Assembly: GCA_026400815.1 (NCBI GenBank)
Contig: JAPLOI010000013.1
Coordinates: forward strand, 1-56,206
Length of the DNA stretch: 56,206 nt
From: Alphaproteobacteria bacterium
GTDB lineage: Bacteria > Pseudomonadota > Alphaproteobacteria > Acetobacterales > Acetobacteraceae
Reading direction: 5' to 3'
Shown: one piece after another, positions 1-56,206 of the stretch
Position numbering within the stretch: position 1 is the first letter of the stretch
How the letters are laid out: the number at the start of each line of letters is the position of its first letter
Made by a program: the position numbers and the translations under genes
The notes under the pieces: model-generated
Database searches by the model: none
What the model saw: only the letters and a program-made list of their open reading frames with translations
What the model was told of the DNA's origin: nothing

Positions 1-52
1 CAAAAGGCGCGAAGAAGCCCCATTCGTCGTCGCTCAACAGACCCCGGACCAA
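1..52 (-). CDS. IS5-family transposase, N-terminal fragment running off the window edge
   Basis: On the minus strand a TTG start at 52 opens MVRGLLSDDEWGFFAPF and runs past base 1. The LLSDDEWxFFxPF opening is what I know from the N-terminus of IS5-family DDE transposases in Rhizobiales and Rhodospirillales. A strong Shine-Dalgarno (AAGGAGG) lies just upstream on the minus strand. Only about 17 codons are visible, so family assignment rests on this motif and the catalytic domain cannot be checked. Confidence 0.6.
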   Translation of the reverse strand, partial: MVRGLLSDDEWGFFAPF

Positions 53-53
53 G

Positions 54-78
54 GCTGACCTCCTTCACAGAGGTCAGC
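54..78. promoter_or_regulatory. Inverted repeat covering the transposase Shine-Dalgarno
   Basis: GCTGACCTC (54-62) and GAGGTCAGC (70-78) are perfect 9-bp arms around a 7-base spacer. In the transposase mRNA (minus strand) the arm contains the GGAGG ribosome-binding site, so folding would hide it. Structures of this type limit transposase translation in several insertion sequences. Its use here is inference. Confidence 0.45.
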
Positions 79-119
79 TTCGAATCACACCGCACCGTGT
101 CGGGGGAATCCTCTTCCGA

Positions 120-950
120 CAATTTGTCCACGCGGCCTAATTTTTCATCCATCGTTAAAGAGTCCACTGAAATTTTGAGGGAATTTCAAAAAACTTTGGG
201 AGAGAAAAAATGAAAATCAACCCACTTCGCATTATATTTGATCATTTTGGAACGCTGTCCAATGCAACAACAGGGCGTCGCTCAATTTTTGATTTTTTTC
301 TATTTTATTTTCTTCCATTTGCGCTGTCAATAACAGCTATTGACTCATTGATTCTATCCACAAAAGATTTTTTCAGTGTTTCTATAACTTTTTTTGGAAT
401 ATTTATTGCACTACTTCTTAACATACAGGTAGCCATGTTCGGAATTTATCAAAGACGATGGCGTCGTCCTCAAGATTCTGCAGAGTTTGAGGAACAAACC
501 GAAGCCATTCGAACACGAGGGAAACTTTTGGGTGAAATTAATAGCAATATTTCATATTGTATATTATTTTCAACATTTTCTTTATTCTTATTTTTGGTAT
601 TTTATGCTGTTGGAGAAAAAACAAAATTACCCACGTCAATATCCATTTTCATATACGTCCATTTTCTATTGACCCTCATGATGATTGTGAAGCGTGCACA
701 TGCTCTTTTCGAAAGGGAGTACCGCTGCGAACCGACTAATGATTGATCCGATACCCCAAATACGTATTGATCTGACTATTTTCGACGATTACTAATTATA
801 TTTGTATTTTCTAAATATTACACTTCAAATACTCTTTATTTTATTGAAAATAATATTTATTGTCGTAAATCGATCTCATAATTAAAATCTCTCGCCTAGC
901 AGCACGATCGCACCAAATTCCATGCATCGCGACCAAGGAGAAGGTCAGAT
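120..950. other. AT-rich island next to the IS fragment
   Basis: Base composition changes abruptly from the GC-rich norm of the window to clearly AT-rich, with long A/T runs around 180-200 and 780-890, then returns to high GC near 955. It holds one small membrane-protein gene. Its position between an insertion-sequence fragment and a truncated gene suggests horizontally acquired DNA. The stretch 747-950 shows no gene. Confidence 0.7.
210..746 (+). CDS. Small four-helix membrane protein of unknown function
   Basis: The 178-residue product has four predicted transmembrane segments (about residues 27-48, 55-78, 113-134 and 143-161). A charged cytoplasmic loop lies between the pairs (QRRWRRPQDS, then an acidic and Arg-rich stretch), and there is a short polar tail. 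GGGAG seven bases upstream of the ATG supports the start. Codon use is AT-rich, unlike every other gene in the window, which points to recent transfer. I do not recognise a named family. The pattern of helix pair, basic loop and a later NSNISY motif entering helix 3 resembles small membrane proteins I have seen in variable islands, but that is only an impression. No partner gene is visible beside it. Confidence 0.75.
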   Translation: MKINPLRIIFDHFGTLSNATTGRRSIFDFFLFYFLPFALSITAIDSLILSTKDFFSVSITFFGIFIALLLNIQVAMFGIYQRRWRRPQDSAEFEEQTEAIRTRGKLLGEINSNISYCILFSTFSLFLFLVFYAVGEKTKLPTSISIFIYVHFLLTLMMIVKRAHALFEREYRCEPTND

Positions 951-956
951 CTATGT

Positions 957-1091
957 TTGGCCATTTTTCCATCCGCCGCCGAGAACGAAGCCAATCCGTG
1001 CTATGAGGTCGCCGGCTACTTTCCCCCGCTTCGGGACTACGAGACCGAAGCCGCCGCCGCGGGCGACGGCTTCGTCACCTGGCTGTCCTGA
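957..1091 (+). pseudogene. 3' remnant of a truncated gene
   Basis: From about 957 one frame is open to the TGA at 1089-1091 and has normal high-GC codon use. It reads ENEANPCYEVAGYFPPLRDY and ends in GDGFVTWLS. No start codon or ribosome-binding site precedes it, and the frame enters AT-rich DNA upstream. This looks like the last 40 or so codons of a gene whose 5' part was lost when the AT-rich island arrived. The family is not recognised. An overlapping frame from 922 is less protein-like. Confidence 0.4.
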
Positions 1092-1101
1092 ACCGCAGGC
1101 G

Positions 1102-1140
1102 TTGCAATGCCCCAGCTGTTTCTTACATGATGAGGTAAGA
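1102..1140 (+). promoter_or_regulatory. Likely vapBC promoter with operator dyad
   Basis: TCTTAC (1121-1126) and GTAAGA (1135-1140) form a 6-bp dyad with an 8-base spacer, ending 16 bases before the antitoxin ATG. A TTGCAA (1102) and TACATG (1124) pair at 16-base spacing resembles a sigma-70 promoter whose -10 box lies inside the dyad. AbrB-type antitoxins commonly bind such dyads to repress their own operon. That role is inferred. Confidence 0.5.
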
Positions 1141-1156
1141 CACTCGGAGCCACCCC

Positions 1157-1396
1157 ATGCGCATCACCTCCAAGGGCCAGGTCACCATCCCCGCCGACAT
1201 CCGCGTCGCGGCCGGCCTCATGCCCAACACCGAGGTCGCCTTCGAATACGACGGCACCGCCGTCCGCATCGTCCCCGTCGCCGGCACCCGCAAGCCCAAC
1301 CGCGGCGAAGTCCTGGTCGCCCACCTGCGCCGCCACGGCAAAGGCCAGAACACCATGACCACGGATGAGATCATGGCCCTCACCCGGGGCGATTAG
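1157..1396 (+). CDS. vapB: AbrB/SpoVT-type antitoxin (VapB-like)
   Basis: The 79-residue product starts with the swapped-hairpin DNA-binding fold typical of AbrB/MazE antitoxins: MRITSKGQVTIPADIR, then VAFEYDGTAVRIVPV. The C-terminal 30 residues (NTMTTDEIMALTRGD) would wrap the toxin. It should bind its own promoter and neutralise the PIN toxin encoded 14 bases downstream. CGGAG lies upstream of the ATG. The neighbouring operator dyad and the tight spacing to the toxin gene support a functional toxin-antitoxin operon. Confidence 0.88.
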   Translation: MRITSKGQVTIPADIRVAAGLMPNTEVAFEYDGTAVRIVPVAGTRKPNRGEVLVAHLRRHGKGQNTMTTDEIMALTRGD

Positions 1397-1410
1397 CCAA
1401 GGGGCAGCAC

Positions 1411-1815
1411 ATGGCCATCTTCGTCGACAGCAACGTGCTGCTCGATGTCCTCACCGAGCCCTCCGAGTGGGCCAAATGGTCCGCCGCCACCCTCGCCGCC
1501 GCCGCCAACCGCGCCCCCCTCGTCATCAACGCCATCGTCTACGCCGAAATCTCAGTCCACTTCCCCACCATCGAAGCCCTGGAAGCCGCCCTGCCGCGCA
1601 ACCTCCTGCGCCGCGAGCCCATTTCCGAAAACGCCGCCTTCCTCGCGGGCAAAGCCTTCCTCGCCTACCGCCGCCGCGGCGGCACCCGAACCGCCCCGCT
1701 CCCCGATTTCCTCATCGGCGCCCACGCCGCCACCGCCGGCCACACGCTCCTCACCCGTGACAGCAACCGCTACCGCACCTACTTTCCGCGTCTCCCCCTC
1801 ATCGCCCCCTCCTAG
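1411..1815 (+). CDS. vapC: PIN-domain ribonuclease toxin (VapC-like)
   Basis: This 134-residue PIN-domain protein has the acidic metal-binding set in place: Asp6 in FVDSNVLLD, Glu46 in VYAEIS, Asp99 in LPDFLIGAHA and Asp117 in LTRDSNRY. Family members are Mg-dependent ribonucleases that cut tRNA or rRNA and stop translation when the antitoxin is degraded. AAGGGG precedes the ATG. Length and motifs are complete, so the toxin is predicted active. Its TAG stop lies within the ribosome-binding site of the next gene. Confidence 0.9.
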   Translation: MAIFVDSNVLLDVLTEPSEWAKWSAATLAAAANRAPLVINAIVYAEISVHFPTIEALEAALPRNLLRREPISENAAFLAGKAFLAYRRRGGTRTAPLPDFLIGAHAATAGHTLLTRDSNRYRTYFPRLPLIAPS

Positions 1816-1825
1816 GAGGCAACCC

Positions 1826-2089
1826 ATGGCAACCGGCTGGGCCCCCGACAGCGCCGTCACCGACCAGATCGACGACACCATCAAGGATGCCGTCACCCGC
1901 GCCCGCGCCCATCTCCCCACCGGCAAATCCCCCACCCACTGCGACGAATGCGGGGAGCCCATCCCCGAACGCCGCCGCCTAGCCCTCCCCGGCGTCCGCA
2001 CCTGCGTCCCCTGCCAGTCCGAACGCGATACCTCCGCCGCCCACAGCCCCTACAACCGCCGCGGCAGCAAAGACAGCCAACTCCGCTAA
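1826..2089 (+). CDS. DksA/TraR-family C4 zinc-finger protein, YbiI-like
   Basis: This is an 87-residue protein with a C4 zinc finger, CDECGEPIPERRR followed by CVPC. It opens MATGWAPDSAVTDQIDDTI and ends YNRRGSKDSQLR, matching the E. coli YbiI type of DksA/TraR-like protein almost end to end. It lacks the long coiled coil of true DksA, so binding in the RNA polymerase secondary channel is uncertain. The TAGGAGG that overlaps the vapC stop sits seven bases before this ATG and fixes the start. It may therefore be co-transcribed with vapBC, although YbiI-type proteins are not known as toxin-antitoxin parts. Confidence 0.88.
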   Translation: MATGWAPDSAVTDQIDDTIKDAVTRARAHLPTGKSPTHCDECGEPIPERRRLALPGVRTCVPCQSERDTSAAHSPYNRRGSKDSQLR

Positions 2090-2663
2090 CCCCCCTCCCC
2101 CGCAGCCAACGCCCCATCACTCCCCCGTCATTGCGAGCGACGCGAACCAATCCAGTCCTTTCCCCCCGCCGTCGCATCAGTCATTGATTTTGCTGGCTGG
2201 TACACCCCACCCGCGCAAATTTCCCCTTGGCGCGGCCACCGCCCCAGGTATAATTCCCCAATCCACGATAGCGGCCCCTCAACCGGCCCGCCGCCACACC
2301 CCAACCTCTCCCCCGCGCCCCACCCGCCCGCGCCCTGCGCCGGCGGCCGCAAACCCATGTCCAGGAACCCGATCATGCGCCGCCGCCCTGCCTCCCAGGC
2401 TCTCGGCCTCATCCGCACCCTCATCGCCTCGGGCAGCCACGATCAAGCCGCGCGCAGCCTCACCCAGCCGCACACCCCGCCCCCGCCGACCACCCCCATA
2501 CCCCCCAACGCCACCCCCACCCGGCGCCGCAACCCCACCACCTCCAGCAGCCTTCACCAACCGCCCCAGCCCTCCCCCGCCGGATGGCCCAGGCCCCGCA
2601 CCTGATCCACCGCCCACCACACCAACGCCAGCCCGCAAGCACCCGAGCCACCAGGCCCCGTCC
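2090..2663. other. Intergenic region with no convincing gene
   Basis: This stretch is C-rich low-complexity DNA. Open frames exist on both strands but encode only Pro/Arg/Ala-rich runs with no motif and poor starts. The one recognisable item is a repeat fragment at 2126-2155. The two flanking genes converge on it. Confidence 0.55.
2126..2155 (+). repeat. CGTCATTGCGAGC-type dispersed repeat fragment
   Basis: The 30 bases begin CGTCATTGCGAGCGACGCGA and end in CCAATCCAG. This resembles the CGTCATTGCGAG...AATCCAG repeat that I know to be scattered through intergenic DNA of many alphaproteobacteria. Only one copy lies in the window, so the assignment is from memory of the consensus. Confidence 0.45.
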
Positions 2664-3005
2664 CTACACCGCGCCTGCCACCGCCAGCGCCCGCTCCGCC
2701 GCCACCTGGCTCATCGTCATCGTCTGCTCGATGTCGCTGTAGAACAGGTCAACATCGCACCCGAACCGGAACACGCCGGCCATCTCCGTCCCCCCCTCTT
2801 CCACCATCGGCGACACATACTCCCGGAACACCCCCGCACTGGCCGCCATGAAATTCGCCACCTCCACGTAAACCCCGGCATCCGTGCACAGCACCCCGAT
2901 GCGCATCCGCCCCGCCGCGTCCCGCACCACGAACTCCCGCTGCCGCGTGCTCGCCGCCGGCACCAACCGCCCCAACGCCACCCGCAATCCCGCCTCATCC
3001 ACCAT
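2664..3005 (-). CDS. Conserved-looking hypothetical protein, single domain
   Basis: The 113-residue acidic protein shows alternating hydrophobic patterns (REFVVRDAAGRMRIGVLCTD, FMAASAGVFREYVSPMVEE) and a C-terminal helix (DIEQTMTMSQVAAERALAVA). It has no signal peptide or membrane helix. The reading frame has good composition, and the ATG at 3005 is preferred over an extension to 3032. I do not recognise the family. The fold looks like a small alpha/beta protein. It stands alone, convergent with the ybiI-like gene. Confidence 0.6.
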   Translation of the reverse strand: MVDEAGLRVALGRLVPAASTRQREFVVRDAAGRMRIGVLCTDAGVYVEVANFMAASAGVFREYVSPMVEEGGTEMAGVFRFGCDVDLFYSDIEQTMTMSQVAAERALAVAGAV

Positions 3006-3040
3006 CACTGATCCTCCGATACGCCAGAGCACACGACATG

Positions 3041-3106
3041 CCCTCTCCCCTTGGGGGCTTGAGCCGCGAAGCGGATCAAGGGTTGGGTGAGGGGTAACTC
3101 ACCCCC
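3041..3106. repeat. Intergenic palindromic element (CCCTCTCCCC...GTGAGGGG)
   Basis: CCCTCTCCCC at 3041 and GGGTGAGGGG near 3085-3094 bracket a nested hairpin. CTTGA-G-CCGC (3058-3067) pairs with GCGG-A-TCAAG (3071-3080) over a GAA loop. This type of CCCTCTCCCC...GGTGAGGGG element is common between genes in high-GC proteobacteria. It lies between two divergent genes. Confidence 0.5.
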
Positions 3107-3110
3107 ATCC

Positions 3111-3160
3111 ACCCATTCCCCCCAACCCACACCTGCCCCATCCTCCCCTAAAGCAGCAGC
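3111..3160 (+). repeat. Leader direct repeat, copy A
   Basis: These 50 bases match 3731-3780 at 40 of 50 positions without gaps (shared core CCATTCCCCCCAA, then CCCCATCCT, then AAG.AG.AGC). Copy A ends 13 bases before the GTG start of the DUF2867 gene. Copy B ends seven bases before the PaiB-like ATG and supplies its ribosome-binding site. Confidence 0.7.
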
Positions 3161-3173
3161 ATCGGCCGCCCCA

Positions 3174-3695
3174 GTGATCGTCTCAACCACCCAGGTCCCA
3201 ACCGCCAGCCTGCTCTACCCCGCCCAGGTCGCCGCCGCCTGGTTCCGCGATTGCCACACCATCCCCCTCCGCCACCCCCAGGCCGGCATGGCGCAGCTCT
3301 TCCACGCCATCTTCTCCCACCACCCATCCTGGCTGAAACGCCTCCTCCTCCTGCGCAATCGCATCGCCGCCCGCGCCGGCCTCGCCGTCCCCCCGCCACA
3401 AGCCATCCTCGCCCCCACCGCGCGCCCCGCCTACGCGGTCGGCGACACCATCGGCCCCTGGCCCATCTTCGCCCTCACCGAAACCGAGCTGGTCGCCGGC
3501 CGCAACAACCCCCACCTCGATTTTCGCCTGTCCATCCTCAAGCTGAACACCCCCGCTGGCCCCGCGCTGGCCGTCTCCACCATCTGCACCGTCCACAACC
3601 TCGCCGGCCGGCTCTACCTCGCCGCCATCATCCCCTTCCACCGCGCCGGCATGCGCATGCTCCTGGCCCGCGCCCACGCCGCCGGGCGCATCTAG
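3174..3695 (+). CDS. DUF2867-family protein
   Basis: The product is about 173 residues from the GTG at 3174; an in-frame start at 3087 would add a Pro/Ser-rich leader that looks non-coding. The body matches my memory of DUF2867. It starts with the short segment DCHTIPLRHP and continues with the core GDTIGPWPIF...TETELVAGRNNPHLDFRLSI. It then has a VSTICTVHN strand and a C-terminal HRAGMRMLLARAHAAGRI helix. Family function is unknown; members are small soluble proteins that often sit next to oxidoreductase or regulator genes. It shares a duplicated leader with the PaiB-like gene 92 bases downstream, suggesting common control. Confidence 0.75.
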   Translation: MIVSTTQVPTASLLYPAQVAAAWFRDCHTIPLRHPQAGMAQLFHAIFSHHPSWLKRLLLLRNRIAARAGLAVPPPQAILAPTARPAYAVGDTIGPWPIFALTETELVAGRNNPHLDFRLSILKLNTPAGPALAVSTICTVHNLAGRLYLAAIIPFHRAGMRMLLARAHAAGRI

Positions 3696-3730
3696 CCCCC
3701 AGAATTGGACCACCCGAAAACCCACCAACC

Positions 3731-3780
3731 GGCCATTCCCCCCAAGCCACTCCCGCCCCATCCTGCCCCCAAGTAGGAGC
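3731..3780 (+). repeat. Leader direct repeat, copy B
   Basis: This second copy of the 50-base leader lies exactly 620 bases after copy A. Here the final bases TAGGAGC form a good Shine-Dalgarno for the ATG at 3788. In copy A the same place reads CAGCAGC and has lost that function. Confidence 0.7.
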
Positions 3781-3787
3781 CGTAGCC

Positions 3788-4426
3788 ATGTACACCCCAC
3801 CCGCCTTCCGCCTCGAAGACCTGGCCGAAATCCACGCCGCCATGGCGGGATCCCCCCTCGCCACCCTCGTCACCCCCACCGCACAGGGCCTCCAGGCCAC
3901 CCCCCTGCCCCTCTTCCTCGAACCCGCCGAAGGCCCCCACGGCACGCTCTACGGCCATCTCGCCCGCGCCAACCCGCACTGGTCCATCCCCGCCACCGGA
4001 GACTCCCTCGTCCTCTTCCAGGGCCCCTACGCCTATGTCTCGCCCAGCTGGTACCCCTCCAAGCAGGAGCATCACAAGGTCGTCCCCACCTGGAACTACC
4101 AGGCCATCCACGCCCACGCCCCCGCCGAATTCTTCCAGGAAGCCGATCGCCTCCTCGCCATCGTCACCCGCCTCACCGCCCTGCACGAAGGCGAAATGCC
4201 CACCCCCCGCGCCGCCCCGCCCTGGGCCGTCTCCGATGCGCCCGCGGATTTCATCGCCGCCCAGCTCCGCGGCATCGTCGGCCTGCGCCTCCCCCTCACC
4301 CGCATCGAGGCCAAGCGCAAAATGAGCCAGAACCGCCCCCCGGCAGATCGCGCCGCCGTCGCCGCCGCCCTGGCCGCCAGCCCCCGCCCCGGGGACCAGC
4401 AAGCCGCCGCCCTCATCCCCCGCTAA
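3788..4426 (+). CDS. PaiB-like FMN-binding regulator / split-barrel protein
   Basis: This 212-residue split-barrel flavin-binding protein has the PaiB signature. It starts MYTPPAFRLEDLAEIHAAM, then LATLVT...LPLFLEP, then GTLYGHLARANPHW. The hallmark YVSPSWYPSKQEHHKVVPTW is followed by NYQAIHAHA, and the C-terminus contains RIEAKRKMSQNRP. PaiB-type proteins bind FMN. In Bacillus PaiB affects sporulation and protease genes, but in proteobacteria the role is uncertain and may be enzymatic. TAGGAGC seven bases upstream supports the ATG. It forms a probable unit with the DUF2867 gene. Confidence 0.9.
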   Translation: MYTPPAFRLEDLAEIHAAMAGSPLATLVTPTAQGLQATPLPLFLEPAEGPHGTLYGHLARANPHWSIPATGDSLVLFQGPYAYVSPSWYPSKQEHHKVVPTWNYQAIHAHAPAEFFQEADRLLAIVTRLTALHEGEMPTPRAAPPWAVSDAPADFIAAQLRGIVGLRLPLTRIEAKRKMSQNRPPADRAAVAAALAASPRPGDQQAAALIPR

Positions 4427-4461
4427 GATTTTTTTCAAAAACCTCTTGCGTCACTAACTCA

Positions 4462-4478
4462 GGTGAATTATATTCACC
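4462..4478. promoter_or_regulatory. Dyad upstream of proline-rich orphan 1
   Basis: GGTGAAT-TAT-ATTCACC is a perfect 7-bp dyad with a 3-base spacer in an AT-rich pocket, 54 bases before the ATG of the gene at 4533. The paralogous gene at 43.8 kb also has a palindrome with an AT centre at its 5' end. A repressor operator is a reasonable reading but is not shown. Confidence 0.45.
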
Positions 4479-4532
4479 GCCATACCCAACCTCGCCGCAT
4501 ATTTCGCGCGCATTCTCCTTGGCCTGCGCACA

Positions 4533-5075
4533 ATGGCGCGCGCCCGGACTCTGCCCGATGCGGCCGCCGCCACCATGCTCTTCGCCCTCTCCGCCTATCT
4601 CATCCGCGCCAGCCAGCGCTTCGAAAGCCTCCACGCCCGCTGGCTCGCCGGCAAACTCCGCCCCAGCACCCCCCGCACCCTCCCGGCCAAGCCGCGCCCG
4701 GCCCGCCCGCAGCCTGATCCCGCCCTCAATCCGGCCCGCCCGCGCCTCACCCGCAGCCGCGGCTGGCTGCGCCGTGCCCTCGGGCCCGATGCCGGCAATT
4801 TCGGCAGCCAGATCATCCACATGCTGCTCCGGCCCGATATGCCGGCCTTCCTCGCCGCCGCCCCCCAGGCCGCCCGCATCCTGCGCCCCATCCTGAACCT
4901 CCTCGCCACCGACCTCCCGCCCGAGCTGGCCCTCCCCCCGCGCCCGCCCCGCCCGCGCAAGCCCCGCCCCCCGCGCCCTCCCGAGCCGGAAATCCGCTGG
5001 GGCAAGTACGATCTGCGCGCCATTCGCCGCTACAGCCCAGGCCGCATCCCCAAGCCCTTTTCAAAAACCGCCTAG
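4533..5075 (+). CDS. Proline-rich orphan protein 1, paralogue of the gene at 43128-43808
   Basis: The product has 180 residues. It has a hydrophobic N-terminal helix (about 9-25), a basic Pro-rich linker (50-75), and a helical core with FLAAAPQAARILRPI at about 108-122. A second Pro/Arg-rich stretch (PPRPPRPRKPRPP) and a basic tail follow. The core and second linker align with the 43.1 kb gene, where the same place reads VQAAPQAARLLRPL followed by PPPPRPPRKPR. Order, spacing and tail character agree, so the two are paralogues. I know no named family; an Acetobacteraceae-restricted protein is plausible. No clear Shine-Dalgarno is present. It lies 80 bases upstream of ureE but need not share its function. 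Confidence 0.7.
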   Translation: MARARTLPDAAAATMLFALSAYLIRASQRFESLHARWLAGKLRPSTPRTLPAKPRPARPQPDPALNPARPRLTRSRGWLRRALGPDAGNFGSQIIHMLLRPDMPAFLAAAPQAARILRPILNLLATDLPPELALPPRPPRPRKPRPPRPPEPEIRWGKYDLRAIRRYSPGRIPKPFSKTA

Positions 5076-5155
5076 CCCCACCCCACCTCGCCACGCCCTA
5101 ATTGTTCCGTTTTCAAAACACTTTCCCGCAGCGCAAAATCCCCTAAACTCCGCCC

Positions 5156-5641
5156 ATGACGCTCCGCAGCCAAACCATCCTCCCCGCCGGCACCTGGGAT
5201 TCCTCGGGGGCCACCGACGAGGTCCTGATCGATTTCGATCGCCGCCACCGCCGCCGCATCGTCCTGAAAACCGAAGCCGGCCAAGATCTCCTGCTCGACC
5301 TCCCCCAAGCCGCCCGCCTGCGCGACGGCGACGGCCTGCAACTCGACAGCGGCCCCATCGTAAAGGTCCGCGCCCGCCCCGAACCCCTCGCCGAAATCCA
5401 CGCCCACTCCGATGCTGAACTTGTCCGCATCGCCTGGCACCTCGGCAACCGCCACCTCCCGGTCCAACTGAAAAGGGACAAGATCCGCATCCGCCGCGAT
5501 CACGTCATTGAAGCCATGGTCGAACAACTCGGCGGCCACGTAGACATCATCGACGCCCCCTTCGACCCCGAAGCGGGAGCCTACGCCGGCGGCCACCAGC
5601 ACAGCCACGACGACGACGACGATCACCACCACCATGGCTGA
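5156..5641 (+). CDS. ureE: Urease accessory protein UreE (nickel chaperone)
   Basis: UreE delivers Ni2+ to the urease activation complex. The 161-residue product has the N-terminal peptide-binding domain and the C-terminal metal-binding domain. The latter includes the conserved WHLGNRHLPVQ with the dimer-interface His. It ends in a His/Asp-rich tail ([14 protein letters not shown]), as in nickel-storing UreE variants. The last eight bases overlap ureF, so the three genes are translationally coupled. No ureD, ureA, ureB or ureC gene is next to it, which is unusual. Confidence 0.96.
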   Translation: MTLRSQTILPAGTWDSSGATDEVLIDFDRRHRRRIVLKTEAGQDLLLDLPQAARLRDGDGLQLDSGPIVKVRARPEPLAEIHAHSDAELVRIAWHLGNRHLPVQLKRDKIRIRRDHVIEAMVEQLGGHVDIIDAPFDPEAGAYAGGHQHSHDDDDDHHHHG

Positions 5642-6287
5642 CCCCGCCACCCTGCGCCTGCTGTCCTGGCTCTCGCCGGCCTTCCCCACCGGCGGCTTCG
5701 CCTACAGCCACGGCGTCGAATGGGCCGTGGAGTCCGGCGACATCAAGAACGGCCCCACCCTGCAAGCCTGGCTGGAAACCCTCCTCCGCCACGGCACCGG
5801 CCGGTCAGATGCCATAATCTGCCGCCACGCCCACCGCGCCGCCAACAACCCCGAAGCCCTCGCTGCCCTCACCGAACTCGCCCTCGCCGCCACCCCCGCC
5901 GCCGAACGCCGGGCAGAGACCATCCACCAGGGCAACGCCTTCCGCGCCGCCGCCACCCCCTGGCCCCCCCACCCACCCCACGAAGGCGATACCCCCTACG
6001 CCATCGCCGTCGGCGCCATGGCCGGCCTGCACGCCATCCCGGAATCCACCGCCACCGCCGCCCTGCTGCACGCCTTCGCCGCCAACCTCATCTCCGCCGC
6101 CGTGCGCATCATCCCCCTCGGCCAAACCACCGGCCTGCAGGTCCTCGCCGCCCTCGAACCCACCATCCTGGAAGTCGCCCAGTCCACCGAAACCGCCACG
6201 CTGGACGATCTCGGCACCGCCACCTGGCGCTCGGATCTCGCCGCCATGCACCATGAAACGCAGTACACAAGGCTGTTCCGCTCATGA
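5634..6287 (+). CDS. ureF: Urease accessory protein UreF
   Basis: UreF joins UreD (UreH) and UreG in the complex that activates apo-urease and gates GTP hydrolysis by UreG. The 217-residue protein is all-helical and has the family opening [20 protein letters not shown]. Later come [11 protein letters not shown]-type and [19 protein letters not shown] segments. Length is normal. It overlaps ureE by eight bases and ureG by four (ATGA), which marks an operon. Confidence 0.95.
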
Positions 6288-6904
6288 CCAAATCGCCCCA
6301 CGGCCCCCTTCGCGTCGGCGTCGGCGGCCCCGTCGGCACCGGCAAAACCGCGCTGATGGACGCCCTCTGCAAGCGCCTCGCGCCCCACTACGACATCGCC
6401 GCCATCACCAACGACATCTACACCAAGGAAGACGCGGAATTCCTCACCCGCGCCGGCTCCCTGCCCGCCGAACGCATCATGGGCATCGAAACCGGCGGCT
6501 GCCCCCACACCGCCATCCGCGAAGACGCCAGCATCAACCTCGCCGGCGTCGCCGAACTGCGAAAGCGCTTCCCCGCGCTCGATGTGATCCTGATCGAATC
6601 CGGCGGCGACAACCTCGCCGCCACCTTCAGCCCCGAACTCGCCGACATCACCATCTACGTCATCGACGTCTCCGCCGGCGACAAGATCCCCCGCAAGGGC
6701 GGCCCCGGCATCACCCGCTCCGACCTTCTGGTGATCAACAAGATCGACCTCGCCCCCCATGTCGGCGCCAGCCTCGAAGTGATGGACCGCGACAGCAAGC
6801 GCATGCGCGGCGAACGCCCCTACCTCTTCGCCAACATCCGCGCCGGCAAGGGGGTAGAGGAAATCGCCAGCTTCATCGAGCGCTCGGGGGGTCTTGCCGC
6901 CTAG
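6284..6904 (+). CDS. ureG: Urease accessory GTPase UreG
   Basis: UreG is the SIMIBI-class GTPase that powers nickel insertion into urease. The 206 residues contain the P-loop [15 protein letters not shown] (about 13-27), [13 protein letters not shown] and the nickel-binding CPH of [30 protein letters not shown] and the base-recognition motif [11 protein letters not shown] are also present. All are intact. The 3' end overlaps the convergent ion-channel gene by 32 bases, so the transcripts collide. Partner UreD and the urease subunits must lie elsewhere in the genome if the pathway works. Confidence 0.97.
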
Positions 6905-7700
6905 CCTCCACCGCCTCCACCCGCGCCCGCAAGCTGTCGAGCGATTCCGAAACCCGCGCCAGATCGGCCGCGGCATTGCCGATCGCCGCCGACAGCGTCG
7001 TGGCATTCTCCTGCTTGCGCACCCGCTCCGCATCCCGCTCCGTCTCCAGCGCGCTGACCACCACGCCGATGAACAGGTTCAGCACGATGAAGGCCGAGAC
7101 CAGCACGAACGGGATGAAGAACAGCCAGGCATGCGGATACTTCTCCAGCATTGGCCGCATCAGCCCGTCCGACCACGCATCCAGCGTCATCACCTGGAAC
7201 AGGGACAGCATGGAAGCCCCGATGCTGCCGAACGTCTCCTCATGCGTCTCCCCGAACAGCTTCGTGCCCATCACCGCGAACACGTAGAAGATCAGAATCA
7301 GCAGCAGCATGATCGACCCCATGCCCGGCAGCGCGCCCACCAGGGCCGAGACCACCGCGCGCAGCGAAGGCACCACCGTGATCAACCGCAGCACGCGCAG
7401 GATCCGCAGTGCCCGCAGCACTGAAAGCGACCCCGTCGCCGGAAGCAGCGCGATGGCCACCACCAGGAAGTCGAACACGTTCCACGGATCGGCAAAGAAC
7501 CGCGGCCCCCGCACCACCATCCGCGCCGCCAGCTCCGCCACGAAGATCGTCAGCAGCAGCCGGTCCACCGCGACCAGCAGCCCGCCATAGGCCTCCATCA
7601 CACTTGGGCTCGTCTCCAGCCCCAGCGTGACTGCATTCACCATGATCAGCGCGATCACGACCTTCTCGGTCAGCGGGTGGTCGACAAGGCGGCGCAGCAT
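6873..7700 (-). CDS. Single-domain voltage-gated cation channel with TLDAWSD filter
   Basis: A 275-residue six-helix channel subunit of the bacterial NaChBac/NavAb class, which assembles as tetramers. S1-S3 span about residues 12-90. S4 carries the gating arginines ([20 protein letters not shown], about 95-114). The pore loop reads [12 protein letters not shown] and S6 ends in VVVSAL. A C-terminal coiled coil ([20 protein letters not shown]) should tetramerise. The filter (172-178) is TLDAWSD, whereas sodium channels of this class have TLESWSM or TLESWAS. Both changed acidic positions match those of the engineered calcium-selective CavAb filter TLDDWSD. Selectivity may therefore be altered. 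The gene is downstream of and codirectional with the MFS gene. Confidence 0.93.
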
Positions 7701-7759
7701 GGGAGGTCTCCAGGCATGGGGAACGCGATGCTATGCCACCGCCCGATTCGCCCGCGACC

Positions 7760-8917
7760 CTAACGCCGACCCAGCATCCCCAGCCCCGCGCCGGCCACAC
7801 CGAGCACTGCCACCACCCATCCCAGCGTCGGCCAATCCCCGGCGGCAGCAAGCATCCCGCCCACGATCGCCGACGTCACCCAGCCCACGCTCGCACAGGT
7901 GATGTTGATACCCAGCACCGTGCCCCTTATCTCCGCCGGCACCCCGCTCAGCAGGCTGATCAGCGCCGGACGGCTGATGCCGTTCACCAGCCCATACAGC
8001 GTCGCCAACCCGATCGCCGCAATGGCACCCGGTGCCGCCACGAACAGCGCAATCGCCACCGCCCCGGTGCCCACCGCCGAGACGGCATAGAGCGCCCGCC
8101 GGTCCGGCACCGCATCGGCCATGCGCCCGCCGATCATGTTGCCCAGGAAATTCCCGCCCGCCACCAACGCCAGCGGCACCACCAGCTCGGCCAACCCGAA
8201 GCCGTGGGCCAGCTGCAGGTAGGTGGCAAAGAACGTCGCCACCAGGCCGAAGCAGGTGCGCTCCATGATGCTTGCACCCAGCACTGCGAGTATCCGCGGC
8301 TTCAGCGCCGCGCCAACCCCCGGTGCCCCCGCCGCCCCCAGCGCACGCGCCGGCGTGCCGGGGAAGACCAGCCTTGTTGCCACCGCCACGGCAAAGGCAC
8401 TCACCGCGATGATCGCGCTCACGCCCCGCCAGCCCACGAAGCTGCCGATCCAACTTGCCGCTGGCACGCCCAGCAGCAATGCCAGCGATTGCCCGCCGAT
8501 CACCCAGCCCATCGCCCGGCCGCGCATCGAATCCGCCACCCGGTCCGCGACCTCGCCGAACACCGAGCCCATGTAGGCCCCGCAGGCCGAGCCGCCGATC
8601 GCCACGCACACCACCGCCTGCCAATAGTGTTGCGACAGCGCGATGCCGATCATGCTCAGCCCGAGCACGATCTGCCCGCCCATCAGCACCCGCCGCCGGC
8701 CGAACGCCGCCCCCAACGGGCCGGTGAAGAAGGCCGTGATCCCCCAGGTGACGGCGGTGACCGACAGCAAATGGGAGACCAGCACCAGGGTCACGTCCAG
8801 GTCCCGCGCCATCTGCAGCAGGAAGGGTGCGCGCGTCATGCCCGTGGCGCTGGCCATGAATACACCAGTGCCGGCAACCGCGAGAAGGGCGAGAGGGTAT
8901 GCGGGGGGTTTCGTCAC
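7760..8917 (-). CDS. MFS transporter, probable drug or metabolite exporter
   Basis: The 385-residue membrane protein has about 12 hydrophobic segments. It has the loop 2-3 motif GPLGAAFGRRRVLMGG and its repeat GNMIGGRMADAVPDRR in the second half, as in proton-coupled major-facilitator antiporters. VIGGQSLALLLGVPAASWIG in helix 5 resembles the antiporter motif C region, favouring export. The substrate cannot be predicted. Translation starts at GTG 8917, which lies inside a perfect hairpin (8903-8922). The channel gene follows 59 bases downstream on the same strand. Confidence 0.88.
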   Translation of the reverse strand: MTKPPAYPLALLAVAGTGVFMASATGMTRAPFLLQMARDLDVTLVLVSHLLSVTAVTWGITAFFTGPLGAAFGRRRVLMGGQIVLGLSMIGIALSQHYWQAVVCVAIGGSACGAYMGSVFGEVADRVADSMRGRAMGWVIGGQSLALLLGVPAASWIGSFVGWRGVSAIIAVSAFAVAVATRLVFPGTPARALGAAGAPGVGAALKPRILAVLGASIMERTCFGLVATFFATYLQLAHGFGLAELVVPLALVAGGNFLGNMIGGRMADAVPDRRALYAVSAVGTGAVAIALFVAAPGAIAAIGLATLYGLVNGISRPALISLLSGVPAEIRGTVLGINITCASVGWVTSAIVGGMLAAAGDWPTLGWVVAVLGVAGAGLGMLGRR

Positions 8918-8922
8918 CCCCC
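8903..8922 (-). promoter_or_regulatory. Hairpin enclosing the MFS start codon
   Basis: GGGGGGT (8903-8909) and ACCCCCC (8916-8922) are perfect 7-bp arms with a 6-base loop. In the minus-strand transcript the GTG start codon is part of the stem, with GAGGA just upstream. This would lower translation unless opened. It may also be a by-product of a G-run next to Pro codons. Confidence 0.35.
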
Positions 8923-8976
8923 ATCCTCGCGCGCCCGCGCGGGATCGCCTAGCCTCCGCACGTCAGGGAGGCGGAC

Positions 8977-9765
8977 ATGGCAGACACGACACGCCGCACG
9001 GTGCTGGTTCCGGCCGAAGAAGCCGTGATCGAAACCATCGTCGAGGGCGCCGGCCCCGCGCTGGTGATGCTGCCCTCGCTGGGCCGCGACGGCTACGAGG
9101 ATTTCGACGAGGTGGCCGCGTTGCTGGCCGCAGGCGGTCTCACCGTGCTGCGTCCACAGCCGCGCGGTATCGGCGCTTCCAGCGGGCCCATGGATGGCGT
9201 AAATTTGCATAACCTCGCCGCTGATATCGCAGCAGTGATCCGTGCCGCAGGCGGTGGGCGCGCGGTGATCCTGGGGCATGCCTTCGGGCATTTCGTGGCG
9301 CGCATGACGGCGGTGGATTTTCCGGACCTCGTGCGCGGTGTGGTGCTGGCCGCAGCGGCGGCCCGGCACTATGCGCCGGAGATCGCCGCCACGCCGCGGC
9401 GCGCCGGTAACCTCGATGCCCCGGAGGAGGAGCGCCTGGCAGCACTGCGGCTGGGTTTCTTCGCGCCGGGGCATGATCCCCGCCCCTGGCTGCACGGCTG
9501 GCACCCCGCCACGCAGCGCATGCAGATCGACTGCCGGGAAAAGCAGGGCGTGCAGCAAAGCGACTGGTGGCACGCCGGCACGGCGCCGATGCTGGAACTG
9601 ATCCCGGCGTTGGACCCGTTCAAGCCACGCGAGAAATGGGGCGAGCTGCGGGCGGAGTTTGGCGACCGGGTGGAGGCGGTGGTGATCGAGAACGCGAGCC
9701 ACGCGCTGTTTCCAGAACAGCCAGAGGCCGTGGCGGCAGCAGTGCTGGCATGGATGAGGGAGTAA
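8977..9765 (+). CDS. Alpha/beta-hydrolase fold protein lacking the catalytic serine
   Basis: The 262-residue alpha/beta-hydrolase fold protein has VMLPSLGRDGYEDFD after the first strand, RPQPRGIGASSGP at the oxyanion-loop region, and a late catalytic-type His in IENASHALFPEQ. The nucleophile elbow reads GHAFGHF (100-106), so Ala102 replaces the usual Ser of GxSxG. The codon is GCC, with no sign of frameshift or decay. It is either a non-hydrolytic member (for example a lyase, cofactor-free oxygenase-like or binding protein) or uses another residue. The gene is divergent from the MFS gene and ends at a nested palindrome. Confidence 0.85.
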   Translation: MADTTRRTVLVPAEEAVIETIVEGAGPALVMLPSLGRDGYEDFDEVAALLAAGGLTVLRPQPRGIGASSGPMDGVNLHNLAADIAAVIRAAGGGRAVILGHAFGHFVARMTAVDFPDLVRGVVLAAAAARHYAPEIAATPRRAGNLDAPEEERLAALRLGFFAPGHDPRPWLHGWHPATQRMQIDCREKQGVQQSDWWHAGTAPMLELIPALDPFKPREKWGELRAEFGDRVEAVVIENASHALFPEQPEAVAAAVLAWMRE

Positions 9766-9769
9766 GGCT

Positions 9770-9886
9770 CTTCTTTTTCTGAAGAAAAAGAAGCAAAAAG
9801 ACTTTGTGACCTTGCGCCTCGCCCTCCTGATGGAGAGCGAGACGCAAGTCAGAAAAGTTTTTTGGTTCTTTTTTTCAAAAAAGAAC
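9770..9886. repeat. AT-rich nested palindrome, copy 1 (complete, convergent gene ends)
   Basis: The left hairpin CTTCTTTTTC-TGAA-GAAAAAGAAG is at 9770-9793. The right hairpin GTTCTTTTTT-TC-AAAAAAGAAC is at 9865-9886. Between them AAAAAGACTTT pairs imperfectly with AAAAGTTTTTT, and CTTGCG-C-CTCGC pairs with GCGAG-A-CGCAAG, so the unit is one long inverted repeat whose arms each hold a hairpin. It fills the gap between the convergent hydrolase and phytase-like genes and would serve as a two-way terminator. Confidence 0.85.
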
Positions 9887-9889
9887 GTC

Positions 9890-11242
9890 TTACTTCGCCT
9901 TCAGGAAATCCCCGACTTCGAGCAGGATGAACTCGTTATCATCCGCCTTGTTCGGCTCGCGCGAGGTGGAGAACGGCAGGTTGTTGTCGTTGCCGACGAT
10001 GATGTGGGTGGCATCCACCACGTCGACGTTCTCGATGGTGAAGAACGGGAAGGTCAGCACGCCGTCGTTCAGCGGCTTGCGGGCCTTCTTGTTGGGGTCG
10101 GCGATCTTCATCAGGTCGATATGGCCGATCTTGCGCACCGGGCCGCCCACGTTCGCCTCGGACATCTCGATCTTGTAGACGCGCTTGAACTTGGCGATAT
10201 CAGGGAAGCAATCGGTGCCGCGCTGGCCGGCCGGGCAGGCCTTGTCCGCGGTGCCTTCGCCGTTATCGCGCTCGATCACCAGGGCGGTGGTGCCGTCGAT
10301 CATGTTGAAGTCGCCGATCGCCAGGCCGTTGGCTTCCAGCATGTATTTCCAGTGCCGGCCGGTCCACTTTTCGGCGGCGACGTCGAATTCCAGGATGCGC
10401 AGGTATTCGCGGCCATCCTGCTTTTCATAGTCCTTCGTGGCGGCGTCCCACAGCGGGCCTTCCAGCATGCCGTAGAGGAACTTGCCGTCCTTGCTGGCGG
10501 CGAAGCCCTCGTAGCCCTTGGAGCGGCGCAGGTTGAAATTGCCGGCCTGGCCGGGGATGCCGGGGGAGGCGACCGCAAAATGCTCCGGCGAGCGCACCGG
10601 CTTGCCGTCGGCCATGGTCTCGAACACGGCCAGAACCTTGCCGGTCATGTCGGCCTTGATCACGTAGGGGCCGAACTCGTCGCCGATCCACAGCGTGGTG
10701 CCGATGATCTGGAAGCCCTCGGTATCAAAGTCCGAGCCGGTGAGGTAGCGCTTCTCGGTGCCCTCGTGGGTGATGCGGAAGGGCACCTTCTTGTCGGGGT
10801 CGTGCAGGAAGATGGTGGCCAGGCGGGCGAGCGAGCCGGCGGCCCAGTCGATGCGGTACTGGTTCAGGTAGAGCATCGAATCCGGCGAGTTGGCCTTGGA
10901 GCCGGAGCCGTTGTCGGTCAGCACCCAGAAGCTACCGTCCGGCATGGTCTTGATGCCGGAATGGCCCTGGATGGGCTGGCCGGGCAGCGGCAAGGCGATG
11001 CCGGTAGGGCGTTCGAAGGACATACCCATCACGGTGCCAGGCGCTTCCACGCGGCGGCCGGTGGTGAACTTGCCGGCGCTCTTGAGGTCGGCGGGGGCAT
11101 CGGCCGGGGCCTGGATGTAGGTGGCGGCCGGGATCATGGCGTGGCCGGCGAGCGTGGCCGGGAAGGCCTGGTCGGCGCGGGCGGGCGTGATGGCGGCGAT
11201 CAGCGCGAGCGCCGATCCGGCCAGGAGCAGGGCGGGGAACAC
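9890..11242 (-). CDS. Secreted esterase-like protein of the phytase-like family
   Basis: The 450-residue protein starts with a signal peptide (MFPALLLAGSALALIAAITPARA). The body is a probable beta-propeller of the esterase-like / phytase-like family (PF13449 in my judgement). Visible blocks are GHSGIKTMPDGSFWVLTDNG, DTEGFQIIGTTLWIGDEFGP, and repeated acidic loops such as LVIERDNGEG and VGNDNNLPFS. Family members are periplasmic or secreted, and the substrate is mostly unknown; phosphatase or esterase activity is assumed. GTG at 11242 is preceded by AAGGAGGT, and both the start and this site lie in a strong hairpin. Downstream is the nested palindrome copy 1. Confidence 0.85.
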   Translation of the reverse strand: MFPALLLAGSALALIAAITPARADQAFPATLAGHAMIPAATYIQAPADAPADLKSAGKFTTGRRVEAPGTVMGMSFERPTGIALPLPGQPIQGHSGIKTMPDGSFWVLTDNGSGSKANSPDSMLYLNQYRIDWAAGSLARLATIFLHDPDKKVPFRITHEGTEKRYLTGSDFDTEGFQIIGTTLWIGDEFGPYVIKADMTGKVLAVFETMADGKPVRSPEHFAVASPGIPGQAGNFNLRRSKGYEGFAASKDGKFLYGMLEGPLWDAATKDYEKQDGREYLRILEFDVAAEKWTGRHWKYMLEANGLAIGDFNMIDGTTALVIERDNGEGTADKACPAGQRGTDCFPDIAKFKRVYKIEMSEANVGGPVRKIGHIDLMKIADPNKKARKPLNDGVLTFPFFTIENVDVVDATHIIVGNDNNLPFSTSREPNKADDNEFILLEVGDFLKAK

Positions 11243-11278
11243 GGGGACACCTCCTTCATGCGGGAGGCTCCGTGTTCC
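11236..11278 (-). promoter_or_regulatory. Hairpin sequestering start codon and Shine-Dalgarno of the phytase-like gene
   Basis: On the mRNA (minus strand) GGAACACGG (11278-11270) pairs with CCGTGTTCC (11244-11236), which includes the GTG start. Inside it CCTCC (11267-11263) pairs with GGAGG (11254-11250), the core of the ribosome-binding site. Both initiation signals are therefore locked in one two-part stem, as in RNA thermometers or small-RNA-opened leaders. The function is inferred. Confidence 0.55.
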
Positions 11279-11328
11279 ATTGGAATCGTGTCAGGCGCTT
11301 TACGCCTGTACGACCGGGCGATGAAACC

Positions 11329-12072
11329 TTACATCACCAGACCACCATCCACGTGCAGCACCTGGCCGGTGATGTAGGCGGCATCGGGCCCGGCGAGGAA
11401 GGCGATGGCCGCGGCGATATCCGCCGGCTCCGCGATGCGGCCCAGGGGGATCCATTGGGTGCGGTCCGGCATGCCGGCCAGGCTGAGGGCGACATGGGCG
11501 CCGGCATCCTTGCGGACGAAGCCGGGGGCAACGGCGTTCACGGTAACGGCCGGCGCCAGTTCGATGGCGAGCGCCTTCACCAGGGCTTCGAGGCCGGCCT
11601 TGGCGGCGGCGGAGGCGGGGAAGAGGGGCAGGCCCGGCCGGTAGGCGTGGGCGACGAAGCTGCTGACGGCGACGATGCGGGGGTCCGTGCCCTCACGCAG
11701 ATGCGGGGCGGCGGCGCGGGCGAGGCGGAGGAAGCCGGCGATCATCGGCTCCGTGGAGCGGGCGAAGATTTCGTCGGTGAGGTCCATGGCGGCGGTGCGG
11801 TCGGCGAAGCCGGCATTGGCGATGACGGCATCCAGGCGGCCGAAGCGGGCGACGGCGGCGGCGACCAGGGCCGCGGGGGTGGCGGGGTCGGCGAGGTCAC
11901 CGAGGATGGTTTCGGCCTGGGCACCCTTGGCGCAGGCCTCCGCGGCCACCGTGGTGAGGCCGGCTTCGTTCTTGCGGGTGTGCAGCAGCAGGGCCACGCC
12001 GGGGCCGGCGAGGCGGCGGGCGGTGGCGGCGCCGACGCCGGTGGCCGCACCCGTGACGAGGATGGCTCTCAT
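11329..12072 (-). CDS. SDR-family protein without the usual catalytic tyrosine
   Basis: The 247-residue short-chain dehydrogenase/reductase fold has the nucleotide-binding TGAATGVGAA (8-17), an NAG motif (IANAGFA), a catalytic-type Ser in VAVSSFV (137-138), and the C-terminal PG...HVDGGLVM. The YxxxK motif is not intact: the segment reads PLFPASAAAKAGLEAL. The Lys is at 158, Ser154 lies four residues before it, and Phe151 sits at the usual spacing from the Ser. It may be inactive, a binding or regulatory SDR, or use atypical chemistry. It overlaps the molybdopterin oxidoreductase gene by four bases, so the two are translated together. Confidence 0.85.
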   Translation of the reverse strand: MRAILVTGAATGVGAATARRLAGPGVALLLHTRKNEAGLTTVAAEACAKGAQAETILGDLADPATPAALVAAAVARFGRLDAVIANAGFADRTAAMDLTDEIFARSTEPMIAGFLRLARAAAPHLREGTDPRIVAVSSFVAHAYRPGLPLFPASAAAKAGLEALVKALAIELAPAVTVNAVAPGFVRKDAGAHVALSLAGMPDRTQWIPLGRIAEPADIAAAIAFLAGPDAAYITGQVLHVDGGLVM

Positions 12073-14156
12073 TCGGCGGCCTGGGCCAGGGTGGCGGCTT
12101 CGGCGCGGAGCCAGACGGCGGTATCGTGGAAGACGGCGCCGCCATCGGGCAGGGCGGGCTCATCGGAGGTGAGGGCGTTGATGCCGACGCCGCCATCGTG
12201 GTCGGCATGCGGCCAGATGCTTTCGGCGACGAGCACGCCGGGCTGGGCGCCTTCCACGAGGCGGGCGTGCAGCACCACCTCGCCGCGCGCGTTGCCGAGG
12301 CGCACGCGCGCGCCTTCGGTGATGCCGAGGCGGGCGGCATCCTCCGGGTTCACCTGCAGCGTCGGCCTTCCCTCGCGGGCGCGGGTGTAGGGCATCTCGG
12401 TGAAGCTGGTGTTCAGGAAGCTGCGCGCGGGCGCGGCGACGAGGCGGAAGGGGCGGTCCTGCGTGGCGGAGTCGATCACCTCGATATGGTCCGGCAGGGC
12501 GGACATGCCGTGGTGGTTGGGGCCGATCGCGGCCCAGTCGGCCTTGAAGTGGAATTTCTTATCGGCGTGGCCGAAGCCGTTCAGGAAATGGGCGGTGTCG
12601 AAATCCGGCTGGGCGTCGTGCCAGCGGTTTGCCATGACCGTGGCGGCATCGGGCCAGCCGGAGACGCGCAGGGTTTCGTCGACGATCTCCAGGTCCGTCA
12701 TGCCATAGGCGCGGTGGGTGGCGCCGAGGCGGGGGGCGAGGCCCTGCAGCACCTCGTGGTTGCTGCGGCATTCGCCGGGGGGGTCGATCAGCTTGGGGCC
12801 GATCTGGATGTGGCTGTGGCCGCCGGCCTGGTAGAGGTCGTGGTGCTCCATGAACATGGTGGCGGGCAGGACGAGATCGGCGAGCCTGGCCGTCTCGGTC
12901 ATGAACTGCTCGTGGACCACGGTGAAGAGATCCTCGCGCAGGAATCCGCGGCGGACCTTGTGGCTATCGGGCGCGACGGTGACCGGGTTGGTGTTCTGGA
13001 TGAGGAGGGCGTTCACCGGCGGGCCGTCGCCGAGGTCGCGGCGGTCGCCGGTGAGGACGGCGCCGATGCGGGACTGGTCGAGCGCGCGGGTGGCGGGGTC
13101 GATGAGGTCCAGGCCCTCGATGAGGGTCTTGTCCCAGTGGTAGATGGCACGGTTGTTCCAGAAGGCGCCGCCGCCCTTGTGCCGCCACTTGCCGGTGACG
13201 GTGGGCAGGCAGGTGACGGCGTGCAGGGCGGCGGCACCGTTGCGGCTGCGGGTGAAGCCGTAGCCGGTGCGGATATAGGCGCGCGGGGTCTCGCAATAGA
13301 GCTTGGCGAAGGCCTCGATCTCGGCGACCGGCAGGCCGGTGATGGCGGAGGCCCAGTCCGGGGTGCGGGTGGCGACGTGGGCTTCAAGTGCTGCGGGGTC
13401 GTCGGCGTACTGTTTCATATAGGCACGGTCGGCGTGGCCGTCGCGGAAGGCGATGTGCATCACGGCGCAGGCGAGTGCGGCATCGGTGCCGGGGCGGACG
13501 GCCAGGTGCATGTCTGCCACCTTGGCGGTGCCGGTGCGGTAGGGGTCGATCACCACCAGCTTCGCGCCGCGTTCCTTGCGGGCGCGGGCGACGTGGGACA
13601 TCACGTTCACCTGCGTGTTCACCGGGTTGCCGCCCCAGGAGATGATGAGGTCGGCCTCGCCCATCTCGCGCGGGTCCGGCCCGGCGATCTTGCCGACGCC
13701 GGCCATCCAGCCGCTTTCGCTGGTGCGGGTGCAGATGGTGTTGACCTGGCGGGAGTGCTTCAGCTCATGGCGCAGGCGGTTGATGCCGTCGCGGTGCACC
13801 AGGCCCATCGTGCCGGCGTAGTAGTAGGGCCAGACGCTTTCGGAGCCATGGGCGCTTGTGGTGGCGAGGAAGGCCTCCGCGGCGCGGTCCAGCGCTTCCT
13901 CCCAGCCGATGCGGCGGAACTGGCCGCTGCCCTTGGGGCCGGTGCGCAGCAGGGGGTGGGTGAGGCGATCGGGGTGGTGGATGCGCTCCGCATACTTGGA
14001 GACCTTCGTGCAGATCACGCCCAGCGTGTAGTTGTTGGCAGCCGCGCCGCGCAGCGTGCCGATGCGGGTGCCATCGTGGACCTCCACCTCCAGCGCGCAG
14101 GTGCTGGGGCAATCATGCGGGCAAGCCGAGGAGCGGATCTGCGGGGGCTGGGTCAT
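12069..14156 (-). CDS. Molybdopterin-dependent oxidoreductase with a 4Fe-4S cluster
   Basis: This is a roughly 695-residue member of the DMSO-reductase superfamily. The N-terminus has the iron-sulfur motif CPHDCPSTC with the fourth Cys in GVICTKV. Then come LLRTGPKGSGQFRRIGWEEAL, the cofactor segment YYYAGTMGLVHRDG...TCTRTSESG-type, and ISWGGNPVNTQVN. The C-terminal MGD-binding domain has LNTSFTEMPYTRAREGRPTL and VNPEDAARLGITEGARVRL. There is no Tat signal, so a cytoplasmic location is likely. The substrate is unknown. ATG at 14156 is chosen because residues upstream look non-coding, although no good Shine-Dalgarno is present. A ModE-type regulator is divergent, and an SDR is coupled downstream. 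Confidence 0.9.
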   Translation of the reverse strand: MTQPPQIRSSACPHDCPSTCALEVEVHDGTRIGTLRGAAANNYTLGVICTKVSKYAERIHHPDRLTHPLLRTGPKGSGQFRRIGWEEALDRAAEAFLATTSAHGSESVWPYYYAGTMGLVHRDGINRLRHELKHSRQVNTICTRTSESGWMAGVGKIAGPDPREMGEADLIISWGGNPVNTQVNVMSHVARARKERGAKLVVIDPYRTGTAKVADMHLAVRPGTDAALACAVMHIAFRDGHADRAYMKQYADDPAALEAHVATRTPDWASAITGLPVAEIEAFAKLYCETPRAYIRTGYGFTRSRNGAAALHAVTCLPTVTGKWRHKGGGAFWNNRAIYHWDKTLIEGLDLIDPATRALDQSRIGAVLTGDRRDLGDGPPVNALLIQNTNPVTVAPDSHKVRRGFLREDLFTVVHEQFMTETARLADLVLPATMFMEHHDLYQAGGHSHIQIGPKLIDPPGECRSNHEVLQGLAPRLGATHRAYGMTDLEIVDETLRVSGWPDAATVMANRWHDAQPDFDTAHFLNGFGHADKKFHFKADWAAIGPNHHGMSALPDHIEVIDSATQDRPFRLVAAPARSFLNTSFTEMPYTRAREGRPTLQVNPEDAARLGITEGARVRLGNARGEVVLHARLVEGAQPGVLVAESIWPHADHDGGVGINALTSDEPALPDGGAVFHDTAVWLRAEAATLAQAAE

Positions 14157-14269
14157 GGCGGGGTCCGGCGCTGGCGAGGGGTGGAGCGTGCCAGGGATGG
14201 GGCCCGGGAGGCAATCATCGGATGGCATCGGGCAATTGATCGGGGCGGCGCGGCGTGGTTCGCTGCGGC

Positions 14270-14653
14270 ATGTCCATCGTTCCTTCGCGATCCCGCCCCG
14301 ATGCGCGGCCGGCTGCGCGCGTGAGTATCCGACTCGACCTGCCCTCCGGCGCGCGGGTGGGGCCAGGGAAGATCGCGCTGCTGGAGGAGATCGCTCGGCA
14401 TGGCTCGATTTCGGCCGGCGGGCGGGCGCTGCGCATGTCGTACCGGCGGGCGTGGGAGTTGGTGGAGGATTTGAACCGGCATCTGGGTGCGCCGGTGGTG
14501 GCGGCGGTGACCGGCGGCAGCGGTGGTGGTGGGGCGCGGCTGACGGAGGCCGGGGCGGCGCTGGTGGCGGCCTATCGGGCGATCGAGCGGGCCACGGTGG
14601 ACGCGGCGGCGCCGTATCTGGCGACGCTGGGGCGGGCGGAGGGAGAGGGCTGA
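14270..14653 (+). CDS. ModE-type winged-helix regulator (N-terminal domain only)
   Basis: The product is about 127 residues with one LysR/ModE-like helix-turn-helix: ARVGPGKIALLEEIARHGSI, then SAGGRALRMSYRRAWELVED, then a Gly-rich wing and LTEAGAALVAAYRAIE. This matches the DNA-binding half of ModE but has no molybdate-binding (TOBE) domains. Such stand-alone proteins are found with molybdoenzyme genes. It is divergent from the molybdopterin oxidoreductase gene and probably controls it. The exact start is uncertain (14270 or 14321). It ends at a strong terminator. Confidence 0.85.
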   Translation: MSIVPSRSRPDARPAARVSIRLDLPSGARVGPGKIALLEEIARHGSISAGGRALRMSYRRAWELVEDLNRHLGAPVVAAVTGGSGGGGARLTEAGAALVAAYRAIERATVDAAAPYLATLGRAEGEG

Positions 14654-14661
14654 AATAGGAA

Positions 14662-14691
14662 GCGGCGGCGCCTCAAGAAGGGCGCCGCCGC
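14662..14691. terminator. Perfect 11-bp stem between convergent genes
   Basis: GCGGCGGCGCC (14662-14672) pairs with GGCGCCGCCGC (14681-14691) over an 8-base loop. It lies between the convergent ModE-type and PEP-CTERM genes. There is no U tract on either strand, so termination strength is uncertain. Confidence 0.6.
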
Positions 14692-14722
14692 GATGGAGAA
14701 GGCTTGGTGCGTCGGCTTGCTA

Positions 14723-15421
14723 TCAAACAGCGCGGCGGCGGCGAGCGGCAAACAAGCCCAGCAGGCCGGCGCCGAGCAGCGCCATGCTGGCGGGCTCCGG
14801 CGTGGCGGTGGGGGGCTGCTCGATCGGCGTTATGTTGGTGAGCGTCAGCCAGCCCTGGCGGGGGGTCTCGCACTCCTGATTCTCAAAGTCGAAAAGCTCG
14901 CAGGTTCCATTCGTGCGGCGGAACGTCCCGTTCAGCGCGGGGAACTCCGTCTCCACGGAGAGCGAAGGACGCAACTCAATGACCGAGCCTTGGATCTCGT
15001 CGTTCATGGCGTTCACCAATTCGGCGGGAAACCAGGTGAGCGAGAGGCGGAAATCACCATCCTCGTTATAGAACTCAACACCCGTGTTGTAGGTGGAAGC
15101 GGGCGAATACCCATCTCCACCGCTGACATAGGTATTGGCGAACAACGTCGGATCCGTCCCGCCAAAGGTTCCTGGAGACGTCGAAATATTCCACGAGCTC
15201 ATCGTGAACGTGGAAGCACCGGTGCGGGTCAAGGTGAACGAGCCGGTAGCGTCGGCACCCTCCGCCTCAAAGCCTGGATTCGTATAATTGCCGGCAACGC
15301 GTTCCGCATTGCGGTACCAGTACAAATCCACGGACCAAGTGTAATCCTGGGCATTTGCAGTGGAAGCTGCTGCACCGATCAGCGCCGCCGCTCCAACAAA
15401 TCCCTTCAAAAATTTGTTCAC
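14723..15421 (-). CDS. Secreted PEP-CTERM protein
   Basis: About 232 residues from GTG 15421, which has GGAGAAGG just upstream; a longer frame to 15541 looks untranslated. It has a signal peptide (FLKGFVGAAALIGAAASTANA) and a beta-rich secreted body of about 170 residues. The tripartite C-terminal sorting signal is TPEPASMALLGAGLLGLFAARRRRAV (PEP motif, hydrophobic helix, Arg cluster). PEP-CTERM proteins are processed by exosortase/EpsH at the inner membrane and go to the cell surface or exopolysaccharide matrix. No exosortase gene is in the window. The body is not recognised, and the two Cys near residue 195-205 may pair. Confidence 0.88.
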   Translation of the reverse strand: MNKFLKGFVGAAALIGAAASTANAQDYTWSVDLYWYRNAERVAGNYTNPGFEAEGADATGSFTLTRTGASTFTMSSWNISTSPGTFGGTDPTLFANTYVSGGDGYSPASTYNTGVEFYNEDGDFRLSLTWFPAELVNAMNDEIQGSVIELRPSLSVETEFPALNGTFRRTNGTCELFDFENQECETPRQGWLTLTNITPIEQPPTATPEPASMALLGAGLLGLFAARRRRAV

Positions 15422-15740
15422 CAAACCTTCTCCATTTTTTGCTTTCGTCCCCGGAGACGGATCACCGATAGGCCGCGAGCGAGCCGCAGCATTAATCAGG
15501 AACGCTGTTGCAAGCAGCATGCCAGAGCATGAAAACGACATGCTTTCAATAGGTTAATCGGGCCCCGATGCATGCTGGAGCATCCTATCGTCGCCGAGTG
15601 TAAATTTATCCGACACTGGATCCAGGAGGTATGCAGGTAGGACGGCGCAGATGTGGGATGAAGGCGTTTCTTATCAACATCTTAACGTGATGTGCAGAGT
15701 GCCGGATGGTGTAAAGTAATCCGACTCTGAACGACCACGG
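15422..15740. other. Promoter region between PEP-CTERM and hydrolase genes
   Basis: About 320 bases lie between divergent genes. Composition is less GC-rich than the flanking genes and no coding frame is convincing. It must hold both promoters, but I cannot place -35/-10 boxes with confidence. Confidence 0.4.
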
Positions 15741-16637
15741 ATGCCGCCGATGCCATCGCCTGGCCTGCCCGCCTGGGCCTCTGTTCTGCTCGCCCTCGCG
15801 GCTGGGCTCGCGGCACTCTATGGCATTGTGATCGCATCGCTTTTTCTGCTGCAACGGCAGATCCTGTTCCGGCCGGCGCAGGACCGGCCGGACTTCGCGC
15901 GGGTGGAGGTGGCGGGGCTGGAGGAGGTGGCATTGCCGACCGCGGACGGGTTGCGGCTGCTGGCCTGGTTCCTGCCGCCGCGGGGCGAGGGGCCGGTGCT
16001 GCTGTTCCTGCACGGGAACGGGGGGCATATCGGCCATCGCACCGAGCGCATCCGGCGCTTCGCGGCACAGGGATGGGGCGTGCTGCTGGTGGAATACCGC
16101 GGCTATGGCGGCACGCCGGGCACGCCAAGCGAGGCCGGGCTGCGGCTGGATGCGGCGGCCGGGCTGGCGGCGCTGCGGGCGCGCGGGATTGCGGACGGGC
16201 GGATCGTGCTGTGGGGGGAATCCCTGGGCAGCGGCCTGGCGACGTGGCTCGCGGCGCGGGAGCCCGTGGGGGCAGTGGTGCTGGAGACGCCGTATACCTC
16301 CATCACCGCGGTGGCCAAGCGGCGCTACCCCTTCGCGCCGGTGGACGCGCTGCTGCGCGACCGGTTCGACTCCCTGGTGCACATGCCGGCGATCCGCAGC
16401 CCGGTGCTGGTGCTGGTGGCGGGGCGGGACGTGATCGTGCCACCAGACATGGGCCACGCGATCCACGCCGCCGCGCCCGACGGGGAGCTGTGGGTGGCAG
16501 AACAGGGCGGGCACACCGACCTGATGCAGCATGGCGCGATCGAGGCGGTGGCGGGGTTCCTGCGCCGGCGCCTGCCCGCCATGCCCACGGCTGATGGCTT
16601 GCCTCGGCCCGCCGGCGTTGCGACAACCGTGCCATGA
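15741..16637 (+). CDS. Membrane-anchored alpha/beta hydrolase (BEM46/ABHD13-like)
   Basis: The 298-residue product has an N-terminal transmembrane anchor (VLLALAAGLAALYGIVIASL), then QRQILFRPAQDRP. The hydrolase core includes FLHGNGGHIGHR, VEYRGYGGTPGTPSE, the nucleophile elbow LWGESLGSGLA with an intact Ser, LVAGRDVIVPP and a catalytic-type His in EQGGHTDL. This arrangement matches the BEM46/ABHD13 group of membrane-tethered serine hydrolases with unknown substrates. It overlaps the next gene by four bases (ATGA), so it belongs with the two peptidases in one operon. Confidence 0.88.
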   Translation: MPPMPSPGLPAWASVLLALAAGLAALYGIVIASLFLLQRQILFRPAQDRPDFARVEVAGLEEVALPTADGLRLLAWFLPPRGEGPVLLFLHGNGGHIGHRTERIRRFAAQGWGVLLVEYRGYGGTPGTPSEAGLRLDAAAGLAALRARGIADGRIVLWGESLGSGLATWLAAREPVGAVVLETPYTSITAVAKRRYPFAPVDALLRDRFDSLVHMPAIRSPVLVLVAGRDVIVPPDMGHAIHAAAPDGELWVAEQGGHTDLMQHGAIEAVAGFLRRRLPAMPTADGLPRPAGVATTVP

Positions 16638-17656
16638 CACCTGCACGCGCGCGCGACCTGGGGCTGGCCTGTGGAAAACTGCCGCCGGGGCGGCTCAACC
16701 GCATCAGCGACGTGCCGGGCGTGACCGTGGGCCACTGTACTCTTCTTGATGGCGACATCCGCACCGGGGTGACGGCGATCCGCCCGCATGCCGGGGACAT
16801 CTTCCGCGACAAGCCGGTGGCGGCGAGCCACGTGCTGAACGGGTTCGGCAAGAGCATCGGCCTGATGCAGGTGGACGAGCTCGGCCAGCTGGAGACGCCG
16901 GTGCTGCTGACCAACACTCTCTCGGTCGGCACCTGCGGCACGGCGCTGATCCGCCGGGCGGTGGCGGAGAACCCGCGCATCGGGCGGCAGACCAGCACCG
17001 TCAACCCCGTGGTGGGCGAGTGCAACGACGGGTATCTGAACGATATCCAGGCCCTGGCGGTGACGGAGGCCGATGCGCTGGCGGCGCTGGATGCCACGAC
17101 GGAGGCGTTCGAGGTGGGCGCGGTGGGCGCCGGGGCGGGCATGAGCTGCTTCGGCTTCAAGGGCGGGATTGGCAGTGCGTCGCGCCTGGTGCGGCTGGAC
17201 AAGGCGGCGTTCCATCTCGGCGTGCTGGTGCTGGCGAATTTCGGGCGGGCGGGGGATCTGATGCTGCCGGATGGGCGCGTGGTGGCGCCGCCCAAGGCGG
17301 AGGCGGTGCCGGAGCGTGGCTCGGTGATCGTGGTGATCGCCACCGACGTGCCGCTGGAGCACCGGCAGCTGCAGCGGGTGATCCGCCGCGCAGGCGCCGG
17401 GCTGGCGCGGGTGGGCAGCTTCTATGGCCATGGCAGCGGCGACACCTTCCTGGGCTTCACCACCGCGAACCGGGTGCCGCATGACGGGAAGGCGGACATT
17501 CTGCCGATGCGCGCGATTGCGGAGGGAAAAATCGACCTGCTGTTCGAGGCCGCGGCCGAAGCGACGCAGGAAGCGGTGCTGGATGCGCTGGCGGCCGCCC
17601 CCACCACGGTGGGGCGGGCGGGGCATGTGCGGCCGGGCTTGGCGGATTCCTTATAG
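16634..17656 (+). CDS. P1-family aminopeptidase (DmpA/BapA type)
   Basis: The 340-residue N-terminal-nucleophile enzyme of the DmpA/BapA family (L-aminopeptidase / D-Ala-esterase, beta-peptidyl aminopeptidase) is made as an inactive precursor that cuts itself. The opening is NRISDVPGVTVGHCTL. Conserved VLLTNTLSVGT, VNPVVGECNDGYLND and FGFKGGIGSASR follow. The predicted cleavage site is Gly229-Ser230 in RGSVIVVIATDVPL, leaving Ser230 as the new N-terminal nucleophile. FYGHGSGDTFLGFTTAN completes the active site. The next gene, another D-amino-acid-type peptidase, lies 11 bases downstream, suggesting a shared role in peptide salvage or cell-wall peptide turnover. Confidence 0.93.
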   Translation: MTPARARDLGLACGKLPPGRLNRISDVPGVTVGHCTLLDGDIRTGVTAIRPHAGDIFRDKPVAASHVLNGFGKSIGLMQVDELGQLETPVLLTNTLSVGTCGTALIRRAVAENPRIGRQTSTVNPVVGECNDGYLNDIQALAVTEADALAALDATTEAFEVGAVGAGAGMSCFGFKGGIGSASRLVRLDKAAFHLGVLVLANFGRAGDLMLPDGRVVAPPKAEAVPERGSVIVVIATDVPLEHRQLQRVIRRAGAGLARVGSFYGHGSGDTFLGFTTANRVPHDGKADILPMRAIAEGKIDLLFEAAAEATQEAVLDALAAAPTTVGRAGHVRPGLADSL

Positions 17657-17667
17657 AGGGGCGGGCG

Positions 17668-18486
17668 ATGCGGATCTTCATCTCGGCGGATATCGAAGGC
17701 GTGGCGGGCGTGGTGAACGCTCAGCAGGGCACGCCGGGGAACCCGGAATACGAGCGGGCACGGCGGCTGATGACGCAGGAGGTCAACGCGGCGATCGCCG
17801 GGGCCTTCGATGGCGGGGCCACCTACGTGCTGGTGAACGACAGCCACGGGCCGATGGTGAACCTGATCCCGGAGGACATGGACCCGCGCGCCGAATGCAT
17901 CATCGGCCGGCCGAAGCCGATGAACATGACGGCGGGGCTGGATGCCAGCTTCGATGCGGTGTTCTTCACCGGCTACCATTCCGGCGCCGGGCGGCATGGG
18001 GTGCTTTCGCATACCGTCAGCGGCTTTGCCTTCCAGGGCATCCGCATCAACGGCATCGAGACGGCGGAGGCAACGCTGTATGGCGCCTATGCCGGCAGCC
18101 TGGGCGTGCCCGTGGCGCTGCTGACCGGGGATGACCGGCTCGCGGAGCAGTGCCACGAGACCTTCCCCGGTTCGGTGATGGTGCAGGTGAAAACGGCGCT
18201 GGGGCATCGCTCTGCCCGCGCGCTGTCGCCGGAGATGGCGCGTGCGCGCATCCGCGAGGGGGCGGCGCAGGCGGTGCGCGCGATCCCGGGCTGCACGCCC
18301 TATGTAATTCCGCCGCCGTGCCGGCTGGAGGTGGATCTGGCGACGGTGGCGATGGCCGATCTGTGCGGGGCGGTGCCCGGCGCGGAACGCACCGGGCCGC
18401 GCGGGATCGCGTTCGAATGCCCCGGGATCACAGAGGCGCAGCAGTGGATCGGGGTGATGGCCACGATGTGCGGAACGCTGCGGTAG
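17668..18486 (+). CDS. dppA: M55-family D-aminopeptidase DppA
   Basis: The 272-residue zinc-dependent D-aminopeptidase resembles Bacillus DppA. The metal-site signature SADIEGV (SxDxEG) is at residues 6-12. VNDSHGPMVNL, FTGYHSGAG (metal and catalytic His region) and HTVSGFAFQGIRING follow. Family enzymes release D-Ala from short D-peptides, as in salvage of peptidoglycan pieces, and form decamers. It is the last gene of the hydrolase/P1-peptidase/dppA operon. All visible motifs are intact. Confidence 0.93.
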   Translation: MRIFISADIEGVAGVVNAQQGTPGNPEYERARRLMTQEVNAAIAGAFDGGATYVLVNDSHGPMVNLIPEDMDPRAECIIGRPKPMNMTAGLDASFDAVFFTGYHSGAGRHGVLSHTVSGFAFQGIRINGIETAEATLYGAYAGSLGVPVALLTGDDRLAEQCHETFPGSVMVQVKTALGHRSARALSPEMARARIREGAAQAVRAIPGCTPYVIPPPCRLEVDLATVAMADLCGAVPGAERTGPRGIAFECPGITEAQQWIGVMATMCGTLR

Positions 18487-18502
18487 GGAAGGTACTGCGC
18501 CC

Positions 18503-20158
18503 CTACTCCGCTTTGGACAGCATCCGCATAAGGGCGCGGGGGCCGCTGAGCTCCGTCAGGGCGGCGGGATCGGGGATGCGCCCCCCGTTGCCGCGCACGC
18601 GCAAGACTTCTACCGGCGCGCGCCCCTCGGTGATGAACACTCGCTCGAACCTGCCGGGCGCTTGCTCGAGCAGCGTGGTGAACTGGCCGATATGGCCCCA
18701 GGCGTCGGGCCGGGTGCTCCGCTGGAAGATCACAACGGCAACCCCGTAGCGGTCGATTGCCGGCAGGATTTCGGCCGGCGTCGCGAAACGCGGTTGATAA
18801 TCCGCATTGTTGAAGCCTCCGCCGCCCAGCAGCCGAGCCCCACGGATGACCCAGGCGCGGGGCCGGCGCGGCTCGGAGATGGCGATCTCGGCAATCAGGG
18901 CGGGTTCCGTCTCCGCGTCGGCGACAAGCAGGATGACGGGATTGGCGTGCGGCAGTTCCGTCTGCATCGCCGCAACGGCAGCGGCGAGCGTATCCTGCGG
19001 CTGCCTTGCAGGGGGCAACACGGCAAAGGCCGCCACGGCAACAGGGGCTGCGATGGCGAGGGCGCGCCACGCGGGCTGGCGCAGGCGCAGCACCAGGCGG
19101 CCGAGTTCGCAGCCGGCCAGCACCAGAAGCGCCGCCAAGGCGGGAAGGAGGTAGCGGTCCTGCAATGCAACGGGCACGGCCAGCAGGAAGAGGAAGACGG
19201 CCAGCGCGAGGCTGGCGCAGACGACCTCGATCATGGAGACGGCACCACGGTCGCCGCCGTTCCACAGCACGCGCCCCAGGCCAAGCAACGCAAAGGGGAC
19301 CGCGAGCGGGGTAAGCCCCTCGAGCAGGCTCGCCAGATTGTAGGTGGTTGCCAGGCGGACATACTCGACCCCCCAGGTGAACCGGAAGCCCTGTTCAGCG
19401 AAGCCGTGTGTCTTGAGATAGAGGGGCCCAACCAGCACCGCGACCACCACCGCGGGGAGATAGAAGCTTGGACGGAGCAGGAGATCCCATCGCCGCAGGA
19501 TCAACACACACAGCGGCGGGACAAGCGCGAGGGCGAGCGCATTGTATTTCACCAGCATGGCCGCCACGGCAATGGCACTGAACAGCAATGCGAGCCGCCA
19601 GGTGCCGCGAGCGAGGTAGGCGGCGTAGGCTCAGGCAGCGAGGAAGCTCGCGAGCGCGCAAGGCAGGTCGAGCATCAGTTCGGCCGCGGCGCGCTGGACC
19701 AGCGGGTTGGCCGCCATGAGCAGCCCGGCCACCAAGCCGCACGCCCAACCGGCCTGGCGCGCAACAGCCAGCCCGACGGCCGCGCCAGTCAGCGCCGCGA
19801 CGACGCCGGACAGCAGCAGGACGCTTGCCTTCGAGGTTCCCGCCACCACCATCCAGACCGCCAGAACGCCATGGTAGAGCGGCGGCCACAGGCCGAAACC
19901 GGTCAGCGGCAGGTGCGCGTGATAGTCGATCACAAAACGAAGAGGGTTGCCGCTGAGCGTGCCCGGCAAGCCGCGCAACCAGTCATGGACGGCCAGCCCG
20001 GTGACGTAGTGGGCTGCGGCGTCGTTTGCGATGAACCCCGTATTGGCATCCCCCTGCCATTGGATTCCAACGACAACTGCGAGCAACAAGACAAAAAGAC
20101 CAGCGGCACGAGTGGCGCCGATCACAGTTACTGCCAGAAATGGCGAGGCTGATTGCAT
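18503..20158 (-). pseudogene. GT39-like membrane glycosyltransferase broken by one in-frame TGA
   Basis: One continuous frame from ATG 20158 to 18503 would encode about 551 residues, interrupted only by TGA at 19631-19633. The text on both sides joins without a shift (LPCALASFLAA, stop, AYAAYLARGTWRLALLF). The first part has multiple membrane helices and an acidic loop motif (GFIANDAAAHYVTG) of polyisoprenyl-phosphate-sugar-dependent enzymes. The second part continues helices and ends in a soluble domain (ALIAEIAISEPRRPRAWVIRG). A single-base change from a Trp or Arg codon explains it. It is divergent from the GT2 gene, its likely partner. A sequencing error or a split but working protein cannot be excluded. 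Confidence 0.8.
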
Positions 20159-20308
20159 AGAATGCCCGATCGCATGTGAGGTCCGTGCAACCCAAAAAAT
20201 GTGCAGGCCACGTTGATAACGAATTTGCATTCTGCACGCCGAAGCGGCAAGAGGATAGACCAGAGCGAGGGACGATCCGAGATACAGGAAGTTCCAGTGG
20301 CCGAATGC

Positions 20309-21556
20309 ATGACATTGAGTGGAGAGCCGCACGTGCTGAGTGGTCCAGGGAATGGCGTGAACATCGCGAGCGCCGCCGGGCCTGTCGGCCCGAACCTCGA
20401 ACTGACGATCCTGATGCCCTGCCTCAATGAGGCCGAGACGCTGGCGATTTGCATCGACAAAGCACAGGCGTATCTCGCCCGCAGCGGGATCGCGGGGGAA
20501 GTATTGATTGCCGACAACGGCAGCACCGACGGGTCACAGCAGATTGCGCGTGACCATGGGGCGCGGGTGGTGGACATCGCAGCGCGCGGCTACGGGTCGG
20601 CGCTCATCGGCGGCATCCATGCGGCGCGCGGGCGCTTCGTGATCATGGGCGACAGCGACGACAGCTACGACTTCTCCGATCTCGACCAGTTCGTGGCCAA
20701 GCTGCGCGATGGCTACGAGCTGGTGATGGGCAATCGGTTCAAGGGTGGGATCAAGCCCGGCGCGATGCCGGCGCTGCATCGCTACCTGGGCAATCCGGTG
20801 CTGACGATGGTCGGCCGGGTGTTCTTCCGCAGCCCCTGCGGTGACTTCCATTGTGGCCTGCGCGGCTTCGACCGCGCGGCGATGCTGTCCCTGGGGCTGT
20901 CCGCCCCCGGGATGGAGTTCGCCAGCGAGATGGTGGTGAAGGCGACCATCCAGCGCCGGCGGATCACGGAGGTGCCCACCACGCTCTCCCCCGACGGGCG
21001 CTCGCGCCCGCCCCATCTGCGCAGTTGGCGCGATGGCTGGCGGCACCTGCGGTTCCTGCTGATCTTCTCGCCACGCTGGCTGTTCCTGTATCCCGGCATG
21101 GCGTTTGCGGCGCTGGGCGCTTTGGTGATGGTTGGCCTGATGAGTGGCGAGAAGTTCTTTGCCGGCATCGGCTTTGGCATACACACGATGCTGTATGCCG
21201 GCATGGCGGTGGTGCTGGGGGTGCAGGCGATCCTGTTCTGGGTGTTCGCCAAGATCTATGGCGCCAGGGAGCGGATCGTGCCGCCCGATCCCGGGTTCTC
21301 CGCCGTTCTCGCCCGCACGACGCTGGAGCGCGGCCTGATCTTCGGCGGCCTGATGCTGATCGCCGGCATCCTGCTCGGCATCTATGCGCTGGGCGAATGG
21401 CAATCGGCCCGGTTCGGCTCGTTGGACCCGACCCGCACGATGCGACTGGTCATTCCATCCGCGGTGCTGGTGCTGACGGCGATGCAGGTTGTCTATGGCG
21501 CGTTCTTCGCGGCCCTGCTGGGCATCCGCGGCACACCAGACCCGGCGGCAAACTGA
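20309..21556 (+). CDS. GT2-family polyprenyl-phosphate glycosyltransferase
   Basis: The product is about 415 residues. An N-terminal GT-A catalytic domain (LTILMPCLNEAETL, IADNGSTDGSQQIA, the metal-binding GDSDDSYDFSD, MGNRFKGGIKPGAMP) is followed by CGDFHCGLRGFDR. At least four C-terminal membrane helices follow (about residues 255-410). This matches DPM1/GtrB-like enzymes that load a sugar on a polyprenyl phosphate carrier at the inner membrane. The GtrA-like protein and GT39 enzyme next to it would move and use that lipid-linked sugar. ATG 20309 is preferred over an in-frame start at 20201. Confidence 0.9.
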   Translation: MTLSGEPHVLSGPGNGVNIASAAGPVGPNLELTILMPCLNEAETLAICIDKAQAYLARSGIAGEVLIADNGSTDGSQQIARDHGARVVDIAARGYGSALIGGIHAARGRFVIMGDSDDSYDFSDLDQFVAKLRDGYELVMGNRFKGGIKPGAMPALHRYLGNPVLTMVGRVFFRSPCGDFHCGLRGFDRAAMLSLGLSAPGMEFASEMVVKATIQRRRITEVPTTLSPDGRSRPPHLRSWRDGWRHLRFLLIFSPRWLFLYPGMAFAALGALVMVGLMSGEKFFAGIGFGIHTMLYAGMAVVLGVQAILFWVFAKIYGARERIVPPDPGFSAVLARTTLERGLIFGGLMLIAGILLGIYALGEWQSARFGSLDPTRTMRLVIPSAVLVLTAMQVVYGAFFAALLGIRGTPDPAAN

Positions 21557-21572
21557 CGCGGCCGGGCAGCGC

Positions 21573-21968
21573 ATGCTGAGGGTGGAGGGCCGCGGCCGGG
21601 AGATCGCGCTGTTTCTGCTGGTGGGCGGTGGCAGCGCAGCGGCTTACACGGCGCTCGGCGTGCTGTTCACGTCCGGGCTGGAACTGCGCCCGAGCCTGGC
21701 GGTGTTACTGGCCCTGGCGATTGTCCTGCCGCCCACCTACCTGCTGCAGCGCGGGCTGACATTCCAATCACGCCGCGCCCATCGCAGTGCCTTCATGCGG
21801 TATCTGGCGACCCAGGCGATCAGCAACGGGGTCGCGATCCTGGGCGCGGAGTTGTTCGCCAACGCGATCCGGGCCCGGCCCTGGTTCGCGTTCATCGCCA
21901 TTGCTGTGCTGGTGGCGTGCCTCAATTACACCCTGCTGAAATCCTGGACCTTTCCACATGAACGATAG
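21573..21968 (+). CDS. GtrA-like membrane protein
   Basis: The 131-residue protein has four membrane helices: EIALFLLVGGGSAAAYTALGVLF at the start, ALAIVLPPTYLLQRGLTFQS, FMRYLATQAISNGVAILGAE, and a last helix ending LNYTLLKSWTFPHE. This is the GtrA family, thought to help flip polyprenyl-phosphate sugars across the inner membrane. It starts 16 bases after the GT2 gene and overlaps the methyltransferase gene by 11 bases. Confidence 0.9.
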   Translation: MLRVEGRGREIALFLLVGGGSAAAYTALGVLFTSGLELRPSLAVLLALAIVLPPTYLLQRGLTFQSRRAHRSAFMRYLATQAISNGVAILGAELFANAIRARPWFAFIAIAVLVACLNYTLLKSWTFPHER

Positions 21969-22650
21969 CGCGCCGAACGCGCAGTACAACATGGCCGGCG
22001 CGGATTCGCTGTCGATCCGCGTGGCGACGCGAATGCGGGAGCACATGTTCGAAAGCTTCATGCGCGAACTTCGCCCCACCGCGGCGGAAACCGTTGCGGA
22101 TGTGGGGGTGACGTCGGACCAGAGCTACACGTCGTCGAACTATTTCGAGCGGCTCTATCCCCACAAGCACCGCATTACCGCCTGCGGGCTGGATGACGCC
22201 CAGTTCCTGGAAACCCTTTACCCCGGGGTGCGGTTCGTCACGGCGAACGCGCTGGACCTGCCCTTCGAGTCCGCAAGCTTCGACCTGGTGCATTCCTCCG
22301 CCGTGCTGGAGCATGTCGGCAGCCTGGCGAATCAGGGCCGGATGCTGGCGGAATGCCTGCGCGTGGCGCGCCGCGGCGTATGCCTGACCACGCCCAATCG
22401 TTGGTATCCCATCGAGTTCCACACCCAGCTCCCGCTGGTGCATTGGCTGCCCAAGCCCTGGGGCCGCGCCGTGTTCCGGGCATTGGGCATGCCGTTCTTT
22501 GCGCGCGAGGAAAACCTGAACCTGATGACCCGGCGCGAGCTGGCGGGGCTTTCGGCACGGCATCCAGACTGGCAGTTCCGGTTTGCCTCGCCACGCCTGC
22601 TGGGCTGGATCAGCAATCTGGTTCTGATCGGAGAGCGGCGCGGGCCGTGA
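21958..22650 (+). CDS. SAM-dependent methyltransferase (type 11)
   Basis: The 230-residue class I methyltransferase has a weak motif I (TVADVGVTSDQSYTSSNYFE) and an Asp in TACGLDDAQFLE. Motif II/post-II is RFVTANALDLPFESASFDLV, followed by HSSAVLEHVG and CLTTPNRWYPIEFHTQLPLV. This pattern matches methyltransferases found in polysaccharide and lipid-linked glycan clusters. The glycine-rich loop is DVGVTSD rather than DxGxGxG, so cofactor binding may be atypical. It ends the GT2-GtrA-methyltransferase operon. Confidence 0.85.
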   Translation: MNDSAPNAQYNMAGADSLSIRVATRMREHMFESFMRELRPTAAETVADVGVTSDQSYTSSNYFERLYPHKHRITACGLDDAQFLETLYPGVRFVTANALDLPFESASFDLVHSSAVLEHVGSLANQGRMLAECLRVARRGVCLTTPNRWYPIEFHTQLPLVHWLPKPWGRAVFRALGMPFFAREENLNLMTRRELAGLSARHPDWQFRFASPRLLGWISNLVLIGERRGP

Positions 22651-22671
22651 GCCCTGCCCGGGGTGGAGCAA

Positions 22672-22703
22672 CACCTGGGTGGACCAGCACCTGGGTGGAC
22701 CAA
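22672..22703 (+). repeat. Two tandem 16-bp units
   Basis: CACCTGGGTGGACCAG (22672-22687) is followed directly by CACCTGGGTGGACCAA (22688-22703). It lies between the methyltransferase and asd genes. Just after it AGCCTT and AAGGCT can form a small hairpin. The role is unknown; the remaining intergenic DNA to 22857 shows no gene. Confidence 0.7.
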
Positions 22704-22857
22704 CAGTTGAGCCTTCGCCAAAGGCTGCTATGAACGGCCCGCTATCGAGCGACGCTGGCAGCCTTACGTCGGGCCGGCCGGCCGGGTTGGCAGACAGCAA
22801 TTGATCGCCGCCGGAACACGGCAGCGGTTTGCGCTGCAGCAGACTGGAGAATAGGAC

Positions 22858-23883
22858 ATGGCCTACAGGGTCGCAGTTGTGGGTGCCACCGGCGCGGTGG
22901 GCCGCGAGATGATCAAGACGCTGGTGGAGCGCAACTTCCCGGTGAGCGAAGTGGTGGCCCTGGCCTCCGCACGCTCCGTGGGGCAGGAGATCTCGTTCGG
23001 CGACAAGAAGGTGCTGAAGGTGAAGAACCTGGAGACCTTCGATTTCACCGGCTGGGATATCGGGCTGTTCAGCCCCGGCGCCTCCATCTCCGCCGTGCAT
23101 GCCCCGCGCGCGGCCGCCGCCGGCTGCGTGGTGATCGACAACACCAGCCACTTCCGCATGGACCACGATGTGCCGCTGGTGGTGCCGGAGGTGAACCCGC
23201 AGGCGCTGCTGAAGATCAAGCGCGGCATCATCGCCAACCCGAACTGCTCCACCATCCAGATGGTGGTGGCGCTGAAGCCGCTGCACGACAAGTACAAGAT
23301 CAAGCGCGTGGTGGTCTCCACCTACCAGTCCGTCTCCGGCGCGGGGAAGGAAGGGATGGACGAGCTGCTGCTACAGGCGCGCCGTTCGCTGGTGCACGAC
23401 CAGATCGTGCCGCAGCAATTCACCAAGCAGATCGCCTTCAACGTGATCCCGCATATCGACCGCTTCATGGATGACGGCTCCACCAAGGAAGAGTGGAAGA
23501 TGGTGGCCGAGACCCGGAAGATCCTGGACCCCGATATCAAGGTGTTCGCCACCTGCGTGCGTGTGCCGGTGTTCATCGGCCATTCCGAGGCGGTGAACGT
23601 GGAATTCGAGAACCCGGTAACGGTGGAGGGCGCGCGCGCCGCGTTCCGCCATGCGCCGGGCGTGCGGGTGATGGATACCCGCGAGGATGGCGGCTACATG
23701 ACCCCGCTGGAATGCGCCGGCGAGGACGACACCTATGTCAGCCGCATCCGGATCGACCCCACCGTGGAGCACGGCCTGGCGTTCTGGTGCGTCAGCGACA
23801 ACCTGCGCAAGGGTGCCGCGCTGAACGCGGTGCAGATCGCCGAGACGATGGTGGCCCAGGGGCTGCTGAAGAAGGCCGCCTGA
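22858..23883 (+). CDS. asd: Aspartate-semialdehyde dehydrogenase
   Basis: Asd reduces aspartyl phosphate to aspartate semialdehyde with NADPH, the branch point to Lys, diaminopimelate, Thr, Met and Ile. The 341 residues have the NADP-binding VVGATGAVGREMIKTL at the N-terminus and the catalytic Cys130 in IIANPNCSTIQM. The region after STYQSVSGAGKEGMDEL and VFATCVRVPVFIGHSEAV completes the substrate site. Length is normal. ATG 22858 follows GGAGAATAGGAC. Two small hairpins separate it from sdhC. Confidence 0.97.
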   Translation: MAYRVAVVGATGAVGREMIKTLVERNFPVSEVVALASARSVGQEISFGDKKVLKVKNLETFDFTGWDIGLFSPGASISAVHAPRAAAAGCVVIDNTSHFRMDHDVPLVVPEVNPQALLKIKRGIIANPNCSTIQMVVALKPLHDKYKIKRVVVSTYQSVSGAGKEGMDELLLQARRSLVHDQIVPQQFTKQIAFNVIPHIDRFMDDGSTKEEWKMVAETRKILDPDIKVFATCVRVPVFIGHSEAVNVEFENPVTVEGARAAFRHAPGVRVMDTREDGGYMTPLECAGEDDTYVSRIRIDPTVEHGLAFWCVSDNLRKGAALNAVQIAETMVAQGLLKKAA

Positions 23884-23937
23884 ACGCGGCTGGAATGCCG
23901 GGGTCGCGTTGACCCTGGCCGAGCGCAAGAGTATGGA

Positions 23938-23955
23938 CCCGGAACCGATTCCGGG
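23938..23955. terminator. Small stem between asd and sdhC
   Basis: CCCGGAA-CCGA-TTCCGGG is a perfect 7-bp stem at 23938-23955. GGGTC/GACCC at 23901-23915 forms another weak stem. Together they could attenuate read-through from asd. No U tract follows. Confidence 0.35.
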
Positions 23956-23975
23956 GGCCTGGGAGTAGTCGATAC

Positions 23976-24407
23976 ATGGCGGACGTGCGCGACGCGCTGA
24001 TGGTGGGCAAGACCTCCGACGGCAAGCTGGTGCGCCGGCCGCTGTCGCCGCATTTGCAGGTGTACAAGCCCCAGATCACCTCGGCCCTTTCGATCTTCCA
24101 CCGCGTGACCGGGGTGGCGCTGTCGGTGGGCACGCTGATGCTTGTGTGGTGGCTGGTGGCCGCGGCCACCTCCGATGCCGCCTATGCGACGGCGAGCGGC
24201 TTCATCGGCTCCTGGTTCGGGATGCTGCTGCTGTTCGGCTGGACCGTGGCGCTGTGGTACCATTTCTGCGCCGGCATCCGGCACCTGTTCTGGGATGCCG
24301 GGTACGGCTTCGAGCTGCCGACGGTGCATCTCACCGGCAAGCTGGTGCTGGCAGCCACCGTGGTGCTGTCGGTGCTGACCTGGATCGTGATTTTCGCCGT
24401 TCGCTGA
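23976..24407 (+). CDS. sdhC: Succinate dehydrogenase cytochrome b556 subunit
   Basis: SdhC anchors complex II in the inner membrane and helps bind haem b and ubiquinone. The 143-residue protein has the family motif RRPLSPHLQVYKPQITSALS followed by IFHRVTG, then three membrane helices. The haem-ligand His is in WYHFCAGIRHLFWD. First gene of sdhCDAB; sdhD starts 12 bases after its stop. Confidence 0.95.
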   Translation: MADVRDALMVGKTSDGKLVRRPLSPHLQVYKPQITSALSIFHRVTGVALSVGTLMLVWWLVAAATSDAAYATASGFIGSWFGMLLLFGWTVALWYHFCAGIRHLFWDAGYGFELPTVHLTGKLVLAATVVLSVLTWIVIFAVR

Positions 24408-24419
24408 AGGGCTCCGAGC

Positions 24420-24827
24420 ATGGCCGACACCAAGGGACCCGAGATCGCCATCCGCCGCTCCATGCTGGGGCGCGCGCGTGGCCTGGGTGCTGCGAAAAGC
24501 GGCACCGCACATTGGTGGGCGATGAAGGCCACCTCGCTGGCGCTGATCCCGCTCACGCTGTGGATGCTGGGCAGCATGATCGGGCTGCAGGGCGCCACGC
24601 GGGCGCAGGTGGCGGCCTGGGCCGGCGGGCCGATCACGGCCACTTTGCTGCTGGCCACCATCGCCGCGCTGTTTCATCACATGTACCTGGGTGTGCAAAC
24701 CGTCATCGAGGACTACATCCACAATGAGCGGCCCCGGATCGCGTGGCTGATGGTGACGAAGGGCGTGGCATGGTTGCTGGGCCTGGCCTCCGCGATCTCG
24801 GTGCTGAAGCTCGCCTTCACGGGTTGA
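24420..24827 (+). CDS. sdhD: Succinate dehydrogenase hydrophobic membrane anchor subunit
   Basis: SdhD pairs with SdhC as the second membrane anchor. The 135-residue protein has three predicted helices and the conserved [20 protein letters not shown], which holds the second haem-ligand His and the Asp-Tyr pair near the quinone site. The N-terminal [20 protein letters not shown] is typical of alphaproteobacterial SdhD. It lies between sdhC and sdhA. Confidence 0.93.
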
Positions 24828-24864
24828 CCCCAAGGATAGCCGGACGGCCGGCGACAGGACGCAC

Positions 24865-26676
24865 ATGAACGCGGTGACCAAACCTTCCCTCGGCGCCTAC
24901 AACGTGATCGACCACACGTATGACGTGGTGGTGGTGGGCGCCGGCGGCTCCGGCCTGCGCGCCACGCTCGGCATGGGCGCGGCGGGGCTGAAAACCGCCT
25001 GCATCACCAAGGTGTTCCCCACCCGCAGCCACACCGTGGCCGCCCAGGGCGGCATCGGTGCCGCGCTGGGCAACATGGGCGAGGACGATTGGCGCTGGCA
25101 CATGTACGACACCGTGAAGGGGTCGGACTGGCTGGGCGACCAGGACGCCATCGAATACATGTGCCGCGAGGCGATCCCGGCGATCTATGAGCTGGAGCAC
25201 TTCGGCGTGCCGTTCAGCCGCACCGAAGACGGCAAGATCTACCAGCGCCCCTTCGGCGGCCACATGACGGAATACGGCAAGGCCCCGGCCATGCGCGCCT
25301 GCGCCGCCGCCGACCGCACCGGCCACGCCATCCTGCACACCCTGTATCAGCAGAGCCTGAAGCACGAAGTTGAGTTCTTCGTGGAATACTTCGCGCTCGA
25401 CCTGATCATGGACGAGGACGGCGCCTGCCGCGGCGTGATGGCCTGGAACCTGGAAGACGGCACGATGCACCGCTTCCGCGCCCAGTCCGTGGTGCTCGCC
25501 ACCGGCGGCTATGGCCGCGCCTACCTCTCCTGCACCTCCGCCCACACCTGCACCGGCGACGGCTCCGGCATGGCGCTGCGCGCCGGCCTGCCCGTGCAGG
25601 ACATGGAATTCGTGCAGTTCCACCCCACCGGCATCTTCCCCGCTGGCTGCCTGATCACCGAGGGCGCGCGCGGCGAGGGCGGCTACCTCACCAATTCCGA
25701 GGGAGAGCGCTTCATGGAGCGCTACGCGCCGACGGCCAAGGACCTCGCCTCGCGCGACGTGGTCTCCCGTTCCATGACGTTGGAAATCAACGCCGGGCGC
25801 GGCTGCGGGCCGAACAAGGACCACATCCTGCTGCACCTGGAGCACCTGGGGGCGGACATCCTGAACGAGCGCCTGCCGGGCATTTCCGAGACCGCGCGCG
25901 TGTTCGCGGGCGTGGACCTGACCAAGGCGCCGATCCCCGTGCTGCCCACGGTGCACTACAACATGGGCGGCGTGCCGACGAACTATCATGGCGAAGTGCT
26001 GCGCCCGACCAAGGACAACCCCGACGGGATCGTGCCCGGCCTGATGGCCGTGGGCGAGGCCGCCTGCGTGTCCGTGCATGGCGCCAACCGCCTGGGCACC
26101 AACTCCCTGCTCGATCTCGTGGTGTTCGGCCGCGCCGCCGCCCACCGCGCCGCCGAGGTGGTGAAGCCCGGCACCAGCCAGGCCCCGCTGCCGGCCCGCG
26201 CCGGCGAGGCCAGCCTCGATCGCTTCGACGGCACCCGCCACGCCAAGGGCGGCACGAAGGTGGCCGAGCTGCGCGACGGGCTGCAGCGCGCCATGCAGGC
26301 CCATGCCGCCGTGTTCCGCGACAGCGCGAGCATGATCGAGGGCGTCGGCAAGATGCAGAAGATGTGGAAGGGCATGGACGACATGTCCGTCTCCGACCGC
26401 TCGCTGGTGTGGAACTCCGACCTGATGGAAGCGCTGGAGCTCCAGAACCTCATGGGCAACGCCATGACCACGATGGTCGGCGCCGAAGCCCGCAAGGAAA
26501 GCCGCGGCGCCCAGGCGCATGACGACTATCCGGACCGTGACGACGAAAACTGGATGAAGCACACCCTGGCCTGGTGCAACGACCACGGCGAGGTGAAGCT
26601 CGACTATCGCGGCGTGAAGATGCAGACCCTGACCAACGAGGTTCAGGTCTTCCCGCCGAAGAAGCGCGTGTACTGA
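24865..26676 (+). CDS. sdhA: Succinate dehydrogenase flavoprotein subunit
   Basis: SdhA oxidises succinate to fumarate on covalently bound FAD. The 603-residue protein has the dinucleotide-binding [16 protein letters not shown] and the flavinylation His in [19 protein letters not shown]. The active-site region [37 protein letters not shown] and [20 protein letters not shown] follow. All are standard for the respiratory enzyme. It is followed at 22 bases by sdhB. Confidence 0.98.
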
Positions 26677-26697
26677 TCGGAAGGCGTCGAACACCAG

Positions 26698-27480
26698 ATG
26701 GCCAACTTCTCGCTGCCCGCCAACAGCCGCGTTCAGCCCGGCACAACCCACAAGGCCCCTGCCGGGGCGAAGAACGTGCGCGCGTTCAACATCTACCGCT
26801 GGAGCGCGGATGATGGGCAGAACCCGCGCACCGACACGTTCGAGATCGATCTCGACGCGTGCGGCCCGATGGTTCTGGACGCGCTGATCAAGATCAAGAA
26901 CGAGGTCGATCCCACCCTCACCTTCCGGCGCTCCTGCCGCGAGGGGATCTGCGGCTCCTGCGCGATGAACATCGACGGGACCAACACGCTCGCCTGCCTC
27001 AAGCCGATCGAGGAAGTGGCCGGGGAGGTGAAGATCAACCCGCTGCCGCACATGCCCGTGGTGAAGGACCTGGTGCCCGACCTCAGCCAGGCCTACGCCC
27101 AGCTGCGCTCAATCGAGCCCTGGCTGAAGTCCGACACGCCTGCCCCGCCCGACGGCGAGCGCCTCCAATCGAAGGAAGAGCGCGCCAAGCTGGACGGCAT
27201 GTGGGAGTGCATCCTGTGCTTCTGCTGCTCCACCGCCTGCCCCAGCTACTGGTGGAACGGCGACCGCTTCCTGGGCCCCGCCGTGCTGCTGGCCGCCTAC
27301 CGCTGGATCGCCGACAGCCGCGACGAGGCCACCGGCGCCCGCCTGGACGCGCTGCATGACCCGTTCAAGCTGTACCGCTGCCACACCATCATGAACTGCA
27401 CCCAAACCTGCCCCAAAGGCCTGAACCCCGCCAAAGCCATCGGCGAAATCAAGGCCCTGATGGTCGAGCGCGAAGGCTGA
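26698..27480 (+). CDS. sdhB: Succinate dehydrogenase iron-sulfur subunit
   Basis: SdhB carries electrons from FAD to ubiquinone through three clusters. The 260-residue protein shows the 2Fe-2S ligands in [16 protein letters not shown]...LAC, the 4Fe-4S ligands [16 protein letters not shown], and the 3Fe-4S ligands [17 protein letters not shown]. Trp/Tyr residues of the quinone pocket are also present. It is the last gene of the operon and is followed by a strong stem at 27504. Confidence 0.98.
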
Positions 27481-27503
27481 CGACGGCCTTCCTGGGAAAG
27501 AAA

Positions 27504-27525
27504 GGCCGGGGCTTTCGCCCCGGCC
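27504..27525 (+). terminator. Stem-loop after sdhB (first hairpin of the compound element)
   Basis: GGCCGGGGC-TTTC-GCCCCGGCC is a perfect 9-bp stem starting 23 bases after the sdhB stop. It lacks a U tract but is very stable. It is also the outermost left hairpin of the 27504-27738 element. Confidence 0.6.
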
Positions 27526-27587
27526 CCCAAGCAGGGGCTTTGCCCCTGCACCCCACTGGGGCCTTAGGCCCCAGACCCCTTTACTTT

Positions 27588-27656
27588 TTTGCCCATGGCA
27601 CGGGGTGGGCTATCGGGAGCTATGATCCGGATAGCCCACCCCGTGCCATGGGCAAA
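27588..27656. repeat. 27-bp perfect inverted repeat with 15-base spacer
   Basis: The left arm (27588-27614) begins TTTGCCCATGGCACGG and ends GGGCTATC. The right arm (27630-27656) is its exact reverse complement. The spacer is GGGAGCTATGATCCG. Such a long perfect stem could extrude as a cruciform or act as a terminal structure of a small non-autonomous mobile element. Confidence 0.9.
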
Positions 27657-27760
27657 CTAATGTGGGTCCAGGGACCTCAGGTCCCTGGTAGGGGTGTCGG
27701 GGGCAAAGCCCCTGACCGGGTCCAGGGCAGAGCCCTGGCCTTCCTTCCGGGAGAGCCAGC

Positions 27761-28408
27761 ATGAGGTTCGACGGGCGGCCGTTTGCGGCGTGGATGAATT
27801 CGTTGTGGGTGGATCATGCCGTGTTGCGCACGGTGTGGCGCAATTTTGCCGTGGTGGTGCCGGGCCAGTGGTATCGGGCCAGCCATCCCTTGCCGTGGCG
27901 CATTGGCGGCTGGGTGCGGCGGATTGGGCTGCGGACGATCGTGAATTTGCGTGGCCCGCGGGAATGCGGGTCGGATGCGTTGTCGCGCGCGGCGACGGGG
28001 CGGCTGGGCGTGAACCACGTGTACATGCCGTTCGAGAGCCGTGGGGCACCGCACCGGGACCGGATCCTGCGGTTCCATGAGATCTGGCGCACGGTGGAAA
28101 CCCCGGTGCTGATGCATTGCAAATCGGGCGCGGACCGGGCCGGCCTGGCCTCAGGCCTGGTGCTGATGTTCGGGGGCGGCACGGCAGCCGATGCGCTGGG
28201 ACAGTTGTCGCTGCGCTTCGGGCATGTCCGCGGCGCGCCACCAGGGATCCTCGATGCGTTCTTCCTGCGCTACCAGGCAGAGGCAGAGGGGCGGTTGCCG
28301 TTCCTCGATTGGGTGCGCGACGAGTACGATGAGGAGGCGCTGCGCCGGGATTTCCGGGCGCATGGCCTGGCCAGCTTCCTCAACGACCAAGTGCTGCGGC
28401 GGGAATAG
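27761..28408 (+). CDS. Dual-specificity / tyrosine phosphatase-like protein
   Basis: The 215-residue phosphatase has the Cx5R active site MHCKSGADRAG (Cys120, Arg126). A probable general-acid Asp lies earlier in the fold, though I cannot place it surely. The N-terminus (VPGQWYRASHPLPWRI, then GLRTIVNLRGPRE) matches bacterial DSP/PTP-like phosphatases that act on phosphotyrosine proteins, phosphoinositide-like or lipid phosphates. No signal peptide is seen. Its 3' end overlaps the convergent GT39 gene by 29 bases. Given the lipid A genes nearby a lipid phosphate substrate is possible but unproven. Confidence 0.85.
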   Translation: MRFDGRPFAAWMNSLWVDHAVLRTVWRNFAVVVPGQWYRASHPLPWRIGGWVRRIGLRTIVNLRGPRECGSDALSRAATGRLGVNHVYMPFESRGAPHRDRILRFHEIWRTVETPVLMHCKSGADRAGLASGLVLMFGGGTAADALGQLSLRFGHVRGAPPGILDAFFLRYQAEAEGRLPFLDWVRDEYDEEALRRDFRAHGLASFLNDQVLRRE

Positions 28409-29780
28409 CGCGCAGGCGGTAGGCGGCGTTCTCGAACGAGACGGGATAGGTGGCGACGAGCGCGGCCAGGATCGTCGCTTCCTCGCTGGTCTGCCAGCGT
28501 TCCTCGATCACATAGGCCGGGCGATAGGTGGCGAGCGTGGCGCGCCAGCCCTCGGGCGTCAGGGTTTCGGGCCAGGTGTGGCTGGGCAGGCCGGCGTAGA
28601 GTGCGAAGATGCGCGGGTTGCGGGCGATCAGGCGGGTGCCGGGGGGATTCTCGCGCAGTTCGGCCAGCAGGGCCTGGAACTCGGCGCTGTCGGCGGTGAG
28701 GGGCGCCTGGGCGCGGGCATCGTGCTGCCAGTAGAACGGCCCATAGAGCACGGCGAGCCCGGCCAGCACGGCGGCGGGCGGCAGGCGGCGCAGCGGCTCC
28801 AGCGCCAGCCACAGCAGCAGCGGCAGGATCGGCAGGGCGTAGCGCGTCGGCTCCAGGTGCACGGGGTAGGCGATCAGCGCGGCGCCGTAGAGCAGCACGA
28901 AGATCACCACGGCATCCGGCCCACGGCGCAGGTAGCGCCACAGCCCCCAGCCGATCAGCCCCAGCAGCGCCAGCAACACCGGTCCATTCGCCAGCCGCCC
29001 GAAGCTGAGCCCGAACAGCTCCACCACCGCAAAGGCATAGGCCTGCGCCGCGGAGGCGAGGTGGCGCACCACGCCAACTTCCCGCAGCCGCTCGACATAT
29101 CCGGCATAGGTGGCGTTGTCGACGCGCAGCCACAGCGTTGCCAGCAGGGCCACTGACACGCCAGCCAGCAGCGCGGGGACCAGGCGCCGGCGCATCGGGC
29201 CCGGCCGAAACAGCAGGTCCAGCACCAGCGCCATGGCCAGCACAATGCCGATGGAACGGGTCAGGATCGCCATCGCCACCCCGATGCCCAGCAGCACGGG
29301 CCTTCCGCGTGCGCCGAGCAGGGCGAGGTAGCACCATGCGGCGAACACGATGTCGGAGCCTACGGCGTCCCGCCGCATCAGGATCGCGGGCGAAAGCCCG
29401 GCGGCCAGCACCAGCACCGCACTCCAGCGCGGGCCCAGCGTTAGTTCCGCCAGCCGGTGCAGCGCCCACAGCATGGCCAGCAGCGCCACGAGCATTAGCA
29501 GCTTGATCAGCGTGCCATCCAGCCCGAACGCGGCCACCACCGGCGCCAGCAGCAGCGGCAGGCCGGGCGGGTAGGCGGCGGGGGACATGATGGCGTTGGC
29601 CGGGTTGAACACGAAACCCGTATCGGCATAGCCGCGCCCCTGCACCAGCGCCTGGGCATGGGCGAGATACAGCGCGAAATCCCCGCCCCCCATCACCGAA
29701 AGCCCGGGCCGGAACAGCGCGAGATACAACAGTGCCAACCCGGCCAGCGCGGCCGCCGGCCACCAGCGTTCAGCGCGCAT
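28380..29780 (-). CDS. GT39/ArnT-like polyprenyl-phosphate-sugar transferase
   Basis: The 466-residue membrane protein has about ten helices and the GT39/GT83-type first loop GGGDFALYLAHAQALVQGRG with its acidic residue. It also has SPAAYPPGLPLLLAP, RRDAVGSDIVFAAW and LEPTRYALPILPLLLWLA. A C-terminal soluble part follows (about residues 350-466). Enzymes of this fold move a sugar from a polyprenyl-phosphate donor to lipid A, core sugar or protein in the periplasm. The position downstream of the lipid A acyltransferase and MFS genes on the same strand suggests lipid A or LPS decoration. It overlaps the MFS gene by 11 bases. Confidence 0.85.
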   Translation of the reverse strand: MRAERWWPAAALAGLALLYLALFRPGLSVMGGGDFALYLAHAQALVQGRGYADTGFVFNPANAIMSPAAYPPGLPLLLAPVVAAFGLDGTLIKLLMLVALLAMLWALHRLAELTLGPRWSAVLVLAAGLSPAILMRRDAVGSDIVFAAWCYLALLGARGRPVLLGIGVAMAILTRSIGIVLAMALVLDLLFRPGPMRRRLVPALLAGVSVALLATLWLRVDNATYAGYVERLREVGVVRHLASAAQAYAFAVVELFGLSFGRLANGPVLLALLGLIGWGLWRYLRRGPDAVVIFVLLYGAALIAYPVHLEPTRYALPILPLLLWLALEPLRRLPPAAVLAGLAVLYGPFYWQHDARAQAPLTADSAEFQALLAELRENPPGTRLIARNPRIFALYAGLPSHTWPETLTPEGWRATLATYRPAYVIEERWQTSEEATILAALVATYPVSFENAAYRLRAIPAAALGR

Positions 29781-31038
29781 TGGCCGACGCCGAAAGCGGG
29801 AACAGGTGGCGGCGCCACACCAGCGCGATCCCGCCGGTGGCCAGCAGGCCGAACAGGCAATAGGCCGTGGCGGTGGCCACGAAGCCGAACTTCGCGATCA
29901 TCCATCCGGCCAGCAGCAGGCCCAGCGGCATGCTGTACACCGCCAGCATGCGCACCCCCATCACCCGGCCGCGAAAGCGCGGCTCCGTACTGCGCAGCAG
30001 CATCACGGCCATCGGCACCATGCTGAAACTCTGCATGAACCCCGCCAGCATCAGCAACGGAATTCCCAGAAGCGGCACGCTGGTATGGGCATACATCAGC
30101 AGCATCACGTACCAGACGAAGGTGAAGCTGATCATCACCCGCCCGGCCGGAATGCCGCGCGCCGCCGTGCCCAGCAGCAAGGAGCCGATCAGCCCGCCAG
30201 AGGCGAACCCCGCCGCCAGGAAGCCCAGCCCCCCCTGCCCCATGCCGTAGATGTCGCGCGCCACATAGGGCAGCAGCCCGCCGGAGAGAGGAAAGGCGCA
30301 GAAATTCACCAGGAAGGCGATCACCATCGCCGCCAGCAACCGCGGCGTGGCCGCGACATACCCCAGCCCCTCCCACACCTCCCGGAACGGCGATGCGTGC
30401 GAATCCGCCTTCGCCCGCGCCGGGTTGGCGATGCAAAGGGTCAGGCCGAGGCTCACCACGTACAGCCCGGCGATCATCACATAGGCCGCCCCCAGCCCCA
30501 GCAGCGCGAAGATCGCCGCCCCCACCAGCGCGCCCATGATGCGCGCGGAATCCATCGTGGTGCGGGAGATGCTCACCGCCCCCATCAGCTGCGCCGGAGA
30601 CATCAGCCCGCCGATCAGCGTGTTGCGCACCGAAAGGTCGCAGGGCCGCACCAGCCCCATCACCACGGCAACGCACACCACATGGATCGGCGTGATCACG
30701 CCCGTCAGCGCGAAAACCGCCAGCAGCGTGGCCTGCGCCACGTACAGCCCGCGCATCAGGCACAGCATGTTGCGCGCGCCGATCCGGTCGCACGCCACGC
30801 CGTACAGCGGCGCGATCAACGTGCCGAGAAACTGCAAGGAGCCGAACACCGTCAGCCACACCACCGACTGCGTCTCGACCAGGATGTACCAGCCGAGGAT
30901 CAGGGTCTCCATCTCGAAGGCCCAGGAGGTCAGCAGGTCGGCCGGGAACATCACCCGGTAGCTACGGTTGCCGAACGGCGCCAGGAACGGCACCCGCGCG
31001 TTGTCGGCCGGCCGCGGCAATGTGGCCTGGCTGGCCAT
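29770..31038 (-). CDS. MFS transporter (EntS-like exporter type)
   Basis: About 422 residues from ATG 31038, with AGGAGG upstream. A DUF894/EntS-like major facilitator has twelve helices starting FLAPFGNRSYRVMFPADLLT. It has GVACDRIGARNMLCLMR as loop 2-3 and a matching mid-protein region. Family members export siderophores or other small metabolites. It is placed between the lipid A acyltransferase and GT39 genes, 91 bases after the former, and is likely in the same transcript. The substrate is unknown. Confidence 0.88.
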   Translation of the reverse strand: MASQATLPRPADNARVPFLAPFGNRSYRVMFPADLLTSWAFEMETLILGWYILVETQSVVWLTVFGSLQFLGTLIAPLYGVACDRIGARNMLCLMRGLYVAQATLLAVFALTGVITPIHVVCVAVVMGLVRPCDLSVRNTLIGGLMSPAQLMGAVSISRTTMDSARIMGALVGAAIFALLGLGAAYVMIAGLYVVSLGLTLCIANPARAKADSHASPFREVWEGLGYVAATPRLLAAMVIAFLVNFCAFPLSGGLLPYVARDIYGMGQGGLGFLAAGFASGGLIGSLLLGTAARGIPAGRVMISFTFVWYVMLLMYAHTSVPLLGIPLLMLAGFMQSFSMVPMAVMLLRSTEPRFRGRVMGVRMLAVYSMPLGLLLAGWMIAKFGFVATATAYCLFGLLATGGIALVWRRHLFPLSASANAR

Positions 31039-31129
31039 GCCGTGCGTTTCCTCCTGCTTTGGCGTTGCCCGAACGCTCGCAGAAGGCCCGGTCCGCTTCA
31101 AGCCGCCGGGATGCGGGGCAGCGTTGAAG

Positions 31130-32005
31130 CTACTGTCTCCAGCGGCGGTGAAACCAGAGCCACTGCGCCGGCTCCTCGCGCACCCAGCCTTCGATCACCG
31201 TGTTGATCATCTGGGTCGCGCCGCGCACGTCGATCTCGCCCGCGGCGTTGCGCGGCAGGTCCAGCGGGCCGGTGGTGGTGACATGGAAGCGCAGCCCGGG
31301 TCGGCGGATCACCCGCACGCCATACACCGGGCACTCATACCGCTTCGCCAGCCGCGCCAGGGTGGGGTTCGCCTTCGTCTCCCGCCCGAAGAAGGTGATC
31401 GGCTCGCCGCGGCCGAAGAACTGGTCCACCAGCATGCCCAGGTGCTCGCCACGCTCCAGCGCCGCCGCCATCTCGAACGCACCGGACCGGCGGGACGAGA
31501 TCAACCGCCCCATCAGCGGCCCACGGATCGCCTCGATCTGCGCGGCCACGCTGCGGTTGTTCGGCATGCGATACAGCACCGCCGTCGGCAATCCGTGCCG
31601 TTGCGCCGCCACCGCCGGCAGCTCCCAATTCGCCAAATGCGCCGTGAACAGCAGCGCCGGCTGCCCGTCATCGCGCAGCCGCTCCAGCACCTCGCGCGCA
31701 TCGGTCGTGATGCGCCCGGCCAGCGGGTGATTCTCGTCGTAATCCCAGATGCGATCCAGGTGCACATACTCGCCCGCCACGCGCCCCAGATTCTCCCAGG
31801 CATCGCGCAGCGTTGCCTCCACCCAGGCGGCGTCCTTCTCCGGAAAGCTCGCCGCCAACTGCCGCCGGCCCACGCGATGCTCCGGCAGCAACGGGCCAAT
31901 CCGCCGCGCCATCCCACCCACGAAATCGGAGGCGCGCTCCGGGGACATGCGGCGCAGCAGGGAGAGGATGCCCCCTACGAGGCCACCGAGGATACGATCA
32001 AACAT
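31130..32005 (-). CDS. lpxXL: Lipid A lauroyl/very-long-chain acyltransferase (LpxXL-like)
   Basis: The 291-residue LPLAT-family enzyme has the catalytic HxxxxE motif in LLFTAHLANWE (His123, Glu128), then AVLYRMPNNRSVAAQIEAIR. MLVDQFFGRGEPITFFGRE follows, and the ending EEPAQWLWFHRRW is typical of LpxL/HtrB enzymes. A hydrophobic N-terminus holds it at the inner membrane. With the adh, fabF pair, fabZ and acp genes on the same strand it fits LpxXL, the acyltransferase that moves a 27-OH-C28-type chain from AcpXL to lipid A. ATG 32005 is used; TTG 32011 is possible. A nested palindrome lies directly upstream. Confidence 0.85.
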   Translation of the reverse strand: MFDRILGGLVGGILSLLRRMSPERASDFVGGMARRIGPLLPEHRVGRRQLAASFPEKDAAWVEATLRDAWENLGRVAGEYVHLDRIWDYDENHPLAGRITTDAREVLERLRDDGQPALLFTAHLANWELPAVAAQRHGLPTAVLYRMPNNRSVAAQIEAIRGPLMGRLISSRRSGAFEMAAALERGEHLGMLVDQFFGRGEPITFFGRETKANPTLARLAKRYECPVYGVRVIRRPGLRFHVTTTGPLDLPRNAAGEIDVRGATQMINTVIEGWVREEPAQWLWFHRRWRQ

Positions 32006-32015
32006 CAGCAAGACT

Positions 32016-32116
32016 CTTCTTTTTCTGAAGAAAAAGAAGCAAAAAGACTTTTATTCGCTCGCACCCGATCCAGCGAACGAACAAAAGTTTTTTGGTTCTT
32101 TTTTTCAAAAAAGAAC
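32016..32116. repeat. AT-rich nested palindrome, copy 2
   Basis: The left hairpin CTTCTTTTTC-TGAA-GAAAAAGAAG (32016-32039) and the right hairpin GTTCTTTTTT-TC-AAAAAAGAAC (32095-32116) are identical in stem to copy 1. The core TTCGCT...AGCGAA is also inverted. It lies between the 3' end of adh and the start of lpxXL, so it could cut transcription within the cluster, and its left arm (AAGAAGAG on the mRNA) sits where the lpxXL ribosome-binding site should be. Confidence 0.85.
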
Positions 32117-32129
32117 ATACTTGCTCGCT

Positions 32130-33152
32130 TCAAAGGCTGACCAGGATCTTCCCGAACACATCCCTGTGTTCCATCCGCCCCAGCCCCTCCTCGTAGGTCT
32201 CCAGCGTGTATTCGGTATCGATCACCGGCCGCACGCCCGAGGCGATCCGGTCCAGCGCCGAGACCATGTTCGCCACCCGGCAGCCGAAGCTGCCTGTGAT
32301 CCGATACTGCTGCTGGAACAGCTGCATCAGGTTGATGCTCCCACTCGGCCCGGAAGTCGCCCCGCACGTCACCAGCCGCCCACCGCGCTTCATGGACAGC
32401 AGCGAGCCCTGCCAGGTGTCGGCGCCGACATGCTCGAACACCACGTCCACGCCCTTCTTGCCGGTGATCCGGCGAACCACGCCCTCGAACCGGTCCTCGC
32501 GATAGTTGATCACATGGTCCGCCCCCAACGCGCGCGCCTTCTGGGCTTTGTCCTCACTGCCCACGGTGGTGATCACGGTGCAGCCCATGGATTTCGCAAT
32601 GCGGATGGCGATGCTGCCGATGGCGGAACCGCCGGCATGCACCAGGATCCACTCGCCCGGCTCCAGCTTCGCGTTGTCGAACAGCATGTGCTCCACCGTG
32701 CCGTACGCCACTGTCACGCAGGCGGCATCGGCGGTGGAGACGGCATCGGGCACCGGCACCAGCAGGCGCGCGGGGTGGTTGGTCAGCTCCTGCGCGAAGC
32801 CGTCGATATGGAAGCCGCGCACGCCGGCGACGTTCTCGCACAGATTGTCCCGCCCTTCGCGGCAGGCGCGGCAGGTGCCGCAGGTGATGGCGCCGAACGG
32901 CACCACGCGCTGGCCCGGGCGCAGATGCGTCACCCCCTCGCCCACGGCCACCACCTCGCCGGCGGCCTCGGCGGCCACGGTCAGCGGCAGCTTGCGCTTG
33001 GCAAAGGCCATGCCGCGGAAGCCCCACACATCCAGGTGGTTCAGCCCCACCGTGCGCACGCGGAACTGCGCTTCGCCCGGCCCGGGCGGCGGCGGGGGTT
33101 CAAGCTCGACCAGCCGCACATCGCGGTCGCCGAAGAGCTGGAGGGCACGCAT
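32130..33152 (-). CDS. Zinc-binding alcohol dehydrogenase-like oxidoreductase of the acpXL cluster
   Basis: A 340-residue medium-chain dehydrogenase. The structural zinc Cys set is CGTCRACREGRDNLC, the NADP-binding loop is HAGGSAIGSIAIRIAKSMG, and the quinone-reductase-like start is GLNHLDVWGFRGM in place of the catalytic-zinc Cys. Rhizobial acpXL clusters also hold a dehydrogenase of this class between the ketosynthases and lpxXL. It probably acts in oxidation or reduction during very-long-chain hydroxy fatty acid synthesis; the step is unproven. It is divergent from the TPR gene by 128 bases. Confidence 0.88.
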   Translation of the reverse strand: MRALQLFGDRDVRLVELEPPPPPGPGEAQFRVRTVGLNHLDVWGFRGMAFAKRKLPLTVAAEAAGEVVAVGEGVTHLRPGQRVVPFGAITCGTCRACREGRDNLCENVAGVRGFHIDGFAQELTNHPARLLVPVPDAVSTADAACVTVAYGTVEHMLFDNAKLEPGEWILVHAGGSAIGSIAIRIAKSMGCTVITTVGSEDKAQKARALGADHVINYREDRFEGVVRRITGKKGVDVVFEHVGADTWQGSLLSMKRGGRLVTCGATSGPSGSINLMQLFQQQYRITGSFGCRVANMVSALDRIASGVRPVIDTEYTLETYEEGLGRMEHRDVFGKILVSL

Positions 33153-33280
33153 GGCTTCGTCCTCTAGGCGGTCGCGGCAGGCTCTACGCAGCCCGCCGCC
33201 CGAAGGCAAGCACGCGCCATTGCCGCCGCCACACCCCGCCGCGTAGCGTGCCGGCCAACAGCCGCCAGGGAGCACCCGCC

Positions 33281-34939
33281 ATGGACTACCCCTACGATCT
33301 CGGGCCGTACTCCCGGAAGGTCACCACCGCCTCGGCGGAGGCCCAAAGCTGGTTCGATCGCGGCCTGAACTGGACCTACGGCTACCATCACGAGGAAGCC
33401 GTCGCCTGCTTCGACAAAGCCGTCGCCGCCGATCCCGGCTGCGCCATGGCCCATTGGGGCATCGCCTACGCCATCGGCCCCAACTACAACTACCCCTGGG
33501 TGCTGATGGACCCCGCCGGCAAGGCCAAATCCCTCGCCCGCGCCCACGACGCAAGCCGTACCGCCCTGGAACTCGCCGGCCCCGTCACCCGCGCCGAACG
33601 CGCCCTGATCGAGGCGATCCAGGCCCGCTACCCCCAGCGCGACGTGATCGAAGACCAGCGCCCATGGGACATCGCCTTCGCCGACGCCATGCGCGCCGCC
33701 CACAAGGCCAACACAAGCGACCTCGAAATCCGCACCGTCTTCGCCGAGGCCATCCTCAACATCACGCCGTGGAAGATGTGGGACCTGCGCACGGGGCTCC
33801 CCGCCGAGGGCGCCGGCACGCTGGAAGCGCGCGAGGTGCTGGAATCCGCCTTCGCCCGCGTGCCCGGCGCCATGGACCATCCAGGCCTGCTGCACCTGCA
33901 CGTCCACCTGATGGAAATGTCCCCCACGCCCGAAGCAGCCCTGCTCACCGGCGACCGGCTGCGCGAACTCACGCCAGACATGGGCCACCTGGTCCACATG
34001 CCCACCCATATCGACGTCCAGTGCGGCCACTACCGGGACACGATGCACTGGAACCAGAAAGCCATCATCGCCGACCGCAAGTTCTACGACCGCGCCGGCC
34101 CGATGAATTTCTACACCGGCTACCGCATCCATAATTACCATTTCGCCGCCTACGGGGCGATGTTCCTGGGCCAGTTCGCCCCCGCCCTCGCCGCCATCGA
34201 CGAAATGCTCACCACCATGCCAGAGGCGATGCTGCGCATTCCCTCCCCGCCCATGGCCGATTTCTTCGAAAGCTACGTCTCCGTCCGCCAGCACGTGCTG
34301 GTGCGCTTCGGCAAATGGCGCGAGATCATCGAACAACCCCTGCCGGTGGACCAGGCGCTCTACTGCAACACCACCGCCACCATGCACTACGCGAAAGGCG
34401 TCGCCCACGCCGCCCTCGGCAACGTGCCCGAAGCCGAGGCCGAGCAGGCCCTGTTCCGCGCCGCCGTGCCGCGCGTGCCGAAATCCCGCTGGATGCACAA
34501 CGTCAACTGCCTCGATGCCCTGGCCGTGGCGGAGGAGATGCTGGAAGGCGAAATCGCCTACCGCCGCGGCGAGCACGATGCCGCCTTCGCCCATCTGCGC
34601 GCCGCCATCGCCCTGGAAGACGCCCTGCCCTACGACGAACCCTGGGGCTGGATGCAACCCGTCCGCCACGCCCTCGGCGCCCTGCTGCTGGAACAAGGCC
34701 GCACCGCCGAAGCGGAAGCCACCTACCGCGAAGACCTCGGCCTCGCCGGCACCCTGCCCCGCGCCCAGGTCCACCCGGACAACGTCTGGGCCCTGCGCGG
34801 CCTGCTCTCCTGCCTGGAAGCGCGCGGCGAGACCGTGGAAGCCAGGCTCATCCGCCAGCGGCTGGACTACGCGCTGGCGCGGGCGGATACGGAGGTGCGG
34901 GTGTCGTGCTTCTGCGCAACCCAATCGTGCTGTGAGTAA
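33281..34939 (+). CDS. Tetratricopeptide-repeat protein
   Basis: The 552-residue soluble protein is built of helical repeats. The TPR signature is clear near residues 19-55 (AQSWFDRGLNWTYGYHHEEA, then VACFDKAVAADPGCAMAHWG) and again at the C-terminus (HALGALLLEQGRTAEAEATY). The middle has conserved-looking MPTHIDVQCGHYRDTMHWNQ and MHYAKGVAHAALGNVPEAEA. It matches a family of long bacterial TPR proteins with unknown partners. It has no signal peptide. AGGGAG precedes the ATG. With the GNAT gene it forms a plus-strand insertion that splits the minus-strand acpXL cluster. Confidence 0.85.
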   Translation: MDYPYDLGPYSRKVTTASAEAQSWFDRGLNWTYGYHHEEAVACFDKAVAADPGCAMAHWGIAYAIGPNYNYPWVLMDPAGKAKSLARAHDASRTALELAGPVTRAERALIEAIQARYPQRDVIEDQRPWDIAFADAMRAAHKANTSDLEIRTVFAEAILNITPWKMWDLRTGLPAEGAGTLEAREVLESAFARVPGAMDHPGLLHLHVHLMEMSPTPEAALLTGDRLRELTPDMGHLVHMPTHIDVQCGHYRDTMHWNQKAIIADRKFYDRAGPMNFYTGYRIHNYHFAAYGAMFLGQFAPALAAIDEMLTTMPEAMLRIPSPPMADFFESYVSVRQHVLVRFGKWREIIEQPLPVDQALYCNTTATMHYAKGVAHAALGNVPEAEAEQALFRAAVPRVPKSRWMHNVNCLDALAVAEEMLEGEIAYRRGEHDAAFAHLRAAIALEDALPYDEPWGWMQPVRHALGALLLEQGRTAEAEATYREDLGLAGTLPRAQVHPDNVWALRGLLSCLEARGETVEARLIRQRLDYALARADTEVRVSCFCATQSCCE

Positions 34940-34948
34940 GCAAGGATT

Positions 34949-34972
34949 CTTCTTTTTCTGAAGAAAAAGAAG
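34949..34972. repeat. AT-rich nested palindrome, copy 3, left half
   Basis: CTTCTTTTTC-TGAA-GAAAAAGAAG lies ten bases after the TPR stop and is followed by CAAAAAGACTTTTTAACTTT, as in copies 1 and 2. The matching right half is not next to it but 625 bases away, beyond the GNAT gene. Confidence 0.85.
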
Positions 34973-35006
34973 CAAAAAGACTTTTTAACTTTAAGGCCGC
35001 GCTTTC

Positions 35007-35549
35007 ATGGCAACGTCGCATCCAATGTTTCCGGATGGCTTTCAGACCGCTCGCCTGGCGCTCCGGCCCATCGCGGCGGGCGATGCACAGCCGATCTTTG
35101 ATGGATATGCGCAAGACCCTGACGTGACCCGGTTCCTGACCTGGCGGCCGCATCGCAGCCTCGAAGATACCAACGCCTACATCCAACACTGCACACGTGC
35201 TGCCTCATCGCGAACCTACGTGTTGATCAGGCGGCACGACGAAGCGCTCATCGGGGCGTTCGACCTGCGGCAGGAACGGCCACACGGGTTGGGCTACGGC
35301 TATGTCCTTGCCCTGTCCGCCTGGGGGCTGGGACTGATGACCGAGGCATTGCGTGAGGTGAGTCGCTGGGCCCTGCTGCAGCCCGGCATATGGCGGATCG
35401 GAGACTGCTGCGACGTGGAGAACCGCGCCTCGGCGAGGGTCATGGAAAAAGCGGGAATGACCTTCGAAGGTGTCGCCCGGCGCTGGGCAATGCACCCCAA
35501 TATAAGTGCCGAGCCGCGCGATTGCTTCATCTACGCCAAGGTGAAGTAA
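35007..35549 (+). CDS. GNAT-family N-acetyltransferase (RimJ/RimL type)
   Basis: The 180-residue protein has the RimJ/RimL-type GNAT fold: QTARLALRPIAAGDAQPIFD at the start, VTRFLTWRPHRSLEDTNAYI, LGYGYVLALSAWGLGLMTEA in the acetyl-CoA region, and DVENRASARVMEKAGMTFEG near the end. The CoA-binding loop reads AWGLGLMTEA rather than QxxGxG/A. Family members acetylate protein N-termini or small molecules. The gene starts about 30 bases after one half of a palindromic element and ends about 50 bases before the other, with a poor ribosome-binding site. Confidence 0.9.
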   Translation: MATSHPMFPDGFQTARLALRPIAAGDAQPIFDGYAQDPDVTRFLTWRPHRSLEDTNAYIQHCTRAASSRTYVLIRRHDEALIGAFDLRQERPHGLGYGYVLALSAWGLGLMTEALREVSRWALLQPGIWRIGDCCDVENRASARVMEKAGMTFEGVARRWAMHPNISAEPRDCFIYAKVK

Positions 35550-35596
35550 GCCAGGCTGCTGCAGCCTCTCCACCGCAAACAAACAAAAGTCTTTTG

Positions 35597-35618
35597 GTTC
35601 TTTTCTTAAGAAAAGAAC
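35597..35618. repeat. AT-rich nested palindrome, copy 3, right half
   Basis: GTTCTTTTCTT and AAGAAAAGAAC form a perfect 22-base palindrome, preceded by CAAAAGTCTTTTG as in the other copies. Relative to copies 1 and 2 both arms changed together, keeping the stem paired. It lies directly after the fabG stop on the minus strand. Confidence 0.82.
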
Positions 35619-35622
35619 ACGC

Positions 35623-36375
35623 TTAACTTCTTGGAATCCCGAGCGAGGCAGTCAGCCCGCCATCAACCGGAATCACCGTGCCGGTGACATAGGCAGCACC
35701 GGGCGAGGCGAGGAAAGCGGCGACGGCGGCGATTTCGTCCGGCGCGGCATAGCGCCCGGCCGGCACGCGGGTCTCGGTCGCCTTCCGGTAGTCAGCGAAG
35801 GCGGCGACCATCTCGGTCTCCACGAAGCCCGGCGCGATGCAATTCACCGTCACCCCGCGCTTGGCGCTCTCGATCGCCAACGTGCGCACATAGGAGGCCA
35901 GGGCCGCCTTGCTCGCCCCGTAGGCCGCATTGCCCTGGCTGGCCTGCTGGCCGACCACGGAGCCGACGGCAATGATCCGCCCGGTGCGCGCCCGCATCAT
36001 CGGCCGCACGGCGGCACGGGCCAAGCGGGCGAAGGACCAGAAATTCACCTGCATCAGCGCCTCGGCCGGATCCTGCTCCATGATCGCGGCCAGCTGGTCG
36101 TAGGTGGTGCCGGCAACATGCACCAGCGCCCCAAGCGGCCCACCGCCCTCGATCTCCTCGGCGAAGCCGTCCACGGCAGCACGGTCGGCCAAGTCCAGCG
36201 CACGAGCGGCGAAGCTGCGGCCGGGGAAGCGCGCATGCAACTCGTCGAGCCGCGCCGCCATGCCCTCGGGGTCGGAGCGCTGGGTGAAGGTAACGTCGAA
36301 GCCCGCGGCGGCGAGTGCCTCGACCACCGCGGCGCCAATGCCCCGGCGGCCGCCAATGACGAGCGCCGTCGGCAC
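35623..36375 (-). CDS. 3-oxoacyl-ACP reductase (FabG-like SDR) of the acpXL cluster
   Basis: The 250-residue SDR has VIGGRRGIGAAVVEAL for NADP binding, VHVAGTT, and a complete catalytic set: Ser139 in VGSVVGQ and Tyr152-Lys156 in YGASK. The C-terminus VTGTVIPVDGGLTASLG is typical. It likely reduces the beta-keto chain in very-long-chain fatty acid elongation. GTG 36375 is the start; the G is shared with the TAG stop of the upstream ketosynthase (TAGTG), a tight coupling. The classical rhizobial cluster, as I recall it, lacks this gene. Confidence 0.9.
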   Translation of the reverse strand: MPTALVIGGRRGIGAAVVEALAAAGFDVTFTQRSDPEGMAARLDELHARFPGRSFAARALDLADRAAVDGFAEEIEGGGPLGALVHVAGTTYDQLAAIMEQDPAEALMQVNFWSFARLARAAVRPMMRARTGRIIAVGSVVGQQASQGNAAYGASKAALASYVRTLAIESAKRGVTVNCIAPGFVETEMVAAFADYRKATETRVPAGRYAAPDEIAAVAAFLASPGAAYVTGTVIPVDGGLTASLGIPRS

Positions 36376-37652
36376 TAGACCGGCTCCGCCCGCATCACCA
36401 GGCACACGTTCTGCCCACCGAACCCGAAGGAGTTGGAGATGGCGCAGGAGACCTGGGCGTCACGCGCCACGTTCGGCACGCAATCCACCGGCAGGGCGGG
36501 GTCGGGGTCGTGATAGTTGATCGTGGGCGGAATGCGGCCGTTGCGGATGGTCAGCAGGCTGAACACCGCCTCGATCGTGCCGGCGGCGGTCAGCGTGTGG
36601 CCGATCATCGATTTGTTGGAGGAGATCGGGATGGACCCGGCCCGGTCGCCAAACACGGTGGAAACGGCGAGCCATTCCATGCGCTCGTTCTCCGGCGTGG
36701 AGGTGCCGTGGGCGTTGATGTAGTCCACCGCCTCCGGCCCGATTCCGGCATCGGCCAGGGCGGCATGCAGGCAGGCGATCACCGGCTTGCCGTCCGGGCT
36801 GGACCGGGTGCGATGGAAGGCATCGGCGCGTTCGCCGCAGCCGGCCAGCACGCCCAGGATGCGCGCGCCGCGGGCCAGCGCATGGTCCATGCTCTCCAGC
36901 ACCAGCGCCCCTGCCCCCTCCGCCATCACGAACCCGTCGCGGTCCTTGCTGAACGGGCGCGAGGCCCCCTCCGGCGGGTCGTTGCGGGTGGATAGGGCCG
37001 AGAGCAGCGAGAAGCGGATCAGCGATTCCGGGTTCACCGAGGCATCGGTGCCCACTACCAGCGCGGCGTCCGAAAGCCCGGCGCGGATCGATTCCACGGC
37101 AAGCTGGATCGCGGTCCCGCCAGAGGCGCAGGCGGTGGAGGTGGCGATCGGGTTGCCCCTGGTGCCGAAGCGGTCGGCCAGGTGCTCGCCCACGGAGGCG
37201 AACAGGAAGCGGCGATAGGTGTCGCGAAATTGCGGCTGGTCGGCCACCGCGATCAGGTCGGCATAGGAAACGCCGTCGTTGCGGCCGGTCGCGGCGGCCA
37301 GTGCCTGCCGCTGCGGCCATTCGATCTCCACCGGCGGCAAGGCAAGAAAGAGCGGGCCGGGGAAGTTCCCCTTGGTGCCGATGCCGGCCTCCGCGATGGC
37401 CTCCTCGGCGGCGCGGTCGGCCAGGCGCTGGGAGAGTTCCGGCGCGCAGAACGGATCGGCCGGCACGAAATCCACCGTGCCGGCGATGGTGGTGCGCATG
37501 TGGTCCAGCGGAAAGCGGCTGATGCGCTTGATGCCGGAGATGCCGCCGGTCAGCTTCGCCCAGTTGTCCTGCTGCCCCTCGCCCAGCGAGGTCAGCACGC
37601 CCATGCCAGTGACGACGACGATCGGGCGGCCGTGGGAATCGGTATGTGCCAT
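36375..37652 (-). CDS. Beta-ketoacyl-ACP synthase II-type (FabF1XL-like), catalytically intact
   Basis: The 425-residue condensing enzyme has the catalytic Cys175 in STACASGGTAI, His in INAHGTSTPEN, and His in SNKSMIGHTLTAAG, plus the terminal NSFGFGGQNVCLV. It is the active ketosynthase that adds two-carbon units to the chain on the dedicated carrier protein. A second ketosynthase-like gene without the Cys lies 11 bases upstream on the same strand, so the pair resembles a KS/chain-length-factor heterodimer. Confidence 0.93.
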   Translation of the reverse strand: MAHTDSHGRPIVVVTGMGVLTSLGEGQQDNWAKLTGGISGIKRISRFPLDHMRTTIAGTVDFVPADPFCAPELSQRLADRAAEEAIAEAGIGTKGNFPGPLFLALPPVEIEWPQRQALAAATGRNDGVSYADLIAVADQPQFRDTYRRFLFASVGEHLADRFGTRGNPIATSTACASGGTAIQLAVESIRAGLSDAALVVGTDASVNPESLIRFSLLSALSTRNDPPEGASRPFSKDRDGFVMAEGAGALVLESMDHALARGARILGVLAGCGERADAFHRTRSSPDGKPVIACLHAALADAGIGPEAVDYINAHGTSTPENERMEWLAVSTVFGDRAGSIPISSNKSMIGHTLTAAGTIEAVFSLLTIRNGRIPPTINYHDPDPALPVDCVPNVARDAQVSCAISNSFGFGGQNVCLVMRAEPV

Positions 37653-37662
37653 CGCGCCCTCC

Positions 37663-38841
37663 TTAGGCTTTAGTCACCAGCGCCATGCCCTCGCCGCGCC
37701 AGTGGCCCCAGGCGGTGACCAGGGCCTGCGACAGCGTGCCGGGCATGGCGGCCTCGCCTGGTTCCAGCGGCGCGAACAGGCTGCCGCGCGAGACGGCATC
37801 GGCCGCCAGGGCCAGGTTGGCCACGAAGCTCGGCTCCATGGAATGCCCCAGCGCGGTGGCGGTGGCGCGGATCGGCAGGCCGAGCCCGTCCAGGAACGCA
37901 AGCTCCTCCTGCGTCGGCGCCGCCACGCCGCTGGCGCCAGAGAGCACGGCGGCCCCCGCGCCGGGCGTCATGGCGGCCAGCTGGCGCTGCGCGTTGGCGG
38001 TGGCAGCGCCGGGGCTGCGGTTGCAGCGGTCGGACTCCACCGCGGCGATGCGGGCGATCGCGGTGGCACCGCGCGCCTCGGCATGGGCGCGGCTTTCGAT
38101 CACCAGGAAGCAGCCCAGCGCGCTCAGCACCATCCCGCCGCCGGCCGCTTGGCGGGCGCGCACCGGGGCAAAGTCACCGGCCAGCAGCGCGTGGCCCATG
38201 GCGTAGTGCATCGGCGTCTCGGGCCGCTGGGCGTTGTGCGAGCCGCCCACGAGAAAAAGCTCGCCCTGCCCCGCCCGGATGCGGGCCACGGCGGTGCGCA
38301 CCGCATCCACCCCGGCCCCTTCCTCGCCCATAAAGGTGCGCGAGGAGCCGACGACGCCGTGCACGATGGAGATGTTGCCGGCGAGCAGGTTCGAGAGTTG
38401 GGCCAGGAACAGCGTGGGCCGCAGATCGGTCAGCAGGTGTTCGTTCAGGAACGCCGCCGGGTTCTCAGCCTTCGGCAGGCCGGAGAGGATGGCGGCATCC
38501 ACCGCCGCATCGCGCTCCCCGCCGCCGGCGGCGACGATCATGTGCGTGCGGGAGAGCAGTTCCGCATTGCCCTTCACCCCGGCATGCTCCAGCGCGGCAC
38601 CGGCGGCATAGGTGCCGATGCGTTGCCAGGCTTCCATCTGGCGCTGGTCCTGCCGCTTGGGGATCTGCTTGTCCCAGGCCAGTTCCACGATGGGGTGCAC
38701 CGGGTAGGGGGCGTAGCTCGTGCCATCCACCACCGGGACGAAGCCGCCCGGGGCATCCAGCGCGGCGCGGTGGGCATCGGGGCCTTCGCCCAGGCAGGAG
38801 ATCAGGCCAATGCCGGTGATGACAGCGTCGCGCTCATGCAT
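37663..38841 (-). CDS. Ketosynthase-like protein without catalytic Cys (FabF2XL / chain-length-factor type)
   Basis: The 392-residue thiolase-fold protein starts DAVITGIGLISCLGEGPDAH and keeps GGSHNAQRP and ALGHSMEPSF. The nucleophile region reads VVGSSRTFMGEEGAGVDAV. By alignment to FabF the Cys position is Glu174, and no Cys is near. The HGTSTP His is also absent (SGASGVAAPT). It thus cannot condense chains in the usual way. Polyketide chain-length factors carry a similar loss (Gln for Cys), so a structural, chain-length-setting role with the neighbouring KS is likely. It overlaps fabZ by eight bases. Confidence 0.88.
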   Translation of the reverse strand: MHERDAVITGIGLISCLGEGPDAHRAALDAPGGFVPVVDGTSYAPYPVHPIVELAWDKQIPKRQDQRQMEAWQRIGTYAAGAALEHAGVKGNAELLSRTHMIVAAGGGERDAAVDAAILSGLPKAENPAAFLNEHLLTDLRPTLFLAQLSNLLAGNISIVHGVVGSSRTFMGEEGAGVDAVRTAVARIRAGQGELFLVGGSHNAQRPETPMHYAMGHALLAGDFAPVRARQAAGGGMVLSALGCFLVIESRAHAEARGATAIARIAAVESDRCNRSPGAATANAQRQLAAMTPGAGAAVLSGASGVAAPTQEELAFLDGLGLPIRATATALGHSMEPSFVANLALAADAVSRGSLFAPLEPGEAAMPGTLSQALVTAWGHWRGEGMALVTKA

Positions 38842-39307
38842 CGGCGAGCAGCTCCTCGGGCACGCCCACGCGGCGGGCGACCTCGAACAGGCCGGCCCGC
38901 AAGGCCGGGTTGGGGAAGTCCATCACGCGATAGGTAATGCCGGCCTCGGCCACCAGCTTGCCGCCGGAGCGGATGCGGCCGGAGAGCACGGCGTAGCCGG
39001 AGCCGTCATGCTCCTGCGTGGCTTCCACCTGGATCACCTGGCCGGGGGTGAGGAAGCTGCGCATCTTGGCTTCGGACACCTTGGCCAGGAAGGCCATCTG
39101 GCGGAAGCGCAGGCCCGCCATCACCAGCCAGCCGCCGGCCTGGGCGATGGTCTCGATCATCAGCACGCCTGGCAGGATGGGGTAGCCGGGGAAGTGGCCC
39201 TCGAAGATCGGGCTTTCCTGCGGCAGGGTGCAGTCCACCACGATGGTGCGCGCAGCGAGGTCCATCGCCGCGATGCGGTCCACCATCTGGAAGTATTCCA
39301 GGCGCAT
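38834..39307 (-). CDS. fabZ: 3-hydroxyacyl-ACP dehydratase (FabZ-like) of the acpXL cluster
   Basis: The 157-residue hotdog-fold protein has the FabZ signature EGHFPGYPILPGVLMIETIA, giving the His38 and Glu52 catalytic pair. KVSEAKMRSFLTPGQVI and an extended C-terminus of about 20 residues follow. It should remove water from the 3-hydroxyacyl chain. ATG 39307 is favoured because upstream codons overlap the acp 3' region. It starts 13 bases after the acp stop. Confidence 0.93.
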   Translation of the reverse strand: MRLEYFQMVDRIAAMDLAARTIVVDCTLPQESPIFEGHFPGYPILPGVLMIETIAQAGGWLVMAGLRFRQMAFLAKVSEAKMRSFLTPGQVIQVEATQEHDGSGYAVLSGRIRSGGKLVAEAGITYRVMDFPNPALRAGLFEVARRVGVPEELLADA

Positions 39308-39320
39308 CGCGGGCGGCCCT

Positions 39321-39605
39321 TCAGCCCTTGGCGGCGACGAGCTTGTCGATGTTGCGGGCCAGGCCTTCGAGTACGAAATACTCTTCGCCGGAGACACCGC
39401 CCTGGTTCACTTCCTGGGTCCACTGCTCCAGCGGCATCTTGATGCCGAAGGCCTTGTCGATGGCGAAGGCGACGTCCAGGAAATCCAGGCTGTCGATGCC
39501 GAGGTCGTTGATGGCGTGGCTCTGCGGCGTGATGGTGGCGCGGTCGATGCCGCAGATCTCCGAAATGATATCGGCGACCTTCTCGTACGTCGCGGAGTCG
39601 GACAT
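39321..39605 (-). CDS. acpXL: Acyl carrier protein, AcpXL-like
   Basis: The 94-residue acyl carrier protein carries the phosphopantetheine Ser39 in [20 protein letters not shown]. The C-terminal extension ([20 protein letters not shown], then [10 protein letters not shown]) makes it longer than the housekeeping AcpP (about 78) and like AcpXL, the carrier for 27-hydroxy-octacosanoate in rhizobial lipid A. First gene of the minus-strand cluster acp-fabZ-KS-KS-fabG. A short intergenic gap (39606-39726) separates it from the hydratase. Confidence 0.92.
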
Positions 39606-39726
39606 GGGCGGGGGCCTCGCTTCAGGACGGAATCGGAATGCGCCCGGCGGGCGGGCATGGAATCAACGCGGCAGACACCACACCCCGCCCCCAAAGACAA
39701 GCCGCGGGGGCGGCGGGGCGGGCGGG

Positions 39727-40518
39727 TCAGGTGAGCGTGACGGTGACCTCGCCCAACCCGTCGAACACCACGCTGACATGGCAGGGGCGGTCGAGCCAGA
39801 TGGGCGGCGTGACGCTGCCGAGCATCACCACCTGCCCGGCCTTGAGGCCGCCGAAGGCCGCGGCGGTAGGGGAACCGGCAAGCCAGGCCAGCGCCGCCAG
39901 CGGGTGGCCCAGCAGGTCCCGCCCGTGGCCGGCGGCGCGTTGCATTCCATCGACGGCGACCCGGCCGGGGATCGCCGCGAGGTCGAGGTCGCGCCAGTTG
40001 GCCGGGCCGGCGGAGAGGATGGCGGCGCGGTGGTACACCTGGTCGGCCACCAAAGTGGGGGTGCCGATGCGGGCGAGGTCGCCCAGCGGCGGGGTGCCGT
40101 AGCGGTTCTCGACGATCTCAATGGCGGCGAACACCTCGCCCACCGCCGCGGCGGCCGCCTCCTGGGTGCAGGGGCCGAAGGGGATGTCCTGGGCGAGGCG
40201 CAGGCCGATCTCGCATTCCGCGCCGGGGCCGCGCAGGCTGGCATAGGGGATGCGGGTGCCGGACGGGAGCAGGTTGGCGGCCACCATGTAGCCGGCGGCG
40301 GGGCCGGTGAGGCCGAGATAGTCCTGCATGCGCTTGGTGGTGGCGCCGATCTTGTAGCCGGCGGGCGGCACGGCGCCGCTGCGGCGGGCGCGTTCGAATT
40401 GCACCGCCACGCCTTCCTCCAGCGTGGCGGGGCGGATGGCGTCGGCCAGGGAGGATTCGGCGCCGGTGCGGCGGGCTTCCTCCAGCGCGATGGCGGCGGG
40501 GACGGGGTCGTACGACAT
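39727..40518 (-). CDS. 2-keto-4-pentenoate hydratase-like protein (FAH superfamily)
   Basis: The 263-residue protein resembles MhpD/DmpE hydratases. It has AGYKIGATTKRMQDYLGLTG near residue 50, PGAECEIGLRLA with metal-binding acids, FAAIEIVENRYG, and the end LKAGQVVMLGSVTPPIWLDR. The typical reaction hydrates 2-hydroxypenta-2,4-dienoate in aromatic meta-cleavage, but no other aromatic catabolic gene is near, so the substrate here is open. It starts 10 bases after rlmB and may share its transcript. Confidence 0.87.
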   Translation of the reverse strand: MSYDPVPAAIALEEARRTGAESSLADAIRPATLEEGVAVQFERARRSGAVPPAGYKIGATTKRMQDYLGLTGPAAGYMVAANLLPSGTRIPYASLRGPGAECEIGLRLAQDIPFGPCTQEAAAAAVGEVFAAIEIVENRYGTPPLGDLARIGTPTLVADQVYHRAAILSAGPANWRDLDLAAIPGRVAVDGMQRAAGHGRDLLGHPLAALAWLAGSPTAAAFGGLKAGQVVMLGSVTPPIWLDRPCHVSVVFDGLGEVTVTLT

Positions 40519-40528
40519 GCGGGGCTTC

Positions 40529-41584
40529 CTAGCGGCGGGCCAGTTCGTAGAGGGCGATGGCGGCGGCGGTGGAGACGTTGAGGCTATCGAGCAGTTCGTT
40601 GCGGCCGGGCATGGCGATGGCGGCGATCTCGTCGCAGGTGTCCCGCGTGAGGCGGCGCAGGCCTTCGCCTTCGCTGCCCAGCACCAGGGCGACGCGGCGT
40701 TCGGCCAGGGGGGGGCCGGCGAGGCGGGTGCCGCCGGCATCGAGCCCGATCACCCAGAAGCCGGCGGCGCGGAGTGCCACCAGCGTGCGGGAGATGTTGA
40801 CGGCACGCAGGAAGGGCACGGTTTCCAGGGCGCCGGAGGCGGCCTTGGCCAGTGCGCCGGTTTCCTCCGGGGCGTTGCGGTCTTGCGTGATGACGGCGGC
40901 GACACCGAAGGCGGCGGCGGCGCGCAGGATGGCGCCGACGTTGCGGGGGTCGCTGACCTGATCGAGCACCAGGATGGGGCCGGAGCGGGCGACGGCGGAT
41001 TGCAGGCTGGGCGGGGCGAGCGGATCGACCAGCAGGGCGGCGCCCTGGTGGATGGCGCCGGCGCCGAGCAGATGGTCGAGGCGGGCGCGGTCCACGCGTT
41101 CCACGCTGAGCGCCCAGGGGCGGCGCAGGCGGGTGGCGATGGCGGCTTCGGCTTCCTCGGTCAGCAGCAGGCGGCGCAGGTGGCGGGCGGGGTTGGCCAT
41201 GGCGGCGGCGACGGCGTGGGTGCCGTAGAGCCAGAGCGAGTTGCCCGGGGCTTCACGCGCAGTGCGCTCGGCCGGGGGGCGCGTGGCGCGGGCGCGGATT
41301 TCGGCGGGGCGGACCTCCGCGACGCGGGGGGTGCCGAGGGTGCGGGTTTCGGGGGCGGGACGCTCCTTGCGGGTGGGGCGCTCCTCCTTGGGCAGCTCTG
41401 CCTTGGGCAGGGCGACCTTGGGACGCTCCGGCTTGGCACGGGGGGTGGACGGGCGGGGGCCGCCGAAGCGATCGGGGGAGCGCTTGGGCGGGCGCGGGCC
41501 GGCCTGGTGGGCGGGGCGATCGGGGCGGGCGCGCGAGGGGCCGCCTTGATCGGAGTCGGACTGCGGGCGGCGGGGGGGCTTCAT
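40529..41584 (-). CDS. rlmB: 23S rRNA 2'-O-methyltransferase of the TrmH/RlmB family
   Basis: A 351-residue SPOUT methyltransferase. The first 110 or so residues are a disordered basic Pro/Arg/Lys-rich extension. The RlmB core then starts SLWLYGTHAVAAAMANP and contains motif 1 LDQVSDPRNVGAILRAAAAF, motif 2 LVLGSEGEGLRRLTRDTCD and motif 3 IAMPGRNELLDSLNVSTAAA, which form the SAM-binding knot. It probably modifies G2251 in the 23S P loop. The extension is longer than in E. coli RlmB. It is next to tRNA-Tyr, as often seen in alphaproteobacteria. Confidence 0.92.
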   Translation of the reverse strand: MKPPRRPQSDSDQGGPSRARPDRPAHQAGPRPPKRSPDRFGGPRPSTPRAKPERPKVALPKAELPKEERPTRKERPAPETRTLGTPRVAEVRPAEIRARATRPPAERTAREAPGNSLWLYGTHAVAAAMANPARHLRRLLLTEEAEAAIATRLRRPWALSVERVDRARLDHLLGAGAIHQGAALLVDPLAPPSLQSAVARSGPILVLDQVSDPRNVGAILRAAAAFGVAAVITQDRNAPEETGALAKAASGALETVPFLRAVNISRTLVALRAAGFWVIGLDAGGTRLAGPPLAERRVALVLGSEGEGLRRLTRDTCDEIAAIAMPGRNELLDSLNVSTAAAIALYELARR

Positions 41585-41722
41585 GGGGTGGGTATAGCGA
41601 TGCAGCGGCCCCGGGACAAATCGGGGGGATAAATCGGGCATGGAGGCGATTGACAAGAGGCGGGCTTGGCCGTAGGTGCCCTGCTTCCGCGCCGTGGCCA
41701 TGCCAGGGCGTGCCGCGATGGC

Positions 41723-41808
41723 GGAGGGGTGCCCGAGTGGCTAAAGGGGGCGGACTGTAAATCCGCTGGCGCACGCCTACGTTGGTTCGAATCCAACCCC
41801 CTCCACCA
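41723..41808 (+). tRNA. tRNA-Tyr (GTA)
   Basis: The 86-nt class II tRNA has acceptor GGAGGGG/CCCCTCC, anticodon GTA in CTGTAAA, a long variable arm, T loop TTCGAAT and an encoded CCA end. Intact. Confidence 0.96.
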
Positions 41809-41859
41809 ATCTGCGACGATGACTTTGGTCTGCGACGATGGCTGTGGCCGTACGCTGAT

Positions 41860-41933
<74 letters not shown>

Positions 41934-42094
41934 GCCGCGCAGCCCTGATTTGCCGGCATTCTGCGTGTTGCCCTTGACATCCCGGCCCTGGCGCCGTTTC
42001 TACGGCGCCCGGGCCGCGTGCAAACGCGGGCCGTGCCGCTTGCGGGAGTGACGACCGGCGAAGTATTGCCGACGTCGCTCCGCCGGGCGGATGC

Positions 42095-42171
42095 AGGGGT
42101 GTAGCTCAATTGGCTAGAGCGCCGGTCTCCAAAACCGGAGGTTGGGGGTTCGAGACCCTCCACCCCTGCCA
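42095..42171 (+). tRNA. tRNA-Trp (CCA)
   Basis: The 77-nt tRNA has acceptor AGGGGTG/CACCCCT, anticodon CCA in CTCCAAA, T loop TTCGAGA and an encoded CCA. It lies directly before secE, its usual bacterial position. Only 161 bases separate it from tRNA-Gly, too few for the tuf gene often found there. Confidence 0.96.
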
Positions 42172-42191
42172 GCCCCGACCGGTGCGGCTGG

Positions 42192-42221
42192 GTGCTGCTG
42201 GGCTCGGTGCTGCTGGGCTCG
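42192..42221 (+). repeat. Two tandem 15-bp units in the secE leader
   Basis: GTGCTGCTGGGCTCG occurs twice without a gap (42192-42206, 42207-42221), followed by a near third partial unit GGGCTGCTG. It lies between tRNA-Trp and secE and creates a false N-terminal extension of the secE frame. Confidence 0.75.
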
Positions 42222-42281
42222 GGGCTGCTGTTCGGCGCTGGTGCCGTATGGGGGCGGATTGAGATTTCTGTTGGGAGCGTG

Positions 42282-42482
42282 ATGCGCGTGGCGATCGATC
42301 CGTTACGTTTCGTGCGCGAGGTGCGCAGCGAAGCCGCGAAGGTGACCTGGCCTTCGCGCAAGGAGACGCTGGTGACCACCGGGCTGGTGGTGGCCATGGC
42401 CACGGTTGCGGCAATCTTCTTCTTCATTATCGACCAGATCATCGGCGTGGGCGTGCGCGCGCTCTTCGGCGTGGCGGGCTGA
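42282..42482 (+). CDS. secE: Preprotein translocase subunit SecE
   Basis: SecE clamps SecY in the inner-membrane export channel. The 66-residue protein has the conserved amphipathic stretch [20 protein letters not shown] and one transmembrane helix (about 36-58). ATG 42282 with GGGAG upstream is the right start; an open frame from 42192 runs through tandem repeats. It is followed at 11 bases by nusG. Confidence 0.96.
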
Positions 42483-42493
42483 GGGACAGAACC

Positions 42494-43024
42494 ATGGCGA
42501 AGCGTTGGTACGTCGTTCACGTCTATTCGGGCTTCGAGAAGAAGATCGCCCAGCAGATCAAGGAGCAGGCTGCCCAGAAGGGCCTGGCCGACCAGATCGA
42601 CGAGGTGCTGGTTCCCTCCGAGGAGGTGGTTGAGCTGCGCCGCGGGCAGAAGGTGAATGCGGAGCGGAAGTTCTTCCCCGGCTACGTGCTGGTGAAGATG
42701 GAGCTTTCGGACGAGGCCTGGCATCTGGTGAAGGACACCCCGAAGGTGACGGGGTTCCTGGGCACGAAGATCCGCCCCTCCCCGATCACCGAGGCCGAGG
42801 CAGAGCGGATCATGAAGCAGACGACCGAAGGGGTGGAACGTCCGCGCCCGGCGATCCTGTTCGAGATCGGCGAGCAGGTGCGGGTGGCCGATGGGCCGTT
42901 CACCAGCTTCAACGGCACGGTGGAAGAGGTGGACGAGGAGCGTGGCCGGGTGAAGGTGAGCGTTTCCATCTTCGGCCGTTCGACCCCCGTGGAACTGGAA
43001 TACAGCCAGGTCGAAAAGGCCTAG
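42494..43024 (+). CDS. nusG: Transcription termination/antitermination factor NusG
   Basis: NusG binds RNA polymerase through its NGN domain and Rho or ribosomal protein S10 through its KOW domain. The 176-residue protein has [40 protein letters not shown], and the KOW segment [20 protein letters not shown]. All are standard. A terminator follows at once, whereas rplK usually follows nusG. Confidence 0.98.
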
Positions 43025-43058
43025 GCAGTGCGGCGGCCCTTCGGGGCCCCTGGCGACG

Positions 43059-43093
43059 AGCCCTGCCCCGCGAGGGGTGGGGCTTTTTGTTTT
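43059..43093 (+). terminator. Rho-independent terminator after nusG
   Basis: AGCCC-TG-CCCC (43059-43069) pairs with GGGG-TG-GGGCT (43074-43084) over a GCGA loop, followed by TTTTGTTTT. It lies 35 bases after the nusG stop. Confidence 0.85.
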
Positions 43094-43127
43094 ATATCCG
43101 GAACAAATTGGGCGTGGGTCTGCCGGG

Positions 43128-43808
43128 TCAGTCGCGGCCGTATTTTTTGTGGAAGTAGCGGGCGGCGGCGATCTCGTAGGGGCGCAGGTTCAGGATCGGG
43201 TCGGTGAGTTTCAGGCGGCGGGGTTTGGCCGCCCTGGGCTTGCGCGGGGGTCTGGGGGGTGGGGGGAGCTTCAGCCACGCCGGTTGGTCGACGCCGAGGG
43301 CGTGGCAGAGCGGGCGCAGCAGGCGGGCGGCCTGGGGGGCGGCCTGGACGAACTCCTGGGTGTTGGGCTGTTGCAGAAGATCGTGGAGGGCGCCGGCGCT
43401 GGGGCCGGATTCGGGGATGCGCCTGGTGATCCAGCCGCGGCCTCTCGGCAGGCGCGGGGGCGCGTTGACCAGGGGCATGCCGGGGGCGGGGAACTCGGGG
43501 ATCTGGGGCGGGGGTGTGCGGACGGTTTTCGGGCGTTGGGTGGCTTTGCGGGGAGTGGGGAGGGTGTTGGTTTGCCAGCGCTCGTAGAGGCGGGTGAGGC
43601 GGTTGTTGAGGCGATGGAGGCGCAGCCAGAGGAGGGTCCAGACGGGGCCGGGGAGGAGGGGGAGGTCACCGTGGGGGGCGATGATCCAGCGCAGCTCGGG
43701 CCCGGCCCAGATCGGGCGTGCGGGCGCGCTGACGACAGGGGCTGCGCGCGCGATGACGCGGCGCAGGCCCTGGATCAGGCCGGTGAGGAAGGGGGTGAAC
43801 TGGATCAT
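43128..43808 (-). CDS. Proline-rich orphan protein 2, paralogue of the gene at 4533-5075
   Basis: The 226-residue product has an N-terminal hydrophobic/amphipathic segment (FTPFLTGLIQGLRRVIARAA), a helix (RLHRLNNRLTRLYERW), a Pro-rich linker, and a helical core ending FVQAAPQAARLLRPL. It continues with the linker PPPPRPPRKPRAAKPRR and a C-terminal RPYEIAAARYFHKKYGRD. Core, linker and Tyr-containing tail align with orphan protein 1 (4.5 kb); the first 45 residues are extra. No known family is recognised. The start codon abuts a perfect 20-bp palindrome, so there is no room for a normal Shine-Dalgarno outside it. Convergent with nusG. Confidence 0.72.
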   Translation of the reverse strand: MIQFTPFLTGLIQGLRRVIARAAPVVSAPARPIWAGPELRWIIAPHGDLPLLPGPVWTLLWLRLHRLNNRLTRLYERWQTNTLPTPRKATQRPKTVRTPPPQIPEFPAPGMPLVNAPPRLPRGRGWITRRIPESGPSAGALHDLLQQPNTQEFVQAAPQAARLLRPLCHALGVDQPAWLKLPPPPRPPRKPRAAKPRRLKLTDPILNLRPYEIAAARYFHKKYGRD

Positions 43809-43828
43809 GGTTAGTTATATAACTAACC
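43809..43828. promoter_or_regulatory. Perfect 20-bp palindrome touching the start codon of orphan 2
   Basis: GGTTAGTTATATAACTAACC is an exact palindrome. On the minus strand its last base is next to the ATG (43808-43806). It is AT-rich inside strongly GC-rich DNA, as expected for a MarR- or TetR-like operator or a promoter -10 region. The mRNA may be leaderless or nearly so. No regulator gene is adjacent. Confidence 0.6.
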
Positions 43829-43935
43829 TTCGGCGGCGGCGCAAGGGGTGGATAGGAATATTTTTTGGCAGGTGAGCGGGGGAGATCCAAGAGCCCGCCT
43901 GCGGCGAGGGGAGAGAAGTCAGTCAGGAAGCAAGG

Positions 43936-44187
43936 AAGAAAGCGGCCACTAAGACACTAAGACACAAAGGAAGTGGGAAGAGGCGGGGGGTGTGGAGAGG
44001 TTAAGAAAGAAAGGGGCCACAGAGGCACAGAGACACAGAGACACAGAGACACAGAGGAGCAAGGCAAGGGAGAAGAAAGCAGGTGGTAGAAGCGCTTCGC
44101 GTTGCGGCCATCTTCGGGTAGGAGCGATGATTGGCTTCTCCCTTGGATTGCTTCTTTGTGTCTTTGTGTCTTTGTGGCCGCTTTCTT
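43936..44187. repeat. Inverted repeats flanking tandem CACAGAGA units
   Basis: AAGAAAGCGGCCACTAAGAC at 43936 is inverted at 44154-44187, which ends TTTGTGGCCGCTTTCTT. The inner part is CACTAAGACACTAAGACACA versus the complement of CTTTGTGTCTTTGTGTCTTT. Inside are four tandem 8-mers CACAGAGA, CACAGAGA, CACAGAGA, CACAGAGG (44026-44057). Similar GGCCAC-AGAG-ACACAGAG strings occur in intergenic DNA of unrelated bacteria. The inverted ends suggest a small non-autonomous mobile element about 250 bp long. Confidence 0.7.
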
Positions 44188-44308
44188 GTTTGTTCTCCGT
44201 GCGGTGGCGGGCTTGAGCCTGCTCTACGGCGGCAAGGAGAGATGGCGGAACCGCTTCGCGTTCCGCCCTACTCTGGGTGATGGGGTACGTTGTTTGGAAG
44301 TCTTTTTG

Positions 44309-44332
44309 CTTCTTTTTCTTCAGAAAAAGAAG
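44309..44332. repeat. AT-rich nested palindrome, copy 4 (left half only, inverted)
   Basis: CTTCTTTTTC-TTCA-GAAAAAGAAG with AAGTCTTTTTG on its left is the reverse complement of the left half of copies 1-3. It lies 12 bases after the stop of the minus-strand glycosyltransferase gene. No right half was found within 400 bases. Confidence 0.82.
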
Positions 44333-44344
44333 ACTCTTGCTGGC

Positions 44345-45397
44345 CTAGGGGGTTCGGTCGCGCAGGACGCGTTGGAGGTCGTTGTCGATCGGCCCCAGGT
44401 CCGCATCGAATATCTGGCGGGCTACGTGGCGCCAGTCGGCGAGGTCGATGACCCTCGCGGGGTTGTCGCGCAGCAGCTCGCGCTTGATGAAGGGGAAGCG
44501 GCTCTCCATCAGCTGTCGCCAGAGTTCCGCCGTGGGGTTCATCGGGACGCGGTGCGAGGAGGAATAGAGGATGTGGGTGAGGTGGGTCTTGCGGTTGATC
44601 ACGAACGGGTCGGTGTCGTTTGGCTCGTCCCGGTCCTTGCGGACGAGCGACGTGGGATCGATGCGTGACACGAGATCCTTGTAGGTGACCACCGCGGCGC
44701 AGCGCAGGCCATATTTCAGCATCGACCGGGTCATGCCGATCTCGTAGTTCATAATGACCCAGAGCTTGTTGCTGACCGGACGGACCGACTTCCAGAACAT
44801 GTTCCAGGCCTTGCTGCCCAAGGCGACGGGACCGACGGCGAAGAAGTAGGACTGCAGGTGGTAGCGGTTCTGGTAGCTTTCCGTCGCACCCCAGACATCC
44901 GCGCGGGAGAAGTCGATCCCTTCGAGGAGCGGGCCGATATCGCAGAGCGGGCCGTAGACGCTGTCATTGAGCACCAGCACCATATCGGTATTCTCGGGCT
45001 TGGCGGCCGCGAAGAACAGGCCGTCACGCATGGCGCCGAAATCGTAGCCGATGTTGCGCCGGGTCAGTACGGCAGCGCACAGCGGCTGCAGCACCGCCTT
45101 TGCGTCCTTGACCAGCTTGCCCGAATTGCTGACGAAGACGATGTCGAATCCATGGCTGCGCAGGGCCTGGAGGTACGGCAGCACATAGGGCTGCACTTCG
45201 CCGGCGGCATCGTAGTGGACGAAGACGGCGATCCTCCGGCCGAGCTTCTGACCATTGGTCCAGGTGTCGATTACCTGGTTGGTCCCGCGCAGGAAGCTGA
45301 AGAAATAGTTGAGATAAGCCTTAGAGAGATGGTACCGGAAATGCCAGCGCCGATAGAAGGCCTGAAGGACGTTCAGGATGCTTCGAAGGAATTCCAT
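44345..45397 (-). CDS. RgpF-like rhamnan synthesis / glycosyltransferase protein
   Basis: The 350-residue protein has the RgpF family pattern: RIAVFVHYDAAGEVQPYVLP, GFDIVFVSNSGKL, RRNIGYDFGAMRDGLFFA, VLVLNDSVYGPLCDIGPLLE and WGATESYQNRYHLQSYFFAV. A C-terminal part without membrane helices follows (SHRVPMNPTAELWRQLMESR). Family members act in assembly of rhamnose-rich or other cell-surface polysaccharides. ATG 45397 is preferred to an upstream in-frame start. Base composition is slightly lower in GC than its neighbours, which suggests acquisition. It stands alone, with a half-palindrome as its 3' end. Confidence 0.87.
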   Translation of the reverse strand: MEFLRSILNVLQAFYRRWHFRYHLSKAYLNYFFSFLRGTNQVIDTWTNGQKLGRRIAVFVHYDAAGEVQPYVLPYLQALRSHGFDIVFVSNSGKLVKDAKAVLQPLCAAVLTRRNIGYDFGAMRDGLFFAAAKPENTDMVLVLNDSVYGPLCDIGPLLEGIDFSRADVWGATESYQNRYHLQSYFFAVGPVALGSKAWNMFWKSVRPVSNKLWVIMNYEIGMTRSMLKYGLRCAAVVTYKDLVSRIDPTSLVRKDRDEPNDTDPFVINRKTHLTHILYSSSHRVPMNPTAELWRQLMESRFPFIKRELLRDNPARVIDLADWRHVARQIFDADLGPIDNDLQRVLRDRTP

Positions 45398-45525
45398 CGC
45401 TGTACCGTCATCCGCCAATGTTGCAGGGTCCGCGCCACACGAGACGGTGGCGGCGGAACGGTAACGGTATAGTGGCACACGGGGCTTAGGCCAATGCTGC
45501 GGAGCGCAACGAACCGCTGGCGTGT

Positions 45526-45936
45526 TTACATTTCTTCATCCGCAGCGTGGGTGCGCAGATCTTCCAGCCGGCACCAGGCCAGGGCGCCGTGTTCGGTGGC
45601 CTGGAGCACGACGCCGGGGGCGTGGCCGGCTTCCAGCGCCTGTTGCCAGCGCGGAGCGCAGAGGCACCAGCGGTCCCCGGGCTTGAGGCCGGGGAAGCCG
45701 AATTGCGGCAAGGGGGTTGAGAGATCGTTACCGACAGCACGGCTGTAGGCAAGGAAGCCCGCCGTCATGACCGCGCAGACGGTGTGGCTGCCGTGGTCTT
45801 CGGCGCAGGTGCGGCAGGTGCCGTCGCGGAAGAAGCCGGTGACGGGGCCGTAGGAGCAGGCGGCGAGCGGGCCGCCGAGCACGTTGCGGGCGGAGCGGCC
45901 GCCATTGCCGCCGCCGCCAGTGGCATCGAGGGGCAT
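45526..45936 (-). CDS. DUF2237-family protein
   Basis: The 136-residue protein matches the DUF2237 pattern closely: RNVLGGPLAACSYGPVTGFF, RDGTCRTCAEDHGSHTVCAV, FLAYSRAVGNDLSTPLPQFG, FPGLKPGDRWCLCAPRWQQA and APGVVLQATEHGALAWCRLE. Several invariant Cys residues suggest metal or thiol chemistry; function is unknown. Its ATG lies three bases after the redoxin stop, so it is coupled to the DsbD-like/redoxin genes, consistent with a thiol-related role. Confidence 0.9.
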   Translation of the reverse strand: MPLDATGGGGNGGRSARNVLGGPLAACSYGPVTGFFRDGTCRTCAEDHGSHTVCAVMTAGFLAYSRAVGNDLSTPLPQFGFPGLKPGDRWCLCAPRWQQALEAGHAPGVVLQATEHGALAWCRLEDLRTHAADEEM

Positions 45937-45939
45937 GGC

Positions 45940-46569
45940 TCAGGCCTGGGTGCGGTATTTCACCACGCAGCCATAGGGGCGGGTGACTTGGGTGGCGATG
46001 GGCTGGCCGGCGGCCAGGGCGGTGAGGGCATCGCGCACATAGGGGGTGGCGCGGGGGATGTCTTCCGCCCGGGCGGAGGGGATGCTGTCGGCGCCGCCCA
46101 TGTAGGCGAGCTTGCCGGTGGCATCGACGATGAAGATGTGCGGCGTGACCATGGCGCCGTAGAGCCGGGCGAGCTTCTGGTCCGGGTCCAGCAGGACATG
46201 GGCCGGGGCGGCGTTGCGGGTGCGGGTGAGCTCGTTGGCGTGGGGGCCTTCGGCGAAGCCCTGCTCGCCCGGGGGCGAGGAGATGACGGAGAGCCAGATG
46301 GCGCCCATGGCGGCGGCCTGGCGCTGGAGGTCCTGCATGGCGCCGCTGCTGTACCACTTGCGGACATAGGGGCAGCCGTCGTTGGTCCATTCGAGGATGA
46401 CCGGCTTGCCGGCGAACTGGGCGAGCGCGATGGCGGCGCCGTTGCTGTCGGTGCCGGTGAAGCCGGGGGCCAGGGCGCCGATGGTGGGGTTCGCGTGGGC
46501 CGGCGTGGCGAGGGTGGCGGGCAGGGCCATGGCTGGCAGGGCGAGGAGGTGGCGGCGGCGGAGCGTCAC
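45940..46569 (-). CDS. Exported thioredoxin-fold redoxin
   Basis: The 209-residue protein has a twin-arginine-like signal (RRRHLLALPAMALPATLATPAHA) and a peroxiredoxin/redoxin domain. NPTIGALAPGFTGTDSNG, EWTNDGCPYVRKWYSSGAM with the single conserved Cys, then VTPHIFIVDATGKLAYMGGA are visible. It lacks a CxxC. GTG 46569 overlaps the TGA of the DsbD-like gene (GTGA). It is probably a periplasmic partner reduced by the DsbD-like transporter. Confidence 0.9.
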   Translation of the reverse strand: MTLRRRHLLALPAMALPATLATPAHANPTIGALAPGFTGTDSNGAAIALAQFAGKPVILEWTNDGCPYVRKWYSSGAMQDLQRQAAAMGAIWLSVISSPPGEQGFAEGPHANELTRTRNAAPAHVLLDPDQKLARLYGAMVTPHIFIVDATGKLAYMGGADSIPSARAEDIPRATPYVRDALTALAAGQPIATQVTRPYGCVVKYRTQA

Positions 46570-48677
46570 GGTTGGTCTCCCTGTTGGGTGCGGGCGAGTT
46601 CCTGGAGCAGGCGGGCTTCGGTGAGGATCTGCGGCAGGATGACGGGGGCGGCGGCCTTGCCGGGGTAGAGGACGTAGAGGGGCACGCCGTCTCGGCCGAG
46701 GGCGCGGAGGTATTCGGTGATCGCCGGGTCGCGGCGGGTCCAGTCGCCCTTGAGATAGGTGATGTTTCCGGCGGCGAAAGCCTGGCGGATGGCGGGCTGG
46801 GCGAGGGCGACCTGTTCGTTGACGATGCAGGTGACGCACCAGGCGGCGGTCATGTTGATGAAGACGGGGGTGCCGGCGGCGCGGAGTTCGGCGAGGCGGC
46901 GGGGGGTGAAGGGTTCCGACGCGTCCGGCTGCGGTTGGTTGGAGGGGGCCGCGGCGGTGGCGGTGGGGGTGGTGGCCAGGGTGGTGAGGACGGCGATGGC
47001 GCCGAGGCCGGCGAGGAGGGCGGAGGCGGTGCCGAGGCGGCGCCAGCTACCACCGCGGGATTGGGACAGGCCGACGGCCCAGAGGGCGAAGGCGACGAGG
47101 AGCATGCCGCTGGCGGTGGTGAGCACGCCGGTGGGGCCGGCCTGGAGGCTGACGACCCAGAGCAGCCAGACGGCGGCGGCATACATCGGGAAGGCCAGCG
47201 CCTGGCGCAGGATGTCCATCCAGGCGCCGGGGCGGGGGAGCATGCGGGCGAAGCCGGGGATGGCGGCGAAAAGGACGTAGGGCAGCGCGAAGCCGGCGCC
47301 CATGGCCAGGAAGCCGAGCAGGGTGACGGCGAGCGGGGCGGCGAGGGCGCCGGCGATGGCCGCACCCATGAAGGGGGCGGTGCAGGGGGTGGCGACGAGG
47401 ACGGCGAGCAGGCCGGTGAGGAAGCTGCCGAGGAGGCCGCCGCGTTGCGTGGTGCCGGCGCCGAGTGTGGCGACCCTGCCGCCGCCGATGGCGTAGAGGC
47501 CAGACATGTTGAGGCCGATGGCCAGCAGCAGCCACGCCGTTGCGGCGACGAAGACCGGGGACTGGAACTGGAAGCCCCAGCCGACGACGCTGCCGGCGGC
47601 GCGCATGGCCACCAGCGTGCCGGCGAGCGCCAGGAAGGTGGCGAGCACGCCCGCGGCATAGGCGCCGGCCTGGGCGAGGGCGGCGCCGCGCGACTTGCCG
47701 GCGAGGGCAGCGAGGCCGATCGCCTTCATGGCCAGCACCGGGAAGACGCAGGGCATGAGGTTCAGGATCATGCCGGCGGCGAGCGCGAAGGCGACGAGCT
47801 GCCAGAGCGGCAGGGTGGCGGCGGGGATGGCGGTGGGGCCCGGCGTGGCGGCTAGTTCCATCGCGGTGGTGCGGCCGGTGTGGTCGGTGACGACGACGAT
47901 GCCGGCGAGGCCGGCCTGGTGGCGGAATTCGGTGCCTGGACGCAGGGCGAGGCTGAAGCCGCCCTCGGCCGTGGTGAGGGTTTGCGGGGCGCTGTGCTCG
48001 ATCTGGCCCCAGGCGTAGGGGGCGAACCAGGCCTCGCGGACCTGGGTGGCGTCCAGCCCTGGGAGGCGGAGGGAGAGGAGGCCCTCGGGGGAGATCTCGG
48101 CCTGCCAGGGGGTGTTGGTGGCGGCGGTATGGGGGGTGTTGGCGTCTGCCGTGGCGAAGAGGGGGGCCTCGGCGGATGGGGTGGGGGTGCCGGACGGGAG
48201 GGTGAGGGTGAAGTCGGCTTCCTCGGGGACGCAGATGCGTTCGCAGACCAGCCAGGTGGCGTGGAGCTGGAGGGTGAGGGGCTCGCCAAGGGACAAGGGG
48301 GGGAGGGTGGCCGGGAGGGTGAGGGTTACGGGGAGGAGGATTTCGCCTTCGTAGCCGTAGCTCATCACCGGGCCGGTGGCGTGGCGGGTGGGGGTGGGCC
48401 AGGCGATGGGGCCGGCGGTGGCGCCTTCGGGGAGCTGGAAATCGAACTCGGCGGGGGCACCGGCGTCGCCGGGGTTGCGCCAGTAGGTGTACCAGCCCGG
48501 GGCCATGCGCAGGCGCAGGCCGATGCGGAGCGGCTGGCCGGGCTGGAAGGCATCGGATTCGGAGACGAGGCTGACCTGGGCGCGGGGGCTGGTGGCGACG
48601 TTGCTTTCCAGCGCGCGCGCCGGGAGGGGCGCGAGGCCAGCGAGCAGGAGGAGGAGGGCGAGGAGGCGCGCGGTCAT
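46566..48677 (-). CDS. DsbD/ScsB-like thiol:disulfide interchange protein
   Basis: A 703-residue electron-transfer membrane protein. It has a signal peptide, then an N-terminal periplasmic domain with RLRMAPGWYTYWRNPGDAGA and VCERICVPEEADFTL (Cys pair). The transmembrane DsbD core has two redox Cys in NLMPCVFPVLAMK and LLVATPCTAPFMGAAI-type segments. The C-terminal thioredoxin domain has FINMTAAWCVTCIVNEQVAL (WCVTC). It passes electrons from cytosolic thioredoxin to periplasmic targets. ATG 48677 is the start, divergent from hrpB by 65 bases. It is coupled to the redoxin gene by a 4-base overlap. Confidence 0.92.
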   Translation of the reverse strand: MTARLLALLLLLAGLAPLPARALESNVATSPRAQVSLVSESDAFQPGQPLRIGLRLRMAPGWYTYWRNPGDAGAPAEFDFQLPEGATAGPIAWPTPTRHATGPVMSYGYEGEILLPVTLTLPATLPPLSLGEPLTLQLHATWLVCERICVPEEADFTLTLPSGTPTPSAEAPLFATADANTPHTAATNTPWQAEISPEGLLSLRLPGLDATQVREAWFAPYAWGQIEHSAPQTLTTAEGGFSLALRPGTEFRHQAGLAGIVVVTDHTGRTTAMELAATPGPTAIPAATLPLWQLVAFALAAGMILNLMPCVFPVLAMKAIGLAALAGKSRGAALAQAGAYAAGVLATFLALAGTLVAMRAAGSVVGWGFQFQSPVFVAATAWLLLAIGLNMSGLYAIGGGRVATLGAGTTQRGGLLGSFLTGLLAVLVATPCTAPFMGAAIAGALAAPLAVTLLGFLAMGAGFALPYVLFAAIPGFARMLPRPGAWMDILRQALAFPMYAAAVWLLWVVSLQAGPTGVLTTASGMLLVAFALWAVGLSQSRGGSWRRLGTASALLAGLGAIAVLTTLATTPTATAAAPSNQPQPDASEPFTPRRLAELRAAGTPVFINMTAAWCVTCIVNEQVALAQPAIRQAFAAGNITYLKGDWTRRDPAITEYLRALGRDGVPLYVLYPGKAAAPVILPQILTEARLLQELARTQQGDQP

Positions 48678-48742
48678 TGGCGCGGGGGATACCAGAATTT
48701 CCCTCCTGTGTCGTGAACGGCGTGGGGTGCTATGGGCGGGCG

Positions 48743-51211
48743 GTGACCTATTCATTCCCAGACGACGCCGCGGCAGGGTTGCCGGTGGCGGACTGCCTGC
48801 CGGCGTTGCGGGCTGCGCTGCTGGCGCGGCCGAATGCGGTGCTGATCGCGCCGCCGGGGGCAGGCAAGACGACGCTGGTGCCGCTGGCGCTGCTGGGCGA
48901 GGCGTGGGTGGGGGATGGACGGATCGTGATGCTGGAGCCGCGGCGGCTGGCGGCGCGGGCGGCGGCGACGCGGATGGCGTTCCTGCTCGGCGAGCCCGTG
49001 GGGCAGACGGTGGGGTATCGCACGCGGCTGGACAGCGCGGTTTCGGCGGCGACGCGGATCGAGGTGGTGACCGAGGGGCTGCTGGTGCGGCGGTTGCAGT
49101 CCGACCCCGGGTTGGAGGGGGTGGCGGCCGTTATCCTGGATGAGGTGCATGAGCGGGCGCTGGATGCGGATCTGGCGCTGGCGTTCTGCCTGGATCTGCA
49201 GCGCGGGTTGCGGCCGGAATTGCGGCTGCTGGCGATGAGTGCGACGGCGGATGGGGCGCGGCTGGGGCCGTTGCTGGATGCGGAGGTGATCGAGAGCGCC
49301 GGGCGGGCCTATCCGGTGGCGGTGGGGCATGCGGGGCGGGATATCCCGCATATTCGCGATCTGGCGGATGCGATGGCGAAGGCGATCCGGGGGGTCTTGG
49401 CGCAGCATCAGGGTGATGTGCTCGCGTTCCTGCCGGGGATGGGGGAAATCCGGAAAACCGAGGCGGCGTTGGCTGGGTGCGGGGCGCTGGTGTTGCCGCT
49501 GCATGGGGAGTTGCCGCCGGCGGAGCAGGACCGGGCGTTGCGGGTGGCGGAAGGTCGGCGGGTGGTGCTGGCGACGTCGATCGCCGAGACGTCGTTGACC
49601 GTGCCCGGGGTGCGGATTGTGGTGGATGGGGGGTATCGGCGGGCGCCGCAGCTGGATCCCGCGACGGGGCTGACGCGGCTGGTAACGGTGCGGATCAGCC
49701 GGGCGGCGGCGGAGCAGCGGGCGGGGCGCGCGGGGCGCGAGGGGCCGGGCGTGGCGGTGCGGCTGTGGACGACGGCGCTGCATCGCGGGCTGCCGGCGTT
49801 CGATCGGCCGGAGATATTGCAGGCAGAGCTTTCGGGGCTGGCGTTGGATTGTGCCTCCTGGGGCGCGGCGCCGGGGGATTTGCCGTTTCCGGATGCGCCA
49901 CCGGCGGGGGCGCTGGCGGCGGCGCAGGCGTTGCTGGGGGAGTTGGGGGCGCTGGATGGGGCGGGCCGGATCACCGGGCTGGGGCGGGAGATGGCGCGGC
50001 TGGGGGCGCATCCGCGGCTGGCGGCGATGATGCTGGCGGCGCGGTCCCCGGGCGAGGCTTCGATGGCGGCGGAGTTGGCGGCGATTCTGGAGGAGCGCGA
50101 TCCGCTTAGGGCGCCCCCGGGAAAACCATTCGATGCGCCGGCGGATATCGGGCTGCGGTTGGCGGCGTTGGCGGGGCATGAGGCGGCGGATCGGGGGGCG
50201 GTTTCGCGGATCAACCGGGCGGCTGCGCAATACAAGCGACGGTTGCGGGTGCGGGAGGCGCCGGAGGGGGATCCGGCGCGGTTGATCGCGGCGGGGTTTC
50301 CGGACCGGATCGCGCAGCGGCGTGGGGAGCCTGGCAGTTTCCGGATGGCGGGCGGGGGCGGGGCGCGGCTGGCGGTTTCCGATCCGCTGGCGCGGGCGAA
50401 CCTGCTGGCGGTGGCGAGCCTGGAGGTGAAGGCGGGGGCGCGGATCAAGCTGGCGGCGGTGCTGGATGTGGCGAACCTGCCGGATGCGGTGGCGGCGCGG
50501 GTGACGGAGGCGGTGGAATCCGGGCTCGATCCCGCCACCGGGTCGGTGCTGGCGCGGCGGCGGCGGTTGGGGGCGCTGGTGCTGGAGGATCGCACCGAGG
50601 TGGCCGATCCCGCCGAGACGGCGGCGGCCTTGGCTTCGGTGGCGACGATGGCGCAGCTGCCGTGGAGCGATGCGGCGCGGCAGTTCCAGGCGCGGGTGGC
50701 GTTGATGCGCGGGTTGGAGCCGGAGGGGGGATGGCCCGATCTGTCCGACGCGGCGCTGGCGGCGGAGCGGGGGTGGCTGGCGGCGCAGCTCGGTGGGTTC
50801 TCGCGGGTGGCGGACCTGGCGCGGCTGGATATGGCCGAGGCGTTGCGGGCGGTGCTGGCGGGGCTGGAGGATGGCTGGGCGCGGTTGCAGCGTCTGGACC
50901 GGGAGTTGCCGACGCATCTGCCGCTGCCGAAGGGGCGGGCGGCGGTGGACTACACCCAGCCGGTGCCGCTGGCCGAGGCGCGGGCGCAGCATTTCTATGG
51001 GCTGCGCGAGACGCCGAAACTGGCCGGCGGGCGGGTGGGGCTGCGGCTGGCGCTGCTTTCGCCGGCGGGGCGGCCGGTGGCGATCACCGGCGACCTTGCG
51101 GCATTCTGGCGCGGGGCCTGGGCGGATGCGCGCAAGGATATGCGCGGGCGCTATCCCAGGCATGACTGGCCGGAGGATCCCTCCGCCCCCGCATCCGGGC
51201 AAGTGTCGTGA
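48743..51211 (+). CDS. hrpB: ATP-dependent RNA helicase HrpB
   Basis: The 822-residue DEAH-family helicase has the Walker A PPGAGKTTLVPLALLGE and motif II in LDEVHERALDADLALAF (DEVH). It has the SAT motif LLAMSATADGA, and RVVLATSIAETSLTVPGVRI with QRAGRAGREGPGVAVRLW as motifs V and VI. The HrpB-type C-terminal domain ends DYTQPVPLAEARAQHFYGLR. The proteobacterial role is not settled. GTG 48743 is the most plausible start; an in-frame extension to 48677 would overlap the divergent gene. Codons strongly prefer G-ending forms. Confidence 0.94.
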   Translation: MTYSFPDDAAAGLPVADCLPALRAALLARPNAVLIAPPGAGKTTLVPLALLGEAWVGDGRIVMLEPRRLAARAAATRMAFLLGEPVGQTVGYRTRLDSAVSAATRIEVVTEGLLVRRLQSDPGLEGVAAVILDEVHERALDADLALAFCLDLQRGLRPELRLLAMSATADGARLGPLLDAEVIESAGRAYPVAVGHAGRDIPHIRDLADAMAKAIRGVLAQHQGDVLAFLPGMGEIRKTEAALAGCGALVLPLHGELPPAEQDRALRVAEGRRVVLATSIAETSLTVPGVRIVVDGGYRRAPQLDPATGLTRLVTVRISRAAAEQRAGRAGREGPGVAVRLWTTALHRGLPAFDRPEILQAELSGLALDCASWGAAPGDLPFPDAPPAGALAAAQALLGELGALDGAGRITGLGREMARLGAHPRLAAMMLAARSPGEASMAAELAAILEERDPLRAPPGKPFDAPADIGLRLAALAGHEAADRGAVSRINRAAAQYKRRLRVREAPEGDPARLIAAGFPDRIAQRRGEPGSFRMAGGGGARLAVSDPLARANLLAVASLEVKAGARIKLAAVLDVANLPDAVAARVTEAVESGLDPATGSVLARRRRLGALVLEDRTEVADPAETAAALASVATMAQLPWSDAARQFQARVALMRGLEPEGGWPDLSDAALAAERGWLAAQLGGFSRVADLARLDMAEALRAVLAGLEDGWARLQRLDRELPTHLPLPKGRAAVDYTQPVPLAEARAQHFYGLRETPKLAGGRVGLRLALLSPAGRPVAITGDLAAFWRGAWADARKDMRGRYPRHDWPEDPSAPASGQVS

Positions 51212-51350
51212 CCGTAACTTGTTGTGGGCCTTCGGCGGCACCACCTTTCCGTTGCCAATGAAATGCCCGGGAAGGTGCGGCCGTTGGAATGGAACCCATG
51301 CGCACCGGACCAGTCCTTCAGTGTGACCAGGGCCAGGAGAGACGAATGCC

Positions 51351-52505
51351 ATGCCTGAGACTGCCATGACCCCCTGCCCCGCCACCCACGGGCCCACCCC
51401 CCACGGGCCCACCCCCCACGGGCCCGCCCTGCCGCGGCGCCGCATCCTGGCGGCCGCTGCCTCGGCCGCCGCCCTGGCGGCGCTGCCCGGACGCGCCGGG
51501 GCACGCACGGCGCTGCAAAGCTTCGCGCCGCTGGTGAAGCGGGTGATGCCGACGGTGGTGAATATCGCGGTGACCGAGACGGTGGCGGCGGGCAATGACC
51601 CGCTTTCGATGCTGCCGCCTGAGGTGCAGCGCCAGCTGCGCGAGCGCTTCCGCCAGCGCCAGCGCCAGCAGGAGACCACGGCGGCGGGATCCGGCTTCAT
51701 CGTCGATCCGGCCGGCTACATCGTGACCAACCATCACGTGGCGGGCACGGCGACGCGCATCATGGTGAGCCTGCACGACGGCACGCGGCTGGCAGCGAGC
51801 CTGGTGGGCAGCGATGAGCTGACCGACGTGGCATTGATCAAGGTGAACGCGCCGAACCCGCTGCCGGTGGCCGCCTGGGGCGACAGCGGGGCCGCGGAGG
51901 TGGGCGACTGGGTGCTGGCGGCGGGCAATCCGTTCGGGCTGGGCGGCTCGGTTTCCGCCGGGATCATCTCGGCGCGCGGGCGCGATATCGGCACCAGCCC
52001 GTTCGACGACTTTTTGCAGATCGACGCGCCGATCAACCCGGGCAATTCCGGCGGGCCGCTGTTCAACACCGAGGGCGAGGTGGTGGGGGTGAACACGGCG
52101 ATCTTCTCGCCCACCGGTAGCTCCGTGGGCATCGGCTTCGCCATTCCGAGCGAGCTGGTGCGGCGGATTGTGGGCGAGTTGCGCAGCAAGGGGCGGGTGG
52201 AGCGCGGCTGGCTGGGGGTTTCGCTGCAGGATGTGCAGGCCGCGACAGGGCCGGCGGGCGCCACGCCGGCCGGTGTTGGCATTGCGGCGGTGGAGCCGCG
52301 TGGGCCGGCGGCGCGCGGCGGGTTGCGGCAGGGCGATATCGTGACCGGGATCAACGGCGAGCAGGTTCTGACCGCCCGCGCGTTGATCCGCGCGGTGGCG
52401 GGAACGCCGCCGGGTGATTCGGTGAAGCTGGCGGTGCGGCGCCAGGGACAAACCGTGGAGCTGACCGTGGCGGTTGGCCGGCGACCCAACGTTCAGGAGA
52501 ACTGA
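51351..52505 (+). CDS. HtrA/DegP-type periplasmic serine protease with one PDZ domain
   Basis: The 384-residue trypsin-like protease has an RRR-containing signal region (residues 29-51). The catalytic triad is His129 (TNHHVAG), Asp159 (TDVALIKV) and Ser233 (INPGNSGGPLF). There is one PDZ domain (about 285-375), unlike the two of DegP, so it resembles DegS or small HtrA forms. The N-terminus contains three TPHGP-type repeats from a 15-bp tandem repeat (51386-51430). The two-component system starts four bases after its stop, so it may be both part of and controlled by that envelope-stress circuit. Confidence 0.93.
   Translation: MPETAMTPCPATHGPTPHGPTPHGPALPRRRILAAAASAAALAALPGRAGARTALQSFAPLVKRVMPTVVNIAVTETVAAGNDPLSMLPPEVQRQLRERFRQRQRQQETTAAGSGFIVDPAGYIVTNHHVAGTATRIMVSLHDGTRLAASLVGSDELTDVALIKVNAPNPLPVAAWGDSGAAEVGDWVLAAGNPFGLGGSVSAGIISARGRDIGTSPFDDFLQIDAPINPGNSGGPLFNTEGEVVGVNTAIFSPTGSSVGIGFAIPSELVRRIVGELRSKGRVERGWLGVSLQDVQAATGPAGATPAGVGIAAVEPRGPAARGGLRQGDIVTGINGEQVLTARALIRAVAGTPPGDSVKLAVRRQGQTVELTVAVGRRPNVQEN
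51386..51430 (+). repeat. Three tandem 15-bp units inside the HtrA signal region
   Basis: CCACGGGCCCACCCC occurs at 51386-51400 and 51401-51415, and a third copy CCACGGGCCCGCCCT at 51416-51430. The frame is kept, adding 5 residues per unit ahead of the signal peptide. Copy number may vary between strains. Confidence 0.85.
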
Positions 52506-52508
52506 CCC

Positions 52509-53192
52509 ATGCGCATCCTGGTGGTGGAAGACGACAAGGACGTGGCCGGCTTCGTGGTGAAGGGGCTGCGCGAGGCCGGGCATGTGGTGGAGCATACCGC
52601 GAATGGGCGCGACGGGCTGTTCCTGGCGGCCAGCGAGCAGTTCGACGCGATCGTGCTGGACCGGATGCTGCCGGGCGGGGTGGACGGGCTGCGGCTGCTG
52701 GAGACGCTGCGCAGCCAGGGCAATGCCACGCCAGTGATGTTCCTCTCTGCGCTGGCGCAGGTGGATGACCGGGTGCGCGGGCTGAAGGCGGGCGGCGACG
52801 ACTACATGACCAAGCCCTTTGCCTTCGCCGAGCTGCTGGCACGGGTGGAGGCGCTGACCCGGCGCGGCAAGAGCGAGGGGCCGGCGACCAAGCTGGCGGT
52901 GGGCGACCTGGAGATGGACCTGCTGTCGCGCAGCGTGAAGCGGGCCGGCCAGAAGGTGGACCTGCAGCCGCGCGAGTTCCGGCTGCTGGAATACCTGATG
53001 CGCCATGCCGGCCAGGTGGTGACGCGCACCATGCTGCTGGAGGGCGTGTGGGACTACCATTTCGACCCGCAGACCAACGTGATCGACGTGCATGTGTCTC
53101 GCCTGCGGCAGAAGGTGGACAAGCCCTTCGCCACCCCGTTGATCCATACCGTGCGCAACGCCGGCTACATGCTGCGGGTGGAGGCGCCCTGA
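52509..53192 (+). CDS. OmpR/PhoB-family response regulator
   Basis: The 227-residue regulator has a receiver domain (MRILVVEDDKDVAGFVVKGL, phospho-acceptor Asp51 in IVLDRMLPGGVDG, Lys in DDYMTKPFAFAEL). A winged-helix DNA-binding domain follows (LQPREFRLLEYLMRHAGQVV and DVHVSRLRQKVD). Full length. The cognate kinase starts 16 bases later. It probably controls envelope genes, including the operon itself. Confidence 0.96.
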   Translation: MRILVVEDDKDVAGFVVKGLREAGHVVEHTANGRDGLFLAASEQFDAIVLDRMLPGGVDGLRLLETLRSQGNATPVMFLSALAQVDDRVRGLKAGGDDYMTKPFAFAELLARVEALTRRGKSEGPATKLAVGDLEMDLLSRSVKRAGQKVDLQPREFRLLEYLMRHAGQVVTRTMLLEGVWDYHFDPQTNVIDVHVSRLRQKVDKPFATPLIHTVRNAGYMLRVEAP

Positions 53193-53208
53193 GACGGCGG
53201 GCAGGACG

Positions 53209-54660
53209 ATGACCGACGCACCCGGCGAACGGCAAGCGGAGGCCTGGCGGCCGGCGCCGCACCGGGATGGCGGGGCCGGCGGCTTCTTCAGCCAGGCCGG
53301 CGTGCGTTTCGGCATGATCTATGCCTGCCTGTTCGGCGCCAGTTCGCTGGCGCTGGCGGCGTTCCTGTGGTGGTCCACCGCCGGGCTGCTGGACCGGCAG
53401 AACGAGGCGGCGATCACGGTGGACACGCAGGGGCTGGTGGACCGGCTGGCCGAGGGCGGGCTGCCGGCGCTGATCGACACGATCGAGCAGCGCATCGCCG
53501 GCAATATCGACGACGATTCCGTGTATCTGCTGGTCGATTCGGGGCTGAAGCGGCTGGCGGGGAACCTGGACCGCTGGCCCACCTCCGTGCCCGCGGATTT
53601 CGAGTGGACCGATTTGCGGATCGATCGCGGCGGGCTGAAGGCGCTGGCGCGGGTGCATCATGAGGAGCTGGCCGGCGGGATGCACCTGCTGGTGGGGCGC
53701 GACGTGGAATCGCGCGTGCAGCTGCGTGGGATCGTGGCCGATGCGATGCTGTGGGCCGCGGTGATCGCGGTGCTGCTGGGCACGGTGGGGGCGATGGCGG
53801 TGCGCGGGCTGTTCCGCGCGACGCTGGCCGACATCTCCGCCACGGCGGCGGCGGTGAGCGCGGGCGACCTGGGCCGGCGGGTGAAGGTGACCGGGCACAG
53901 CGACGAGTTCGACGTGCTGGCCGAGACGATCAACGACATGCTGGACCGCATCGCCCGGCTGATGGACGGGGTGCGGCAGGTTTCCAACGCCATCGCGCAT
54001 GATTTGCGCACGCCGATCACGCGGGCGCGGATGCGGCTGGAGGACGCGGCGACGACGGCGCGCAGCGAGGCCGATCTGCGCCAGGCGATCGAGCGGGCGC
54101 AAAGCGACCTGGACGGCATCGTGGCGGTGTTCCAGGCGCTGCTGCGCATCGCGGAGATCGAGGCCGGGTCTCGGCGTTCCGCCTTCACGCAGGTGGATGT
54201 GGCGCCGCTGCTCTCGGACCTGGCGGAGCTGTACGAGGCGGCGGCGGAGGAGACCGGGCAGACGCTGGCGGCGCGCATTCCGCCGCATGCGATGGTGTTC
54301 GGGGACCGCGACATGATCCAGCAGGCGATGGCCAACCTGCTGGACAACGCGATGAAGTTCTCGCCACCGCAAGGGATGATCCGGCTTTCGGCGCAGGCGG
54401 TGGCGGGCGCGATCGAGATCGTGGTGGCCGATGACGGGCCGGGCATTCCGCAGCAGGATCGCGAGCGGGCGACCGAGCGGTTTTTCCGCGGCGAGTCGGC
54501 GCGCAGCACGCCGGGCTCCGGGCTGGGGCTGGCGCTGGTGCAGGCGGTGGCGATGCTGCATGGCGGGGTGCTGCGGCTGGAGGACAATGCACCGGGGCTG
54601 AAGGCGGTGCTGCACCTGCCGGCGGCGGACCCGGCTGCTGGGTCGCAGGTGGTGGAATGA
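53209..54660 (+). CDS. Sensor histidine kinase
   Basis: The 483-residue kinase has two membrane helices (about 35-57 and 175-198) and a periplasmic sensor of about 115 residues. A HAMP domain precedes the HisKA region with phospho-acceptor His264 in SNAIAHDLRTPITRARMRLE. The ATP-binding domain shows NLLDNAMKFSPP (N box), VADDGPGIP (G1) and GSGLGLALVQAVAMLHGG (G2). The sensor domain has no family I recognise. It overlaps the next gene by four bases. Confidence 0.95.
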   Translation: MTDAPGERQAEAWRPAPHRDGGAGGFFSQAGVRFGMIYACLFGASSLALAAFLWWSTAGLLDRQNEAAITVDTQGLVDRLAEGGLPALIDTIEQRIAGNIDDDSVYLLVDSGLKRLAGNLDRWPTSVPADFEWTDLRIDRGGLKALARVHHEELAGGMHLLVGRDVESRVQLRGIVADAMLWAAVIAVLLGTVGAMAVRGLFRATLADISATAAAVSAGDLGRRVKVTGHSDEFDVLAETINDMLDRIARLMDGVRQVSNAIAHDLRTPITRARMRLEDAATTARSEADLRQAIERAQSDLDGIVAVFQALLRIAEIEAGSRRSAFTQVDVAPLLSDLAELYEAAAEETGQTLAARIPPHAMVFGDRDMIQQAMANLLDNAMKFSPPQGMIRLSAQAVAGAIEIVVADDGPGIPQQDRERATERFFRGESARSTPGSGLGLALVQAVAMLHGGVLRLEDNAPGLKAVLHLPAADPAAGSQVVE

Positions 54661-54968
54661 GCCGCCAGTGCCTGCTGCGGGCGGCGCTGCTGGCCATCCC
54701 CCTGGTGGTGCCAGCGGGCATGGTGCGCGCCAGTGGCGAGCGAATGGGCGACATGCCGCGGGTGATCACGCATACGCGGGAATATTGCGAGGAGCTTTCG
54801 GCGCGGGCGGGCCAGTTGCGGCTGGCGCATGGGCGCGGGCCGGCGGAGGCAGAGTTGCTGGCGGCCGAGGGCGACCGGCTGTGCGCGCAAGGGCAGATCC
54901 GGCCCGGGATCATGCGGCTGCGGCGGGCCATCATGCTGTTGCGGGCGGAGGGAACGGCGCCCCGGTAG
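54657..54968 (+). CDS. Small exported protein coupled to the sensor kinase
   Basis: The 103-residue protein has a signal peptide (LLRAALLAIPLVVPAGMVRA) and a mature helical part of about 80 residues with two Cys (YCEELS and DRLCAQGQ). These could form a disulfide in a helical hairpin. Its ATG overlaps the kinase stop (ATGA), so it is made with the two-component system and may be a periplasmic accessory or sensor modulator. No named family is recognised. Confidence 0.72.
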   Translation: MSRQCLLRAALLAIPLVVPAGMVRASGERMGDMPRVITHTREYCEELSARAGQLRLAHGRGPAEAELLAAEGDRLCAQGQIRPGIMRLRRAIMLLRAEGTAPR

Positions 54969-55069
54969 GCGTGCGTGCGTGGACGCTGCACAAGCGGCTT
55001 GGCATAAGGCCTGGGTGATCGCGCGGTACCCCTTCTGGAGGGGTGGGCGGCGCGGCTTGGGAGCAGCAA

Positions 55070-55921
55070 GTGGCCACGGTTTCGATCGAGCAGCGCGCGC
55101 AGGTGATTGTTCTGGGCAATGAGAAGGGTGGGTCCGGCAAGTCCACCGCCGCGATGCACCTGATCGTGGGGCTGCTGCGCGACGGCTACCGGGTGGGGGC
55201 GATCGACCTGGATGCGCGGCAGGCGACGCTGGGGGGATACCTGGCGGCGCGGGAGATCTTCGCGGCGGCCAAGGGCCTGGCGCTGCCGATGCCGCTGCGG
55301 GCGGCTGTGCATCGCAGCGAGCGCGATAGCCGGGCGGACGCGGAGGCCGAGGAACGCGAGCGATTCGGCGCCGCGCTGGACGACCTGGCGCGGCGCTGCG
55401 AGATCGTGGTGATCGACTGCCCCGGGAGCGACACGTATCTGTCTCGGTTGGGGCATGCGCATGCCGATACGCTGGTGACGCCGATCAACGACAGCTTCGT
55501 GGATTTCGCGATGCTGGCGAAGGTGGACCCGGACCGGCACGACATCGTGCAGCCCAGCATCTACAGCGAGATGGTGTGGGAGGCGCGCAAACGGCGCTTT
55601 TCGCGGGATCGGGGGCGGATCGACTGGATTGTGATGCGCAACCGGCTGGGTGCCTCCGAAGCACGCAACAAGCGCGATGTGGGGGCGACGCTGGATGCGC
55701 TGGCCAAGCGGATCGGGTTCCGGACGGTGCGGGGGTTCGGCGAGCGGGTGATCTTCCGCGAGCTCTACCTGCAGGGGCTGACGCTGATGGATGTGAAGGA
55801 GGCGGGGCTGGGGATCAGCATGGGGATGAGCCACGTGGCGGCGCGGGCGGAGGTGCGCAGCCTGATCGGTGCGATCCGCAAGCCGGCGCCGCAGCTGGAA
55901 CTGACGCCGCCGGCGGCCTGA
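55070..55921 (+). CDS. mipZ: Division-plane positioning ATPase MipZ
   Basis: A 283-residue ParA/MinD-type ATPase. The P-loop is VLGNEKGGSGKSTAAMHLIV, followed by VGAIDLDARQATLGGYLAAR and VVIDCPGSDTYLSRLGHAHA. TLVTPINDSFVDFAMLAKVD and WIVMRNRLGASEARNK are typical of MipZ. It forms a gradient from the poles and blocks FtsZ assembly away from mid-cell in alphaproteobacteria. GTG 55070 has GGGAG at a good distance; the longer start at 55043 has a site too close. Confidence 0.95.
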   Translation: MATVSIEQRAQVIVLGNEKGGSGKSTAAMHLIVGLLRDGYRVGAIDLDARQATLGGYLAAREIFAAAKGLALPMPLRAAVHRSERDSRADAEAEERERFGAALDDLARRCEIVVIDCPGSDTYLSRLGHAHADTLVTPINDSFVDFAMLAKVDPDRHDIVQPSIYSEMVWEARKRRFSRDRGRIDWIVMRNRLGASEARNKRDVGATLDALAKRIGFRTVRGFGERVIFRELYLQGLTLMDVKEAGLGISMGMSHVAARAEVRSLIGAIRKPAPQLELTPPAA

Positions 55922-55996
55922 ACTGCGCGATACGCGGTTGCGACGGGCGGGGCATGGGGGTATATGCGCGGCCTTGGCCAAGGCCACCTGCATGGG

Positions 55997-56071
<75 letters not shown>

Positions 56072-56114
56072 GCATTTTCCCCCATTGCGACATCATTGAT
56101 GCCCGCTGGCGCGG

Positions 56115-56206
56115 TTATTCGCGCGGGAGGGCTGTCTGGCCCAGGACCCAGCCTTCCCAGGTGGTGAGCCAGGGGTCGGCGGGTGGGGTGTCTGGCCGGT
56201 GGCCTG
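56115..56206 (-). CDS. 3' end of a minus-strand gene entering from the right
   Basis: On the minus strand one frame is open from the window edge to TAA at 56117-56115 and ends PADPWLTTWEGWVLGQTALP followed by RE. Composition is protein-like. Only about 29 codons are visible, so no family can be given. It would converge with tRNA-Thr. Confidence 0.5.
   Translation of the reverse strand, partial: GHRPDTPPADPWLTTWEGWVLGQTALPRE

Follow-up and report, generated by a model that had tools for sequence, protein, structure and literature searches.

What is the compound palindrome that follows sdhB in this Acetobacteraceae bacterium, and what keeps its arms paired? The window, by which we mean the whole 56,206-nt stretch of DNA analysed, comes from an Acetobacteraceae draft genome (5.11 Mb in 89 contigs, 97.6% complete; hereafter the source genome). 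An initial annotation made from the letters alone had described three hairpins on either side of a long central stem in the gap between sdhB and a phosphatase gene. The parts of the element and its two neighbours are as follows; genomes and loci are cited by G and L numbers below.

26698..27480, plus strand: sdhB, the upstream gene (open reading frame; Pfam Fer2_3 and Fer4)
27502..27742, no strand assigned: whole element with AAGG...CCTT ends (read from the sequence)
27504..27525, no strand assigned: left hairpin 1, outer (DNA fold -12.8 kcal/mol, z -4.3)
27531..27549, no strand assigned: left hairpin 2, middle (DNA fold -9.2 kcal/mol)
27556..27574, no strand assigned: left hairpin 3, an inner hairpin of type B, CTGGGGCCTTAGGCCCCAG (one of 72 type B sites in the source genome)
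27588..27656, no strand assigned: central palindrome, type I (27 perfect pairs; 31-nt arms at 97%; covariation across the family)
27668..27688, no strand assigned: right hairpin 1, an inner hairpin of type A, CCAGGGACCTCAGGTCCCTGG (one of 54 type A sites in the source genome)
27696..27716, no strand assigned: right hairpin 2, middle (DNA fold -7.7 kcal/mol)
27722..27738, no strand assigned: right hairpin 3, outer, CCAGGGCAGAGCCCTGG (its outer unit GGGTCCAGGGCAGAGCCCTGGCCTT occurs in 46 of 120 family genomes)
27761..28408, plus strand: tyrosine/dual-specificity phosphatase-like gene, downstream (open reading frame; Pfam PTP-NADK 5e-8 and Y_phosphatase3 5e-7)

The element begins about 20 bp past the sdhB stop codon, and repeat search and folding bear out the annotated architecture, with all seven mirrored hairpins lying inside 27504-27738. 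The 69-base central stem with 27-bp perfect arms was likewise recovered at 27588-27656, where the 27 perfect pairs are followed by one mismatch and three further pairs, and which the repeat search returns as 31-nt arms with 97% complementarity. Folded as DNA, this stem reaches -40.7 kcal/mol, with shuffles averaging -12.5 (z -12.6), and a 261-nt RNA fold scores -205.9 versus -125.2 in shuffles (z -12.9), a value equalled by 0 of 200 shuffles. The right trio of hairpins does mirror the left, the two sides showing 79-81% complementarity in blocks of 21-28 nt. One detail of the annotation fell away: the difference between GGGGCC..GGCCCC on the left and GGGACC..GGTCCC on the right is not a recent compensated change, as these are the fixed hairpin types B and A, which occur once each in all 96 short copies accepted by a parser that takes only A-like or B-like inner hairpins.

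Those copies answer the first part of the question. The window element belongs to a dispersed repeat family with copies in many places of this bacterium's genome and in its relatives. Three findings that would have made it a chance or decayed structure, namely a single copy in the genome, a lack of relatives and alignments without covariation, were all replaced by their opposites: the source genome holds many copies, all congeners searched hold matches, and the stems covary as described below. Specifically, the element gives 104 alignments in the source genome, from 40 scored places among 120 candidates, and at up to 3 mismatches inner hairpins A (CCAGGGACCTnAGGTCCCTGG) and B (CTGGGGCCTnAGGCCCCAG) have 54 and 72 sites there, with 0 for the reversed-pattern control of each. 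One copy used as query found matches in 8 of 8 congeners, in 9 of 15 other family genomes and in 0 of 16 genomes from the rest of the class. The outer hairpin unit, again at up to 3 mismatches, occurs in family genomes that include the source genome and two congeners (reversed control 0), and at up to 1 mismatch in 1 of 142 class-level genomes, namely the source genome, in a set containing just one family genome besides it. A strict pattern of paired GGGGC hairpins marked 4 places in the source genome (control 0), two of which read as half units (L091 and L092). None of 80 named sdhB loci has A or B at up to 1 mismatch; the closest SdhB loci in that named collection belong to draft genomes labelled Asaia bogorensis and Acetobacteraceae bacterium. 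Plasmids and phages were rejected as carriers after 1 match in 72,556 records, none of it in a phage record; the sole plasmid match, on a plasmid of Rhodovastum atsumiense, is a 57-bp half unit that directly follows the stop codon of an oxidoreductase gene. We found no description of this hairpin-repeat family in open-licence papers.

The anatomy of the family was read from 96 parsed short copies (46 from the source genome and 50 from congeners), after copies cut by contig ends, half units and inner hairpins more than 3 bases off A or B had been dropped. Every one of them has one A and one B hairpin, in either order, around a central cargo, and 173 of 192 ends carry AAGG[CT] no more than 60 nt beyond the inner hairpin, a raw count without a chance control. 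At 146 of 172 measurable ends there is room for a single outer hairpin only, which makes the three-hairpin sides of the window element the less common form. Where both outer hairpins could be classified they are unlike in 71 of 74 copies (in 22 of the 96 one or both outer hairpins stayed unclassified, as did the loop in 22 of the 96). The cargo is usually a near-perfect palindrome of 60-75 nt, which a simple motif rule divides into type I, whose palindrome is hypervariable (16 copies), and type II, in which a stem of about 24 bp closes a loop of about 25 nt (78 copies); in two short copies the centre is nearly deleted. Four additional copies with both inner hairpins have a cargo of 530-580 bp, and such module copies carry an open reading frame of about 130 codons. 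There are also half units consisting of an outer and a single inner hairpin, copies with extra hairpins inserted within hairpins, and exceptions to the A-plus-B rule that have a different inner hairpin on one side and fall outside the parser, e.g. L083. Inserted small G+C hairpins were seen at L012, L038, L039, L075, L076, L087, L088, L089, L099 and L109, and some of them start with CGTCGCG, recalling the CGTC tag of one REP superfamily.

Among described systems the nearest kind is the REP/BIME, which like this family consists of short extragenic palindromes in many copies, paired in mosaic units, and the copies here do form an intergenic mosaic of short repeated palindromes. E. coli BIMEs are located at the 3′ ends of genes, the small dispersed repeats of cyanobacteria are tiny, palindromic and dispersed, and Lichenicola cladoniae is a species of Acetobacteraceae. 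The window family differs from REP/BIME sequences in its long hypervariable central palindrome and its unit length, about 240 bp in the window copy, and from tagged REPs in that, by eye, its hairpins are accompanied by ACCC/GGGT and AAGG/CCTT instead of GTAG or CGTC; the initial annotation, which knew of no named class with this design, therefore came close, as a nearest kind exists but its tag and partner RAYT are missing here. Excerpts of the literature state that CGTC repeats are missing in Acetobacteraceae (PMC3733652) and that RepRanger reports 1,369 REPs in L. cladoniae (PMC12306157), describe REPINs as REP doublets that form a single long hairpin and multiply within a genome, with mention of the cyanobacterial small dispersed repeats (PMC3116915), and present intrastrand triplex repeats of bacteria, which like the window family are intergenic, show no strand bias and have unstable sites (PMC4666352).

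The annotation had also suggested a mobile non-autonomous element. We consider it unlikely that the family is a miniature mobile element of MITE or REPIN type, served by a transposase in trans, whose flips and swaps would stem from successive rounds of insertion and excision at favoured sites. MITEs are similarly short, with inverted ends, many copies and empty sites in relatives, and the present family has dozens of copies with common AAGG/CCTT ends, several copies in which a protein-coding module takes the cargo position, and sites that are empty in some congeners (L016 in G001, G004 and G005; L031 in G005 and G006). However, no target-site duplication is visible at these empty sites, where the flanks are only 71-78% identical, and the transposase and recombinase search of the source genome, which covered Y1_Tnp only, gave a single match, a RAYT-like gene (L090, G000:C53:14000-18000) with a different hairpin, CCCGCATCnnGATGCGGGC, beside it. 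That hairpin rules out this RAYT as the mover of the window repeat, and the draft genome thus differs from the REPIN arrangement in having no RAYT gene flanked by the same repeat. The cargo III protein was also considered as a known transposase and rejected, having no Pfam, NCBIfam or PDB-sequence match and one PHROGs match (E 0.076) in 1 of 19 members. Proteins of about 130 amino acids were seen at L073, L074, L075, L076, L109, L081, L096 and L350-L363, either as the cargo of a copy or next to an A+T-rich palindrome. Their family has 37 matches in the source genome, 4-40 in five congeners and 0 in three congeners and the other 51 genera (60 genomes searched), with dN/dS of 0.24-0.47 among six gene copies by a home-made count.

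Stem pairing and placement bear on a further alternative, a bidirectional transcription end or 3′-RNA-protection structure kept by selection for RNA pairing. In arm sets cut by local alignment, which trims bad ends, type I stems (n=16) contain 520 Watson-Crick pairs, 8 mismatches and 0 gaps, with arm identity between copies averaging 73% (range 59-94%), and type II stems (n=78) contain 1909 paired and 21 mismatched positions and 1 gap. When the 16 type I copies are aligned, 99.0% of cells pair and 22 of 37 pairs have changed on both sides, giving a covariation score of 0.531 versus 0.128 in shuffles and at most 0.077 when the pairing is slid, which supports the annotated claim that stems remain paired despite sequence change. 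Wobble intermediates are nevertheless rare and show no excess in the transcribed strand, either in this alignment, where G-U accounts for only 4 of 524 cells, or in 41 tandem loci read in the transcription sense, where 1022 pairs contain 12 mispairs, 1 of them G-U and 6 A-C. Rfam models gave 35 matches at the window with E <= 5, all below the gathering score and mostly to hairpin-shaped models, and no hairpin followed by a T tract was found in 27300-27960, a scan of the window copy only.

With respect to placement, 39 of 43 classed copies in the source genome and 35 of 39 in congeners have a called gene 3′ end no more than 60 bp away (3 and 11 copies, respectively, were unclassed). Gene calls came from a home-made codon score that misses some genes, including the window phosphatase, and place one source-genome copy and one congener copy inside a called open reading frame. 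After gene pairs with gaps over 520 bp were removed, source-genome copies lie in 15 convergent, 18 tandem and 0 divergent contexts against 8, 27 and 10 control gaps (Fisher p 0.012 and 0.004), and 28 congener copies whose two neighbouring genes are no more than 150 bp away divide into 14, 13 and 1. The location near stop codons, the excess between convergent genes with none between divergent ones in the source genome, and the very stable folding would all suit an RNA structure; the same placement can, however, arise because promoter insertions are lost, and the order of hairpins relative to transcription is unfixed (18 BA, 12 AB). Comparison across genomes shows copies that sit near gene 3′ ends and whose stems stay paired while changing sequence, and we regard an RNA function as the driver of this pairing as distinctly improbable. 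The initial annotation's strong transcription block, taken as an intrinsic terminator, is not supported, no hairpin with a T tract lying at the window copy, and neither is structured RNA under selection, given the few G-U pairs and the want of an Rfam family at gathering score; of its joint proposal that selection or a copying process keeps the stems, copying fits the data and RNA-level selection is not supported. Stem evolution more likely points to a DNA-level process than to RNA selection, and given the very few G-U pairs together with the orientation flips described below, the covariation more likely records DNA copying.

Those flips emerged when the flanks of copies were matched across genomes. 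Among 27 pairs of a source-genome and a congener copy with both flanks matched (22 sites), 17 are inverted and 10 are not, and among pairs with at least 95% flank identity 9 of 14 are inverted. This main count omits the 12 of 39 source-congener pairs with one matched flank; including them gives 20 inverted of 39, and adding congener-congener pairs 28 of 56. G001 has the window element itself in the inverted orientation (both flanks, 96.2%), and G004 has it uninverted (one flank, 90.9%). Content changes as well. The cargo type switches in 2 of the 27 pairs (sites L002/L155 and L006/L163), the L020 site in G004 has a minimal outer-B-outer form, and an A+T-rich nested palindrome (CTTCTTTTTGTGAACAAAAAGAAGCAAAAAAACTT...) stands in for the element at the sdhB site of G003, G005 and G006 (L119, L307 and L117) and at the L014 site of G003 and G005. 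For congener type II elements the source-genome copy at the same site is the best match in 8 of 35 cases, and in 2 of 19 among inverted ones; in three the source-genome copy is of type I. Part of the content nonetheless descends vertically, since type II pairs that share both site and orientation resemble each other more closely (median 0.91) than non-orthologous pairs do (0.81). Reverse-complement cargo identity reaches at least 0.93 in 7 of 28 inverted pairs, which would fit simple in-place inversion equally well. Within copies, loop orientation relative to A-B is 44:30 among 74 classified, and the outer hairpins are swapped 52:19.

Some gene ends contain other sequences. The loci with the A+T-rich nested palindrome include L291 and L292. 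At the L014 site a DUF4160-DUF2442 gene pair adjoins the element in G002 (L290), where the source genome has the element alone, and other insertions of about 570-900 bp occupy this site in G007, G004 and G006 (L288, L289 and L293), which suggests that insertions favour this gene end as a hot spot.

Flips and swaps of this kind could in principle be short-read assembly errors at repeats, and contigs of these drafts often end in copies (e.g. L003 and L008), while at L165 and L168 in G007 the two flanks match two different source-genome loci, which reflects either recombination between copies or misassembly. We nevertheless judge assembly error to be very unlikely, as the A or B hairpin lies a median of 29 nt (26-59) from the AAGG end, a distance at which short k-mers should, by reasoning, fix the orientation, and as the main count is limited to pairs with both flanks matched. 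Comparison of the draft genomes shows that species with flanks about 95% identical often have different content, and a different apparent orientation, at a given site.

A similar layout recurs with different hairpins. Downstream of sdhB in an Acidocella draft genome we observed the same arrangement built from unrelated hairpins (L188), and the same genome has 11 more stems of 16-35 pairs with at most 1 mismatch beside A+T-rich hairpins, a set that leaves out L313, an ordinary terminator-like stem. Several of these stems are alike and others are not, and where both flanking hairpins were recognised they differ from each other (6 of 6 copies).

Like pairs (A-A or B-B) occur in 0 of the 96 parsed short copies, versus B-B in 2 of the 4 copies with a 530-580-bp cargo (Fisher p 0.001). 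Excerpts of PMC3733652 report that unlike partners are favoured in most tagged REP families, a rule said there to lack an obvious explanation, with the suggestion that unlike pairs escape SbcCD and clearance, and quote 8-16 bp as the minimum stem for SbcCD cleavage. The contrast between short and long-cargo copies fits this clearance suggestion, four long copies being few. Removal of hairpins cannot be strict, since central stems of 24-35 pairs exceed the SbcCD minimum and persist. A cassette-exchange system whose own recombinase acts on the paired unlike hairpins would also account for the A-plus-B rule, for three cargo kinds at one position, for both orientations being common and for the Acidocella layout with its other hairpins, but it is highly improbable given that the Y1_Tnp search found no recombinase or tied one to the family and that clearance of long palindromes explains the rule too.

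Taking this evidence together, we read the element as a REP/BIME-like intergenic mosaic repeat of DNA palindromes whose turnover is driven by template switching and exchange between copies, a reading to which we assign a probability of roughly 55%. Replication template switching at the palindromes would copy one arm onto the other and invert the spacers between them; excerpts of PMC8604942 describe template switching that homogenises short inverted-repeat arms and inverts spacers, and those of PMC8794818 likewise report arm homogenisation and spacer inversion. Recombination or gene conversion among the dozens of copies may in addition swap whole elements, and because the element ends are inverted repeats such swaps could occur in either orientation. 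A and B would have to differ because like sides close together would form a palindrome of about 200 bp, which cells would eliminate. Template switching and exchange would jointly account for the paired yet changing stems, the flipped loops, the swapped outer hairpins and the flipped elements. The host may tolerate or use the elements at gene 3′ ends, as for E. coli BIMEs, and this is the weakest step of the scheme.

More tentatively, and in our estimation doubtfully, these loci may represent gene-end docking sites of Acetobacteraceae, at which pairs of unlike hairpins enclose a palindrome or small gene that can be exchanged. Swapping and inversion of this content by a DNA-hairpin process would then be rapid enough to randomise orientation by the time flanks have diverged by about 4-5%, and hairpin alphabets would differ by genus while serving one design.

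Strong covariation is usually taken as evidence for a functional RNA, and in this family it is more likely the trace of DNA copying. The copies in this bacterium and its relatives offer a natural bacterial archive in which palindrome homogenisation, spacer inversion and exchange among copies can be counted.
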